Assembly: GCA_022410635.1 (NCBI GenBank)
Contig: JAJVDF010001742.1
Coordinates: 17,220 to 81,219, forward strand
Origin: Tretioscincus oriximinensis
Taxonomy: Eukaryota; Chordata; Lepidosauria; Squamata; Gymnophthalmidae
Direction: 5' to 3'
Length of the DNA: 64,000 nt
The translations under genes were made by a program, and so were the position numbers. Positions within the stretch are counted from its first letter, which is position 1. The number at the start of each line of letters is the position of its first letter. Under the pieces are notes generated by a model. The model made no database searches, was not told the origin of the DNA, and was given only the letters and a program-made list of their open reading frames with translations. Shown here piece by piece: positions 1 to 64,000 of this stretch.

Positions 1-545
1 CCCTTCGCCAGAGAATAAATGGACACAAATCAGATATTCGAAATGGAAACACACAGAAACCAGTTGCTGAACATTTTAACCTTCCAGGACATTCTCTCTC
101 AGACCTCAGGACTGCAGTTCTTGAACAAAGAAACTACAAAGGAAGATTTGAAAGAGAAGCAGCAGAACTTGAATACATTCACAAGTTCCAGGCCATCAAC
201 AAAGGACTTAACAGAGACAATGGTTTCCTGGCCAACTATACATTCTTATGAAACCTGTTAAGTACTTGATTGCTTCTCTACTAGACATTGCCCCTTGTTG
301 CCCCAGGCACTTTTTCACACAAGGAGATTAGTTCCTGCTATTTACCCGTTTTTCTAACCTGCAATTCAACCCCTCCCTACAGTTGCATATGCTTTGTCTT
401 CTCCTATACACATTTTCCTATAAATACCTGACCCTGACATTAGTCCCTCAGCATCTGAAGAAGTAGACCTGTCTACGAAAGCTTCTGCCAACCACTTTTC
501 TCTAGTTAGTCTCAAAGTGCTGCTAGCTCCTTTGCTGGACTAGTC
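1..545 (+). mobile_element. Penelope-like element, 3' part with GIY-YIG remnant
   Basis: An open frame at 3-251 reads INGHKSDIRNG, then KPVAEHFNLPGHS, then LEYIHKFQAINKGLNRDNGF before a TGA. This fits the C-terminal part of the GIY-YIG endonuclease domain that Penelope-like retroelements carry after their reverse transcriptase (H in the PVAEHFN box, then an E and an N-rich end). The tail 450-540 (GCATCTGAAGAAG, then CGAAAGC, then GTGCTGCTAGC) matches the 3' ends at 7905-8160 and 62845-62970. The 5' part lies outside the window. The family call rests on recalled protein features, not a search. Confidence 0.75.
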
Positions 546-904
546 AGTTTATGTCAAACATAAGAGCACCAAATTCCCCCAAAACGAGTAACTGGCCTCC
601 ATTTATTTTTCTGCCTCCCCCACATCCTTCATGCAGGAATTGCTGGATTGAAACATTTATTCCCTGTGTTGAAACGTCATTGTCCCATTTATCCTGGAAT
701 TATAACTGCATTCATAGTTTTGAACTACAATACATTATACGCGTTAATCTTCTAATGACCAACAGGTGGCGCCAGAGTTCAGTGATAAAGCACTTTAAAC
801 GAAAATTCCCATTGGGGTTTTGCACTATTTGAGCTTCAGTGGTCAGCTAAGCTTCCTGCTTCATTGCACACAGGTTACTGCAATGCCAGACAGCTTGTGA
901 CCCC

Positions 905-1015
905 CTCAAGGCAGCTGATGGAGTTTGAGATGATAGGGAAGGTAGAGGGGGAGGAAGGGGAGGAAAATAGGGAAGGGGGGAGAGAAAGGGAGGGGGGGGA
1001 AGAAAGGGCATTTAA
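905..1015 (+). repeat. Purine-rich GGGAGA-type tract
   Basis: About 100 bases of nearly pure A and G on the plus strand, with runs of GGGGGG and GGGAGG. The open frame across it is low complexity and not a gene. Confidence 0.85.
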
Positions 1016-1184
1016 AAATAATTTAAAGATACCTACAAATCAAGATTGCTTCAGTGAAAGCCACTTTAATGCTGAGACTTCAACTGACCACACAAATCCT
1101 TTGGGTGTCAGGCAGATAATTATCGGGTTTTAATTGCTCAAGTCGTTTGCAGCCTGAGTGAAAATAATTTGGCTGAAAATTCAT

Positions 1185-1328
1185 GACCAGGTGAAGCTGG
1201 GTGACTTTGAGCTACTCATAGTTCCTTGGAGCCTCACCTACTTCACAAGATGTTTGTTGTGACAAGAAGAACAGGAGGGTTGAGAAAGGCAGAGTACGAA
1301 ACCCAATTCTTCTTCCTCTTCTTTTGAG
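1185..1328 (+). mobile_element. SINE fragment (tRNA-type body, Sauria-like core)
   Basis: GAAGCTGGGTGACTTTGAGC, CTCACCTACTTCACAAG and the end AACCCAATTCTTCTTCC parallel the body of the Sauria SINE at 7453-7710 and the tail of the other tRNA-type SINEs (for example 33053-33363). The copy is truncated and diverged. Confidence 0.5.
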
Positions 1329-1344
1329 GAAGACGAATTGAGGC

Positions 1345-1490
1345 ATGATGGTGCAGATACTAAAAGCTTCAGTATTTCAACAGAGGTGCCAGAGTTCGAA
1401 GCCCTGAGTTGGCTGTGGAGAGGGCTTGAGTGCCCTCTACTGGCCTCAGATCCAGCCAGCTCAGCTGCTCAAAATTTATTGAGTGATATT
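1345..1490 (+). mobile_element. Diverged tRNA-derived SINE fragment
   Basis: AGAGTTCGAAGCCCTGAG is a B-box-like block, followed by GCCAGCTCAGCTGCTC. This is the same order as in the better copies at 20249 and 33053, but with many substitutions. Confidence 0.45.
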
Positions 1491-1689
1491 TGATTGCATC
1501 CTCAAGAAAGGGGTGTTTATGACGGCTGAAGCTGTAGGAGGGAGGGAACGTGCTGTTGTTCTCTGTGGTATTTTTTCCAAGAGCTTGATTTTTAAATCTT
1601 TGGGATGAAAAATAAATGCCTGTATATCAGCAGAGACCAAAGGAAATGTGAACCGTAATAAATTAATGGATTGAAAGGAAATCTGAGCA

Positions 1690-1905
1690 TTCTGACTCCA
1701 GGATGCTGGACTGGATGACCTTGAACAAGAAAGGGGAGAGGAGCGAAGTGCCCCAGGGACCTTTGCTTTTCAATATATTCATAAATGATCTGGATGTCGA
1801 GGTAAATAGTGAAGGAGCCAAGTTCGCTGACGACACTAAACTGTTCAGGGCTGTGAAAACTGAAAGTGATTCCAAGGAGCTCCAGAGGGATCTATTGAAA
1901 TGAGG
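1690..1905 (+). mobile_element. CR1-type LINE, RT fragment
   Basis: The frame reads SEVPQGPLLFNIFINDLD and GAKFADDTKLF. These are the PQG and F-ADD motifs of reverse transcriptase in the CR1 (chicken repeat 1) clade. It is a 66-codon fragment with no intact ORF2 around it. A 3'-terminal LINE scrap (TGCTGGACTAGATGAGCC, ending TTCTTATG) follows at 2050-2122. Confidence 0.8.
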
Positions 1906-2170
1906 TGAGTGAGCAACAAACTGGCAGGTGCAAAGTCCTGCACAGAGGGGCTAGTGTAGATTATGGCATGTGGGTGGCAGATCCCTATTCCAAGAGTTGA
2001 AAACACATGAAGGGTTTGCCTTCTTCTGTTTGAGTCTGCCAAGATTCAATTGTTGGGCCAGAATGCTGGACTAGATGAGCCCCAGCCTGATTCTACAGAG
2101 CTCCTCTTAGATTCTTATGTAAGAAAACACAATTGTGGCTAACATTCGACTGTTGTGAGTGTGTGAACTG

Positions 2171-2558
2171 ATTAAAACTGTTGGGTAGAAAAGTGAGGAC
2201 AGACATAGGAAAGTATTTTTTCACCCAGAGGGTCATCGGCCTGTGGAATTTACTTCCTGAAGAGGTGGTGGTAGCTAACAGCTTGGATAGCTTCAAGACA
2301 GGACTAGACAGGTTTATGGACACCAAGGGTATAAATGGGTCCTAGGATGGATGTCTGGATGTTGCCTCTGGGATGGAGCCACAGGCAGGACTCCTGAGAT
2401 ACCATTTGCAGGGAGTCACGAACAGGAGCATATTTTGCTTTCCTCTGCTCAGGCTGCCCAGGTGCATCTGGTGGGCCTGTGTGTGAGAGAGAATGCTGGA
2501 CTAGATGGGCTGTGGCCTGATCCAGGATGGCTCTTCTTATGTTCTTATGTTAGCTTGG
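2171..2558 (+). mobile_element. CR1-type LINE, 3' end (TTCTTATG group)
   Basis: Encodes the usual ORF2 C-terminus (RVIGLWNLLPEEVVVANSLD, then SFKTGLDRFMDTKGINGS) and then a 3' UTR ending CTTCTTATGTTCTTATGTT. The same 3' UTR recurs across the window in both orientations. Truncated at the 5' end. Confidence 0.85.
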
Positions 2559-3018
2559 CATGACACTTAGGGCACCCCAAGGGTGTTCTGTGAGCTCCAA
2601 TCATAAGAATGGTCCAAGCCCCTACAATAAAAGCTCCGTGTTCAGTGACCATAAAACGCTGAAGCCAGAGAACTACAAATAGAACATTTGCCAGTTGTAT
2701 ATGACGTAAGGCATCACGTCACCTTGTTGACTTCATCATCCTCATGTAGCCAAATTTAGCTCCTTTGAGCTGTTGAGTCCTCGTTGGGAGCATGCCACGA
2801 TCTCTAATTGGTTGCAATCGAGAAATAGCTGTCTGAAAAACAACTTTGCTTCCTGGTAGGGACATTCTGACTCTCAACCATGTTTTGATGCCTCTTTTCG
2901 AATCAGAGTTCAGCTGTGCATCCTCAGCAATTCAGTCACTTATTCAATGAGGCCAATTCCGATGCCTGTTTGAACAGAATAATCGTCTTAGTATCTCACC
3001 AGGCCCTGTCCCAACTGA
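2559..3018. other. Unassigned sequence
   Basis: No repeat similar to others in the window, no long frame and no RNA gene recognised. Confidence 0.5.
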
Positions 3019-3164
3019 GCCTTATTCTGGGTTATATCTTGGTACAGAGCTTGGTCATCCACATGCCAGTGTAGGCTGTGGCAGGCCCCATTCGGGGCCT
3101 GCCATAGCCTACACTAGCATGTAGATGGCACACTCATATTCTGAGATATAGCCAAGAAGAAGGC
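3019..3164. repeat. Foldback element (family F)
   Basis: An inverted repeat with arms of about 70 bp meeting near 3090. The left arm runs GCCTTATTCTGGG to GTGGCAGGCCCC; the right arm runs GGGGCCTGCCATAGCC to AAGAAGGC. Related copies or halves lie at 14597-14697, 31228-31360, 32625-32692 and 45645-45800. Non-coding; behaves as a foldback MITE. Confidence 0.8.
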
Positions 3165-3262
3165 TGATGGGGGACGGGGCCCTAATGTGATTTTGCCTAA
3201 GGGGCAAAATATTGAGTTTCTATAAAAAAAAATATTTTCCTAAAATCAAACTTTATCTCTGA

Positions 3263-3395
3263 AAACTGGAAGGTAGCAAATATAATAACTTTTTAAAAAA
3301 AAGGATCCAGGGGTGATCTGGGGAATTACAGACCTGTCAACCGAACATTAATTCTAGGGAAAGTGATAGAAACCATGATTAAGGATAAAGTTACT
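3263..3395 (+). mobile_element. CR1-type LINE, RT fragment
   Basis: Conceptual translation shows NWKVANII, then DPG, then GKVIETMIKDKV, the region before the first RT motifs in CR1-type ORF2. It stops at AAGGATAAAGTTACT (3381-3395). A near-identical 15-mer at 6317-6331 resumes LINE sequence, so this and 6317-7336 are probably one interrupted copy. Confidence 0.65.
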
Positions 3396-3597
3396 TTTTA
3401 TAATACTGATAGATCTATTAATAGAACTCTTATTTTGGAAATCATCAGTGCTAACAATTGGTTAATAGTTACTGTGATCGTCAACTTTCTTTCCTCTCCT
3501 CCGATAAAAACTATAATCAATGTTCCATATAATCAATGGGAAATGATAATTGAGGCATTTAAATAGTGTGAAAGATATTATAGGACTGATGGATTAA

Positions 3598-4440
3598 TCA
3601 TAGATTCTATGATTCTAGGGAAGGGACCTCCAGGGTCATCGGGTCCAACCCCCTGCTCGATGCAGGATTCATTAAACCATCCTGGACAGATGACTGTCCA
3701 GCCTCCGCTTGGAGACTTCCAGAGAAGGCGAACTCACCCCCTCCTGTGGCAACCTGTTCCACAGGCTTATCACCCTGACTGTTAGGAAGTTTTTTCTGGT
3801 ATCTAATCTAAATCTCCTCCCTTGCAGTTTCATGACATTGTTTCTAGTCCTTCCATGTGCTAATGAGAACAGTGCTGATCCCTCTGCTCTGTGACAGCCC
3901 TTCAGATATTTGTAGACAGCTATCAGGTCTCCTCTCCGTCTTCTCTTTTGCAGACTAAACATCCCTAGATCCTTTAACCGTTCCTCATAGGACATGGTTT
4001 CCAGACATCTCACCATCCATGTAACTCTCTTTTGTACTTGCTCTAGTTTATCAAGGTCCTTTTTAAATTGGGCCCCCCAGAACTGAACACAGTATTCCAA
4101 GTGTGGTCATACCAAAGTCCTGTAGAGAGGAATAATGACTTCATGTGATCAAGATTCTATGCCCCTCTTAATACACCCCAGGATTGTGTTTGCCTTTTTT
4201 GCAGCTGTTTAGTCTGTGATCTACCAATACACCCAGGTCCTTTTCACCTGTGCTGCTGCTCATATTCCTCCCATTGCATTTCTGTCTGTTAAATACCATT
4301 CTGTTAGTTTCAGCCCATTGTTCCAGCTTGTCTAGATCTTTTTGAATCCTATCTCTATCTTGTTTAGTATTAGCAACACCGCCTAGCTTTGTGTCATCAG
4401 CAAATTTGTAAATAGCATTTATAAATATGTTAAATTAATC
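3598..4440 (-). mobile_element. CR1 LINE, 3' end (ATTCTATG group)
   Basis: Starts with the characteristic 3' microsatellite (TAGATTCTATGATTCTA) and GGGAAGGGACCTCCAGGGTC. On the minus strand it encodes MEYCVQFWGAQFKKDLDKLE and later LTVRVISLWNRLPQEGV, the CR1 ORF2 C-terminus. Frameshifted and 5'-truncated. The plus-strand frame at 3709-3894 is its antisense shadow. Confidence 0.85.
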
Positions 4441-4849
4441 AAAAATTTCTTTCTGAAAGTGTAACTGTAAAATGGCTACTATCACACCACTTGTTATAAA
4501 ATATATATCACAAATCTATTCATATCAATATAATAAAATAATAGTTATATATAAAATTTATTACATTGTGGTACCAGACACTGCTACAGCTATTGCATTT
4601 TGTAAATAATATTAACCCAAGTTGTGGAGCCCTTTGTGCCAATTACATACATCTATGGTGTCTCAAAGATTTATTGATTAGTCATTTGACCATATCAAAA
4701 AAGTTAAAAAGTTAAAAAGTAAGCTTCAAATAGAATAAAATACAGCAATTAAAAACAGTATAAATATAAATAGGGTAAAATACAAATAGAGTAAAAAGAA
4801 TGACATCAAATGACATCGTTTAAAAACAGTGTATATTCAGCCGGGTGAG

Positions 4850-5375
4850 TAGTAGCATCTAAATCAGTAATGGGTCACGGGCCTTAGAAATTTGCTCCCA
4901 AAACAATGATCTGATTCTGGAAGCCCTAATAATATATAGGCTAACTCCAACAATAGTTGACCTGTCCAATTCCTGGAGTAGCACATGGACTTGGGCCTCT
5001 TTGTTAAGTGTCCGGTGTGGATTCAGCAAAGGGGCTAAGAACTGTTGCCTGGGTTCTGAATAGGCTGGGCATTCCAGTAAAAAGTGAGCCGTGTCCTCCA
5101 CAGCCAAGTCACCCCATATGCAAAGTCTATCAGCTCTTTGCTCTTTATGAAAACGGCCAAATTTCATTGCAGTCTCTATTTGGTCGAATCTAGCCAATGT
5201 GAACTGTTTTCGCCATGCCCTGGGCAACGGGATGGTAAGGTAATTTTCCAAGTTTATTTGGCGCTTGTGTTTGGCCAGATATGTGGTTGCTTTAGACTGA
5301 GATATGGCTGCAAGGTCATTTTGCGAGGCTATGTCAAGGGAGCGTTGTTTAAGTATTAGTTTGGTGGAATTGCCA
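4850..5375 (-). mobile_element. Non-LTR retrotransposon ORF2 C-terminus
   Basis: The minus-strand frame 5251-4859 (130 codons) reads RKQFTLARFDQIETAMKFGR and RADRLCIWGD, then HFLLECPAYSEPRQQFL. The C-x-C, then H, then C spacing is a CCHC-type knuckle as found near the end of several non-LTR ORF2 proteins. The layout resembles the element at 52757-53330. Clade not assigned (R4-like or L1-like are possibilities). Confidence 0.6.
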
Positions 5376-5384
5376 TAATGTTAA

Positions 5385-5775
5385 GATTTTTTGGAATATC
5401 GTACTAGCCATCATCGATACAATAGTGGGTTCTTCTGTAAATTGGACTATTTATGGTTATTTAATCAAACCCCATATACAGGAATTTCCTCGTCTGATGA
5501 ATTTTTATATAATCAATTAATTATAGCAGCATTGTTAACGAGAACCTTTGGTTGGAAGGATGAACAAAAATGGACAATAGGTTGCTGGCCATCCTATGTT
5601 GTAGAGCTCATGATATTTGGTTTAGTTAATGAAAAACGTTTGTTTTATAATAAACTGAAAAGCACACTGGTAAATAGGAATTATTTGTATAAGTTAATTA
5701 GATATATTGAAGGTAGAAGCAATCGATCAACTTGGCAAAATGTATGTGGAGAGATACTGCCTTTGTTAAATAAGT
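5385..5775 (+). mobile_element. L1-like LINE ORF2 C-terminal fragment
   Basis: The frame has LIIAALLTRTFGWKDEQKWT, then WPSYVVELMIFGL. It parallels the L1 insertion at 33599-34176 (IARGWRD, then KWTLDLWWSYITEF) and the short piece at 50985-51120. The distal end is cut by the adjoining SINE. Confidence 0.6.
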
Positions 5776-6037
5776 TCTTTTTTTATTTAATATTTATTTA
5801 TTTGTACTTATATCCCGCCCTATACCCGAAGGTCTCAGGGCGGCCAACCATAGGGTGGCGCACATAGCTTTTGTTGCTTTCTCCACAACAGACACCCTGT
5901 GGAGTATGTGGGGCTGAGAGAGTTCAAAGAACTGGTACCGATCCAAGGTCACCCAGCTGGCTTTTGTAGAGGAGTGGGGAATCAAACCGGGAGACTACCA
6001 GGTACGAGTCCAACACTCAACCACTACACCAAACTGT
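5776..6037 (-). mobile_element. Sauria SINE
   Basis: In reverse: tRNA-related head (CAGTTTGGTGTAGTGG), B-box region, body (CCAGCTGGGTGACCTTGG) and Bov-B-like 3' end (CCCTGAGACCTTCGGGTATA) followed by a (TAAA)n tail. Near full length. The tail suggests mobilisation by Bov-B machinery, as known for this family. Confidence 0.9.
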
Positions 6038-6151
6038 TAGTCCTAGTTATTGTAAGTATTCCTTTGACTGATAAATGTAATAGTATAATATCACTTGTAA
6101 TAGTATAATATCATTTTATACATGTTTGTTTATTGTTTATATGAAAAATCT

Positions 6152-6312
6152 AATACAATTATTATTATTATTATTATTATTATTAATAATAATATAATAA
6201 TATAATAATATAATAATATAATAATAATAATAATATAATAATAATATAATAATAATATAATAATTATAATAATAATATAATAATAATAATAATATAATAA
6301 TAATAATAATTT
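6152..6312. repeat. (TTA)n / (TAATA)n microsatellite
   Basis: About 160 bases of A and T only: ATT units, then AATAAT and ATAATA units. It lies at the right edge of the block flanked by the 15-bp direct repeat 3381-3395 / 6317-6331. Confidence 0.95.
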
Positions 6313-6316
6313 AAAA

Positions 6317-7336
6317 AAGGATAAAATTACTACACGTGTAAAAGAGCAGGTTCTGCTGAAGGAAAATTAGCATGACTTCTACAAAGGTAAATCCTGCCAT
6401 ATTGTTTTATGACAGTTCACATTGTCAAAAGCCTTCTAAAACTCTAGGTACAAAGACCCTCATCAAAGGTCCCAGATTACTAATTTGTCATGGACTTAAG
6501 GATAGCTCCATTGGTAGCAGGCTAACAGATATGTGTTTCATAGTAAACGAACTATGAAATTAACAGAATGGTCTTTCACAGAGAGAAATCCAAGATCCTA
6601 TACCTGGGCAAGGAAAATGAAAATTGCAAGTATAGAATTGGAAGAAAATGTCTGAGCAGCAACACATGTGAAAAGGACCTGAGTGTAGTGGTAGATCACA
6701 GGCTGAACAAAAGTCAACAGTGTGAAGCAGCTGCAACAAAGACAAACATAATCCTGGGTGGTATTAAGTGGAGCATAGAATCCCAATCACATGAAGCAGT
6801 TATTTCTCCCCACAGTACTTTGGTCAGACCACACATGGAATACAGTTTTTCATTCTGGGAAGCCCAATTTAAAAAGGACATTGATAAACTAGAGCACGTT
6901 CTAAGGAGAGTAACAAGGATGGTGAGTGGTCTGAAAACTATGAAGTCCTATGAGGAAGGATTAAAGGATCTGAGGATGTTCAGTCTGTAAAGGAGAAGAC
7001 TGGGAGGAGACCTGATAGCTGAGGGCTTTTCGCAGAGCAGGGAGATCAGCCTTGTTCTCATTGGCACATGGAAGGTCTAGAAACAATGGGATGAAACTGC
7101 AAGGAAGTGGATTTAGGTTAAATATTAGGGAAAAAAAAATTCTGACATTAAGGGAGATAAACCAGTGGAACAGTTCGCCACAGAAGGTAGTGAGCTCTCC
7201 TTCACTGGAAGTCTTCAAGCAGAGGCTGGCAGCCATCAGTCTAGGATGGTTTAGTGAATCCTCCACTGAGTAGGGGATTGGACTCCATGACCCTAGATGT
7301 CCCTTGCAACTCTGTGCTTGTATGATTCTACATTCA
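6317..7336 (+). mobile_element. CR1 LINE, ORF2 C-terminal half and 3' UTR
   Basis: From KEQVLLKEN-like residues through SSNTCEKDLSVVVDHRLNKS to LKTMKSYEEGLKDLRMFSL and a degraded C-terminus. Ends near CTTGTATGATTCTA. Several stops and frameshifts. It is probably the continuation of 3263-3395. Confidence 0.8.
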
Positions 7337-7452
7337 ACAAGCTTCATGGACTCCAAAATATAGTGCAAAAATGCTTCTCAGAAATGGTGGTCAATCTGAT
7401 GTCTTCCATCTTTCTGACCTTTGGTCATGTGAAATGGGGCTCATGTAAATCC

Positions 7453-7710
7453 AAGTTTGGTGTAGTGGTTGAGTGTTGGACTCGTACCTGGTAGTCTCCC
7501 AGTTCGATTCTCCACTCCTCCACGAAAGCCAGCTGGGTGACCTTGGGCCAATCACAGTTCTTTGAACTCTCTCAGCCCCACCTGCTCCATAGGGTGTCTG
7601 TTGTGGAGAAAGCAACAAAAGCTATGTGCACCACCCTATGGTTGGCCGCCCTGAGACCTTCAGGTATAGGGCGGGATACAAATAAATAAATAAAAAATAA
7701 ATAAAATAAA
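7453..7710 (+). mobile_element. Sauria SINE
   Basis: AAGTTTGGTGTAGTGGTTGA head, CAGTTCGATTCTCC as the B box, CCTTGGGCCAATCACAG body, CCCTGAGACCTTCAGGTATA 3' end, then an AAATAAATAAA tail. About 258 bp, full length. Confidence 0.92.
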
Positions 7711-7904
7711 GACATCATATTGGAGAGCCTTGTTGTAGATTAAAGGCACGTGAATTTATGTTTTAGGGGAGTTATTGCAGAACTCTAGAGTTTGTTCCAG
7801 TTTTATTTTCTGAGGTATTAGAGAGAACATAACAAACAGACACTCATTTGTCCAGGAGTTTTCTCTTGCAATATCCAGACATGACACTCCTACCACCTAC
7901 CTTT

Positions 7905-8160
7905 CACAAGCATCCTTGCTGGACTTTCTACTAAATAGCTCACCAGATTACCTTTTTTTGGGGGTGGGGGGGATTGAAAACCCAGTTTTGGGGTGCCTTC
8001 CAGTTTTTTCTGAGGAATTTTTTTTCAAAAAAGATTTTTTTCAATTTTTTTTTCCTCAGGAAAAATACTTGGAGGCACCCCAAAAACAGGTTTTCAACAC
8101 ACACATACCAAAAGGGGTCATCTGGTCAGCCTATAAGATTAACACAGCTTTCTCTCTGAA
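7905..8160 (+). mobile_element. PLE 3' end split by a MITE
   Basis: CCTTGCTGGACTTTCTACTAA (7914-7934) and GATTAACACAGCTTTCTCTC (8137-8156) together equal the 3' terminus seen intact at 62925-62970. The MITE 7936-8133 lies between them. Confidence 0.7.
7936..8133. mobile_element. Foldback hAT-like MITE (family T)
   Basis: Left end TAGCTCACCAGATTACC, right end GGTCATCTGGTCAGCCTA, interior nearly palindromic (CCCAGTTTTGGGGTGCC against CCCCAAAAACAGG). Same family as 38004-38187. No exact TSD visible. Confidence 0.75.
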
Positions 8161-8164
8161 ATCA

Positions 8165-9085
8165 ACTGTAAATCTGTGGTGAGGCCACATTTGGAATCCA
8201 GGGTACAATTCTGGTTACCACATCCCAAAAAGGATATTGTGGAACTAGATGCGGAAAAGGCAACAAGAATGATCAAGGGGCCTTATAAAATCCAGCTGCA
8301 ATGTCTGGGCCTCAAAAGATGACGTTTGGCAGGTGATCTAATTGAATTGAATAAAACCATGTACGGGATGGATAAGGTGAATAGAGAAGGATTGTTTTCT
8401 CTCACACAGTGAGGACAGACAAAGGAAAGTATTTGTTCACCCAGACGGCCAGTGACCTGTGGAATTTACTTCCTGAAGAGGTGGTGGTGGCTAACAGCCT
8501 GGATAACTTTAAGAGATTATTAGATAATGTCATCAACACAAAGGGTATAAACAGCTACTAGGATGGATGTCAGTGGCGGCTGGCCTCTGTGTTCGTGGGG
8601 TTCGGCGAACCCACAGAGATTAAAATCAATTATAAAATCTCCTTTCATAGAGGAGCTGCCAACAAATCAAACAGCTCCAGGCAGCTTTTTTAATTGGCAA
8701 AAGGGGCCGCCAATCCCAGAAGCAATGGGAGGGCTGCCTGGGAGGGGCTACAGTCTCCGTAGAGGCGCCATTTTGTATTGACATTCAATTTGCAGGCTGA
8801 GAGACCAGAATGTGCCTCCTCCCAGCCGCTTTCCTAACTTTGCCCAGGATGGAAGAACCTGCACACACACCCCAGCCCCAAACTGCACCAGCCGCCGCTG
8901 ATGGATGTCTTGATCCTGCCGTCAAGATGGAGCAACAGGCCGGATTTCTGAAATACCAGGTGAAGATTTTGCCTTCTGCTTCAGGCTGTCCAGGTGCAAT
9001 TGGTGGGCCATTGGATGGAACAAAATGCTGGATTAGGTGGGCTCTGGCCCCATTCAGCAGGCCTTCTCTTATGTTCTTACTCGTA
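8165..9085 (+). mobile_element. CR1-type LINE 3' part, interrupted
   Basis: 8170-8570 carries GTGAGGCCACATTTGGAATC through the C-terminus (TTACTTCCTGAAGAGGTGG). 8901-9085 resumes with ATGGATGTCTTGATCC and ends TCTTATGTTCTTAC. The gap is the hAT MITE 8571-8900. Frames are broken. Confidence 0.85.
8571..8900 (+). mobile_element. hAT MITE, CAGTGGCGGCTGG TIR, perfect 8-bp TSD
   Basis: TIRs CAGTGGCGGCTGGCC and ACCAGCCGCCGCTG. The flanks are identical 8-mers ATGGATGT (8563-8570 and 8901-8908), and deleting the element restores the LINE. 330 bp and non-coding. TSD length and TIR start fit the hAT superfamily. Strand is arbitrary. Confidence 0.93.
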
Positions 9086-9424
9086 TGTTCAGCAATACTC
9101 ACTCACAGCTCTGAATTGGTCCAAACTTTTTTAAAAAAGTTATTCAAGCAAAAATCTCATGGAAGTAAATTCAAGAATTTAATTATGCCACTGTGAGGAT
9201 ATGGAAACAAGAGATTCAGGGCTGAGGGAGAGAATAAGGAAACCCTTAGCTACCTTGGCTGAATTCAAGTGCCAAAGCTCAGAAGAAATGTATATTAAGG
9301 AATCAGCTTGCTGAATCACTTGTTTTGAAAATTCCTAGAATGCCAAGGGAGGAAATCAGAAGATAACTTAAATAATACGAAAACGCGCAGCGCTTCTAAG
9401 TGCATTTTCAAAATGATGACCACG

Positions 9425-9595
9425 TAGACTGACCAGATGACCCCTTTTGGGGGGGCTGAAAACCCAATTTTGGGGGTGCCTCCCAGTTTTTTCGAAGAAA
9501 AAACATTTCAAAAAAAATTTTTTTTGAATTTGTTTTTTAATTTTTAATTTTAATCTAACCCTAACCCCCCCAAAAGGGGTCATCTGGTCAGCCTA
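9425..9595. mobile_element. Foldback hAT-like MITE (family T)
   Basis: TAGACTGACCAGATGACCCC left end and GGGGTCATCTGGTCAGCCTA right end, joined by A- and T-rich centre runs. A second right-end scrap (GGGGATCATCTGGTCAGCCT) sits at 9638-9657. TSD not found. Confidence 0.8.
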
Positions 9596-9704
9596 TTATT
9601 TATCATCTGATGATGTGCATGTATGGAGCTGCCTTTGGGGATCATCTGGTCAGCCTAAATTAAATAATGGCATTAGATCAATTATATATATTGCTGTAAA
9701 TGAT

Positions 9705-10072
9705 AGAGAAGCAGACCTGAAGCTGACTGGGCTCAGGGAAAGAGCTTCCTGTTGCAAAATTTAGACTCAAATTGAAGAAGCTGGGGAAAACTTCCAGATT
9801 ATACAGACAGATTAGAATGCAGTGGAGGATTTAAGGGTTTAAGTCTGGTAATCAGAGTGCCTGAAGAACTATGGATAGAAGTTTGTAATATTGTATGGGA
9901 AGCAGCAGCAAAAACATTCCAAAGAAAAAGATCAAGAAAGCAAAATGGCTTTCTGATGGGGCTTTACAAAAAGCTGAGGAAAGAAGGGAATGCATAAGAG
10001 AATGCAGATTTTCAGAGAATAGCCAGGAGAGATAAGAAGACCTTAAACAAGCAATGCAAATAAATTGAAAAA
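9705..10072 (+). mobile_element. Bov-B (RTE) LINE fragment
   Basis: GAAGCAGACCTGAAGCTGAC, then GGGAAAGAGCTTCCTGTTGC, then AAGCAAAATGGCTTTCTGAT and GCCAGGAGAGATAAGAAG match my recollection of the Bov-B region upstream of the RT domain. The frame is broken by stops. Bov-B is abundant in squamates and ruminants. Truncated at both ends; the right side abuts a MITE half. Confidence 0.75.
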
Positions 10073-10074
10073 AA

Positions 10075-10336
10075 TGATTTTTTTTATTCATTGCACCACC
10101 ACTAAGGGGCTCTGGCAACTGGGGCCAACTCCTGAAGACACCCTCCCCTTAGTAAAAAATAAAAAAATGCAAATTCTCACACATACTTCAAAAATTCTCA
10201 CATGCTTTGCAATTTTCTCGAGCAAGGATTTCAGAGGGGTATGCATGTTGATGTGTGATTTGCATATTCATGAATATGCAAATTAGCATAAATATTAATC
10301 ACCCCAGTTTGGGCCTCAGAAAATTTGGTCCGTCTA
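10075..10336 (+). mobile_element. hAT-like MITE (family T), right half
   Basis: Contains GCACCACCACTAAGGGGCTC, tandem TTCTCACACAT-type units, the perfect octamer palindrome 10258-10283, and the end GGTCCGTCTA. The left TIR is missing. Confidence 0.85.
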
Positions 10337-10889
10337 TAAGATCATGGCAATAATTTCCATCACTTAATATTAAACGGGGGGTGGGGGGAGGAATAAATGG
10401 AGTCACAAAACACCTTTGCTGACCCAGTTTCTGTAAGTGAAGCTAGAATGGGTTCACCGGAGAGAGTCAACAAGCCTATGGAAGCTTTCGTGTGTAAAAG
10501 GCATCAATCCTCAAGCAAGCAGTGCCCATAAATGGCAGTGGCGTTTTCAAAGGTCAGTGAGCTTTGAAAACAAAAGGTGTCTCTCAGTGGATAAAAGGGA
10601 AAAAAAGGGAAAGGAAAAGCGCAAAAATACGAGTCTTGGATGTGTGCCAGGCCACTGCTGATGCTTAACAGCCGCTACTTGGCACATAGAAAAGGGATCA
10701 AGACTACATAGGTGAGATTCCATTTCAAATCATGAATAACATTTGGATGTCAACGTTTGGAATGTTAGTTAAGGTACATTCTGGTGGAAGTAGGTAATCT
10801 TTATACTTCATTTTATCTGAGTCATATCTATTGTATGAAGCACAAGATAAAATCTACACAGTGTTAATCAATAGCTAATCACGTCACAA
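10337..10889. other. Unassigned sequence
   Basis: Contains a G-run (10376-10392) and otherwise no recognisable repeat. The 74-codon frame at 10437 has a lysine-rich end and looks fortuitous. Confidence 0.4.
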
Positions 10890-11160
10890 CAATCCCTTAC
10901 GAAATCCGGCTGTAATGTCTGGGCCTCTTCAGCCTCGAAAGACAGCATTTCAGAGGTGATCTGATTGAAGTGTATAAAACCCTGATGGGCAGAAGAGTGA
11001 GGACAGTAAAGGGAAAGTATTTTTTCACCCAGTGGGGCTTTGGCCTTTGGAATTTACTTCCAGAAGGGGTGGTGCAATTGGGGGCCTCTGTGTGAGACAG
11101 AAGGCTGGACTAGATGGGATCCGGACCCATTCAGCATGGCTCCTCTTGGCTTCTTATGGT
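10890..11160 (+). mobile_element. CR1-type LINE 3' fragment
   Basis: GTCTGGGCCTCTTCAGCCTC, then GTGATCTGATTGAAGTG, then GTGAGGACAG and the end GGCTCCTCTTGGCTTCTTATG. Internally deleted. Confidence 0.75.
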
Positions 11161-11337
11161 AATATTCTGTCAATTCAAGCTATAGGATCAATCATCAGTT
11201 AATCAATGTCATTATTTAATTCAAAAGACACACTATATTGAAAAGGAAGTTTTAAACAGATTCACAAGAAGTCAAACTAGGTAGGGTTGTAATTGTCAGG
11301 AACAGACTTTTAAAAACATTTAAAACACTATAGCAGT

Positions 11338-11604
11338 TTGAGAGCCAGTTTTTGTGTAGTGGTTAGAGAGTTGGACTCGTACCTGGTAGTCTGCCAGTTC
11401 GATTCCCCACTCCTCCGTGAAAACCAGATGTGTGACCTTCTGCCAGTCACAGTACTTTGAACTCTCTCAGCCCCACCTACTCCACAGGGTGTCTGTTGTG
11501 AAGAAAGCAACAAAAGCTATGTGTGCGCCACCCTATGGTTGGCCGCCCTGAGACCTTCGGGTATAGGGCGGGATACAAGTACAAATAAATAAATAAAATA
11601 AAAC
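11338..11604 (+). mobile_element. Sauria SINE
   Basis: GAGAGCCAGTTTTTGTGTAG head, GTACCTGGTAGTCTGCC, body, and GCCCTGAGACCTTCGGGTAT with an AAATAAATAAA tail. Full length. Confidence 0.92.
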
Positions 11605-11819
11605 ATAGCAGAAGAACTTTTATTCTGTATTTCTGAAAGTAGCCCCATTTCCTATGTTTAGTGAAGTCTATTGAAGAACGAGGATCATGAGCAGCAGTTG
11701 TGATCGACAGCAGAAGTGAGCTCTGTCATGGCATTTCTCTGGCCAGACATTTGTGGCCGTCTAATGAATACCTAGAGTGGGAGACCTCTGGAGGGTCGCA
11801 AGATGGAGCAAACTCCACA

Positions 11820-11945
11820 CTGCCTAATTCCATAAACTCATAGAGTTAGAGGGGTCCTTCAGGTGCATTGAGAGCATGCCCTGCTGTATGTAGGGTTCAC
11901 TAAACCATCCAAAGAAGACCTGATCATTTGGACTTTTCAAAGGAG
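11820..11945 (-). mobile_element. CR1 LINE 3' scrap
   Basis: AACTCATAGAGTTAGAGGGG and TTCACTAAACCATCC are diverged forms of the CR1 3' UTR seen at 35020. Confidence 0.55.
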
Positions 11946-12560
11946 TTCTCTCTGAATGGAATCAGAAGTTCTGCCAACCAGCTATGTAAACAGGTGAAAA
12001 GCGGAAGTGCCATTAAGTCAAAATAAAACGCTCCTGACATTCTTTCTATTGTGATTTGCTGAATACAGGGGCTGGGGAGCACGGGTGGGGGAGCCTTCTG
12101 CTGCCAAAGTGGCAGGAATAAGGTCAGCTTGGAAAAGGGAAAAAATATTGTTAAACATAATGATCTGGTAGCGAGGGAGGGCAAGAATAATGGAGACTTC
12201 AAAAGCATCCATAATTGTTCTGAGCAAGAAATGTTTCCCAATGTCTCTGTTTATTTTGGACCAACGCATTGAGTGTAACAATGGGTGAACTTTTGCAGAG
12301 CAGACAAAACGCATTCCCTTTGCCCACCAGGATCTGCCCTCTCCTTTCTAAGGAATGTTTGGAAAGAAAAACGTAAGTTTGTTTCAGTTTCTTAAAATAA
12401 TACTAAGCACAGAACGGGTGCTGCCTTTCTGCGTGAGACCACCTTATTCCACATTAGATCTCTGCCACCCACAGATTGGTACTGGGACAAACCCTGATAG
12501 GTCCCCATTCCAAGACATAGAATTGAGCAAGGGGTTGATGGTGGCTTACCAAATGCAGGC
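11946..12560. other. Unassigned sequence
   Basis: Overlapping minus-strand frames at 12314-11924 show no domain I recognise. No repeat match within the window. Confidence 0.4.
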
Positions 12561-12565
12561 ATTCT

Positions 12566-13090
12566 TGGCAACAAGAATGATCAAGGGTCTGGAGCAGAAT
12601 CCCTTATGAAGTCAGGCTGCAACGTCTGGGCCTCTTCAGCCTTGAAAGGCGACGTTTGAGAGGTGATCTGATTGAAGTGTACAAAATCATGCATGGGATG
12701 GACAGGGTGAATAGAGAAAAGTTTTCTTTATCACACAACACTAGGACTGGAGTGCCCTCCTTGAAACTGTTGGTCAGAAAAGTGAGAACAGACAAAGGGA
12801 AGTATTTTTTCACCCAGAGGGTCATCGGCCTGTGGAATTTACTTCCTGAAGAGGTGGTGGTAGCTTACAGCTTGGATAGTTTCAAGACAGGCCTAGACAG
12901 GTTTGTGGACACCAAGGGTATCAATGGGTCCTAGGATGGATGTTGGATGTTGCCTCCGGGATGGAGCCACAGGCAGGACTCCTTGCTTTCCTCTGTTCAG
13001 ACTTACCATGTGCATCTGTGTGAGACAGAAGGCTGGACTAGATGGGCTCTGGCCTAGTCCAGTATGGCTCTTCTTATGTTCTTATGTGGC
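12566..13090 (+). mobile_element. CR1-type LINE 3' part (TTCTTATG group)
   Basis: From ACAAGAATGATCAAGGGTCT through [20 protein letters not shown] (frame 12656-12934) to VIGLWNLLPEEVVVAYSLDS and the 3' UTR ending CTTCTTATGTTCTTATG. One of the more open ORF2 C-termini here, still 5'-truncated. Confidence 0.88.
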
Positions 13091-13391
13091 CCTTAGTCAG
13101 GTCTGCAGTGACTGCCTGCTGCCAGAGCAGCTATATTTATACAGTGTGGGGACACCCTAGGGTTTTGCTTTGTTTGGTATCTGATAAGCCAGTTAAAGTT
13201 TATTTCCCTCCTGTTTCTCTTTTTACAGTCTACAATTTGGCTATGTTCTTTAGCTGTTAATAACTACAGACAACAGAATTTCATATTTTTAAAAAGAAAT
13301 CATGAATAAATTGTTGATCTTATACTTCCTTTAATGAAATTCTCAACGTAATAAAGAAATTGGAAAGTCCTGGCAGAACCCCATTGAGAGC

Positions 13392-13859
13392 AATGTAAAA
13401 ATGCCCCCACTGTAACGAACCTCATTGTAACGAACGCTTCGCTTCAAGAAACTGATTTCTGTGCCTGTTCTGCAAGACCCTTAATGAGATTCGGCTTACT
13501 CATTAAATGCGACCGGATCGGTGAATCGAGGAGGCTTGCCCTGGGGTCCGTATCACTAGCCACGGCAAAATAATCAGCCCACAGACGACACTTCAGGGTA
13601 ACTGGAGACGTAGGAGGTCCACGAGTGTATGGAAGCCTCCAGATGAGACCGGGGTCTCCACTTTTATTGACAATCAGATCAGAAGGCGTGTATGAATTTC
13701 ATGACGGAGTGAAAAGGGCGGGGGGTGCCCCACGTGGGCAATGATGTCATACATTACACGTTATGCCCACTCCCCAGTGGGCGCAGCCTGTGTACAGTAA
13801 CCAATAGGGGAAGAGATAGGTGTGAGTGTGGTGTGCCTAATTACTGGAAACTTAGCTAT
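13392..13859 (-). mobile_element. LTR-like segment, antisense
   Basis: On the minus strand: a CCTATTGGTTA (CCAAT) block, then an AATAAA signal (13668-13663) followed by AGTGGAGACCCCGGTCTCAT, an arrangement typical of retroviral or LTR-retrotransposon U3-R-U5. A direct repeat CATTGAGAGC flanks the block (13382-13391 and 13860-13869). No gag, pol or env frame is recognisable beside it. Could be a solo LTR remnant; boundaries uncertain. Confidence 0.45.
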
Positions 13860-13869
13860 CATTGAGAGC

Positions 13870-14590
13870 CCCTGTCAATCAAACTTGACAGGAAGATGAT
13901 TCATGCCATGGGTCCAAACTTTGATGACCCTGATTGGCACCAAACAATGAGGTGAGACCAAGGGTATACAGAAAAGGGGAAGAAGGTTAAAGAGTGGCTT
14001 CCTTTGGACAATAGTGAAGCCTAGGGCAAGTTTGCACAAGAGATTGTCCCATAGGGAATCAAGCCTGCCTTGGCCAGAGGCAAACAGTTGACATCCCAGT
14101 TGGTAATGGGATTTAAATGTGTCTATTGTTAGACAGTGCAAGAGTCAGGGCTACCCATCACAGGTGCCCCCAGGGAGAGGAAAGAGGGATTAAGAGAGTT
14201 CCTGAGTGTATACAGGGTTGAGGGAAAGGTCAGCTTGACCAAGGAAATTTTGAAAATTTCTTTCCCAGAGGCCTCTTCTAGATAGCTAGTTCCAGCTATA
14301 AATGATATATTAATAATATATTTTATATCTAATATGTGTCCCAGGGGGAGAATTCCAACAGACCCTGTTATAAAAGATCTGAAGTGCAAGAGGAGCATTC
14401 AGTACAGAGTACGACTCTTAAAGCGACAGCAAATATTTTCAAACCACCAACGAATGGCAGGATTAGATCCTCAGAATCTGATGGATGATTAGGTCCTATG
14501 TAAAAATAAATACATTTACCCTGGCAAGGGAAAGCAGTTAGCAAGAAAAGGCAGCAGGTCATCAAGTGTGTTAAAAGAATCTAAATGTCC
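13870..14590. other. Unassigned sequence next to LTR-like block
   Basis: Two minus-strand frames of 88-89 codons (14141-13875, 14398-14129) carry no motif I recognise. They might be retroelement-derived, but nothing shows it. Confidence 0.35.
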
Positions 14591-14596
14591 CCAATG

Positions 14597-14697
14597 AGTC
14601 TCATTCTGGGCTGTATCTCAGAATAGGAGCCTGACATTCACATGCTAGTGTAGACTATGGCAGGCCCCATAGTCTACACTAGCTAAGATACAGCCTA
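14597..14697. repeat. Foldback element family F, shortened copy
   Basis: TCATTCTGGGCTGTATCTCA, then GTGTAGACTATGGCAGGCCC, then the return arm ATAGTCTACACTAGC and GATACAGCC. The right arm is internally deleted. Confidence 0.75.
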
Positions 14698-14700
14698 GTA

Positions 14701-15030
14701 TAGGGTTGCCATAATCAAAGTGTTCAAAACCGGGACACACACACACACGAGCGCACATGCACGGATCTTTCCTTAGCACTCAGCAAAGGAAGTGATGCGT
14801 GAAACTCCACCTCCTTTAGAGGAGCACCTACGGCACGCTCCAAGGGTCTTTCCAGGACCCAGGAAGCGTTCTGTTGCCATGAGCCCCATCCTGCAGTTCC
14901 CCTTTGCCTTATGCATCAGGAAATTTAAAAATCCGGGATTTCTGCTCAACCTTACTAAACCCGGACAGGACAATATTCTTGTCCCCAAATCCAGGTCATT
15001 CTGGGCTTTCCAGGACATATGGCACCCCTA
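14701..15030. mobile_element. hAT-like MITE, TAGGGTTGCCA ends (family G)
   Basis: TAGGGTTGCCATA left end and TATGGCACCCCTA right end. Contains a (CA)n run near 14741 and AAACCGGGACAC / AACCCGGACAGG blocks shared with 17087-17680 and 27295-27545. No TSD visible here. Confidence 0.7.
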
Positions 15031-15290
15031 GGTGGGGTCACAGTTAGAGTAGTTCTTGCAATAGTTTCTGGCATTTAAAAGTTTTAAAAATAATTTTTGC
15101 CATGTTTTGTGCCATTTAAAAGTCTGTTACTAGTGATAACTTATTTTAGTCATTTTTTGCATTGGTTTCAGTATAACAAAGTTTCATTTGCAGCATACAC
15201 ATTTTTCTAGTCCCTTGGAGTTCATTATAAAGAGGTTTAATGAATTGTATCCAGAACTCTACAGGTTTAATCTAAAGGTTAAAGAAGAGG
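15031..15290. other. Unassigned AT-rich sequence
   Basis: No recognisable repeat or frame. Confidence 0.4.
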
Positions 15291-15849
15291 TAGACTGCCC
15301 AGATTTTCTGAGACCCAAACTGGGGTAATTAATATTAATGCCAATTTGCATATTCATAAATATGCAAATTACCCACCAACATGAGTTCCCTTCCAAAATT
15401 CCCGCCCGAGAAATCGTTGAAGCATGTAAGAATTTTTTTAAGTGTGCGAGTATTTTTAAACTGAGAATTTTTGGAGTATGTCAGAATTTTTTAATTTTTT
15501 TACAGAGGGGAAGGTGCCTTCAGAAGCTGGCCCCAGTTGCCAGAACCCCCTAGGGGTGGTGTAGCAATTAAAAAAAAACTAAAAAAAAATTGAAATGTGC
15601 GAGAACGTTTTGAAGTGTGTGAGAATTTTTATTTTTTACTGAGGGGAGGGTGCCTTCAGGAGTTGGTCTCAGATGTGAGAGCCCCCTAACGGTGCTGCAG
15701 TAAAATTTAAAAAAATCAAAAAAAATATTTTTTTAATTTTTTTTTCCTCAGCAAAAACCAGAGAAATGGCGTCCCCCCCCCCGGGAGGGCAGGGTAGACA
15801 CCCCAAAACCGGGTTTCCCTGCCCCAAAAAAGGGCATCTGGTCAGCCTA
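15291..15849 (-). mobile_element. hAT-like MITE (family T), long form, perfect 8-bp TSD
   Basis: Ends TAGACTGCCCAGATTTTCTG and GGGCATCTGGTCAGCCTA. Flanking 8-mers AGAAGAGG are identical (15283-15290 and 15850-15857). Contains the octamer palindrome at 15344-15369 (one centre mismatch) and a tandemly duplicated segment ending GCCCCCTA. 559 bp, non-coding. Confidence 0.93.
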
Positions 15850-15857
15850 AGAAGAGG

Positions 15858-16070
15858 TGACATGGTAGGTTTTTTCCTTGAGAGTCATGATATTAAATAC
15901 ATTACAGGTCTAATGTACATGGGGGAAAACCAAACATCTGATCTAGTTTACATTACCTATCTAGTGTGCAGTCCTTATGTCTGATTCATCCTTCTTCCGT
16001 TACTCTTTCTTTCTTGCTTTATCATGTCCATGCACGTGTGAACCATTCTGATAAACCATAAAAAAATGTT
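15858..16070. other. Unassigned sequence
   Basis: No recognisable feature. Confidence 0.4.
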
Positions 16071-16089
16071 ATAAAGCAAAGAATAATTG

Positions 16090-16979
16090 GAGGTTTCTTT
16101 CTTTTTAGTAAAATAAAATTTTATTGAAATTTTGTAAAAATATAAAATTTTGTAAAATTTTCCAGAAATCTGTAAGCTATGAAGGATGAATAAGAAATAT
16201 TTTGCAAGATGAAGTCTAACTGATTAACAGGAACACCTGCACTGAGAATTATTTCACTGTTCCCCAACTGTTCCATAATCGTCCTGAAATTTTCCACAAG
16301 CTTGCCTTGTGTTCTGCCCCTTTTGTGTTCCACATGCCTAACATGCTCCTCACATGCTATGAATGAGCAAAAAATTAAATATGAGTTTTTCCCCACCCAA
16401 TTGTGATCAATGGGGCAGATTCTCTATCAATGGCAGAAAAACTCAGGTTTATGATATCTGTCACAATCACTGAGAAGCTTTGTCATCTTCCGGCAGGACC
16501 AAGAGCTAAGGGAAAGAGTTTCCAATTTCAGATATAGTACATGTTGAACCTGGGAATGTTCTCAGAATTCAAAGTCTATGTGGGTGAGGTCTTCCAAACC
16601 AAATGTTTAATTCAAATACTTCCTGAGCTCCTGACTATGTTATTTCCACTCCAAGAGACTATGTTTTATTTGACTGGTGCTGGGTTGCTTATACAGTGTC
16701 TCTGGACTTGGCACAGGAGATTTTGAACTTGTCCCCAGAAGCAGAAGGTATTTTGTGGTATTACGCAATTTGAACTTCCCGTGAAAATGTCCCCACCCAT
16801 TTGCATATGATTTCAGTAAGGGCTGTCTTTGCTTTAGCCAAGAAATACTATTAAACCCAAAATTTGTGGAAAGATCCCTTTGATGGATTTCAACTCTAAC
16901 GATACCCATTATTTTGATCTTCAGGCAAAATGACTGCAGGAGGTATAGTCTAAAGGGGAAAGCACTGCTTTGAGACTCT
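16090..16979 (-). mobile_element. Possible retroelement remnant with 3' AATAAA end
   Basis: Minus-strand frames 16993-16640 (117 codons) and 16396-16121 (91 codons) are followed by CAATAAAATTTTATT and an A-rich end near 16095. The arrangement looks like the decayed 3' part of a retroelement. I recognise no domain, so the family is open; it could also be an old processed copy of a host gene. Confidence 0.35.
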
Positions 16980-17086
16980 GGCTGCATACACACGACGACT
17001 TAAAAACCGTTATAAAGCTATATTCCGGAATATTGCAGATGCGTGTCCAGGCACACCAAACTTGTTTATTCCGTGACCAGTGCCCC

Positions 17087-17680
17087 TAGGGCTGCCATAT
17101 CTTGGCAGCCCAAAACCAGGACGGGGGTAGGGTGGGGGTGCGTGCACGCACGTGCACACACAAGGACAGGCGCGCGAGCGCACACACGGATGCTTGTGGT
17201 GAGACAGGCAGAACCTCTATTCTGCCTGTCTCACCACAAGCGTCTGTGTGCACGCATGTGTGTGCGTAGCTGCTGCAATGCTGGAGGCCGGGTTTCATGC
17301 CTGCTGTCAGGCAAAGCGCGCCAACCCGCCTCCAGCGGAGCAAAAACGCCTGGGTTTCTGACAGGAGAGCAGAACCTGTCACAAGCACAGGCGTTTTTGC
17401 TCCGCTGGAGGCGGGTTGCCGCGCTTTGCCTGACAGCAGGCATGAAACCCCGCCTCCAGCATTGGAGCAGCTACGGCAGACTCCGAGATTCCTTCCAGAA
17501 CCCCGGAAAGCGTTGCTCATGCTGAAGATATCAGCTCTGACGGCTCCTTTTCCTTTAAAATCCTGCATTTTTATATTCCCTGATGCAGCATCGGGGAATG
17601 TAAAAATACGGGAATTTTATCTTAAAACCCGGAGGGGACGATATTTTAGTCCCCCAAACCAGGATTGTATGGCAACCCTA
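17087..17680. mobile_element. hAT-like MITE (family G) with large hairpin
   Basis: Ends TAGGGCTGCCATA and TATGGCAACCCTA. The 8-bp flanks AGTGCCCC / AGCGCCCC match at seven of eight positions. Interior holds two hairpins (17189-17244; 17266-17474). The opposed 160-codon frames on both strands arise from the palindrome and are not genes. Confidence 0.85.
17266..17474. repeat. Long hairpin, ~87-bp arms
   Basis: Left arm GTAGCTGCTGCAATGCTGG to AAAAACGCCTG; right arm CAGGCGTTTTTGC to GGAGCAGCTAC. The loop is about 35 nt. Few mismatches, so a transcript would form a long double strand. Confidence 0.9.
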
Positions 17681-18000
17681 AGCGCCCCAGTTCCGTAATA
17701 TCGCTCGCTGAGGGCAGTCAGAGAATGTTTGCCAGAGCCACTAGAAACTACTGCTGTGTTCTCGGTTGTTTTAACCTCTTGTGCCTAATTTGTGCACACG
17801 CGCATGCTCGGGAGAGGAGGGGGGTTGGCTGCGAGAGGGCGGAGGTTCTCCGGAACGATGACGCAATATCCCAGCAATAGTTTATTCTGGGAAAAATGGT
17901 GTTTATTGCGGGATGACTGCTGAAAAATGCTTAACCCGTGTGCTGGACACGTCCTCTTCTCACTCCGATCAAGGTACAAACATGCTGTGTGCACGCAGCC

Positions 18001-18282
18001 TCTGTTTTAAAGGTTGAGGACTATGAGCCAAACAAACAATCTCTTAGCCTTTGGATGTGAAATGAACCATCAATGCTCAGTGAAAACAGCCATCAACAAC
18101 TTCATAGAAGGACCACATCCAGATTTTCCTTTTTCCACTGACTTGAGGAGTATCAATGAACACAGGAGGCAAAATGTTCAGAATGATTTCCTGCCATCTC
18201 AGGTACTGTTAGGCCCAAAATAGCCAATTTCCAGGGCCATTTTTACTCTTACACTAAACCAGGAAAGATTGCAGTGATTCTT
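18001..18282 (+). repeat. 282-bp segment, inverted copy at 23657-23938
   Basis: Reads identically, base for base by eye, to the reverse complement of 23657-23938. Here it is the native right flank of the family P element. It holds an open frame (18014-18223) lying between an acceptor-like TCTGTTTTAAAG and a donor-like CTCAG/GTACTG; see the candidate exon entry. Confidence 0.9.
18013..18202 (+). other. Candidate exon-like open segment
   Basis: 190 bp preceded by CCTCTGTTTTAAAG and followed by GTACTG. The open frame includes FGCEMNHQCSVKTAINNF and DLRSINEHRRQNVQNDFL, with balanced composition unlike the surrounding repeats. No family recognised. The upstream pyrimidine stretch spans the transposon junction, so a functional exon is doubtful. 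Could be a fossil exon or chance. Confidence 0.25.
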
Positions 18283-18404
18283 AAGCTGCCCCTTGGCTTC
18301 CAAGCAACATCTCCCCACCCCAGTTACATATAGAAAATTCTCATCACCCCCTTAACGTGCTCCCAGGAGGGAATCGCTGGGCTAGTGCCTCTAGCAGAGT
18401 TTTT

Positions 18405-18710
18405 CATAGAATCATAGAATCATAGAGTTGGAAGGGACCTCCAGGGCCATGGGGTCCAACCCTCTGCTCAATGCAGGATTCATTGAACCATCCCAGACAG
18501 ATGACTGCCCAGTCTCTGTTTGACGACTTCCAGCGAAGGCGAACTCACCACCTCCTGCGGCAAACTGTTCCACTGGTTGATCACCCTGACTGTTAGGAGG
18601 TTTTTTCTGATATCTAATCTAAATCTCCTCCCTTGCAGTTTCATTCCATTGTTTCTAGTCCTTCCATGTGCCAAAGAGAACAGTGATGATCCCTCTGCTC
18701 TGTGGCAGCC
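18405..18710 (-). mobile_element. CR1 LINE 3' end
   Basis: AGAATCATAGAATCATAGAG microsatellite end, then CTCCAGGGCCATGGGG. Minus frame FRLDIRKNLLTVRVINQWNS, then LPQEVVSSPSLEV. Confidence 0.88.
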
Positions 18711-19108
18711 TTGTGTTTTTATCAGCTTTGTGTTTTTATCTACACAAAAAGTGATGGACTAGGATTTGGTGCCATAACCATATGATCTGAGCATTACTCA
18801 GACTGTGAAGGGTCTTCAGACACAATGTCCCATGGATCAGGATGCTGCTCAAGACCCAGCCTTCTTTTTAGCAAATTCCAGAGCAGCCGCAGCTAGAAAC
18901 GTCCAAGGTCGGCAACTTTTAGTTCTGGTCTTAGAAATCTGTGCTGAATTGGGCGATCTGTTCTTGGACTAGACCTCTGCTAGTGCACTGCAGTATGTGA
19001 GAGTCTTGGATTCCAAAAGATGTTATCATTGGGCACTTTACTCCTGTGATGGGTCCACAGTTTCGACTCCAATCAGCTTTTCATAGCCATTCAAATGCAC
19101 TCTCAATT
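18711..19108. other. Unassigned sequence
   Basis: No recognisable repeat or coding region. Confidence 0.4.
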
Positions 19109-19109
19109 T

Positions 19110-19190
19110 TTGAGAGTTTATTTATTTATTTATACTTATACCCCACCCATACCCAAAATTTCAGGGCAGCCAACAATATAAATAGTATAA
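19110..19190 (-). mobile_element. Sauria SINE / Bov-B 3' tail scrap
   Basis: TTTATTTATTTATTTATACT then ACCCCACCCATACCCAAAAT and TCAGGGCAGCCAAC: only the Bov-B-like terminal segment is present. Confidence 0.65.
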
Positions 19191-19311
19191 AATTAACATT
19201 GCAAAACAGGAACAAACAGTATCTGGAGGTGGAGGTTAAAAACCAGCCTTCCTTCAACCAAAGGCCAGGTGGAAGAACTTCTAAAAGCACCTCGAGGAGA
19301 AAACAATTCCA

Positions 19312-19560
19312 TTTTCGCAGTCCCAAACCGGGGTAAATAATATTCATGCTTATTTGCATATTCATAAATATGCAGATTACCCACCTACATGCATTCCCTT
19401 CTGAAATTCCCACCCTGTGTGAGAATTTTTGGAGTGCATGAGAATTTCTATTTTTTACTGAGTGGAGGGTGTCTTCAGGAGCTGGCCCCGGTTGCCAGAA
19501 CACCCTAGTGGTGGTGCAGTGAATTTCTTTTTAAAAAAATATTTTTTTTGAAGTGTGTAG
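19312..19560 (-). mobile_element. hAT-like MITE (family T), partial
   Basis: CCCAAACCGGGGTAAATAAT, octamer palindrome variant at 19352-19377, GTGCATGAGAATTTC units and AGGAGCTGGCCCCGGTTGCC. Both TIRs are missing. Confidence 0.8.
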
Positions 19561-19835
19561 GAATAAGAGACATAATAGACGATCTGTTTCCTATTCCCCA
19601 AACCACTTTCTTAGTCAAACCTGGTCATGGCTATGAAACCTTTTCCTTTATTACGGTGCGTTTCCAGTTTTTTAATGGCATGTGCTTGAGCTGAGTAATA
19701 TAGCAGTTCTGTTCTGGCATAGGATCAAGGCTCTGTGTAAATCTTTCTCAAATGAGTAAATAACGCAAAGTAATTCCTCTGCAGATTTAAAGATAATGTA
19801 CAAAACCACAAAAAACTCCACACTACCGGATTCAG
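19561..19835. other. Unassigned sequence
   Basis: No recognisable feature. Confidence 0.4.
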
Positions 19836-20701
19836 GAAGACGGGCCACATTTTCTGAGGCCCAAATCTGAGGGGTAGTTAATATTCATGCTAATTTGCAT
19901 ATTCATGAATATGTAAATCATACACCAACATGCATACCCCTCCAAAATCCCTGCCTGAGAAAATGGCAAAGCGCCCAATAATTTTTGGAAGCACGTGAGA
20001 ATTTTTGACACCTGCGAGAATTTTACAAACTGCACAACAAATGTGCATTTTAATTTTTTTTTTACTGAGCTGTATTTTTTACATGGCTACCCCTCCGAAG
20101 TCCCTGTCCGAGAAACCTGCAAAGCGTGTGAGAATTTTTTGAAGTGTGCAAGAATTTTTTGAGGGGTGCAAGAAATTTGCAAAAAAAAAAAATTACTTTG
20201 GGGTGGGTGCCTTCAGGAGCTGGTTCTGGTTGCCAGAGCCCCCTAGTGCAGGCACGGATAGCTTAATCACTTAGGAATTCGCCTCTCAGCTGGGCAATGG
20301 GGTTTCGAAGCCCTGTGTGGGACGTGGGGAGGGCTGAGCACCTTCCACTAGCCTGCAGCTCTAGCCAGCCCAGCTATTCGAAAGCAAGAATTGCAAGAAA
20401 TTGCAACTGACTGCAAGTAGATACATGGGAACCACCACAGCCTGGTGGGGAAGATCGAATGTCAGCCTTCGGGCAAAATATATCCTTGTAAGCCGCTTTG
20501 AGTCCCTTTGAAAGGTGAGAAAAGCGGGGTATAAGAACCAAGTTCTTCTTCTTCTTCTAGTGGTGGTGCACTAATTATTTTTAAAATATATATATATATA
20601 TTTTCCTCAGCAAAAAATGGGGAAATCGCCCCCCTCCGAGGGCAGGGTAGACACCCCAAAACCATTTCCCCTCCCAAAAAAAGGGTCATCAGGTCAACCT
20701 A
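19836..20701 (-). mobile_element. hAT-like MITE (family T), long form with SINE inside
   Basis: Left end degenerate (CCACATTTTCTGAGGCCC), right end GGGTCATCAGGTCAACCTA. Palindrome variant at 19893-19918, repeated GTGTGAGAATTTTTTGAA units, and a duplicated internal block. A tRNA-derived SINE is inserted at 20249-20556. Confidence 0.82.
20249..20556 (+). mobile_element. tRNA-derived SINE with 6-bp TSD
   Basis: Head CAGGCACGGATAGCTTAATC, B box GGGGTTTCGAAGCCCTG, body GCCAGCCCAGCTATTCG, end GTATAAGAACCAAGTTC plus (TTC)n. Flanked by CTAGTG at 20243-20248 and 20557-20562, inside the family T MITE. Confidence 0.85.
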
Positions 20702-21400
20702 TAGTAACAGGTTCAGGACTGGCACAGTATGATACCATGAGACTTTCCTATAGTGAGTTGAAAACATCAAGGATTTCACGAAAAATGAAATTATATTCTC
20801 AGTCTGACTCAGTTCTGACTCAGAACTCTCAAGCCAACACTGTAACTCATATGAAGTCATCTGTTCACTGTTTCCCCCTCTCCCTTCAAGATCATATTCC
20901 CTACGGTTGCTTTTGACTTTACTGCCCCTGAGGATATGAGCTAATATTAACATCAGCACTTTGTAACTCTTAGTAGTTGCTCAATAATTGTAGGGTAGCT
21001 GTCAGGTATCCTTTTTGAGGAGTTGTTTAATCATTATGAACGCCCCCTCTGATAAATAAAGGAGATAATTCCTCTTTAATTGCAATGGAGGAAAATTGTT
21101 CGCTACCCAAATGACAGCATTGGCAGGAATGCAGATGATGAGATAAGCCTGGCCTGGTTGGTGATGACATCACTAGGGAGGGAACTGATTGGTTGGTTGT
21201 GTCTATGGCAAAGACTTTCAGCCCTGCCATTGCAGCTGGTGGGAACTTGGTGGGGCTCCGGCTCAGAAGGCTCAAATCTGCCAACTGGAGGATCCTCATG
21301 CGAAAGATTTGCTTCCTCATGTCTAACTACAGGATGAGATCATAGAGATAAGCAGAGCACAGAATGGAATTAGTCTAGAATGATCTTGTAAGAAACATGC
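20702..21400. other. Unassigned sequence
   Basis: Contains GTGATGACATCACTAGG (a CRE-like dyad at about 21162) between two GGTTGG blocks. The minus frame 21320-21027 has no recognised motif. No repeat assignment. Confidence 0.35.
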
Positions 21401-21407
21401 AAGTAGG

Positions 21408-22005
21408 TGTAACCAAGGGTATAAATAGCTACTAGGGTGGATCATTTGGTGCTGCCTCCGGGATGGAGCAACAGGCAGGACTCCTAAAATACCATTTGCA
21501 GGGAGTCACGAACAGGTGCATACAGGGCTGTATTTAGGCAAAATATAGATAGCGGTGGTGCTAAGAAGAGCAAGTACAAAAGAGAGTTACAAGGATGGTG
21601 AGTGGTCTGGAAACCATGTCCTATGAGGAACGGTTAAAGGATCTGGGGATGTTTAGTCTGCAAAAGAGAAGACTGAGAGGAGACTTGATAGCTGTCTACA
21701 AATATCTGAAGGGCTTTTCACAGAGCAGAGGGATCAACATTGTTCTCATGGGCACATGGAAGGACTAGAAACAATGGAATGAAACTGCAGATTAGATATC
21801 AGAAAAAACTTCCTAACAGTCAGGGTGATAAACCAGTGGAACAGTTTGCCACAGGGGGTGGTGAGTTCGCCTTCCCTGGAAGTTTTCAAACAGAGGCTGG
21901 ACTGTCATCTGTCTGGGATGGTTTAATGAATCCTGCATCGAGCAGGGGGTTGGACCCGATGACCCTGGAGGTCCCTTCCGAGTCTATGATTCTATGATTC
22001 TACTG
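21408..22005 (+). mobile_element. Two CR1-type LINE 3' ends
   Basis: 21408-21522 is a TTCTTATG-group 3' UTR scrap (CCAAGGGTATAAATAGCTAC). 21565-22003 is an ATTCTATG-group CR1 with GTTACAAGGATGGTGAGTGG, a broken C-terminus and the end TCTATGATTCTATGATTCTA. Confidence 0.85.
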
Positions 22006-22088
22006 TAATTAGTGCTGAGTATCAGACTGCTTACCGAAAGCAAAAGGTAACATGGGTTTTAAAAATGGTTCCACGATTGCTTCTCATA

Positions 22089-22440
22089 GGCAGGCATGGA
22101 TAACTCAGTTGCTACGGAAACAGCCTCTCACCTGGGAGGTAGCATTTTGGAGACCTGTGTGGGACGTGGGGAGAGCTGAGCACCTTCCACTAGCCTGTAG
22201 CTCTAGCCAATCCAGCTATTCAAAAGCAAGAATTGCAGGAAATTGCAACTGACTGCAAGTAGATACATGGGAACTACCACAGCCTGGTGGGGAAGATAGA
22301 ATGTCAGCCTTCGGGCAAAATATATCCTTGCAAGCCGCTTTGAGTCCCTTTGAAAGGTGAGAAAAGCAGGGAAGAAGAACCCAGTTCTTGTTGTTGTTGT
22401 TGTTGTTCTTCTTCTTCTTCTCCTCCACCTCCTCCTCCTC
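22089..22440 (+). mobile_element. tRNA-derived SINE plus (TTG)n(TTC)n(CTC)n tail
   Basis: Head GGCAGGCATGGATAACTCAG through GCCTTCGGGCAAAATATATC and AAGAACCCAGTTCTTG, then trinucleotide repeats to about 22440. Frames across the tail are low complexity. Confidence 0.85.
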
Positions 22441-22599
22441 TGCCAGAGCAATTATGGACTCTGGAGGCGACTTTTGGTTGCCAAAAGCCGCCAAAGCTTC
22501 CACCAACTTCTTTTACTATTTTTCAGACATTTAGCCTCACATTTAGAAGGCAAAATCCTCACCTGTTCTCGACGCCCTGAAAATGGCATTTTACAAGTA

Positions 22600-22978
22600 C
22601 TGCCTGTGGCTCCATCCTGGAGGCAGTTTCAAAAGATCCACCCTAGTAGCTATTTATACCCTTGGTGTCCATAAACCTACCTAATCCTGTCTTAAAGCTA
22701 TCCAGAGTTTATCCACCTACCACTGCCTCTTTTTTCACACAAAGGCCGATGATCATTGGGTGAAAAAATACTTTCCTTTGCCCTCACTCTTCTGTCCCTC
22801 AGCTTCAAGGCATGGCCCCTGGACCTAGTGTTGTGTGACAAAGAAAACATCTTTTCTCTATTCACCTTATCCAACCCATGCATGATTTTATGCTCCATTC
22901 AGATCACCTCTCAAACGGCATCTTTCAAGGCTGAAGAGGTTCAGATGTTGCAGCCTGGTTTCATAAGGGACGTTTCAT
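22600..22978 (-). mobile_element. CR1-type LINE 3' part
   Basis: CTAGTAGCTATTTATACCCT, then the reverse of the usual C-terminus (GGCCGATGATCATTGGGTGA), then ATTCAGATCACCTCTC. Frames broken. Confidence 0.83.
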
Positions 22979-23614
22979 AGAAGTGAGGATTTTTTTTACC
23001 AGGTAACAGCTGCAACTCTGAGCAAGAAGGGGTCACTTTTTCACACCCACGAGGTTTACTTACCGGCATGGAAGTCACATCGTGATGACTCAGCTCCATG
23101 TGTTAATGGAATTTTCACAGTGCACCTGGGGAAAAGGTGCTTTGCCCCAGGATACTGTTTAGCTGATGTTTTGTGAAATCACACATTTCCTCAGCACTTA
23201 CTTCCCAGTTTGCCTTCTCTTCTCTTCCACAGGCTTTCTAAGGTTTGTTGCGAAAGGATAAATGTAGGTATACACAGACTCGCAATTGGGTTATTCCAGA
23301 TTTTACAACCATTGCAGTTTTTACCCTGTTGTCCGAACAGGTCCAAAGAGGGGTAGAACAATGAGGTGCAGGTGGTGTAGGGGTGCCAGATACCTCCCCA
23401 AATTGGAGTCATACACAGTTTACATACAGAGATTGCAGGGTATACCGAAGCACGATAACGGTTTCGTTATAGTGGGACAAACAATACAGGAACATGTAGA
23501 TGGCAAGGGATTGCAGGATTTGTTTGATGATTCTGTTTTATTTGGCATGGCAAATAAAGAGGGCAATAAAACCCACACTGAAGCAAACATTGATGTGTTT
23601 GCTCTTTTGACCTG
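22979..23614. other. Unassigned; includes MITE-like scrap
   Basis: 22988-23060 (GATTTTTTTTACCAGG, CAGCTGCAACTC, TTTCACACCCAC) resembles the centre of the foldback at 52397-52535. The rest is unassigned; the 134-codon frame at 23286 shows no recognised motif. Confidence 0.35.
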
Positions 23615-24366
23615 GGCTGCGTGCACACAGCATATTTCTACCTCGATCGGAGTGAGAAGAATCACTGCAATCTTTCCTGGTTTAGTGTAAGAGTAAAAAT
23701 GGCCCTGGAAATTGGCTATTTTGGGCCTAACAGTACCTGAGATGGCAGGAAATCATTCTGAACATTTTGCCTCCTGTGTTCATTGATACTCCTCAAGTCA
23801 GTGGAAAAAGGAAAATCTGGATGTGGTCCTTCTATGAAGTTGTTGATGGCTGTTTTCACTGAGCATTGATGGTTCATTTCACATCCAAAGGCTAAGAGAT
23901 TGTTTGTTTGGCTCATAGTCCTCAACCTTTAAAACAGAGGCTGCGTGCACACAGCATGTTTGTACCTCGATCGGAGTGAGAAGAGGACGTGTCCAGCACA
24001 CGGGTTAAGCATTTTTCAGCAGTCATCCCGCAATAAACACCATTTTTCCCAGAATAAACTATTGCTGGGATATTGCGTCATCGTTCCAGAGAACCTCCGC
24101 CCTCTCGCAGCCAACCCCCCTCCTCTCCCGAGCATGCGCGTGTGCACAAATTAGGCACAAGAGGTTAAAACAACCGAGAACACAGCAGTAGTTTCTAGTG
24201 GCTCTGGCAAACATTCTCTGACTGCCCTGCCCCGAGATCAGTGAGCAATATTACGGAACTGGGGCCCTGGTCACAGAATATACAGGTTTGGTGCGCATGG
24301 ACACGCGATTGCTATGAATATAGCTTTATAGCGGTTTTTAGGTTGTTGGGTCATATGCACGGAGCC
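23615..24366 (+). mobile_element. Family P DNA element, chimeric inverted copy
   Basis: Order: an end fragment 23615-23659 (GGCTGCGTGCACACAGCATA, CGATCGGAGTGAG), then 282 bp identical in reverse to 18001-18282, then a complete-looking element 23939-24366 starting again with GGCTGCGTGCACACAGCATG and ending TCATATGCACGGAGCC. About 290 bp of element next to the flank copy differ from 17711-18000 by only two bases that I see, while the remaining portion is clearly diverged. Confidence 0.85.
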
Positions 24367-25399
24367 TTGGTACATACAAGACGGCAAAAGTGCAATCCAT
24401 GTCCTTTTAGACAGGCCATGAGAGTCTTTTGCAGTTCGGTTGATGGGATGGCAAGAAGGCAGGAAAGCCCATACAGATGGCAAGACAGCATCACCAGCGG
24501 GAGAGTTGGCTGTCCAATAGAGAAGTGGGGAAATCAGGACTTGGAAGGTTGCATCCAATCAATGTGATTATTTCACGATTAGCACAAGGGTTGTGAGTCT
24601 TTTCCTCCAATCCCTGGATCCCACAGGCTTTTGGATGGAAGCTCCATGAGTGGGAATCCAAATAGGAAAATGTTGGTTTTTAAGTCCGTAAGGAAAAGTG
24701 GCAAGGAAAGCTATAATGGTGATTCCAGGTTTGGGGGTTCGGGGGTCAGCCGATGATGTGTGGCAATGAGAAGGTTCTTCTGCCTATTTACCTGAAAACT
24801 ACATGAAGATCGGTTCAGGAACGAAGATTTTACGGGAAGCCTGTAAAAACTACAGCTGGAACAAGCTCTACCCTTTAAGCCAAATTGTGGACAAAGATGC
24901 ATCCAAACCTTGTCCAGTAATCAATTTAACACTTGTTACATCTTAAAGGTAAAATACTCAGGAGGAGGAACTGTGAACAGCTTCTAGTGCTGTCCTATTG
25001 GGTCTAAGCTTTCAAAGCTAACATTGAGATGGCGGGTCACCCACAGAGACACATTGGAATGGATTGTGAGGTCTGTGGAGTTGACGTAAGTAGGCGTACC
25101 ATGCTGCAGACTCCTAGGCAAATGGGTGTCCCTGAGGGTTCTCAGGGCTTGCATCTGATGTATTTAAATGGAGAATCATAGTTTAAATAGGTAAAAAATT
25201 GAAACTTTGGCTAAGAAGCTGGGAGCATGGTTTACATGGTCTGGGGAAGGTAGGAGTTACTTCAGGACACCTGAGTCCAGGTTGCTCAAGCCAATTGGCA
25301 TTTAGTGGTTTGAAGGCGCAAGGAGCCCCAGGCAAAGGCCATCCATAGTCTGAGTATTACTTGCCTTTTCCCGGGGATTATTCCAGGGTGGGATGGTGG
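24367..25399. other. Unassigned sequence
   Basis: About 1 kb without recognised repeat, RNA gene or credible coding frame. Confidence 0.4.
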
Positions 25400-25874
25400 T
25401 AGGGTTGCCACCTGTCCTATATTATAGAGGACATCCTGTATTTCAGTTAAAAATTATGTGTCCCGTATTATGATTCAGTGTCCCATAAAATGCCACTAAT
25501 ATCATGTTTGTTTCAAAATATTCAAAATTTGAATTGCCGCTTCGATATATATCAATCATTATACAGTATTCTAATCAATAGAAACTCGTTGATTATTGAA
25601 GTTTCAGCAGGCTGTGAGCTTGACGCTCCTGGTGCTCTCAGTACGAGGAAAGTGAATCTCAGTTCTCAGCCGGATGTTGTCAGCGAAACTCAAATAGAAA
25701 GGAACAGGAAATAGGAAGTGTCTACTTCAAATGGTAGAGTAGTCGGGTTGTGATTGTGAAGATGAAGTTATCTAAATTAATCGAAGAACTCAGTTGTTAA
25801 AAAGTCATATTTATAGTATCCCTTATTTTTAAGAGCATGTCCCTTATTTCACTTATCAAAAGGTGGCAACCCTA
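25400..25874. mobile_element. hAT-like element, TAGGGTTGCCACC ends
   Basis: Left TAGGGTTGCCACCTGTCC, right AAGGTGGCAACCCTA. Flanks GATGGTGG (25392-25399) and GATGGTAG (25875-25882) match at seven of eight positions. The 78-codon frame inside shows no transposase motif. Confidence 0.8.
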
Positions 25875-25882
25875 GATGGTAG

Positions 25883-26484
25883 GATGGTCTTATTAACCCC
25901 AGATCCTCATTCCTGATTACAAGAGGGAGACAGATCACGCACAGACCCAGTTGGCTCCAGACTGGATTCCATTTTGGGCACTGTGTTGGCTGGCTTGGAA
26001 AGGGCCTGGTTTTCATTCTATCCCAAAGAGAGTGGGCATGGTTCCCCATGGTTTCTCATTTGGGAGGGAAAATTGGAACCCCGAGATAGCCAATCCTGAG
26101 ATAGCTATGAGCTGAGGAAAAAAGCTATTTTAAGTAGGGGAGTGGTTAGAAGAGAACTGGAGAGAAAGCTCTGGTGTGGATGGGCTAGGGTGGTCTTATG
26201 GCCAGTGGGAGCTGAAATGTGCTGCTTAAGTCACGGAGGTCTCATTGCTGGGCATACACTGAAGCCTCATATAGAGGGGAATTGGGAAGGAAGGTGGTGG
26301 GGAGACTTACTTGTTTCTTGAGCGGTATTTCCTGTGTTTGGGAAGAGACTTGTTTATGAAAGTATTCTTTCAAAGAGAAGGAAGGTTTGAGACACTTTGC
26401 TTATATTTGCCATCCTGCAACAGTGACAAATCACCCAGCCAGTGGGGGTGAGTGGTTCCATGAATAATTAAACAAAGCATTTAA
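25883..26484. other. Unassigned sequence
   Basis: No recognisable repeat or coding region. Confidence 0.4.
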
Positions 26485-26640
26485 TAAGAACACAAGAACA
26501 TAAGAGGGGCCCTGCTGAATGGGTCCGGAGCCCATCCAGTCCAGCATTCCCTCAGCAGCACATCTTCACCTTTTCTCCACCACGGGATTTCATGAGTCCT
26601 GCCTGTCACACTGTCCCATCATCTTTAGTCCTGGTTGTAA
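26485..26640 (-). mobile_element. CR1-type LINE 3' end
   Basis: AAGAACACAAGAACATAAGA and GGCCCTGCTGAATGGGTCC are the reverse of the TTCTTATG-group terminus. Confidence 0.75.
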
Positions 26641-27294
26641 AATAAACTTATTTTTTGTTAATCCTCACCTGGCTCTGTTAGCCATCTCTTTATAACAACC
26701 ATAGTCCTATTAAAAAGTCACCTGGTTACGCTAATAAGGAACGTAGCAGACATACTTTGGCAAAAGCACCTAATACTGCATAGGATTATAAGAACAGAAC
26801 ACAGACAACCGTTACACAAGGAATTGGGAATAATACTCAAAGGAATTATGTTTTGTTCTAAAGAGAGTGGAAGTTGGTGGTTAGTTATTTACAGACATTA
26901 GGGTTTTCTTTTTCCTTTCTTTTTCCTCTTAACTTTCTTCCTTCTTCCTTCCTTTCTTTTTCTTTCTTTCAACTCTCTTTTATTCTGACTTCCTCTGTTG
27001 GTTGGAAGAAATTATGTAATTATATGAAGACTGGAATGTACATGGTAATTTATCATAAGTTAAAAGTTTAAGGATGATGAAATAATCCTGTTACTATGTC
27101 GCTGTAATCTAAATATGTATGTCTTACTTTTTTGTGTGAAACCTTCTTTTTAAATAAAATTTGTTTTCCAACTAAGAAACCCAAAAAACCCTGGTTAAGC
27201 TAATACACCTGTATATCAAGGCAGGCAACCCATAAGGCCCAGGTGTGAATAATGATGGGTGTCTCTGGTCTAGTAGGGGGAAGTGGACATGCCA
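26641..27294. other. Unassigned, pyrimidine-rich in part
   Basis: 26905-26970 is a C/T-rich tract (CTTCCTTCTTCCTTCC). An AATAAA lies near 27155 (TTTTTAAATAAAATTTG). No coding region recognised. Confidence 0.4.
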
Positions 27295-27545
27295 GGCCAT
27301 CGTCAGAGAAACCCGGCCTCCAGGAGAGGATCAGCTACGGCAGGCTCTGAGGTTCCTTCCAGGACCCCGGGAAGTGTTGCACACGCTGCAGCCGTCAACT
27401 CTGACGGCTCCTTTGCCTTTAAAATCCTGCATTTTTACATTCCCTGATGCAGCATCGGGGAATGTAAAAAGCTGGGATTTTGCCTTAAAACCAGTCCCCC
27501 AAACCGGGATTGTCCCGCTCTCCCAGGAGGTATGCCAACCCTACT
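27295..27545. mobile_element. hAT-like MITE (family G), truncated
   Basis: GAAACCCGGCCTCCAGGAG, TTCCAGGACCCCGGGAAG, ATTCCCTGATGCAGCATCGG and GGTATGCCAACCCTA match the right part of 17087-17680. The left TIR is absent. Confidence 0.75.
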
Positions 27546-27637
27546 TGGAGGAAAACATTTTTGTGGGGTTATAAATGTTGAGATAGAAAGAGATAATCTT
27601 TTGGGAGGGTGGGGGTGTCTCAAGACACCTGTTACTG

Positions 27638-27997
27638 TAGGCTGACCAGATGACTCCTTTGGGGGGGAAACCCAGTTTTGGGGTGTCTACCCCACCTTCC
27701 CTGGGGGGACAATTCCCCCGTTTTTTGCTGAGGAAAAAAATGATTTATTTATTTTTAGGGGGGGGCGGCAATTTACTAGGAAGCTCTGGCAACTGGGGCC
27801 AGTTCCTGAAGGCACCCTCCCCTCAGTAAAAAATAAAAAATGCAAATTTTCATGCGCACTTCAAAGAATTCTCATGTGCTTTGCGGATTTCTCAGACATG
27901 GATTTCAGAGGGGTATGCATGTTGATGGGTGATTTGCATATTCACAAATATGCAAAAATAGCAAAATAATTGGGCCTCAGAAAATCTGGTTAGTCTA
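27638..27997 (+). mobile_element. hAT-like MITE (family T), standard form
   Basis: TAGGCTGACCAGATGACTCC to AAAATCTGGTTAGTCTA, 360 bp. Palindrome variant 27932-27957. Left flank TGTTACTG (27630-27637) reappears at 28903-28910, beyond the adjacent family P element, as expected if that element entered at or next to the right junction later. Confidence 0.9.
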
Positions 27998-27998
27998 T

Positions 27999-28897
27999 GG
28001 CTGTGTTCACACAGCTATTTTATTCCTCAGTTGTAGCGACATGAGGAAGGTCGGGGCACACGTGTTAAGCATGTTTCAGCAATCCTTCCGCAATAAATGC
28101 CATTTATCCCAGAATAAACTATTGCTGGGATAATCAGGCATCATTGTGGAGAACCTCTGAAATCTCGTAGCCACACACACCCCTTCCTCTCCCACGTGAA
28201 CATGATTAGTGCGAGAGACAGGAGGGGAGAGATGGCAGGAGGAAGCGCCACCTCCTTGCTTCGGCAGAGAAATCTGCCCGCCTTTTCCTAAGCCCAGGCT
28301 GCCCTCCGCCTGCTTTTGGGGATTGCTATCTGGAGATCGTCACTGTCAAATGGTTTGGCTGAGGTAAGGAGGAGGAGGTGAGGAGGTTGACAGGACGTCT
28401 GTCAATGTTCCTCTTCGTTTCGCCAAGCTGATCTCCAGGCAGCAGCCCCCGAAAGCAGGTGGAGGGCTGGGTGGGCTTAGGAAAAGGCTTCTCGTGTCAC
28501 ACAGCCGGCTCCGCTGCGTTGCTGCGGCTGTGCCCTCCTTCCAGTCAGCCCTCCGTCTGCTTTTGGGGGCTGCTCTGTGGAGATCGGTTCAGTGAAACAA
28601 GGAGGAACATTGACAGACATCCTGTCAACCTCCCCACCTTGTCCTCCCTCAGCCGAACCATTTGACAGCGCCGATCTCCAGGCAGCAGCCCCCGAGAGCA
28701 GGCGGAGGGCTGGCTGGAAGGAGGGCACAGCCGAAGCAAAACGGCAGAGCCAGCTGGGTATGACGAGAATTCAAGAATACGTGTGCACAGACACACCATT
28801 GCATATTCTGGAATATAGCTTTGTGGTGTGAAGGGCATTGGCTATATTCCAGAATATAGCTTCATTTCGGTTTTTAGCTTGTTGTGTGAACGCAGCC
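27999..28897. mobile_element. Family P DNA element with two internal hairpins
   Basis: GGCTGTGTTCACACAGC left end, GTGTGAACGCAGCC right end. Contains CCGCAATAAATGCC and AATAAACTATTGCTGGGAT, then two long inverted repeats (28281-28487 and 28526-28732). Opposed frames on both strands follow from the palindromes. 899 bp, no transposase seen. Confidence 0.85.
28281..28732. repeat. Pair of long hairpins
   Basis: First: arms about 40 bp at 28281-28321 and 28448-28487. Second: arms about 62 bp at 28526-28587 and 28671-28732. The two hairpins are themselves related (both contain CCTCCGxCTGCTTTTGGGG). Confidence 0.85.
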
Positions 28898-28910
28898 TGT
28901 CATGTTACTG

Positions 28911-29944
28911 GCATACAATCTGGGATTGAACATGAGTGTGTGTGCTGCAATGGAAAATCTTTTTCTTATAATCCCTTCACAGTCTCTATTGAAAGTACAG
29001 GGTTGTTGTTGCCGTTTAATCAGGTTTTTTCCTCTTTGTGTCGTCCCCACAAAATGCTATAGGACCTTAAAAGTTAACTAATTGACTACCGCAGCTGTTT
29101 CTCTGGAATAATTGAGTCTTGTTTACTCTTGCGTAGGGAAGGCACTTTTAACATTTCTTCTACATTCTTGCTGCCAAACCCCAAAGTAAAGGCTCACCCT
29201 GTTATGCAAATTATTCCCAGATGGTCTCAGCTTTGGCAAACAGCGGCAAATTCAATGATTTATGAGTAGAAGAGAACAGGGAAATTCCCATACAGTCCTA
29301 CATATTTCAAAGGACTAATTGCTGCGTGTCTTTCCTGCTCCATAATTCCTTTATTCTAAACCCAACTGCCTAAGAATTTCTGAGGAATGGCTGCATTTGC
29401 ATTGGGCTGGGGGGAAGGGTGCAAAAGCCATGTGGCTCTGCTCTGGGCACATGTTTTATGAGTGGGTTTTGCTTAGAAAACCATTGCAAGTGCAGCTTAA
29501 TGCAATTTGCATTAAACTGCACTCTGGTAATGGTTTTGGCATGTGCTCTGATCGGACACCGAGCTGTCCAATCAGAGGCCAGTCCTTGGAAGTCTTCTGT
29601 TGAAACCAGATGCAGCCCCAAGAACGTGTGTGTGTGTGTGTTTCCACATCATCCAATCTTTGCAGATCTCCCTGCTGCCTTGCGGTTTTAAATTTCCCCA
29701 CCGCTGAGCCCACATGGGGAAGTCAAACTGCTGTCAGGCAGCAGAAGCAACAGGGACATTTGCAAAGCTGTGCTGATGTGGGCTTTGGACTTTCGGTCTG
29801 GGCTAAAATGGGGCAGGGCAGGGAAGAAAGCAAAACTGCAGGTTTTAATCTGCTTCATTGTTTTCCAATTTAATCCCCACCAATGCAAGTCCCTGGTTGT
29901 TTTTGCATCTGTTAAGCAGTCTACCCCAGCATGTAGCAGTCTAC
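28911..29944. other. Mostly unassigned; left copy of diverged direct repeat
   Basis: 29229-29357 is a ~130-bp unit resembling 30354-30487. A (GT)n run lies near 29627. ORFs on both strands at 29370-29890 show no domain. The GC-moderate stretch 29380-29600 contains a near-mirrored TGCAATTTGCATTAAACTGC block. Confidence 0.45.
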
Positions 29945-30240
29945 CCCAGAGGTAGTGGTAGCTAACAGCTTGGATAGCTTCAAGACAGGACTAGACAGGT
30001 TTATGGACACCAAGTATATAAATGGGTCCTAGGATGGATGCCTGAATGTTGCCTCTGGGATGGAGCCACAGGCAGGACTCCTGAAATACCGTTTGGAGGG
30101 AGTCATGAGCAGGTGCATATTTTGCTTTCCTCTGTTCAGACTGCCCAGGTGCATCTGGTGGGCCTCTGTGGGGGGACAGAATGCTGGACTTGATGGGCTG
30201 TGGCCTGAACCAGTATGGCTCTTCTTATGTTCTTATGTTC
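29945..30240 (+). mobile_element. CR1-type LINE 3' end
   Basis: GAGGTAGTGGTAGCTAACAG, ACTAGACAGGTTTATGGACA, end CTTCTTATGTTCTTATGTT. A C-rich run follows at 30245-30280 (G-rich on the minus strand). Confidence 0.88.
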
Positions 30241-30353
30241 CACTCCATGGGCAGCCCCCCCACCCCCCACCCACCCCGGTCTGCATAGTAAGGCCTGGAA
30301 TGTCATTGTCCAGCACCAGCAATAATACAGATGTATGCTCTATTCTAGTTCAT

Positions 30354-30487
30354 TGCTTTGGCAAACAGAAGCAAATTAGATGATTTATGTTTAGGATGAA
30401 AACTGGGAAATTCCCTCTTATTCCCATATCTTGCATAGAACTAATTGCTACTGTATGTATTTCCTGCTTCATAATGCCCTCATTCTT
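30354..30487 (+). repeat. Right copy of diverged direct repeat
   Basis: TGCTTTGGCAAACAG, GATGATTTATG, GGGAAATTCCC, GAACTAATTGCT and TTTCCTGCTTCATAATG align in order with 29229-29357, about 1.1 kb upstream in the same orientation. Confidence 0.7.
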
Positions 30488-30874
30488 ATGCCGTGTTCCT
30501 TTAAGAACTTCCAAAATGAGATGCAGACAATATGGTCATTTCTGCACTTACTCTTCTGAACTGGAGCAATTTGACAAGATGTGTCCAGCATTTTCCACTT
30601 CATGGACAGGGGCTGCTGTGAAATGGCAAAAGCTAGAATGGCCACAGTTTGGTCCTACTCTGGCAACCAATGGAGATGCATTAGCCACACATCATTTTCT
30701 TTTGTCCATTTGCATTTTTATTTGTATCCCATTTTTCCAATTAATTGGATGTTGCCCAAGGCAGTTTACAGCAAAAAGGAAGGATGCAATATAAAGTAAA
30801 ACAAATGTTATAAATCATACAATACAAAATTACATCTGATAGAGAAATACCCATCACACAGATGTTCAGAGTAA
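30488..30874. other. Unassigned sequence
   Basis: The 135-codon frame 30387-30794 has no recognised domain. The stretch near 30718-30790 (TTTTATTTGTATCCCATTTT, CAATTAATTGGATGTTGCCC) could be a SINE-like scrap. Confidence 0.35.
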
Positions 30875-31628
30875 GGCTGCATTCACACAATGAGCTAAAA
30901 ACCGGAATAAAGGTATATTCCAGAGTATAGAAATTGCATGTCTGTGCACATCACAACGCTATATTCCGGAATATAGCAATCTCGTGCACAAAGGGCCCCC
31001 TGCCTGCTTTCAGGAGCTGCTGCTGCCATCGCTGGAGGATCGTTTGCCTCCTCCTTGAAGCCAATCTAGCAGCCCCAGAAAGGTCTGGCTAGAGGAAATT
31101 CTGCCGAAGCAAAGAGGCGGCAGAGACGACCACGTTCTGCTGGCCCCATCCATACGGAGCCTAGTTCTGGGTAACATTTTGGGACATTTTGGCATGTGGA
31201 TGGCCAAGCTCTCTGCCTCCTCTTTGCTTCGAAAGAATTTCCTAACGCAATCTGTGCCTCGGAATAGGAGCCTGCCAACCCATTGGGCCTGCTATAGTCT
31301 GCACTAGCATGTGGTTGGCAGGCTCCTATTCCGAGGAACAGATTGGCTCCCTGTGGATGCAGCCTGTCAGTGCAGTGCAGTCCTTTTTGACAGATACTGC
31401 TGCCTTTTGTGCACACGCTAGAAGACAGTGGATGGCTGCAAGAGGACAGAGGTTTGCCACGAGAAAACGGAGATTCTCTGGAATGATGTCTGAATATCCC
31501 AGCAATAGTTTATTCTAAGGTAAATGGCATTTATAGTGAGACAACTGCTGAAAGACATTTAACGCATGTGCCAGAACCTCCCTCATTTCACCCCGAATGA
31601 GTAAGAAAATAGCTGTGTGCAAGCAGCC
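30875..31628. mobile_element. Family P DNA element with TAA TSD
   Basis: GGCTGCATTCACACAATGAG left end, GTGTGCAAGCAGCC right end, flanked by TAA on both sides (30872-30874, 31629-31631). Contains GGAATAAAGGTATATTCCAG and CCCAGCAATAGTTTATTC. A family F foldback sits inside at about 31228-31360. Confidence 0.88.
31228..31360. repeat. Foldback element family F inside family P
   Basis: GCCTCGGAATAGGAGCCTGCC and, in return, GGCAGGCTCCTATTCCGAGG with GTCTGCACTAGCATGTGG. The arms are near perfect over the outer 20 bases. Confidence 0.8.
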
Positions 31629-31644
31629 TAAGTCAAGATGATTG

Positions 31645-31990
31645 AAAAAGAATAAGAGGAGGAGGAGGAAGAAGGGAAGAAGAAGGGGAAGAAGAAGAAG
31701 AGAAGAAGAAGAAGAGAAGTAGGAAGAAGAAGAATCCACTTTTTATCCCCTGCCCTTCTCACTCGAAAGAACTCAGAGTGGCTTACAGGCTAATTTTTTT
31801 CCCCAAAGGTAAATTATCTTCCATCTTCCCCATCACACTGAGACAATGGTACTCATTCATCTAATTGAAATGCAGATTACAAACGTACATTTCTTTCGAA
31901 CAGCTGGGTTGGCTAGAGCTGCAGGCTTGTAGAAGGCGCTCACCCTTCCCCACGTCTGACACAGGGCCTCAAAACAGGATCGCTCAGGTG
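31645..31990 (-). mobile_element. tRNA-type SINE with (GAA)n tail, antisense
   Basis: GAAGAAGAATCCACTTTTTA, then CCCTTCTCACTCG, GAGTGGCTTACAGG, GCTGGGTTGGCTAGAGCTGC and AGGGCCTCAAAACAGGATCG. Diverged relative to 62090-62470. Confidence 0.7.
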
Positions 31991-32624
31991 AGAGACGTCA
32001 CCTTAGCGAATGCGCCATTCATGTTTGGCTCCTACTGTGGTCACCCAAACAATATAATGTATACACTATAAGGTGCTCGAGGGTGGGGCATCCAGTCCAG
32101 CCCTTTCGTATTAAAAGCGGTGATCTTGATATGTGTATATCTGGTTGGCATATACGTGATACACAAAGTACACATATCTTTGAACTATAAACTACATAGC
32201 TGGTTGGGGATCCTGACTGTGGGTCACCATGGTAGGCGCTTGAACTGCCTTGTAATTTTATTTTTTTAAGAAAACACCATAAGAATCTTTATCGATAAAC
32301 TTAGACGTTTTCTGATAATCTTTGACCAGATTCTATCCTGTACAGAGGCAATATATGGTTCTGTTTCCACGTATCCACAGTGCTTCAGACGTATTGCAAC
32401 AGGTACCTAAAACATGTTAATGTAAACAACATTCAGAATTTTTTTTTTGTTCTCTTGCTTGCTCTTTCACACCTTTTGGGGAATAGTTCATTGAGTTATG
32501 TTTCTTCTGCTTCGGTTGTCCTGATTAATGTCTTAAGCTGTAAACAACTGATTTATTTGTGACTATATGTTTACCCCAACCAGATCTCAATAACTTGAGG
32601 GAATATGGCTGCATCTGCACAGAA
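31991..32624. other. Unassigned sequence
   Basis: No recognised repeat, RNA gene or coding region. Confidence 0.4.
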
Positions 32625-32692
32625 CTTTATCCTGGGCTGTCCCTTGGAATAGGAGTCTGCCAACCACATGCTAGTGTAGACTATGGCAGGCC
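32625..32692. repeat. Foldback family F, one arm only
   Basis: TTATCCTGGGCTGTCCCTTG and GTGTAGACTATGGCAGGCCCC: the left arm alone, return arm absent. Confidence 0.7.
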
Positions 32693-33052
32693 CCTCTGCT
32701 GCATTCTTGCTATATTTTCTGCTATATTCTTTCTATAAACGTTTCTACGAGAGCTGAAGACCTGCAGCACATCCAAGCTTTACTTTCCTCTTCTGCTTCC
32801 TGGAACCAGAGAGAGAAGCTCATCTGATTATTTCTGCCTTCTTCCTGCCATCCCCAAGCCTTTCTGAAGCTGAATTTCACTTGTATGCTACTCTGAAGTT
32901 TTGCGGAGCTGTTTGCATAAGGCCTCAGGAATTCATTTTAGGGCTGTTACAACAAGGAATCCCCTGCCCGTCCAGGCACTCAAGCCATTCCCCTTCCCCA
33001 AGCCATGTGCCTTTCTCTGCATAAGGCATACCTTGCATAAGGCATACCCTTG
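32693..33052. other. Unassigned sequence
   Basis: Nothing recognised. Confidence 0.4.
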
Positions 33053-33363
33053 AGCAGGCACGGATAGCTCAGTTGCTAAGGAATCCGTCTCTCACCTGGG
33101 AGATGGGGTTTGGAAGCCCTGTGTCGAACATGGGGAGGGCTGAGCCCCTTCCACTAGCCTGTAGCTCTAGCCATCCCAGCTATTCGAAAGCATGAATTGC
33201 AAGAAATTGCAACTGACTACAAGTAGATACATGGGAACCACCAGAGTCTGGTGGGGAAGGAAGAATGTCAGCCTTCGGGCAAAATACCCTTGTAAGCCGC
33301 TTTGAGTCCCTTTGAAAGGTGAGAAAAAGCGGCGTATAAGAACCCAGTTCTTCTTCTTCTCCT
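33053..33363 (+). mobile_element. tRNA-derived SINE, full length
   Basis: AGCAGGCACGGATAGCTCAG head (A box), GGGGTTTGGAAGCCCTG (B-box region), GAACCCAGTTCTTCTTCT end. The best copy of this family in the window. Confidence 0.88.
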
Positions 33364-33598
33364 CATATAGGCTTCTGAATTTTTTTAAAAAAAATGCATT
33401 TAAAATTCTTCGAATGGCCCCTCTGCTCTATCCCTCCCAGCGCTTACGAATCCATCATTGTAGCATTGGCACTGGGAAGTCCAACACCCCAAGAGCAGCA
33501 GGAGTCGAGTGGGCAGAGAACTTGCTTGGTCCACTGCGATGTCAGCAGATGCAATGGTTCCACCATCTGGTTTTTCCAACTCTAGAAAGAGGAACATG

Positions 33599-34176
33599 CA
33601 GAGGAACATATATACATATGTCTGGCTATAAAACAATTTCGAGCACTTATAGTTAGACAGATACAAATCATTATGAATGGTAACTTCATAGATTCGGATG
33701 AATGGTGGATGTATGGTTTTCATGACAGCCCTGGATTACGAACAGAGGACAATGTTTTTATCCAATATGCCATGTTAGCAGGTCATTTAGTAATTGCTAG
33801 AGGATGGAGAGATTGAAATAAATGGACTCTAGATCTATGGTGGAGTTACATCACAGAATTTATTTTATTTGACGTACTACGGGGGAAGAGACTTCAAGCT
33901 ATTGGAATACGGCAAAATCCTCACTGGACTATTAAATGGCAAACGCTCATTGCCCTTGCAGCATTGAATGACTCACATTGGTTACTAAAAGAGACTCTTC
34001 ATATTGTCCTGGAGCAAAGTCTGTTATTTTGATCAATCTTGGTTTCAGTTTAGGGGTGGGGGTGGGGGCGATCGGGGTTTGGAACTTGTATTGCTGTTTT
34101 GTTTTGTTTTTTCTCACCTGTGCTGTGTATCGTGTTTTGTTTGTGTTATCATACAATAAAAAGTAAAAAAAAAAAA
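33599..34176 (+). mobile_element. 5'-truncated L1-like LINE, perfect 16-bp TSD
   Basis: Encodes the ORF2 C-terminus (LWWSYITEFILFDVLRGKRL, then NPHWTIKWQTLIALAALNDS) with one in-frame TGA after ARGWRD, then a stop, a G-rich 3' UTR (34053-34077), AATAAA and an A-rich tail. Flanked by TAGAAAGAGGAACATG at 33583-33598 and 34177-34192. Textbook target-primed insertion. Confidence 0.93.
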
Positions 34177-34192
34177 TAGAAAGAGGAACATG

Positions 34193-35019
34193 GTGGGCAC
34201 AGATGGCACTTGGCATTCATGCACATGTGTGGAATGGTTGGCTACACCAGGCTCTGCAACATAGGAGGAAAAAGGCTGTGAATTTTAAAAATTGGGTTGC
34301 CACATGGGTATCTGGGAATCCAGAACTTAATGCCAGCTTCCTGGAAGGGTTACCAAAGCCCAAATACCCAGGAGTCATATCATTACTCCATGAGGTGCAG
34401 TAACCCTAGTTAAAACACCTCCACAACACATTAGATGTGTTGGGACAGCTCCCTAAAACAAATTACTACAAATCAGTTCCTCTGTACTTTTAGGGCAAAG
34501 TTCTAGGATCTCTGTTCACCGGTGCAAAGTAAATGATTGTCAGCTTCTCCATCCTCAGGCATGTATCAAGGTAAATTACTTGACTATGCTCCAGAACTTC
34601 TGTTCTTCAAGCACCGTCTTTCAAGGCTGAAGAGGCCCAGATGTTGCAGCCTGAGAAAGAGCTCATTGCTGCCATGTCTCTATTTGCTAGTGCCACTGTT
34701 TCCAGCACACTCACGAATGGAAACACCATTGTTTCTGATGCATCATTATGCACCCTGAAGGGAGGCACCTTTGTGCATTACAGAAAATATATATCCCCAC
34801 CTCTCATGGCTTTTTGGAAGCTACTTCATTGGCCTAAAGAACATTTTTCATCTATCACTATGAAGCTCCTTTCCACAGCTCATCAATTAAATACAGTTAT
34901 CTTCAAACTGGTAATTAACAAGTGGCAATTTATAGTCCCACTTGAACCAGTTTACCATATACCAGTCGTCTGTGTTTGGTCCCTCTATTTTGTACTTTTA
35001 AAATATACAAGGTGATTTA
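34193..35019. other. Unassigned; short LINE scrap
   Basis: 34613-34655 (CGTCTTTCAAGGCTGAAGAG, GATGTTGCAGCCTG) is an antisense LINE scrap. The remainder, including the 124-codon frame at 34641, is unassigned. Confidence 0.4.
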
Positions 35020-35722
35020 GAATCACAGAGTTGAATGGGACCTCCAGGGTCATGGGGTCCAACCCCCTGCTCAATGCAGGATTTACTAAACCATCCCAGA
35101 CAGAAGAGTGCCCAGCCTCTGTTTGAAGACTTCCAGCGAAGGTGAACTCACCACCTCCTGTGGCAAACTGTTCCACTGGTTTATCCCCCTGACTGTTAGG
35201 AAGTTTTTCCTGGTATCTAATCTAAATCTCCTCCCTTGCAGTTTCATTCCATTGTTTCCAGTCCTTCCCTGTGTCAATGAGTACAATGTTGTTCCCTCTG
35301 CTCTGTGACAGCCCCTCAGGTATTTGTAGGCAGCTATCAGGTCTCCACTCAGTCTTCTCTTTTGCAGACTAAACATCCCCAGATCCTTTAACCCTTCCTC
35401 ATAGGACCTCATGGTTTCCAGACCACTCACCATCCTTGTAACTCTCTTTTGTACTTGCTCTAGTTTATCAATGTCCTTTTTAAATTGGGGCCCCCAGAAC
35501 TGAACACAGGATTCCAAGTGTGGTCGTACCAAAGTCCTGTAGAGAGGAATAATTACTTCACGTGATTGAGATTCTTTGCTCCTCTTAATATACCCCAGGA
35601 TTGTGTTAGCCTTTTTTGCAGCTGCTTCACACAGTTGACTTATGTATAGTCTGTGATCTACCAATACACCCAGGTCCTTCTCACCTGTGCTACTGCTCAG
35701 ATTTATTCCTCCCATTCTATAA
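35020..35722 (-). mobile_element. CR1 LINE ORF2 C-terminus and 3' UTR
   Basis: Minus frame 35715-35086 (209 codons) is the longest LINE frame here: INLSSSTGEKDLGVLVDHRL, then LVRPHLESCVQFWGPQF, then LPQEVVSSPSLEVFKQRL. Ends with AGAATCACAGAG. Intact for 209 codons but lacks endonuclease and RT. Confidence 0.92.
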
Positions 35723-36375
35723 GATTTGCTAACAGTGGCAGTTTGGCTTTGTTTAGCTTTTCATTCCAATTCTCTGGAAACTGACCTAACTTTCTGGAAA
35801 TTGTAGTGGAAATGAAAACGGCCGTGAGAAGAATGAGGCTAGAAAAAAAAAACATAAATAAACCTGGGCATGTGGACCTCTTTTTTGCACGTACCTGCTC
35901 TAAAGCACATCAGTTATTGTGCTTTGACTTGATGTGGAGAACCTCCAGCCATAGGAGTTTCAAAGCCAAATCCTTTTTTTGCACGTGATGTCGAGTCAGT
36001 CGCATTTTGCATCTGGTTCCCCCTGCAGCTGCAAATGTCAGCCTTTGCCCCAGCACTTGGAAGCTCCAATTGGAGCTGTCCGATTGCTGAAATACAGACC
36101 TCGCAGCTGAGCACTGAAGCTGAGCTCGCAGAAGCCACCGAAAGTGCATTTGAGATCCCAACTGCTGTGAATCACTGTTTGTCTTTCACTGGCAGAATCT
36201 TTTGCTGTGGCGTTACTGCACAGTGCCGGGTAGATGAATCTGCAATACGTTAATGCGCTTTAGGGAGCTGTTGCTGCATATCTAATGTGGATTACTAAGG
36301 TTCCCATACCGACAATGGGAAATAGTAATATCCTTATGTGCATTAATAAGCCTTTGCAAAAATGGCCTTTTCATT
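35723..36375. other. Unassigned sequence
   Basis: Two CTTTTTTTGCACGT blocks (35879, 35971) near both ends of a ~100-bp stretch hint at a small repeat. Overlapping frames at 35910-36253 show no domain. Confidence 0.35.
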
Positions 36376-36636
36376 ATTTTATTTTTATTTATTTATTTAT
36401 TTATACTTATATCCCGTCCTATACCCAAAGGTCTCAGGGCAGCCAACCATATGATGGCACACATAGCTTTTGTTGCTTTCTCCACAACAGACACCCTGTG
36501 GAGTAGGTGGGGGCTGAGAGAGTTCTAAAGAACTGTGACTGGCCCAAGGTCACCTTTTCATGGAAGAATGGGGAATCGAACCAGGAGACTACCAGATACG
36601 AATCCAACACTTTAACCATTTACACTAAACTGGCCA
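36376..36636 (-). mobile_element. Sauria SINE
   Basis: TTATTTATTTATTTATACTT tail, CCTATACCCAAAGGTCTCAG (Bov-B-like end in reverse), GCCCAAGGTCACC body, and head TTTACACTAAACTGGC. Confidence 0.9.
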
Positions 36637-36639
36637 ATG

Positions 36640-36810
36640 AAGAAGGAGGAGAATAATCGGCTTTTATACCCCGCTTTTCTCATCCAAAGGGAATCAATGC
36701 AACTTAGGTTTATGTAAGAAGGCGTCCATTCTATCTTTCCATTTATCTAGTCACAGTCAATTGCAATTTCTTACATTCTTGCTTTTGAATAGCTGGGTTG
36801 GCTAGTCTTC
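36640..36810 (-). mobile_element. tRNA-type SINE fragment
   Basis: CTTTTATACCCCGCTTTTCT, AGTCAATTGCAATTTCTTAC and GCTTTTGAATAGCTGGGTTG match the 3' half of the SINE at 62090-62470. Confidence 0.75.
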
Positions 36811-37734
36811 CAAACGTTTTTGATTGTAAAAAAAAGCTGGATTTTTATTATTTATTGACAATACTTTCATCACATTTTTCCAATATTCTTTTTAATTTGA
36901 ACTTTGCTTTTTCTGTTCTCAATTTGTCAATAAATGGGTACTAAAGATTGTATAAGCATTTCCTGGAAACTTAGAATCTTTAGGCTGGAATATAGACCTT
37001 AAAGAATCGTTCAGTTGCTGTTGAGAGTAACTTTTCTAGGAAAAAAGCCAAATGTGTGAGTGGGGCTAAATAGCCATAATACTAGAATTATTTTGCATTG
37101 CATGCCTTACATACTTCCTATTGGCAAGAGGTCAAAATGCATTAGCCAACCTGTTGCAATGCTTTCATCTGAATGCCAGGTACGGTGTGATACAATCTGG
37201 CATGCGTGAACTATGCCCATAGACATACATAGAATGAAAATGTTCTAGTTTTTCCTACTGGTTATTAATCTCTTTCTGATCGATTTAATTGCCAGCAAAT
37301 ATTTGTTACATTCATTGTTTTTAATAGTGATTAATGCCAGGTACAATTTGTTTTTAAATATTCTCTGGTTTTTGTTTGATATCATTCATGTTTGATTACG
37401 TTTGATTTTACATAATTAATTTGTATTTATGGTTTGTATTGTGAGCCACCCAGAGGCCAATTTGGGGGGTGGGCAAGGTATAAATCAAAGTGTAAAGTAA
37501 AATTCTGATACTAGACGTTAGATGTTTCTGTTTTGATTTTTTTCCTCAAAAAAGATTATATTTATGGTGATTGAAACTTTGATTTCATGTTTTGGTAAAT
37601 ATTTCTGAATGATACTATGATAATGTAAACTCTTTTGCATTGGCATTTAGATATTTCTCATTGTTTCTGTTAATAATGTTATTATTAAATAACTACCTCT
37701 TGAATAAGATTGGACGACGTTCTTTCAGGGCTAT
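36811..37734. other. Unassigned AT-rich sequence
   Basis: About 900 bp with no recognised element. 37430-37490 (TGGTTTGTATTGTGAGCCAC, GGTATAAATC) resembles the tail of a generic SINE. Confidence 0.4.
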
Positions 37735-37930
37735 TCTACGGCTTCATTTTGCATCACCTGATTCACAAATACAACTCCAGAGGAAGAAAACTCTAAACAG
37801 ACTTCATTGATTTATCTGCTGATTTTGACTCTATAAACCGTGATATTTTATGGGGAAAACTATCATCCCAGATTGCTAGCCCAAATCAAAGAATTAGATA
37901 CTTTTATGAAAGTGCATCTAGATACTGATT
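37735..37930 (+). mobile_element. Non-LTR retrotransposon RT fragment
   Basis: Translation with one frame change gives FILHHLIHKYNS then FIDLSADFDSINRDILWGKL, the RT motif around the first catalytic aspartate (AFDxV-type). Probably the clade represented by the C-termini at 4850 and 52757, by inference only. Confidence 0.65.
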
Positions 37931-38003
37931 TTAGCCTTCCTCAGGTAATTAATACATTCACAGGTGTGTTTCAAGATCTCTGGGACAAAAGGTCACACCT
38001 GGA

Positions 38004-38187
38004 TAGGCTGACCGGATGACCCCCGGGGGGGGGGGTGAAACCCGGTTTTGCAGTGCCTCCCTGGTTTTCCTGAGGAAAAAAAAGTAATTTTTTTTTCGGA
38101 AAAAAATCTTTTTTTGAAAAAACATTTCCTCAGCCAAAACCGGGAGGCACTCCAAAACCAGGTTTCTACCATCACCTGGTCAGACCA
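38004..38187. mobile_element. Foldback hAT-like MITE (family T), perfect 8-bp TSD
   Basis: TAGGCTGACCGGATGACCCC to ATCACCTGGTCAGACCA, 184 bp, nearly palindromic. Flanked by CACCTGGA at 37996-38003 and 38188-38195. Confidence 0.93.
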
Positions 38188-38195
38188 CACCTGGA

Positions 38196-38518
38196 CCAAA
38201 CCTGGAGATCACCACAGAGATCTTGGGGCCCTTTGGTGTAGGTTTAGGCTCTAGGGACTGGATGTGGAGGGCAATGTTGGGGTAAACGTTAGGTGCCCTT
38301 TTGACTGGGCCCAGACCTGCTTTTTAGCTGTTCCTTGGCAACACACATTTTTCAACTGCTCAGCTCTTGTCTGACTGTTGCTTATTAGATTAACTACCAA
38401 AGGTGGGATCCTTAGAATGTTAGGGTAACTTCTTATAGGCTGAACATTTAACAAATCCAGACACTTAAGAGGCTGTAATATGAATCTGTGAACTATTAAG
38501 AGGACATATATTATAAAT
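38196..38518. other. Unassigned sequence
   Basis: No recognised feature. Confidence 0.4.
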
Positions 38519-38892
38519 TAGACCAGATGACCCCTTTTTGCGGGTGTCCATCCCACCCTCCCAGGAGGGCAATTACCCCATTTTTTGCTGAGGAAAAAAA
38601 ATTAAAAAATTGATTTTTTTTTTATTTACTGCATCATTACTCTGCGCAGTACACCCAGCACTAGCAAGCAGAGCCAGCTCCTGAAGGCCCCACAGTAAAA
38701 AAATGCAAATTTCTCACACACTTAAAAAGATTCTCACACACTTCAAAATATTCTCGCATGTTTCACACATTTCTCGGGTGGGGATTTTGGAGAGGTATGC
38801 ATGTTGGTGTATGATTTACATATTCATGAATATGCAAATTAGTATGAACATTAATTATCCAAGTTTGGGCCTCAGAAAATCTAGTCAGTCTA
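38519..38892 (+). mobile_element. hAT-like MITE (family T), 8-bp TSD
   Basis: TAGACCAGATGACCCC to ATCTAGTCAGTCTA. Flanks TTATAAAT (38511-38518) and TTATAACT (38893-38900), seven of eight identical. Palindrome variant 38814-38839; three TTCTCACACACTT-type units. Confidence 0.9.
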
Positions 38893-39198
38893 TTATAACT
38901 ACATGGTATAAGTGAAATAGTATGCTTTTAAAAAACAAATTACCAGCATGCTTGAGTAACTTCTTTGAAAGTCATTCAAAGTAGCCCAGCTAGTATTCTC
39001 ACCCAGCAGAGAATTCAGGTGAGACACAGGGAGCTTCTTTTGAGCTAAGAAAGTGATGTCTGTATTGGAAGCAGGCTTTGTCCTAAAAAGGTTCAGATGC
39101 AAATCCAGATTATTCTAGCACTGTTGATCAACAGGTAGGCGCATTAACAGTTTACATGGTCCTTAGTCCAGCTTTAGGATCCATACAGAAAGGTCCTT

Positions 39199-39365
39199 AG
39201 TGCAGACTGGCCAGAATTTTCTGAGGCTGAAACTGGGGCAATTAATAGTCGTGCTCATTTGCATATTCATGAATATGCAAATCAGCCACCAACATGCATA
39301 TCTCTCCAAAATCCCCACCAGGAGGTGGTGTGGACACCCCTAAAACTGGGTTTTTGCTCCTCAGT
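39199..39365 (-). mobile_element. hAT-like MITE (family T), internally deleted
   Basis: CAGACTGGCCAGAATTTTCT end, perfect octamer palindrome 39257-39282, CCAACATGCATATCTCTCC, then directly GTGTGGACACCCCTAAAACTG. The minisatellite region is missing. Confidence 0.8.
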
Positions 39366-39727
39366 GAGTCTACCTTAGTGAGTTCTTTGGAAAGAATCCA
39401 TCTTCACTGAAAAACCATCTAGCCATGCCAACTAGGTTATAGTTTGTAAATAATACCAGGGCAGTTCACACAGTCTATTCAATGTCAACATAACAGGGTC
39501 AAAAGGCACACCATCAACTCTCACCCTCCCACATAACCCTTATTTGCTTACCTTGTATGTCTTTCTTGAAGCATATTTTAGATTAGAGCTGTTTCAACAA
39601 TTTGATCTTTTTGAAACTTAAAGCATTGTTATTAAATAAAAGAACTGACCACCAAAACCTGTCCATATCATGCCTTGTTTCAGAATTCTTTGACCCTGTT
39701 GAGGAGGCCATGTTTTGTGTGCTCATT
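39366..39727. other. Unassigned sequence
   Basis: No recognised feature. Confidence 0.4.
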
Positions 39728-39905
39728 TAGAATCATAGAATCATAGAGTTGGAAGGGACCTCCAGGGTCACTGGGTCCAACCCCCTCTGATCAATTTGCT
39801 AAGCATACCAGTGAGGAAGATGTCCAGCCTCTGTTTTACGACTTCCAGCAATTACTGAGAGAAAGCTTTTTTCTGATAACTGACCTAAACCTGCTTTTAT
39901 TTATT
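39728..39905 (-). mobile_element. CR1 LINE 3' end
   Basis: AGAATCATAGAATCATAGAG, CCTCCAGGGTCACTGGG and a diverged C-terminal stretch. Confidence 0.8.
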
Positions 39906-40029
39906 TAAACTGAAACTATGTCCAAAATGGTAATTTTAAGGAAAAAAAACTTGTTCATGCATTATTGGGGACAGTCATATATATCTACTTAACAATCATA
40001 TATATTTATCTATATACCACCTGATGGGA

Positions 40030-40860
40030 ACCAAGAGCTTTCTGTGGCCGAGCAAGAAAAGGATCTTGGGGTGTTGGTGGACAATTCAATGAAGATGTCA
40101 ACCCAGTGTGCAGCAGCAAATAGAAAGGCAAATTCCATGTTGGGGATAATTAGGGAAGGAATCGAAAACAAGTCAGCAAATGTTGTTTTGCCTCTTTATG
40201 AATCTATGGTGAGGCCACATTTGGAATACTGTGTTCAATTCTGGTCACCACATCTCAAGAGGGATATTTTGGAACTGGAGAAGGTGCAGAAAAGGGCAAC
40301 AAAAATGATCAAGGGTCTGGAGCACCTCCCTTACGAAGCAAGGCTGCAACATCTGGGCCTCTTCAGCCCCGAAAGATGACGTTTGAGAGATGATCTGATT
40401 GAAGTGTACAAAATCATGCATCGGATGGATAGGGTGAAAAGAGAAAATATGTTTTCTGTATCACACAACACTAGGACCAGAGGGCCCTCCTTAAAACTGA
40501 TGGGCAGAAAAGTGAGAACAGACAAAGGAAAGTATTTTTTCACCCAGAGGGTCATCGGCCTGTGGAATTTACTTCCTGAAGAGGTGGTGGTAGCTAACAT
40601 CTTGGATAGCTTCAAGACAGGACTAGACAGATTTATGGACACCAACGGTATAAATAGGTGCTAGGAGGGATGTCTGGATGCTGCCTCCAGGATGGAGTAA
40701 CAGGCAGGACTCCTGAGATATCTTTTGCAGGGAGTCATGAACAGGGGCATATTTTGCTTTCCTCTGTTCGGACTGCCCAGGGGCATCTGGTGAGCCTCTG
40801 TGAGACACAGAATGTTGGACTAGATGGGCTGTGGCCTGATCCAGGATGGCTCTAAGGATG
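40030..40860 (+). mobile_element. CR1-type LINE C-terminus and 3' UTR
   Basis: Frame 40044-40379 reads EKDLGVLVDNSMKMSTQCAA, then NRKANSMLGIIREGIENKS, then [21 protein letters not shown] frameshift near 40379 leads to [20 protein letters not shown] and the 3' UTR. Best-preserved TTCTTATG-group copy, lacking only the last bases of the 3' tail. Confidence 0.92.
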
Positions 40861-41744
40861 CAGGGAAATGAATAAAGCCACATATATTGCTTATTTATTC
40901 CATTACACTTGGATATCCAATAACAAACACTGTCTGGACTCCTTTATTCCAGAATATCCAACTATAGCATAACAAATAAGATGCATCTTAAATGAAGAAA
41001 ATTAGCACAGAATATACATAAGGTATATTGCTTGCAACAAACAGACATTTTAATTTTTTTACGTGTTCAAATTACTATATTCTGTTTTTTAATGCTAGCT
41101 TTGCTTTCTTCCTCCTGCTAAACTTCCTGCACGAAATGTTTTTTCCCTGTCAAGGTTTGATGCATGAGATAACTATGGCAGAAATGTAAATATTATTTAT
41201 TTGGGAATGGGCGGAGCAAGGCTTGTAGAAAGACAGCCAATCTTTAATCAAAAAAGAAACTAGACTGAACAAGGAAAGAAACCGTGTTGGAAACCCTACA
41301 GATATCTACAGCAGTTCTTGAAAAATAGCCTGACAGCTGAAGGGATATTGTCAAATGGGAGAGAAGAGAGAAGATCCCACCTTACTCTTATTCATCTAAG
41401 AAGACGGACATCACACCACATCCCCATGGAGCATGCTACACTTAATCCAGCCCTATGTGAGCCTGGTTTAACCTAAAGCACAATAGGCAGCATGATGGTA
41501 CATCCATACATAGACTGTACAAGACTGGAGCATGGCATGACAGCAAGGGATATTGAGAACAGACGTTGTGTATGTACATTACGGCTTTCCCTGGTATAGT
41601 TCTTGTGCAAACCAGGACAATAAATCCAGATGCTCCCTGCTACAGCTATTCCAGACAAAACCGTTCTGGAATTCCTAATACAGAAATAGCAGGTTCAGTG
41701 CAGAAAGTTCCCATAGATCTGTTTTCTCTTTCAAAGGAGTAGTA
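40861..41744. other. Unassigned sequence
   Basis: No recognised repeat or coding region in about 880 bp. Confidence 0.4.
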
Positions 41745-42175
41745 ATACCATTTGCAAGGAGTCATGAACAGGAGCATATTTTGCTTTCAGCTGTTCGGAC
41801 TGCCCAGGTGCATCTGGTGGGCCTCTGTGTGGGACAGAAGGCTGGACTAGGTGGGCTGTGGCCTGATCCAGGATGGCTCTTCTTATGTTCTTATGTTTAA
41901 TTGTAGGAATGAACATATCTCAGTGGCTATAAGAACTTAATACATAAGAAGAGCCATACCGGATAAGAACCTAAGAAGAGCCATCCTGGATCAGGCCACA
42001 GGCCATCTAGTCCAGCCTTCTGTCCCACACAGAGGCCCACCAGATGCACCTGGGCAGCCTGAACAGAGGAAAGCAAAATATGCCCCTGTTTATGACTCCC
42101 TGCAAATGGTATCACAGGAGTCCTGCCTGTTGCTCCATCTCAGAGGCAACATCCAGACATCTATCTTAGTATATT
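41745..42175. mobile_element. Two LINE 3' ends tail to tail
   Basis: 41745-41905 (plus) and 41946-42175 (minus) are both TTCTTATG-group 3' UTRs. Their shared ~150 bp are highly similar in inverted orientation with about 40 bp between, so the pair could fold on itself. Confidence 0.88.
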
Positions 42176-42284
42176 ATATATAAATATATATACTGTATAT
42201 TATTTTCAAAATATGAAATCACCTGATTATATTGGCTTATTGTCCACTTTGTCTTTAAGGACAGATAGTGCCCTGGGTAATAAC

Positions 42285-42893
42285 ATAAGAATATTAGAAC
42301 ATAGGAACGTAAGGGGAGCCCTGCTGAATCAGGCCAGAGCCCATTGAGTTCAGCCTTCTGTCTCACACAGAGGCCTATCAATTGCCTCTGGGCAGTCTGA
42401 AGAAAGCAAAACGTTCACCTGTACTCACCTGGTATTTCACAAGCCCTGCCATCCTGGAGGCACTTTCAAAATATCAATCCTAGTAGCTGTTTATGCCATT
42501 GGTGTCCATAAACTTTTTTATTTGTATTTATAACCCGCCCTATACCCAAAGGTCTCAGGGCAGCCAACCATAGGGTGGTGCACATAGCTTATTGTTGCAT
42601 TCTCCGCAACAGACACCCTGTGGAGTAGGTGGGGCTGAGAGAGTTCAAAGAATTGTGACTGGCCCAAGGTCACCCAGCTGGCTTCATGGAGGAGTGAGGA
42701 ATCGAACTGGGAGACTACCAGGTACAAGGCCAACACTCTCTCCACTACACCAAACTGGCTCTCATCTAATAGCTTTCATCTAATTCTGAGCAAATAGCTC
42801 TTATCTAATTCTGTCCTAAAGCTATCGAGGCTGCTAGCTACCACTACCTCTTCTGTAAGTAAATTCCATAGGCCGATGAGCCTCTGGGTGAAA
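42285..42893 (-). mobile_element. CR1-type LINE 3' part split by a SINE
   Basis: 42285-42511 (ATAGGAACGTAAGGGGAGCC to TTGGTGTCCATAAAC) and 42808-42893 (TCTGTCCTAAAGCTATCGAG to CCTCTGGGTGAAAAAA) flank the Sauria SINE. Confidence 0.82.
42512..42759 (-). mobile_element. Sauria SINE
   Basis: TTTTTTATTTGTATTTATAA tail, CCTATACCCAAAGGTCTCAG, GCCCAAGGTCACCCAGCTGG, CCACTACACCAAACTGGC head. Inserted in the LINE 42285-42893. Confidence 0.92.
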
Positions 42894-43140
42894 AAAAGAA
42901 TCTGCTTTTTATATCCTGTCCTTTTCACCCAAAGACTTACATCTATTCTATCTTGCCCTCCATGTTAATGGTGGTACCTATTTATCTAATTGAAATGTAG
43001 ATTGCAAATCTATTTTCTTTTGAATGGCTGTGTTGGCTAGAGCTGAAGGCTAGTGGAAGGCGCTCATCCTTCTCCAAGCCCGACACAAGGCCTCGAAACC
43101 AGATCTCTCAGTTGAAAGACTGGCTCTTAGCGACTGTGTC
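42894..43140 (-). mobile_element. tRNA-type SINE, diverged
   Basis: AGAATCTGCTTTTTATATCC, TCTATCTTGCCCTCC, GGCTGTGTTGGCTAGAGCTG and GGCCTCGAAACCAGATCTC match the antisense order at 31645-31990. Confidence 0.7.
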
Positions 43141-43659
43141 AGTTGTGCCTTCTAGGGATCTCGATGATGACCAGTATGGTCGTCATGTTTCTATCGACAG
43201 CAGAGTGATGCTCACATAGTCATTTTATTACATGGTCATTGTTTGCAGTGTTACAAAGATGTGCATGTAGATATGTCCTCAAAGTTTAAGCTGAGTTGAA
43301 CAGGAGACAGCATCAAACAGCGGTTACCATCCTTGCTATCAGGTTAGGTTGCTGGATTAGGATGCAAAAATAGGCTGTCATATACGGCAAGTTGGAGTTG
43401 TCTACTGGAGTCATAAAATACGCCATGGAATTTGGAATTTGTGGATTGCCAGCTAGAGATCCAGTGGAAAATGTCCCCCTTTGTTTAATTGTGCTCAGCT
43501 TCATTTTAATTCACACTAGGCCAAAACCCTGCTTAACAGTTTTCACTTCTTCAATTTATCCACTCAGTCCCCTGATCGTTTTTCACTTCGGTGGCATCTG
43601 AAAGTGACATTCGCTTTCAAAAAAGGTTTGTCTCATTTGTTTCACGAATCATGAAAGAC
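43141..43659. other. Unassigned sequence
   Basis: No recognised feature. Confidence 0.4.
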
Positions 43660-44270
43660 ATCTCCGGGGTCATCAGGTCCAACCCCCTGCTCAATGCACT
43701 AAACCAGGGATCCTCAAACTTTATAAGCAGGGGGCCAATTCGCTGTACCTCAGACCACTGGAGGGCCGGACTGTAGTTTTTTTAAAAAAAACTATGAGCA
43801 AATTCCTAGTTTTTGGGCTGCCTAGTGTTATGAAGTGCGCATTATGCGCATTGTGTGCATGCACTATTGAAAAGGCAAGGGTGTGATACTGTGAGCCTTG
43901 GACTAGTCGGCTGCTAAGCAGGACAGACGGCGGCAACAACATTTTGCAGGCTGGATAAATGTCCTTGGCGGGCCATAGTTTGAAGACCCCTGCACTAAAA
44001 CACCCCAGACAGATGACTGTCCAGTCTCCGTTTGAAGACTTCCAGCGAAGGCGAACTCAACACTTCCTGTGGCAACCTGTTCCACTGGTTTATCCCCCTC
44101 ACTGTTAGGAAGTTTTTTCTGATGTCTAATCTAAATCTCCTCCCTTGCAGTTTCATTCCATTGTTTCTAGTCCTTCCATGTGCCAAGGAGAACAATGCTG
44201 ATCCCTCCTCTCTGTGACCTTAAGGTATTTGCAGGCAGCTATCAGGCATCCTCTCAGTCTTCTCTTTCTC
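43660..44270 (-). mobile_element. CR1 LINE 3' end interrupted by hAT MITE
   Basis: 43660-43704 (CCGGGGTCATCAGGTCCAAC) and 43993-44270 (CCCCAGACAGATGACTGTCC to GCATCCTCTCAGTCTTCTC) are contiguous once 43705-43992 and one TSD copy are removed. Confidence 0.88.
43705..43992 (+). mobile_element. hAT MITE (family H), 8-bp TSD
   Basis: CAGGGATCCTCAAACTTTAT to GTTTGAAGACCCCTG, 288 bp. Flanks CACTAAAC (43697-43704) and CACTAAAA (43993-44000). The same family, in opposite orientation, forms 54238-54488 plus 55740-55799. Non-autonomous. Confidence 0.93.
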
Positions 44271-44794
44271 AAACACTGGATCTGGAAAAAACGACAATCT
44301 GAAGACCATTTGATGAATACGAAAAGGCCTTGTGGCCGAAGTTCAGGATGGGAGAAGGAGTCATAGTATCTGTCACCACAGTTCCTCCAGATACAAATGG
44401 AACAATAGCCTTGTGTTTTCTTTGCTCCGCAATTGTGGCTTACATCTGCAGTTAATGAATGAATCTGGCCACAAAATAGCCTAGTCAGCACGAACCCTTC
44501 TGTCTCCCTGTCTCATTTCTAGACCATGACACAACCACAAAACCATGCAAAAATTCAGGACTTTCCTGTAGAATAGAGACATTTTTTCCTCAAGGGATTT
44601 CCTGGTTTTCTAAATGGGAAAAGCCTTCCTTGTCAGTATTTGTGTGTAGCTTATATTTCCCTTTGACTTTACAAGTATATATGTAGCTCAGTCAGTTAAA
44701 TGGGCATTTTTGAGCCATATATACTAACGATGTCTGTTTCGAAACTGCATGTACCATGACTGAAAGTCAATGTGGTTTCCTGAGAGTATTAAGA
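44271..44794. other. Unassigned sequence
   Basis: No recognised repeat or gene. Confidence 0.4.
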
Positions 44795-44892
44795 ATTATA
44801 GAATCATTGAATCATAGAGTTGGAAGGACCTCCAGAGTCATCGGGTCCAACCCCCTGCTCCATGCAGGATTCATTAAACCATCCCAGAAAGA
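44795..44892 (-). mobile_element. CR1 LINE 3' scrap
   Basis: AGAATCATTGAATCATAGAG, CCTCCAGAGTCATCGGG and ATTAAACCATCCCAG. Confidence 0.82.
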
Positions 44893-44943
44893 TTAGGCCA
44901 ATAGGTTATTAGCAATCCCACCCATCAGAAATTTGCAGCTGTA

Positions 44944-45630
44944 CATAAGAACATAAGAAGAGCCATACTGGATCAGGCCACAGCCCATCAAGTCCAGCAT
45001 TCTGTGTCATACAGAGGCCCACCAGATGCACCTGGGCAGTCCGAACAGAGGAAAGCAAAATATGCCCCTGTTCATGACTCCCTGCAAATGGTATTTCAGG
45101 AGCCCTGCCTGTTGCTCCATACCGGAGGCAACATCCAGACATCCATCCTAGTATCCATTTATACCCTTGGTGTCCATACACCTGTCTAGTCCTGTCTTGA
45201 AACTATCCAAGCTGTTAGCTGCTACCACCACCTCTTCAGGAAGTCAATGCCACAGGCCAATGACCCTCTGGATGAAAAAATACTTTCCTTTGTCTGTTCT
45301 CACTTTTCTACCCAACAGTTTTAAGGAGGGCCCCCTGGTCCTAGTGTTGTGGGAGAGAGAAAACATTTTTATCTATTCACCCTGTCCATCCCATGTATGA
45401 TTTTGTACATTTCAATCAGATCACCTCCCAAACGTCGCCTTTCGAGGCTGAAGAGGCCCAGACGTTGCATCCTGACTTCCTAAGGGAGTTGCTCCAGACC
45501 CTTGATCATTTTTGTTGCCCTATTCTGCACCTTCTCCAGTTCCAAAATGTCCCTCTTGAGATGTAGTGACCAGAATTGAATACAGAATTCCAAATGTAGT
45601 CTCACCACAGATTTATAAAGAGGCAAGCTG
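44944..45630 (-). mobile_element. CR1-type LINE C-terminus and 3' UTR
   Basis: ACATAAGAACATAAGAAGAG end, full 3' UTR, then reversed C-terminus to TTCCAAATGTAGTCTCACC and ATTTATAAAGAGGCAAG. Multiple frame breaks. Confidence 0.88.
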
Positions 45631-45644
45631 TAAATTGTAGCTGA

Positions 45645-45800
45645 GTAACATCTCAGGACAGAGCATGGCCATCCACATGCCAGTATAGTCTATGACAGGC
45701 CCCATTCAGGGCCTGCCATAGTCTACACTAGCATGTGGATGGCAGGCTTCCATTCCGAGGTATAGCCCAGGATAAGGCTCCATGTGGATGGGCCAATCTT
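45645..45800. repeat. Foldback element family F
   Basis: Arms CATGGCCATCCACATGCCAG to GACAGGCCCC and GGGCCTGCCATAGTC to GTGGATGGCAGGC, meeting at ATTCA (45706-45710). The outer right part GGTATAGCCCAGGATAAGGC has a weaker left partner. Confidence 0.85.
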
Positions 45801-46019
45801 CAGCTTCCGAATGAGGACCAGATGGAAAGAATTTCAGTCTTCCACACTTCCACAGGGTTTTTTAAATATGTATATCCTGAAAAGGCAATTTAAACTCCCA
45901 AAATGGACTTGTCCTCAGTATGCCAGCCAATAATACATCCTCTGACGCCTCTTCTTCTCTCCCAAAATGCAAACAGGATGCTTACCAAATGGAACAATCC
46001 AAGTGGAGCTAGAGACTGC

Positions 46020-46590
46020 TCCAAACTGGTAAGTGTGAATCCACCCTTGGCCTTCATGAATTTGCCTAATTTGTTCTTAAAGCTATCCCAATTTGCTGCT
46101 GTCGCCATCTTTTCTGGACGTCAATTCCATAGACTGACACTCAAGGTGAAAAAATGCTTCATCTTCTCATCAGTTTCATAGGTGTTTCTGTGTTGCTTGG
46201 TATCTGTACCTATAATAAAACAAGTGCCAAAGAATCCAACATTCCAAGGTGTAATGACCTATAATGACCAATGATGGGCTCGGCAGCTTCCAGAGAAAAA
46301 AGGAAGGAAGCAGGAGAAGGAAAGGCGGGAGGGAGAAGGGAGACAGAGGTGGCAAATAAAAGAGGGATGGGAGGAGACAAAAGAGGGAGGGGATAATGGA
46401 GGAATGAATGGGAGAAAGAGGGAGGAGGAGCTAGAGCCCAGTATATTACCATGACGCAACAGGCTAATTCTGCTAGTATAGAAAATATTTTTCCCTCCCC
46501 CTTTTCCACCCAGCACATTATTATATATACTTCCATCCAGTCACTTCTTAAATGATACCTTTTTTGACCTAGACATCGCAACCTGATTTC
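46020..46590 (-). mobile_element. Diverged LINE remnants around a purine-rich tract
   Basis: 46070-46165 (TTCTTAAAGCTATCCC, GACGTCAATTCCATAGACTG, GGTGAAAAAATGCTTCATC) and 46500-46590 (CAGTCACTTCTTAAATGATA) follow the antisense LINE order with heavy divergence. Between them 46290-46440 is G/A-rich, low complexity. Confidence 0.55.
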
Positions 46591-46980
46591 ATTCGCTTGG
46601 ATGAATTGTTATACTAATACCAACAGGTGCTATCAGAAATGGGATCAATATAGCTGTTGAAATAGCTTTTCATATATACACTGTAATTCTCAGTAAAGAT
46701 ATTCTGCTGTTGTTAAAAATTAATCAGTCGCATAGCAAAGATCCAAACAGAAAAATAAATAAATAACCAAAGTCCAGAGCTGTGATATACCTCCACCCTA
46801 AAAACAATCAGGAACACACATTGACTCTTGCGGCATGAGGAATGGATCTTCCACCCCCATGCTATAACATAAGAGGTCTAGGAACTATCAGGAGGCTTCT
46901 TTGTAAATAGTAAACACCTTACTTTTTCTATTTGTCAGTGAAATTGGAGCAAGGCCAGATCTTCAATAGGCCTGATTCTG
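46591..46980. other. Unassigned sequence
   Basis: No recognised feature. Confidence 0.4.
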
Positions 46981-46984
46981 GTCC

Positions 46985-47090
46985 AGAAAGTGGTCTAGGG
47001 AGCTGCTGACCACATGCCATTCTGGGTTCATATAGGTCTGTGCTATATCCCAGAATGGCATGTGGACAGCAGCTCCTTAGGCGACATTCT
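46985..47090. repeat. Palindromic foldback, second type
   Basis: Left AGAAAGTGGTCTAGGGAGC to CATGCCATTCTGGG, right CCCAGAATGGCATGTGGAC to GGCGACATTCT. Arms about 42 bp, loop about 20 bp. Confidence 0.8.
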
Positions 47091-47106
47091 GGAATAGAAT
47101 AAATTC

Positions 47107-47500
47107 TAGTGCAAATCACGACCCCTTTTTTGGGGGGGTGGGGGGTAACCCGGTTTAGGGATGTCTATCGTGAACCTCCTGGGGGGAGAGCCATTTCCCC
47201 TTTTTTGCTAAGGAATTTTAAAAAAAAATTTTTTAAATCACTGCACCACCACTAGGGGGCTCTGCCAACCTGGACCAGCTCCTGAAGGCACCCTCCCCTC
47301 AGTAAAAAATAAAAAACTGTAAATTTCTCACACACTTCAAAAAACTCCCATGCACATTAAAAATTCTCATACACTTAAAAAGATTCTCATGTGCTTTGCA
47401 GATTTCTCAGACGGGGATTTCAGAGAGGTATGCATGTTATATTAATTAGCATGATATATTAATTACCGTGGTTTGGGCCTCAGAAAGTCGGGTCAGTCTA
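47107..47500 (+). mobile_element. hAT-like MITE (family T), expanded minisatellite
   Basis: Left end degenerate (CACGACCCCTTTTTT), interior CACCACCACTAGGGGGCTC, four to five TTCTCAxxCACTTxAAAAA units, right end GGGTCAGTCTA. The octamer palindrome is deleted. Confidence 0.82.
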
Positions 47501-47749
47501 GCATTTTCTGTTCCTGCATATGGAGAGCTCCATGTATTCCAGGAAGTAATCCAGAATAGGTCCTAGAGTGTAGTTTTACCTTTCCTCTGAAGGTCTCCGT
47601 TGTCAAATTTGATTTCAGCCTTTTCTTCAGGTTTTCTTTTTCCTGATGGGGGCTATTTAATACAGGGTTAAAAATTCCAGCATTTGTGTGGTAATAAGAA
47701 GACCGCTGCTCAAGCTGTTTCCCCTACAGCTGCCACTCCATCACTCCAT
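47501..47749. other. Unassigned sequence
   Basis: No recognised feature. Confidence 0.4.
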
Positions 47750-48180
47750 TGTCCCAGGAAGAAGAGGAAGAAGAATCATAGAATCATAGAGTTGGAAGGG
47801 ACCTCCAGGGTCATTGGGTCCAACCCCCTGCTCGATGCAGGATTCCAGAAGAAGAAGAAGAAGGGGGAGAAGGAGGAGGAGAAGGAGGAGAAAGAGGAGA
47901 AGGAGGAGAAGAAGGAGAAGAAGGAGAAGAACTGGGTTCTTATACCCCGCTTTTCTCACCTCTCAAAGGGTCTCAAAGCGGCTTACAAGGATATTTTGCC
48001 CGAAGGGCTGACATTCTATCTTCCCCACCAGACTCTGGTGGTTCCCATGTATCTACTTGCAGTCAGTTGCAATTTCTTGCAATTCATGCTTTCGAATAGC
48101 TTGGTTGGGTAGAGCTACAGGCTAGTGGAAGATGCTCAGCCCTCCCCACGTCCCACACAGGGCTTCGAAACCCCATCACC
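47750..48180 (-). mobile_element. tRNA-type SINE with (GAA/GGA)n tail and CR1 scrap
   Basis: 47945-48180 is the SINE in reverse (ATACCCCGCTTTTCTCACC to GGGCTTCGAAACCCC). 47850-47935 is a GAAGAAG/GGAGGAG tail. 47775-47849 is a CR1 3' end (AGAATCATAGAATCATAGAG) sitting within the purine tract. Frames here are low complexity. Confidence 0.85.
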
Positions 48181-48887
48181 TGGCCAGGTACAGAAGATGT
48201 GTGTGGCAAGTAAAAGTGCAGCCAGAGCATGGAGCTAACTGCTAAAAGTCTCCTCCATGTGTTTCCGTAATGCTTATTGTTTTAATGCTCATTGTGCCAA
48301 CCCTTTTGTGGTATATATACCAAAGGTAACTTCACCTAGAAGATGACACTTCACCCTTTTCCTTCTTGGTTAGGCAAGTTGCTGTTCATAAATTCCTGTC
48401 CTCTGAAAGCTCCAAATGTTCTTACACTGTTCACAATGCTTAATCTTTAGAGATAGTACCATGCCCTGTTTAATATGTAACTAACACTTACCGTCTTCCC
48501 CAACCCCCACTGTGTTCCTCAATGAGGAAAAAAAAATTAAGTCCCAAGTTGCCAATAAATGAGCTGTAATCCTTTCTTGTTTTGCATTGCTTTAAAAATG
48601 AAACTGGTTCTTGAGCAAGTGTTTACATGCCAACTTAGCCCACTCTGCGAACATTCCCTTGAAACACAGGTACATGCAACCCTGATATGTATATATATAT
48701 ATCAGCTAGTGATATAATTACTAACTAATAAAAGGTCATAATCTAAATCCTTGCCTTATACACCTCCCTTATGCAAGATTACAGTTTATCTTTGGGCAAT
48801 TTGAATTTGTGTGTTTGCACAATACTCCTAGACAAACACAGACTGATCGATATACACGCATTACTGTAATACAAAGTATTTACATAA
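48181..48887. other. Unassigned sequence
   Basis: Includes a short (TA)n at 48690-48705. No recognised gene or repeat. Confidence 0.4.
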
Positions 48888-48985
48888 GAACATAAGAAGA
48901 GCCATACTGGATCGGGCCAGAGCTCATCTTGTCCAGCATTCTGTGTCACACAGAAGCCCACCAGATGCACCTGGGCAGTCCTATA
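48888..48985 (-). mobile_element. CR1-type LINE 3' end
   Basis: ACATAAGAACATAAGAAGAG, CCATACTGGATCGGGCC, GCACCTGGGCAGTCC. Confidence 0.85.
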
Positions 48986-49049
48986 AATTTAAATATTTAG
49001 CTCGTTCCGTACTGAATTTTATTCCAGATTATATCTTGGGATAAGAACC

Positions 49050-49477
49050 TGCTTTTTTTCTCTTTAATTATTTTTATTATTATTAATTGCTAACAAAGAG
49101 ACAGCAAAGCATATGAATAATATGATAAATACTGGACAAATAATGAAAACATCAACCCCACCCCCCAGGGTGCAAAATGAATTATAACCATTGATACATC
49201 AGAGGAAATACCTCCTTTCCAATGGTGTTCTAACTGAATCTAGGCCCTCTACATTTTATATCTCTTAGAACTTTGTCCCATTTTTGTTTTATTGCTAAAG
49301 TATGGATTGGGCCCGAATACCATTTCCTTTTTTTCATTTATGAACTCAAATTTCATAATCTCAATAACTCATTTCATCCAGACTTCACGTGTCCATTTAG
49401 GAGAATCCTTCCAGCCCAACGTTCTGCACTGCAAAAATTAAATTTCTATACAAATTGTTGTTTCCCATGGTCATATC
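49050..49477 (-). mobile_element. Possible L1-like 3' region
   Basis: In reverse: an A-rich end (AATAAAAATAATTAAAGAGA) preceded by sequence that could be a 3' UTR. No coding motif identified. Weak call. Confidence 0.3.
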
Positions 49478-49580
49478 TTATTTATGTATTTATTTATACT
49501 TATATCCTGCCCTATACCCAAAGGTCTCAGGGCAGCCAACATACCTTTTGGTTGCTTTCTTCACAACAGACACAACCACT
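49478..49580 (-). mobile_element. Sauria SINE 3' end
   Basis: TTTATGTATTTATTTATACT, CCTATACCCAAAGGTCTCAG, GCTTTCTTCACAACAGACAC. The tRNA-related head is missing. Confidence 0.85.
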
Positions 49581-49654
49581 TAATAACCCTCCTCCCATTG
49601 GCACATTTCGACCCTCTGAGTCTTCTTCAAGGCTTGGGTGGAATAAATATGTCT

Positions 49655-49980
49655 CCATTACATACCCGTATATACTCGAGTATAAGTCGACCCGAATATA
49701 AGCTGAGGCACCTAATTTTACCACTAAAAACTGGGAAACCTTATTGACTTGAGTATAAGCCTAGGGTGGGAAATGCAACAGGGGGTGACAAAGGAAGCAG
49801 AGGAACCCAACGCCTCCCCTGTGCCTATCCAAGGTGCCCGTTGCCCCCTAGGGCCCACAGCCTCCCATGGGGCCACAGAGTCCTCAGGACCACGTGCTGG
49901 AGGCTCCTGGGGGGGGGAGGGGCTGGCATCCACTTCTTGGGCTCCAAGCCCCGGATGATAAGGCTTCTTTTGCCCTGTGT
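49655..49980. mobile_element. Repeat with ACTCGAGTATAAG motif
   Basis: ACTCGAGTATAAGTCGACC and GACTTGAGTATAAGCC are direct repeats about 75 bp apart, followed by a GC-rich stretch. The motif is familiar to me from amniote interspersed DNA-transposon repeats, but I cannot name the family. Confidence 0.4.
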
Positions 49981-50341
49981 GGGTCCATTTTGGAGTATGA
50001 AGAGGTCTGATGATGCACCAGTCAAAGTGATCAAATCACCTAATTTGCATAAGGGGTGCCATCCTTCTCTTGCCACTGGAAATCCCATCTTAGCTAACAA
50101 AGACAATCCCATTATGGACATGTTGAAGATGCCTTCACAAGGGAAACGCACCATACACGATTGCTTATCAAAATTGCATTGTTAAATTTTAGAAATAATT
50201 TTATAGACCTTGTAGAGTAGACCAATAGAAATATTATTTCCCAAATTCCAACATAGTAAAACAACATAGGATAAGAGAAACTACAGAGCTTGACAAAAAA
50301 AAAACNATAAAAATAGCANTGGATANAGATAAAGCTAAAAT
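49981..50341. other. Unassigned sequence with ambiguous bases
   Basis: N bases at about 50306, 50319 and 50326. No recognised feature. Confidence 0.4.
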
Positions 50342-50691
50342 TAGGCTGACCAGATGACCCCTTTTGGGGGGTGTCCGCCTCACCCTCCCGGGGGGGGGGG
50401 GGGGGATTNCCCCATTTTTTATTGAGAAAAAAAATAAAAAAATCATTGCATCACTAGGGGACTCTAACAACCAGGGCCAGCTCCTGAAGGCATCCTCCCC
50501 TCAGTCAAAAATGGGAAAAAATGGAAATTTCTCGCACACTTCAAAAAATTCTCACATGTATCACGGGTTTCTCAGATGGGGATTTCAGAGGGATATGCAT
50601 GTTGGTGGTTGATTTGCATATTCATAAATATGCAAATTAGCATGTATATTAATTTCCTCAGTTTAAGCCTCAGAAAATCTGGGCAGTCTGG
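50342..50691 (+). mobile_element. hAT-like MITE (family T)
   Basis: TAGGCTGACCAGATGACCCC left end; right end AAATCTGGGCAGTCTG. Palindrome variant 50612-50637. A G-run of about 14 with an N at 50409 is a sequencing weak point. Confidence 0.88.
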
Positions 50692-51529
50692 ATTAGTATA
50701 TATAGGTAAGTCACTGCCAAATGTTTTGATTGTAAAGAAATTGTACAGCAAAAATGGCTACAAAAAATGAACATCCCAAATTATTTAAATTATTTAAATT
50801 CCATAAAGCATAATAAGTTCATAGAACATTGTTTAACATTCATCACCTGCTCCTCATCATACTCTTGCACAAGGACCATGCTGGCACTGTAATGTCCATC
50901 TATGGCAGGAATGTGCACAACGAAGTGCACAACTTTGGGACAATAATGCAAAAAATATAGACAAGACAACAAAGTGGAATATTGGAAATTGATTATTTAT
51001 GAGAGAGGATTACACTAACAAAGGTTTAGATGTTACGGATACATATTTACATGGAAAATTAATAACAGCAGCATTGTTGACAAGAACTTACGGATGGAAA
51101 GACACATGTAAATTCACCAGCTATGGAGGCCCACCATTTCTCTGTTCTCTATCATACTGCAACTCATGACGAAGGGCTTCTCCAAAGCAATAGATCTCTT
51201 CAAAATTAGGGGGAACGCCAGCTATTTAGTAGAGACACATGACTACATACCACTATGGTGAACTGAAAGATAATTCTGAAAACTCTTGCAAGTCTTTGTG
51301 AGAGAAGCCATATCCAGTAACAGAGCAGTGAGAGCACAGATTCAACTTCTATATCTCCTTAGAAGAAGTTAATGGTAAATGTCTTCTGTATTTTTGCTTT
51401 AAAAGACTGCATAAGAAGTACCTGTGGAATTACTGGAAGTCAACAACAATTTGGAAGTACCATACTGCAATAAATTATATCATCAGTCAAGAGAATTACA
51501 TCTTATGATAAGCATGATCCTTGAATAAC
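50692..51529. other. Unassigned; short L1-like scrap
   Basis: 50985-51120 encodes KLITAALLTRTYGWKD, parallel to the L1 fragment at 5385. The rest is unassigned. Confidence 0.45.
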
Positions 51530-51690
51530 AAGCACATAGCTTTTGTTGCTTTTTCCACAANAGACACCCTGTGAAGTAGGCGGGGCAGAGAAAGTTCTAA
51601 AGAACTGTGATTGGCCCAAGATTACCCAGCTGGCTTCCTGGAGGAGCATGGAACACTCCAACACTCTATCCACCATACCATGTAATCAAA
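51530..51690 (-). mobile_element. Sauria SINE, middle part
   Basis: ACATAGCTTTTGTTGCTTTT, GACACCCTGTGAAGTAGG, TTGGCCCAAGATTACCCAGC. The 3' tail and most of the head are missing. Confidence 0.8.
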
Positions 51691-52396
51691 ATGGAGTCAC
51701 TTCTGGCCCCAAGTGAGGCAAATTTTCTCATGGTGCCCTCTATGAGATCTCGGATCATGTAGAAGGGATGTTATCTCAGAGAACTGCAAGAGATTCTTGT
51801 TCAGGTCCCAAGACTGGTTTTGCCCAGTCATGGCATGGGGAGTGGATGTGTGGCAGGTGAGTGCATAATAAAAACAGGAACATAATATCACAACTGATAT
51901 GCATGTGAAAGGTTGGACTATGTAGCATCATTCTTGTACCACATGTACGGTATTTATTCACAGTATATGTGGCTGAGGCATTATGTGAGCTAAACATTTT
52001 TATTTTTACTGATTGGACAGTAGTAGTAACAATACTGAATATGAAAACAGCATCAATGATCAGATGAGGCCAGGAGAAAGGATAACCAGGCACATATTTA
52101 AGATGGTGTTATGTTTGTTAGCTTATGACATTTTATTTAAGGAGAAAAACCAGGAAATAGTAAAAGAAAAAAGGGGAGGGGAGAGTCTTTTTGATCAAAA
52201 AACCATGAAATTAGAGGGAAATTGGGGCTGTGAAAAGAGAAAACAGGAATGATTTCATACTCCACTCATAAAGTATAATTGTACATTACATCATTTTCTG
52301 CAGAGATCTCTGTAATTACTAGAGCTCCTGGAGCTAAAGAAGAGGTACAGATTCCAAACAGGAGCAAGGAGCTTCAATTAGAATACATAAAATCTG
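51691..52396. other. Unassigned sequence
   Basis: No recognised feature. The 105-codon minus frame at 52093-51776 has no motif. Confidence 0.4.
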
Positions 52397-52535
52397 GGAT
52401 AGAGCTTTGGACCTTTAATAGCTATAGAAGGGAAGATTTTTTACCAGGTGCAGCTTCTAAGGGCTGCTTCCCCTTGGGGGGGGAATTGCTTTTCCACACC
52501 CATTAAAGGTCCAAAGCTTTATCCCGGATTTTAGG
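52397..52535. repeat. Foldback repeat
   Basis: GGGATAGAGCTTTGGACCTTT at the left and AAAGGTCCAAAGCTTTATCCC at the right, separated by about 85 bp that resemble 22988-23060. Confidence 0.75.
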
Positions 52536-52589
52536 TAGGAACGCTATTCACAGTGGAGAAAGCTTTTAAAAAATCCGCTTTTGAGCCCT

Positions 52590-53561
52590 TATTTGGGGGG
52601 GGGAGAAGCCAGTTTGGGGGTGTCTACCACACCCTCTCAGTGGGGGCAATTTCCCCATTTTTTGCTAAGGAAATCTTTTATTTTTTAATTTTTTTTAAAT
52701 TTACTGCACCACCACTAGGGGGCTCTGGCAATCTGGGCCAGCTTCTGAAGGAATCATCATCATCATCATCATAGCCTTTATTGGCATAAAAAGAAGGAAG
52801 ACATCCAATGCAAGAAACAAATCAAATATAAAATTTTCACGAGTAAGCAACAAAAGGAAGTTACAGCTGGGCAATACGGCGAAATAAGATTATAGACCAT
52901 TCCAGATGGACTCAGGTAGTCAAGGAATCAATTAGATCAATCAAGAAAAAGGCCACCTGTTCCATAAAGGATTCGTCCTGGTTATTCAGAAGAAACCCAA
53001 TTTTCTGGAAGTCCGGTATGGACATACTAGGCAAAAAAATAGGTTGTTGATATTTTTCTCTGGTTTTTGAGCGTAATGAACACTGAAACAAGATGTGAAA
53101 TAGGGAGTCTTGCACCATATGATCGCAAGTGCAAGTACGCAAATGCTTGGGTATTCCTAGAAATCTCCCTCTAAGCTGTCCCGAGGGGAGGATGTTAAAA
53201 CGTGCTACAGACATAGCGCGTCTTGAGGCCGGGTTAATCAATGTTCTGAGGTAGGCGGCCATGGGCCCCCCATGAACACATAAATTAAAGCTTACAGGGG
53301 AGCAGGTCTTGGAAGCTGCCGACCATAAGCAATCCCAATCCTCTCCTCAATACAAAAAATTAAAAAATGCAAATTTCTCATGCACTTTGAAAAATTCTCA
53401 TGCATTTCAAAAATTCTCACATGCTTCAAAAAATTGCGGATTTCTCGGGCGGGGATTTCGGAGGGGTATGCATGCTGGGGGTGATTTGCATATTCATGAA
53501 TATGCAAAATAGCATGAATATCAATTGCCCCTGTTTGGGCCTCAGAAAATCTGGTCAATCT
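52590..53561 (+). mobile_element. hAT-like MITE (family T) split by a LINE
   Basis: Left half to about 52756 (GCACCACCACTAGGGGGCTC, CCAGCTTCTGAAGG), right half 53333-53561 (CTCCTCAATACAAAAAATTA, palindrome variant 53484-53509, end CTGGTCAATCTA). The left TIR is degraded. Confidence 0.8.
52757..53332 (-). mobile_element. Non-LTR retrotransposon 3' end with (ATC)n tail
   Basis: Minus frame 53262-52912 (116 codons) has SVARFNILPSGQLRGRF, then TCTCDHMVQDSLFHILFQC, a C-x-C, H, C knuckle as at 4850-5375. The 3' end is TGCCAATAAAGGCTATGATG with (ATG)n on the minus strand. Inserted in the family T MITE. Confidence 0.75.
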
Positions 53562-53567
53562 AACTCA

Positions 53568-54237
53568 TAAGAACATAAGAACATAAGAAGAGCCATACTG
53601 GATCAGGCCACAGCCCATCGAGTCCAGCATTCTGTGTCACACAGAGGCCCACCAGATGCACCTGGGCAGTCCGAACAGAGGAAAGCAAAATATGCTGCTC
53701 CTGTTCGTGACTCCCTGCAAATGGTATTTCAAAAGTCCTGCCTGTGGCTCCATCCCGGAGGCTACATCCAGACAACTATCTTAGTATCCATTTATACCCT
53801 TAGTGTCCATAAACCTGTCTAGTCCTGTCTTGAAACTATCCAAGCTGTTAGCTACCACTACCTCTTCAGGAAGTAAATTCCACAGGCCGATGACCCTCTG
53901 GGTGAAAAAAATACTTTCCTTTGTCTGTTCTCACTTTTCTACCCAACAGTTTCAAGGAGGGCCCTCTGGTCCTTGTGTTGTGTGATAGAGAAAACATTTT
54001 ACCTCTATTCACCCTGTCNCTATTCACCCTGTCCATCCCATGCATGATTTTGTACACTTCAATCAGATCACCCCTCAAACGTCTCCTTTCAAGGCTGAAG
54101 AGGCCCAGACGTTGCAGCCTTGCTTCGTAAGGGAGGTGCTCCAGACCCTTGATCATTTTTGTTGCCCTTTTCTGCACCTTCTCCAGTTCCAAAATATCCC
54201 TCTTGAGATGTGGTGACCAGAATTGAACACAGTATTC
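53568..54237 (-). mobile_element. CR1-type LINE C-terminus and 3' UTR
   Basis: ATAAGAACATAAGAACATAA end, 3' UTR, reversed C-terminus (minus frame 54192-53866: [18 protein letters not shown]). Broken at 54238 by the hAT element. An N at 54019 sits in an 18-bp tandem duplication. Confidence 0.9.
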
Positions 54238-54617
54238 CAGGGGTCCTCAAACTACGGCCCGCGGCCACATGCAGCCCGCCGAGAACCATTTATCCGGCCT
54301 GCAAATGTTGTTTTCACCACTGCCTGTCCTTAGCAGCCAACTCGTCCCGGGCTCACATTAACACAACTTTTGCCTTTTCAACAGCGCATGCGCACAATGT
54401 GCACTTCATGACACTAGGCTCCAAAACTAGGAATTTGTTTAAAACTAGGAACTTTTTAAAATACAGTTTTTTAAAAAGACAGTACGGCTGTGGCATTTGC
54501 CTGGTTTGAGGCCTAACTTTTATTTACACGCCTAAGGTTTGCATATTGTTTCATTGGTTTTGCCCAGAGGGGAGGAGGGAGGTTGAGCCCAAGGCAAGGG
54601 GCGTGGCTTTCCCTCTG

Positions 54618-54682
54618 ACCAGTTGGGAGGGGGAATGCTGTGGCCAATCAGGAGGCAGGCTGGGCCTATAAAGCCAACTCTG
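54618..54682 (+). promoter_or_regulatory. LTR promoter-like region
   Basis: GTGGCCAATCAGGAGG (CCAAT) followed about 20 bp later by GGGCCTATAAAGCC (TATA-like). An ATTGGTTTTGCCC (reverse CCAAT) lies further upstream near 54554. Spacing fits a Pol II core promoter of an LTR. Activity unknown. Confidence 0.6.
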
Positions 54683-54794
54683 CCCTCTGGTTTAGGGCCT
54701 CCCTCAGTGATACTCAGAGTGCTTGGTAGCTCTGAGTGGGGAGGGACTGGCTTGTGTGGAGCAAGATTGAGGGACATCATAGGCTTAGAGGTAA

Positions 54795-55340
54795 TAGAAT
54801 GACCAGATTTTCTGAGGCCCAAACTGGGGTAATTAATATTAATACCCACCAATATGCATTCCCTTCCAAAATTCCCGCCTGAGAAATCGGTGAAGCATGT
54901 GAGAATTTTTTTAAGTGTGTGAGAATGTTTTTAAGTGTGTGAGAATGCTTTTAAATGTGTGAGAATTTTTAAACTGAGAATTTTTGGAGTACATCAGAAT
55001 TTTTTAATTTTTTTACAGAGAGGAAGGTGCCTTCAGAAGCTGGCCCAAGTTGCCAGGACCCCCTAGTGGTGGCGCAGCGATTTTTTTAAAAAAAAATTAA
55101 AAAAAGTTTTTTTGAAATGTGTGAGAAAGTTTTGATGTGTATGAGAATTTTTATTTTTTACTGAGGGGAGGGTGCCTTCAGGAGCTGGTCTCAGATGCCA
55201 GAGCCCCCTGGTGGTGCTGCAGTGAATTTTCTTTTCCTCAGCAAAAACCGGGGAAATGGTGCTTTCCCCCGGGAGGGAGGGGTTGACACCACAAAACTGG
55301 GTTTCCCCCCCCCCAAAAAAGGGGGCATCTGGTCAGCCTA
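54795..55340 (-). mobile_element. hAT-like MITE (family T), long form, perfect 8-bp TSD
   Basis: TAGAATGACCAGATTTTCTG to GGGCATCTGGTCAGCCTA. Flanks AGAGGTAA at 54787-54794 and 55341-55348. Palindrome deleted; about six GTGTGAGAATTTTTxxA units; the same internal duplication as 15291-15849. Confidence 0.94.
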
Positions 55341-55483
55341 AGAGGTAACAGCCCGGCAACGAGATCCAATGTGATTGGGAGGCTCATGGGCTGAGGGACT
55401 GTTACTCTAGCAGGTGGTGTGAGTGTTAAACTGAGTTCTATTATTCCCTTATTTTCAAGCACCTTTATCCTGTTATGTTCACA

Positions 55484-55489
55484 ATAAAC
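55484..55489 (+). terminator. LTR polyadenylation signal
   Basis: AATAAA within CACAATAAACCTG in the solo LTR, downstream of the CTATAAAG box. Confidence 0.6.
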
Positions 55490-55799
55490 CTGTTTTATTT
55501 TGAAACTTATACTTTTACCTCAGCATCATTTATTTCTCAGTCCTCTCTTTTGTGTATGAATGTGAAGGCTGCAAATCAAGTCTTCACACCCCCTGTGTGG
55601 GGGGAATAGGGGGCAGCCCAGGAGAGGGAAGTGCCCTGTAGCTGCTTGAGGCCAGCTGGGCAACCTGCAGGTTGGTTCCATGCCCTAACTGGCACTTAGG
55701 TAGAGCAGTGGCTTGGGTGGGGGTGGACGCCCCAACGGCCCTCCAGCGGTCTGAGGAACAGTGAACTGGCCCCCTGTTTAATAAGTTTGAGGATCCCTG

Positions 55800-56639
55800 G
55801 TCTAACTTATACGATGTGACAGGGGCATCACGTTAATGCAGTATATAGTAAAGATCCTGGAAACAAAGGGAAAGACTAAAAAGGTAACCTATGATATTCA
55901 ATAAAGTTTTATGGAAGTGTTGATGGCGAGACCTGGAACCTTTGCACACTATTTTGTGCCCTGACCACTTTAAACTTATTTTTATTTTTGAAAGCCACCT
56001 TAGATGTACTGTCTTCTGGTGAAGATGCACCTGTTTACCCCATCTTCAGTTGAGATAATAATATCCTTTATCCATGTAGGCCAGGGTTGTTGCTCCCTCC
56101 AAGCTCTGGGATTGGCCTAATAAAGACCAATCCCAGAGTTTGGAATTTTACCATTAAAATATTACTGCTAAAGTTATGTAACCCCTTCGGGGATCAATGC
56201 CTTGTGTAAATCAATAGAGATATGAGCTGTGCCCTGCAGATACACAGGGGGCAGACGGGTCAAGGTGAAAAGTTCTTACAAAACATGGTCCATTGGAGCA
56301 AGAAACAGCAACATGGAAAAGCACTTCAAAAAAACAATATGACACTTGCAGATGAGCCCAAGTCAGAAGGTTCCCAAAGCATTCCTGGGAAAGAGGGAAA
56401 CTTAAGTCCAAGTAGCTCCAGAAAGCATGAAGTGGCTGGGGCAAAACTGGAAGGATACCCAACTGTGGATGTGTCTGGTCATGAAAGGGAAGACCGATGC
56501 TGTAAAGGACAATTTGCACAGGGCCCTGGAATATAAGATCTATGAAGCCAAGGTAAGTTGTCAGATACTGGCAAGACAAACAGACAATGGCATTCATCAA
56601 CATTTTGTAAGTCGGTGAAAGGACAGGAAAGGACAAGTC
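55800..56639. other. Unassigned sequence
   Basis: Plus frame 56222-56536 and overlapping minus frame 56636-56211 have no recognised domain. A good donor-like AAG/GTAAGT occurs at 56550 without a paired acceptor. Confidence 0.35.
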
Positions 56640-56850
56640 CCAGGCACACGTGCTAAGCGCTTTTCAGTAGTCGGCCCGCAATAAACACCTTATTTTCCCA
56701 GAATAAACTATTGCTCAGATATCTGGAGAACCCCCTTACTCTTGCGAGCATATGCGTGTGCGCAAATTAGACGTGGGATGTTAAAACAATCGAGAACGCA
56801 GTGTTGTTTCTATTGGCTGTTGAGAGTTAAAAAAAAGGATTCTTGGGCTG
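56640..56850 (+). mobile_element. Family P DNA element, fragment
   Basis: CCAGGCACACGTGCTAAGCG, CCCGCAATAAACACC, AGAATAAACTATTGCTCAG and CAATCGAGAACGCAGTG match the centre of 59076-59483. Both TIRs absent. Confidence 0.78.
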
Positions 56851-57112
56851 CACTGCGGTGGAGTAATACCTGCTGGAGTTATTGCAATTTTAAGATTTTA
56901 TTATACTGGTATATATTTAATGGGGTAAAAAAAATTAAAGGCTGAATCGATATCGCACCTCTTTTACATGGCCTTTGGCTGAAGAAATGTCATCTCTATC
57001 CCTACTTTTAAATATTGTTTTATACTGTTTTAATTTTGTAGTGATGTTTTACTATTTTGGCCGCCCTGAGACCTTCGGGTATAGGGTGGGGTATAAGTAT
57101 AAATAAATAAAT
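56851..57112 (+). mobile_element. Sauria SINE / Bov-B-type 3' end with unassigned left part
   Basis: 57055-57112 (GGCCGCCCTGAGACCTTCGG, GTATAAGTATAAATAAATAA) is the Bov-B-like terminus. The left part 56851-57054 is unassigned. Confidence 0.7.
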
Positions 57113-58264
57113 AGTTAAATCCAAGGCAAACCTTCCAACATCACAGTAATCCAACACTATGTTCCAACTACTGATGCTGCAGAGGATGCAATTGTCCAAT
57201 TCTTTGAAAACCTATAATGCCTACTAGGTTTAGAGTTAAAAAAGATGTCATTTTCATCATAGTGGACTGGAATTCCAGAGTAAGAAATCAACAGATAACT
57301 GGAACAACAGCAAGTTTTGCTTTGAAGTACAAAAATAAGCAGATGAAGACTAACAGAATGCTGTCAAGGTAACTTATTGTTATATTAAATCCTTTTTTTC
57401 CAGCAGCCAAAGTGGCAGTCCTATATATGGACACCACCAAACAGAAAAGCCTTTTATATAGAAGGCTTCATACACAATCCTTACTGGACTGGCAATATTC
57501 AAGATACCACGGAAAGCATAAACCATATGACCAAATTATGTACTTTGGTGGAATAACCTCCCCATGACATCATTAAAGACATCTTTGTCCTGGACTTTGA
57601 CTGAAGGGACACTTCCCCTCCCCGCATAACATATTTTGTATTCTGTTTTATTGTTGTTAGCTGACCTGAGATATTTGGTTGTATAAAGTGTGATAAAAGT
57701 GCAACTGGTCCTTTCTGCACTTAATCCCATTGATACTAGATTAATGGATAAGGAATAGACTGAGCCTCTACTCTGGATGATGGAGTAGCTGTGAGCTGCC
57801 CTCAGTCTGACATACTAATCCAGGACTATCGGGGGAAGGGGGAGAGACAGGCCACAAAGATCTGTCTCCCAGAATCCCCAGAGCAAGGAACTTTCATTCC
57901 TAGTCATCAGAGGCATCAGGCTGCAGCCCCAAAACACCTACTGAGGTCTTGAATAGACAAATCCTGTCTAGCTATTGCCCCATTGCCTTGTCTTTCTGAC
58001 ACACTCGTCAGGAGAACAAAGAATTTCTGTGGCCTCAGAATCAACTGCTACTTTTCTTTTGGTTTGGGAATATGGGTTGGCCTTACTGTCCCCATATGAC
58101 ACCTTTCCACATGGCAAACTGGTGAAAGCAGGACCAAAATCAACCCTGATCTAAGAACACAACTCAGAATGAAAGCAGAATAAACTTCCTGCAAAATAAG
58201 GACTCTCAGTGTCCACTTATGAACTAAGGCTGCCCTAGCTTTTAATAGCCGATTCAGTTCTGCA
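57113..58264. other. Unassigned sequence
   Basis: 1.15 kb without recognised repeat, RNA gene or coding region. Overlapping minus frames at 57499-57730 have no motif. Confidence 0.4.
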
Positions 58265-58705
58265 CTATTTTGAATAGAGAAAAAAATGTTTTCTCTATCT
58301 CACAACACGAGGACCAAAGGGCCCTCCTTGAAACTGATGGGTAGAAATGTGAGAACAGACAAAGGGAAGTATTTTTTCACCCAGAGGGTCATCGGCCTGT
58401 GGAATTGACTTCCTGAAGAGGTGGTGGTAGCTAACAGCTTGGATAGTTTCAAGACAGGATTAGACAGGTTTATGGACACCAAGGGTATAAGCAGCTACAA
58501 AGACAGATGTCTTGATCCTGATAGAGCAACAGACAGGATTCCTGAAGTACCATGTGCAGGGAGTCAAGAACAGGTGAGGGTTTTGCTTTCTTCTCTTTCA
58601 GGCTGCCCAGGTGCAATTGCTGGGCCATTGTGTGAGACAGAAGGCTGGACCAAATGAGCTCCAGTCCCATTCAGCAGGGCTCCTCTTAGGTCCTTGTGTT
58701 CCTCA
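58265..58705 (+). mobile_element. CR1-type LINE 3' end
   Basis: ATGTTTTCTCTATCTCACAA, GGGTAGAAATGTGAGAACAG, CTGTGGAATTGACTTCCTGA, 3' UTR variant ending CTCCTCTTAGGTCCTTGTG. Confidence 0.86.
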
Positions 58706-59075
58706 ATCCTTGTGCCAAACCCACTCTCTCTCTTGGCTCCATCCTGGCAGCTCCTCTTTCTTTGCCCTCGCAGCCAGTTCTGCACTGTGATCCCATCTCT
58801 ACGGCTTCCACCAGAGGATACTTTGAAGTACTCACAAATTAGGCAACCATTTTATTTTCATTTCCTATTTATTACAAATGGAAGCTCATTTTATACATTT
58901 ATACAAGATATAAAAATAAATATATGTACATCTTTATACAACTATTGGAATATTGTGTGTTGAGTTCAAACATATCAGCAAATAGGCAGCAGAAAAAGAG
59001 TTTTGCAATTGCAATTTCCACTGCCCCACATATAATGCAGAAAGGCCTTTCTGCACGGGGTTTTATTCTGGGATA
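58706..59075. other. Unassigned AT-rich sequence
   Basis: No recognised feature. Confidence 0.4.
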
Positions 59076-59483
59076 AGCTGCGTGGACACAGTATATTTCT
59101 ATCTCGATTGGAGCGAGATGAGGAAGACTCCAGCACACGGGTTACGTGTTTTTGAGCAGTCGTCCCGCAGTAAACGCCATGTAACCCAGAACAAACTATT
59201 GCTGGGATATTCAGGCATCGTTCCGGAGAGCCCCCATCCTCTCGCGTCTGTGGCAGCATGCAGGCATGTGCACAAATTAGACGCAGGAGGATCAAACAAC
59301 CGAGAACACGACAGTTGTTTCCATAGGCTGCTGTGAGTAAAAACAAAAAGAGCCTTGGGCTGCATGCGACGAGCTTGAGGCATTGGCCATGGAATAGAGA
59401 CATTTCGTGTGCACAGACACGCGATTGCTATATTCCAGAATATAACTTTATACCGGTTTTTACATCGTGGTGCGCACACAGCC
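59076..59483 (+). mobile_element. Family P DNA element
   Basis: AGCTGCGTGGACACAGTATA left end, GTGCGCACACAGCC right end. Includes CGATTGGAGCGAGATGAGG, CAAACTATTGCTGGGATATT and GCTATATTCCAGAATATAAC. About 408 bp. Flanks ATA / TTA are not an exact TSD. Confidence 0.83.
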
Positions 59484-61124
59484 TTAGAATGGAGACCGGC
59501 TATCAGCATGCTGGTACAGAGGACGGCAGGCTCCAGCATCAGAATCAGTGCAGAAAGGACCAAAGATTTGTTATTCTTTTATATGCGACCACATTTTACT
59601 CTATACATGCTTGTTATGGTATCAAATTTTGTACACAGTGCTTTACATTTTAAAAAAGGTTTGTATTTTTAAAAAAGGAGATATAAAAGGAGATATAAAT
59701 ATACATGCAGAAACTTGTTTTCCCACCTCACCAGATCTGAAATATTATATCAAATGTCATAATACATAGAAACTAACTAAAGTGCCCTGTGCTTTGTGTA
59801 GGGACGTAGATATCAACAGTATTATCATTTGATTGTTTCTCCTGTTTTAGAGAAATATAATAAAAGTACTTTCCCCCCTACATATATATATATATACAGC
59901 TAATAGCCTATAAGAAAAGTGCATACGTTGCATAGTTCTGGTGCATCCATTTACGGCAGTGTTTCTTGAAATATGTTCTATGGTACACCAGTGCTCCAAA
60001 AAGAAGAATTCTGTGAGTGTTGTAAAGTAAAACTATAATGATCCGTGGTCTGGATGAGGCGTAAAAAGACACTTATATTAAAACATCCATGTTATTATGA
60101 GGATTTGCACACTTAATTTGCCCTGTTCCATAATATGTGTACAAATCTGATGACGGTCCTTCCTAGCCTGTTTTCAGCTAAAGAAACCAAACTCCCCACC
60201 CAGTATTGGTCAATAATCTGTCCCAGCCCCCACACTGGCCCCAAAACTCACACAAGCTTCAGATTTTTGTCTGTACAAGCTCCAAAGGCCAGAAACCTCT
60301 GGGTAACCTGTTGGTGCATCCCGCTGAAACCTCTGCTCACCTCCAACGATCAGGCTTCACTGGTAGGCCAACAGACCTCACCCGTTATACATTATGCTTA
60401 ACTTTGCATTGACAAAATGCATCAGTGACGGGCAAGATTTCCCCATCTGGCACACTAAAATGTGAAAGTGGGACCATTAGTACACTTGCCAGTAAAGAAG
60501 CCAGTATGAACAAGCTGGTATAAAGAGTTAAGGTTTCAGGTTGCATTTTCCACATTGTCCTCAATTTCAGCTAACGTTGGTATATTTGGACAAAAAGCAT
60601 GCAACTTGCACGTGACATTGCAGCAAACCACATAGAAAATGTGCAAAATAATATGCTTAGAAGTAGTACAATGACATCTCTTTTGAAGGAAAACTTAAAG
60701 TATGAACCAATTTACTTCACTATGATTTTGGGGGTAAATCTAAGCAGTGTGTAACTTGTTAAGAATTCCGTGTTTCAATAAAAGCAAATAGTTATTCTGT
60801 AGTTCTTTAGTCTTAGAAATTTTAGGGAGCATGGCTTTGAAAAATCTTCAGAAACACATGTGAGAAATTCTGAATTCTTCTAGGCATCAATAACAGACAA
60901 TGCAAAACAGACATTTAGCAATAAAGATCCTCTGGAAATAACTACTGGTTGCCCAGACAAGGGCCTTCCTTTGTGCTTGTGCAACATCCATAGTGGCTAT
61001 TTTCACCTCAAGGTCATCCATGCATATAAGCTGGGAGTCATTTTATTTAGAAAGGATCCCACTACCGTGCAGCCAGAAGGTAGGTTTTTTGCATAATTCT
61101 GTGGAAACCTGCACGGTGAGTTCA
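59484..61124. other. Unassigned sequence
   Basis: The longest stretch without recognised repeats (1.6 kb). Contains (AT)n at 59883-59896. On the minus strand MDDLEVKIATMDVAQAQRKA starts at about 61020, an open stretch without clear splice pair. No gene can be asserted. Confidence 0.4.
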
Positions 61125-61295
61125 TAGAATCATAGAATCATAGAGTTGGAAGGGACCTCCAGGGTCATAGAGTTCCAACTCCCTGCTCGATGCAGGATTC
61201 ATTAAACCATCCCAGGCAGATGACTGTCCAGCCTCTGTTTGAAAACTTCCAGGGAAGGCGAACTCACCACCCCCTGTGGCAAACTGTTCCACTTG
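61125..61295 (-). mobile_element. CR1 LINE 3' end
   Basis: AGAATCATAGAATCATAGAG, CCTCCAGGGTCATAG, CAGCCTCTGTTTGAAAACTT and CACCCCCTGTGGCAAACTGT. Confidence 0.88.
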
Positions 61296-61694
61296 GGTTT
61301 TCCCATAACAGGATAAGACATGACTTTAGAGTAGCCATTTTCAGATTGTCACAGATGCATGTATCCTAACTCCAAACAGAACATTCTGAACCCTGTTTGG
61401 ATGGGGGCTGAGAATCCCCTAAAAACATATAATGTCAAATTAATTCCATTTCCCTATCAAAATTTACCACAATGGCAACTGATTTAATTGCATTCCTCGT
61501 AAACTCAGAATACAGTGGTGATGTCAGTGACCTGCAGTATATTTCAGTTAGTGCCTAAGAGAATGTGCTCTCAGTATACCCAATGCCTTTGTGAATGAGG
61601 AAGAATAAATTTGGCATTACATATGTTGAGAGCCTCAGTTTTGCCGTTCCCACATGCAGAGTCATACTAAAAACAAGGTCTGTTACTGCATTAC
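61296..61694. other. Unassigned sequence
   Basis: No recognised feature. If 62034-61695 is an exon, this is the start of the following intron. Confidence 0.4.
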
Positions 61695-62034
61695 CTTCCC
61701 CCAAAATGGAAGTCTGTCATGCGTACTTGTTGGCATCCAAAGAGAAGAAAATCTCTCATTCAGTAAGCTGGATGGAACTTCCAAAGATGCAGATGCTAAA
61801 GAAAAGAAGAGGCACATAGTTCCTTGTACAGCATTTTCATTAGATTCGTCTCCTTTGGCCACCTTGCCCTTCATCTCTGCTACATCATATCCTCCATAGC
61901 TCTTGGATCTTTCTGACAAAATCAATTGCATTATTCTTCTCATTCTTATATGATCCTCCAGATCGTCCTTCTCCATAGAAGAAATGATGGATGGAAATTT
62001 CATGGAAATACTTGCTGCTTTCTGGTAAATCTTC
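61695..62034 (-). CDS. Candidate host exon (unidentified product)
   Basis: On the minus strand the segment follows a good acceptor (TTTTACCTTCTTTGCTTTATAG) and ends at a consensus donor, GGGGAAG/GTAATG. It is open for 113 codons (340 bp, first base completing a split codon). Composition is protein-like: FPSIISSMEKDDLEDHIRMR, then LILSERSKSYGGYDVAEMKG, with a charged amphipathic helix-like part; the C-terminal third is less so. I do not recognise the protein. An alternative donor (GGCAAG/GTGGCC) would give a shorter exon. A decayed retrocopy or chance frame remains possible. Confidence 0.35.
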
Positions 62035-62074
62035 CTATAAAGCAAAGAAGGTAAAATTGTAAGCCCTATTAGAA

Positions 62075-62470
62075 GAAGAAGAACAAGAACAACAAGAAGA
62101 ACCACAAGAAGAACAACAAGAGCAAGAAGAAGAGCAAGAAGAGCAAGAACAAAAAGAACAACAAGAAGAAGAAGAACTGGGTTCTTATAACCCACTTTTC
62201 TCACTTTCAAAGGGACTCAAAGTGGCTTACAATGGTATTTTGCCCGAAGGCTGACATTCTATCTTCCCCACCAGGCTATGGTGGTTCCCATGTATCTACT
62301 TGCAGTCAGTTGCAATTTCTTGCAATTCTTGCTTTCGAATAGCTGGGTTGGCTAGAGCTACAGGCAAGGGAAGGTGCACACTTCTCCCCATGTCCTACAC
62401 AGGGCCTAGAAACCCCATCTCCCAGGTGAGAGATTGTTTCCTTGGCGACTGAGCCATTCATACCTTCCAG
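62075..62470 (-). mobile_element. tRNA-derived SINE with (AAGAAC)n tail
   Basis: 62180-62470 is the SINE in reverse (TTATAACCCACTTTTCTCAC, GCAGTCAGTTGCAATTTCTT, CCCATCTCCCAGGTGAGAG). 62075-62180 is its purine-rich AAGAAGAACAAG tail, which inflates the minus-strand frame that joins the candidate exon. Confidence 0.88.
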
Positions 62471-62484
62471 GTCATAATAGCTAG

Positions 62485-62758
62485 CACCCTTGATAGCTTT
62501 AAGCGGGTCTTAGATAAGTTCATGCACTTCAAGGGAATAAACATCCACTAGAATGGATGTCTTGTTCCTGCCCCCGAGATGGAGCAACAGGCAGGATTCC
62601 TGAAATGCCATTTGCATTTTGTTGAGAACAGGATTTTTTTTTCCTTCTTCTGCTTCAGACTGCTAGGTGCAATTGGTGGGCCACTGTAAGATAGATTGCT
62701 GGACTAGATGGGCCCTACCCTGATTCAGCAGGGCTCCTCTTATGTTCTTATGTTCACT
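62485..62758 (+). mobile_element. CR1-type LINE 3' end
   Basis: CTAGCACCCTTGATAGCTTT, GTTCATGCACTTCAAGGG, GGATGTCTTGTTCCTGCC, end CTCTTATGTTCTTATGTTC. Confidence 0.86.
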
Positions 62759-62844
62759 TCTTGGGTTATATCCACATACACAACAGAGTCCAACTCAGGG
62801 TAGGCGAGGATCAGGGTGGTTACCCAAACCCATATCCAGAAGTA

Positions 62845-62970
62845 GCATCTGAAGAAGTAGATGTGTCTATGAAAGCTCATGCCACCTACCTTTCTCCTGT
62901 TCATCTTCAAGTGCTACTAGCCCCCTTGCTGGACTTTCTCCTAAGACTAACACGGCTATTTCTCTGAAAT
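62845..62970 (+). mobile_element. Penelope-like element 3' terminus
   Basis: GCATCTGAAGAAGTAGATG, CTATGAAAGCTCATGCC, CCCCCTTGCTGGACTTTCTC and AGACTAACACGGCTATTTCT. Equals the tail of the element at 1-545 and the halves at 7905-8160. Confidence 0.78.
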
Positions 62971-63259
62971 CAAACCCATATCAAGTACAGCTTCTTCCTG
63001 TTCCAGTTGCTACAGAGCAGGATAACCATTCTGAGATCATTCCACGAGAGTCAAGGGAACATGGGGATGGCACCTGTGCGTTGACATATAGTCTACGTAC
63101 AGCCTGACTTCTAACTCAAAATCTCCAACTCATCTTTCTTAACCTTGAATGTTCACAGAAAAGGTAGGCTGGTGTCGAAATCATTTCAGCTGCAGCTTCA
63201 GTGCATCACAAGTGACTCTTTAAAAACTGCATGTGAACACAGCCCGGGGAGGACTTTAC
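62971..63259. other. Unassigned sequence
   Basis: No recognised feature. Confidence 0.4.
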
Positions 63260-63363
63260 CTGAGAAGATTCAGTAGTTCCGCTTGTAGAGTTGGCCACTA
63301 AGACTCTTAAGAAGGTTTAACAGCCCCTGTGTGCTTGCAGGCAATCGTGGATTTTTGAGGTCC
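63260..63363 (-). other. Candidate exon by splice sites
   Basis: On the minus strand: an excellent acceptor (GTTTTTTTTTTCTTCAG), 104 bp, then donor CTCAG/GTAAAG. One frame is open for 30 codons (DLKNPRLPASTQGLLNLLKS, then LSGQLYKRNY) before TGA 11 bp from the donor; the other frames stop too. It could be a UTR or lncRNA exon, or a stop-containing coding exon. Same strand as 61695-62034 and 1.2 kb upstream of it. Confidence 0.35.
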
Positions 63364-64000
63364 CTGAAGAAAAAAAAAACACATCCATGGTTCAAGTCTC
63401 ACGAGAACAAAACTGTTCAAGAAATCCTAAATGACGACTGAACGACGCTCTTCCTCTTAGTTTTTGCTGTTGTCATTTTGCTCTTTGAATTTTTTTGTAT
63501 TGGAAATATCCCGATTCGATACCCTGTGAGGACTTCTAAGAAATCAGTGAAATGGCAGGGCCTTGCTCTCTCTCTTTGCTACTTCAGCATATAAAATCAC
63601 ATTTACGGCTACAGATATAAAAGTAGTGTCTTCATAAAACTATGAGGCCACAGGCTCAGCATAGAATCTACATGCTCCGCCTCACCACAGGCCACCCACA
63701 ATGCAGACTTATAAATCTGCATTCCCTGGAAAATGCCTGAGTCCTGCTTCTGGAACCATTTTCTGGGATTGAGATAATGTGGAAGCTCTGAATATTGTAA
63801 CAAATCTAAAAACGGACAAGGCTCCTGTATATTTAAGAAAAAAAGGTGTCATTTCTAGTTTTATCCCACGACAAAGCGTAGAATATAAACACTCAAAACA
63901 ATGGCAGTGCCTGGAACTATAAAAGTTTCTAGTTAAGGCCAAGGTGAATAAATACATTCATGGCTCTTCTAAACACGGAAAGGGGAGGTACTTGGAACAC
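63364..64000. other. Unassigned sequence at window end
   Basis: No repeat recognised. Minus frames 63957-63709 and 63803-63609 have no recognised domain. Confidence 0.4.

Follow-up and report, generated by a model that had tools for sequence, protein, structure and literature searches.

Repair-mediated duplications (RDs), described in mammals, chicken and zebrafish and attributed to SDSA (Pace, Sen, Batzer and Feschotte 2009; PMC2671141), are delimited in that account by a non-TE insert of at least 50 bp that interrupts a TE and occurs just once elsewhere in the genome, at a distance of more than 50 bp. Their proximal class has its donor within 5 kb, a cut which the source calls ad hoc. The inspected RD breakpoints carried 2-9 nt of microhomology, a deletion or filler, and the proximal cases covered there were without polyA (PMC2671141). 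DDSA (Fiston-Lavier et al. 2007) is presented in PMC3276153 and PMC3420103 as the mending of a break in a repeat from an ectopic repeat copy, by which the adjoining sequence is duplicated. For Pack-type capture, or transduplication, the routes proposed in MULEs include repair or conversion that draws on ectopic sequence (PMC13317346, PMC4858842), and Pack-CACTA elements are described as capturing DNA by aberrant excision where insertions are closely spaced (PMC13317346). According to the same source, a 2026 plant review, one capture route applies to closely spaced elements and another, undiscovered, may serve unlinked genes.

Here we analysed a single 64-kb stretch of DNA (the window; all coordinates are positions in the whole window), in which an inverted copy of a MITE-like element was probably patched from a nearby sister copy of opposite orientation, dragging along 282 bp of host DNA (Table 1). 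The event looks like a repair accident of an already described sort (RD or DDSA), of which it is a clean example.

Table 1 Features of the donor locus (plus copy), the recipient locus (inverted copy) and the element family in the window.
Feature	Positions	Strand	Remarks
Donor MITE-like element, plus copy	16980-18000	+	ends GGCTGCATACAC / GGCTGCGTGCAC
hAT-like nested insert in plus copy	17087-17680		TIR TAGGGCTGCCAT/TAGGGTTGCCAT; TSD AGTGCCCC/AGCGCCCC, 7/8
Donor tract, element part	17711-18000	+	290 bp, 2 differences vs 23939-24228
Native host flank, probable template	18001-18282	+	282 bp, 100% identical to reversed 23657-23938
Recipient element, outer end to outer end	23615-24366	-	flanks CTG and TTG, 2/3
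Recipient's probable surviving original outer end	23615-23660	-	43-46 bp; A and C vs donor G and G
Overlap AAGA/TCTT at rejoining point	23657-23660		4 bp; 1 bp if recipient once had T at 23658
Copied host flank	23657-23938	-	282 bp
Copied element part, with second, inner element end	23939-24228	-	290 bp, 2 differences to donor
Unconverted, diverged far part	24229-24366	-	in register with donor; first ~10 bases absent from plus copy
Further family copies	59077, 27999, 30875		in the window

The two loci share an inverted, gap-free tract of 572 bp, in which 17711-18282 (+) and 23657-24228 (-) differ at two positions (99.65% identity). This is the highest identity among the window self-matches of at least 100 bp (runner-up, 95.3%), and 5374 bp separate the tract edges at 18282 and 23657. 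The sequence-only reading had claimed a reversed and identical 282 bp together with about 290 bp of adjoining element with only two differences, and both claims were borne out: the tract consists of 290 bp of element (2 differences) and 282 bp of flank (0 differences). Both differences, at 17851/24088 and 17971/23968, are CpG transitions within the element part. Since all 15 CpGs of the tract sit in the element part (15/15), the lack of differences in the flank forms no contrast with the element part. The far part of the element is indeed diverged, as had been claimed: over 106 aligned columns there are 12 mismatches and 6 gap openings, and identity is 80.2%; a second alignment gave 13/104 mismatches, five nested-insert bases included, versus 2/290 in the tract (Fisher p = 1e-6). 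Uniform identity along the whole element, which that reading had named among its refuters, is thus excluded, and the tract is sharp-edged amid diverged element. No match exists between the outer flanks of one locus and those of the other. Together with the two CpG differences, at one of which the plus copy alone among six ends has its state, this makes an assembly duplicate unlikely and any assembly or chimera artefact extremely improbable.

The element itself appears to be an old, non-coding, non-autonomous DNA transposon of MITE-like type. The flank triplets at the family copies are TAA/TAA, TCT/TCT, ATA/TTA, TAT/TGT and CTG/TTG; for PIF/Harbinger-like (PHIS) MITEs, PMC4482050 gives a 3-bp TSD of TWA, with CWG or TNA in sister groups. 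Rfam returned no matches at gathering thresholds, and Pfam gave no families at E 0.001 for the four examined of 25 stop-to-stop ORFs of at least 130 aa. The hAT-like insert, 594 bp long, divides the plus element in two and lies 30 bp away from where the tract begins at 17711. Near-palindromes are present inside this nested insert. The 282 bp might alternatively belong to an extended variant of the transposon family, or be a separate repeat, but we consider this very improbable: among 447 window self-matches only the donor/recipient pair covers more than 20 bp of it, the other family copies found in the window have no match to it, and the junction between element and 282 bp falls exactly at the plus-copy TSD. 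That the 282 bp would prove to be family consensus, a further refuter named by the sequence-only reading, is thereby excluded as far as the window extends.

The direction of copying, from the plus copy to the inverted copy, is supported by the element ends and their flanks. The plus copy is flanked by TCT on both sides (16977-16979 and 18001-18003, 3/3 match), as the sequence-only reading had said, whereas the outer ends of the inverted copy are flanked by CTG/TTG (2/3) and its inner end pairs as AGA/TTG (0/3); the 2/3 match is weak, being expected by chance in 10/64 cases. The second element end which the same reading had placed beyond the 282 bp, at 23615-23659, was found at 23615-23660. At two positions this outer end has A and C, like the copy at 59077; the plus copy has G and G there, and so does the inner end. 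Of the two differences within the tract, the one at 17971 also speaks for the proposed event, the plus-copy state being private and differing from the five other ends compared; at 17851 the plus-copy base also occurs in the copies at 59077 and 27999 and the inverted-copy base in the copy at 31628, which leaves the ancestral state not firm. The 572 bp carries no polarity by itself, and one could take the inverted locus as the source from which the plus locus received an element end with its flank. This reverse direction is hardly likely, as TCT flanks both plus-copy ends and the extra outer end at 23615-23660, with its differing states, would be left without explanation.

The best reading of these sequences, to which we give a probability of about 0.75, is ectopic repair synthesis that was one-sided and finished by end joining with an overlap of 1-4 bp. 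The inverted copy would have broken 43-46 bp inward from one of its ends, and the 3' end on the 24229 side would have paired with the homologous plus copy; the in-register joint is observed there, and strand invasion is what it suggests. Synthesis would have run through the plus-copy end into the 282 bp of host DNA beyond, the copied sequence of which is observed, and the element part would have taken on the sequence of the plus copy until close to the nested insert of that copy, at which homology breaks off. The new strand would then have quit its template and joined the other broken end, with a microhomology of 4 bp, or of 1 bp with the commoner family base.

The two joints differ in character. 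At the far joint, the sequence-only reading had given a 3-base CTT overlap; the actual overlap is 4 bp, AAGA = TCTT at 23657-23660. Since all other family copies compared (3/3) carry T at the position of 23658, and a T there in the recipient would cut the overlap to 1 bp, this microhomology is conditional, and we consider it likely, not certain, from the sequence; the chance of an overlap of at least 4 bp, ~0.016, is valid only if the recipient had A at 23658. At the near joint, the element past 24228 continues in register with the donor, and 10 bases that the plus copy lacks stand in the inverted copy within 24228-24238, their placement being ambiguous. They may represent a subfamily difference or filler; the copy at 59077 is too divergent across this stretch to classify them. 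Given these bases, the near joint could also have been end-joined. Moreover, ~320 bp of shared sequence at ~12% divergence is a poor substrate for classical strand invasion, which counts against the preferred explanation.

The same product would be expected from a template switch at a replication fork (FoSTeS/MMBIR-like), in which a stalled nascent strand copies 572 bp of the plus copy and returns by microhomology without a two-ended break. Inverted copies lying in cis about 5.4 kb apart would suit such a switch, as would the 1-4 bp overlap at one joint and diverged homology with 10 extra bases at the other. About 244 bp of the recipient's own element, between 46 and 290 bp from the end, has been replaced rather than retained; a gap or conversion accounts for this more readily, though not decisively, and we consider the template switch rather unlikely. 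The break-repair account of the sequence-only reading thus stands for the direction, the homology-guided near side and the run-through into the flank; its microhomology is likely only, and its break is one that we infer.

Two further origins were rejected. A simple nested insertion does not agree with the in-register joint near 24228 and the loss of recipient bases ~46-290 bp from the end, and a transposase cut exactly at the element end does not agree with a broken end 43-46 bp inside.

As in the RDs described in PMC2671141, chromosomal DNA from close by, here 282 bp of it, is present as a short copy inside a TE. The insert lies between the element pieces 23615-23660 and 23939-24366, its non-TE status being judged within the window, where one other copy was counted. 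The breakpoints show the AAGA overlap (4 or 1 bp) and possible filler at the near edge, and no polyA/T run of at least 5 was found at the ends of the 282-bp insert. The donor, at 5374 bp edge to edge, lies just over the 5-kb limit of the proximal class. Differing from the RDs as that account presents them, one side was apparently homology-guided by a sister TE, and the copied flank adjoins converted element. Structure and polarity agree with DDSA, in that a repeat copy probably served as template and its flank was duplicated, the break being presumed; the flank is 282 bp here versus means of 3.1 and 2.1 kb given for fly (PMC3420103), and the repeats are two small MITE copies, inverted relative to each other. 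Among the matches listed in the repair-mediated duplication literature, judged by title and abstract opening, none was closer, and among the papers listed on one-sided invasion and transposon template switching there was no close match.

The host DNA is enclosed between the recipient outer ends 23615 and 24366, and thus lies, as in the Pack-type elements described, between two termini of one TIR element. In contrast to the Pack-CACTA route as outlined in PMC13317346, a sister element's flank was copied here and an internal third end was left. The window has no second copy of the composite element and no sign of the product having moved. Tentatively, the locus may be a snapshot of a TIR transposon acquiring animal host DNA, in which sister-templated mending overshoots the sister's end and the flank becomes enclosed by the recipient ends; we think this possible but doubtful. 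If true, flank capture would need merely ~320 bp of homology at ~12% divergence, and one would expect a class of such loci across the genome, recognisable by a third, internal element end next to captured DNA. Such a class, if it exists, would offer a testable route for host-DNA capture by DNA transposons. As a single, linked case, the locus chiefly bears out repair models that had already been described.

A single 64-kb window suffices to read off the donor, the direction, the two joints and an age bound, which makes this an unusually readable single event. Because no non-CpG change is found in the ~542 such sites of the tract, the event is young as judged from its sequence, with a bound of ~1.3-3.5 My if each site changes at 0.8-2.2e-9 per year.

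BLAST of 16501-18600 against 23301-24900 confirmed that the inverted pair proposed by the sequence-only reading is real: 17711-18282 on the forward strand, spanning one end of a MITE-like element (the plus copy), matches 24228-23657 in an inverted copy over 572 bp with 2 mismatches and no gaps. The same comparison gave three further matches, all of them shorter pieces of the element, and no match between the outer flanks of the two copies. As had been claimed, the 290 bp of this tract inside the element carry only two differences and the 282 bp of host flank beyond the element end (18001-18282, reversed at 23657-23938) carry none, which is not in itself a contrast, because the tract's 15 CpGs are all confined to the element part, where both differences are CpG transitions. 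In the whole-window self-comparison (447 non-self matches), the tract pair has the top identity among those 100 bp or longer, the runner-up reaching 95.3% over 169 bp; judged from the sequence, its similarity is thus far beyond chance and the pair looks younger than other window repeat pairs of that length. The tract pair is the only one of the 447 matches whose overlap with the 282 bp exceeds 20 bp, and searching the window with higher sensitivity likewise yielded no further match to this flank.

Copies of the element family in the window and the insert nested in the plus copy
Feature	Position	Strand	Ends or structure	Flanks or duplication
Plus copy	16980-18000	+	ends GGCTGCATACAC and GGCTGCGTGCAC (read inwards)	TCT both flanks
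Inverted copy	23615-24366	-		
Family copy	59077-59483		both ends found	ATA/TTA
Family copy	27999-28897		both ends found	TAT/TGT
Family copy	30875-31628		both ends found	TAA/TAA
Family fragment	about 56644-56818			
Nested insert	17087-17680		594 bp, splits plus copy; TIR TAGGG...	8-bp duplication, 7/8 matching

The flanking triplet ascribed to the plus copy is present on both sides, and the flanks of the three other copies with both ends fit a target-site duplication of 3 bp that leans towards AT-rich triplets. TWA is described for PIF/Harbinger elements, and CWG or TNA for sister groups (PMC4482050). Together, these features make a PIF/Harbinger-like MITE the likely identity of the family. The nested insert, which we take to be hAT-like, holds two near-palindromes, one with 101-bp arms at 17265-17365 and 17375-17475 (94%) and one with 36-bp arms at 17178-17213 and 17220-17255 (89%).

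Three ends can be recognised in the inverted copy: outer (23615-23660), inner (23939) and far (24366). The inner end is flanked by AGA, the reverse of the plus copy's TCT, which agrees with the far-end TTG at 0/3 bases, and the outer end by CTG, which agrees at 2/3. Two positions carry A and C in the outer end, as they do in copy 59077, and G and G in both the inner end and the plus copy (copy 27999, T and A; copy 31628, T and C). Moreover, the plus copy alone has T at 17971 (element orientation), where five other ends have C, so this base was probably altered in the plus copy after the event. The inner end is a copy of the plus copy's end, and these flank and base states make it most likely that the outer end is the recipient's own and that the inner end with its flank derived from the plus copy.

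On the near side (17711/24228), the far part of the element is clearly diverged, as the sequence-only reading had stated, with 12 mismatches and 6 gap openings over 106 columns. Realignment of this part, with five nested-insert bases included, gave 13/104 differences and 17 gap columns (Fisher p = 1e-6 for 13/104 versus 2/290 in the element part of the tract). Between insert and tract, a short stretch differs at 3/28 positions, beside a 10-base indel. Sliding-window identity is not uniform: it drops at this edge from 100% to 58-85% and reaches 45% where the last window extends into the host flanks. Beyond the edge the element continues in register, which argues for a homology-guided near side. 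The edge lies 30 bp from the donor's nested insert, where homology breaks off; if the insert was already present, donor homology was about 320 bp, of which the tract took 290. About 10 bases at 24228-24238 of the inverted copy are absent from the plus copy, their exact placement being alignment-dependent, and may be a subfamily difference or repair filler.

At the far joint, an overlap was found as claimed, although it is not the 3-base CTT but AAGA, common to the donor flank and the recipient end at 23657-23660. If these 4 bp are true microhomology, about 1.6% of random joints would overlap by at least 4. The second base is T in 3/3 other family copies, and a recipient with T there would leave this base donor-flank-derived and an overlap of 1 bp. 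An original A is plausible, because the recipient's outer end closely resembles the plus copy, with 3 differences in 46.

Most likely, a break in the inverted copy was repaired from its sister 5.4 kb off: one broken end would have paired with the sister by strand invasion, synthesis would have run through the sister's end and then 282 bp of host DNA, and the released strand would have been end-joined to the other broken end over 4 bp, perhaps 1 bp. The main rival, template switching at a replication fork, would yield an identical product. For the preferred break repair, the donor, direction, in-register side and end-joined side are supported by the sequence, and we infer the break, strand invasion and enzymes. 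At assumed rates of 2.2e-9 to 0.8e-9 per site per year, the lack of any non-CpG difference among about 542 sites puts the event at no more than 1.3-3.5 My of age (95% upper bound).

In outline, the case is of a known kind. For the human genome, Pace et al. 2009 list 824 repair-mediated duplications of the proximal class (donor within 5 kb), the longest measuring 619 bp; the breakpoints that they inspected showed microhomology of 2-9 nt, deletions or filler, and other mammals, chicken and zebrafish supplied further cases (PMC2671141). Under the duplication-dependent strand annealing model, a broken repeat is mended from an ectopic copy of itself and adjoining sequence is duplicated (PMC3276153, PMC3420103). 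Here the repeats are two small MITEs that face each other in inverted orientation, and the donor lies slightly beyond the 5 kb of the proximal class. Added interest comes from the host DNA now lying between the recipient's own termini, which is the anatomy of Pack-type capture. Repair or conversion that draws on ectopic sequence has been proposed for MULEs (PMC4858842). For Pack-CACTA, a review describes aberrant excision in closely spaced insertions and allows that unlinked genes may be captured by another mechanism (PMC13317346). Within the 64-kb window, no sign of movement of the composite product was found.

The spacer between the MITE copies holds an inverted pair (18407-18704 and 21719-22002, 92-94% alike), presumably CR1-like 3' ends, so that the spacer itself could fold back. 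The many CR1-like repeat ends point to a host of reptile or bird lineage. A 107-bp inverted pair, 87% complementary and about 1 kb apart (21412-21518 and 22560-22666), encloses other repeats and possibly represents the ends of another DNA transposon. Three copies 92-94% alike (20297-20558, 33102-33364 and 47915-48177) are presumably SINE-like, the first terminating in a TTC microsatellite.
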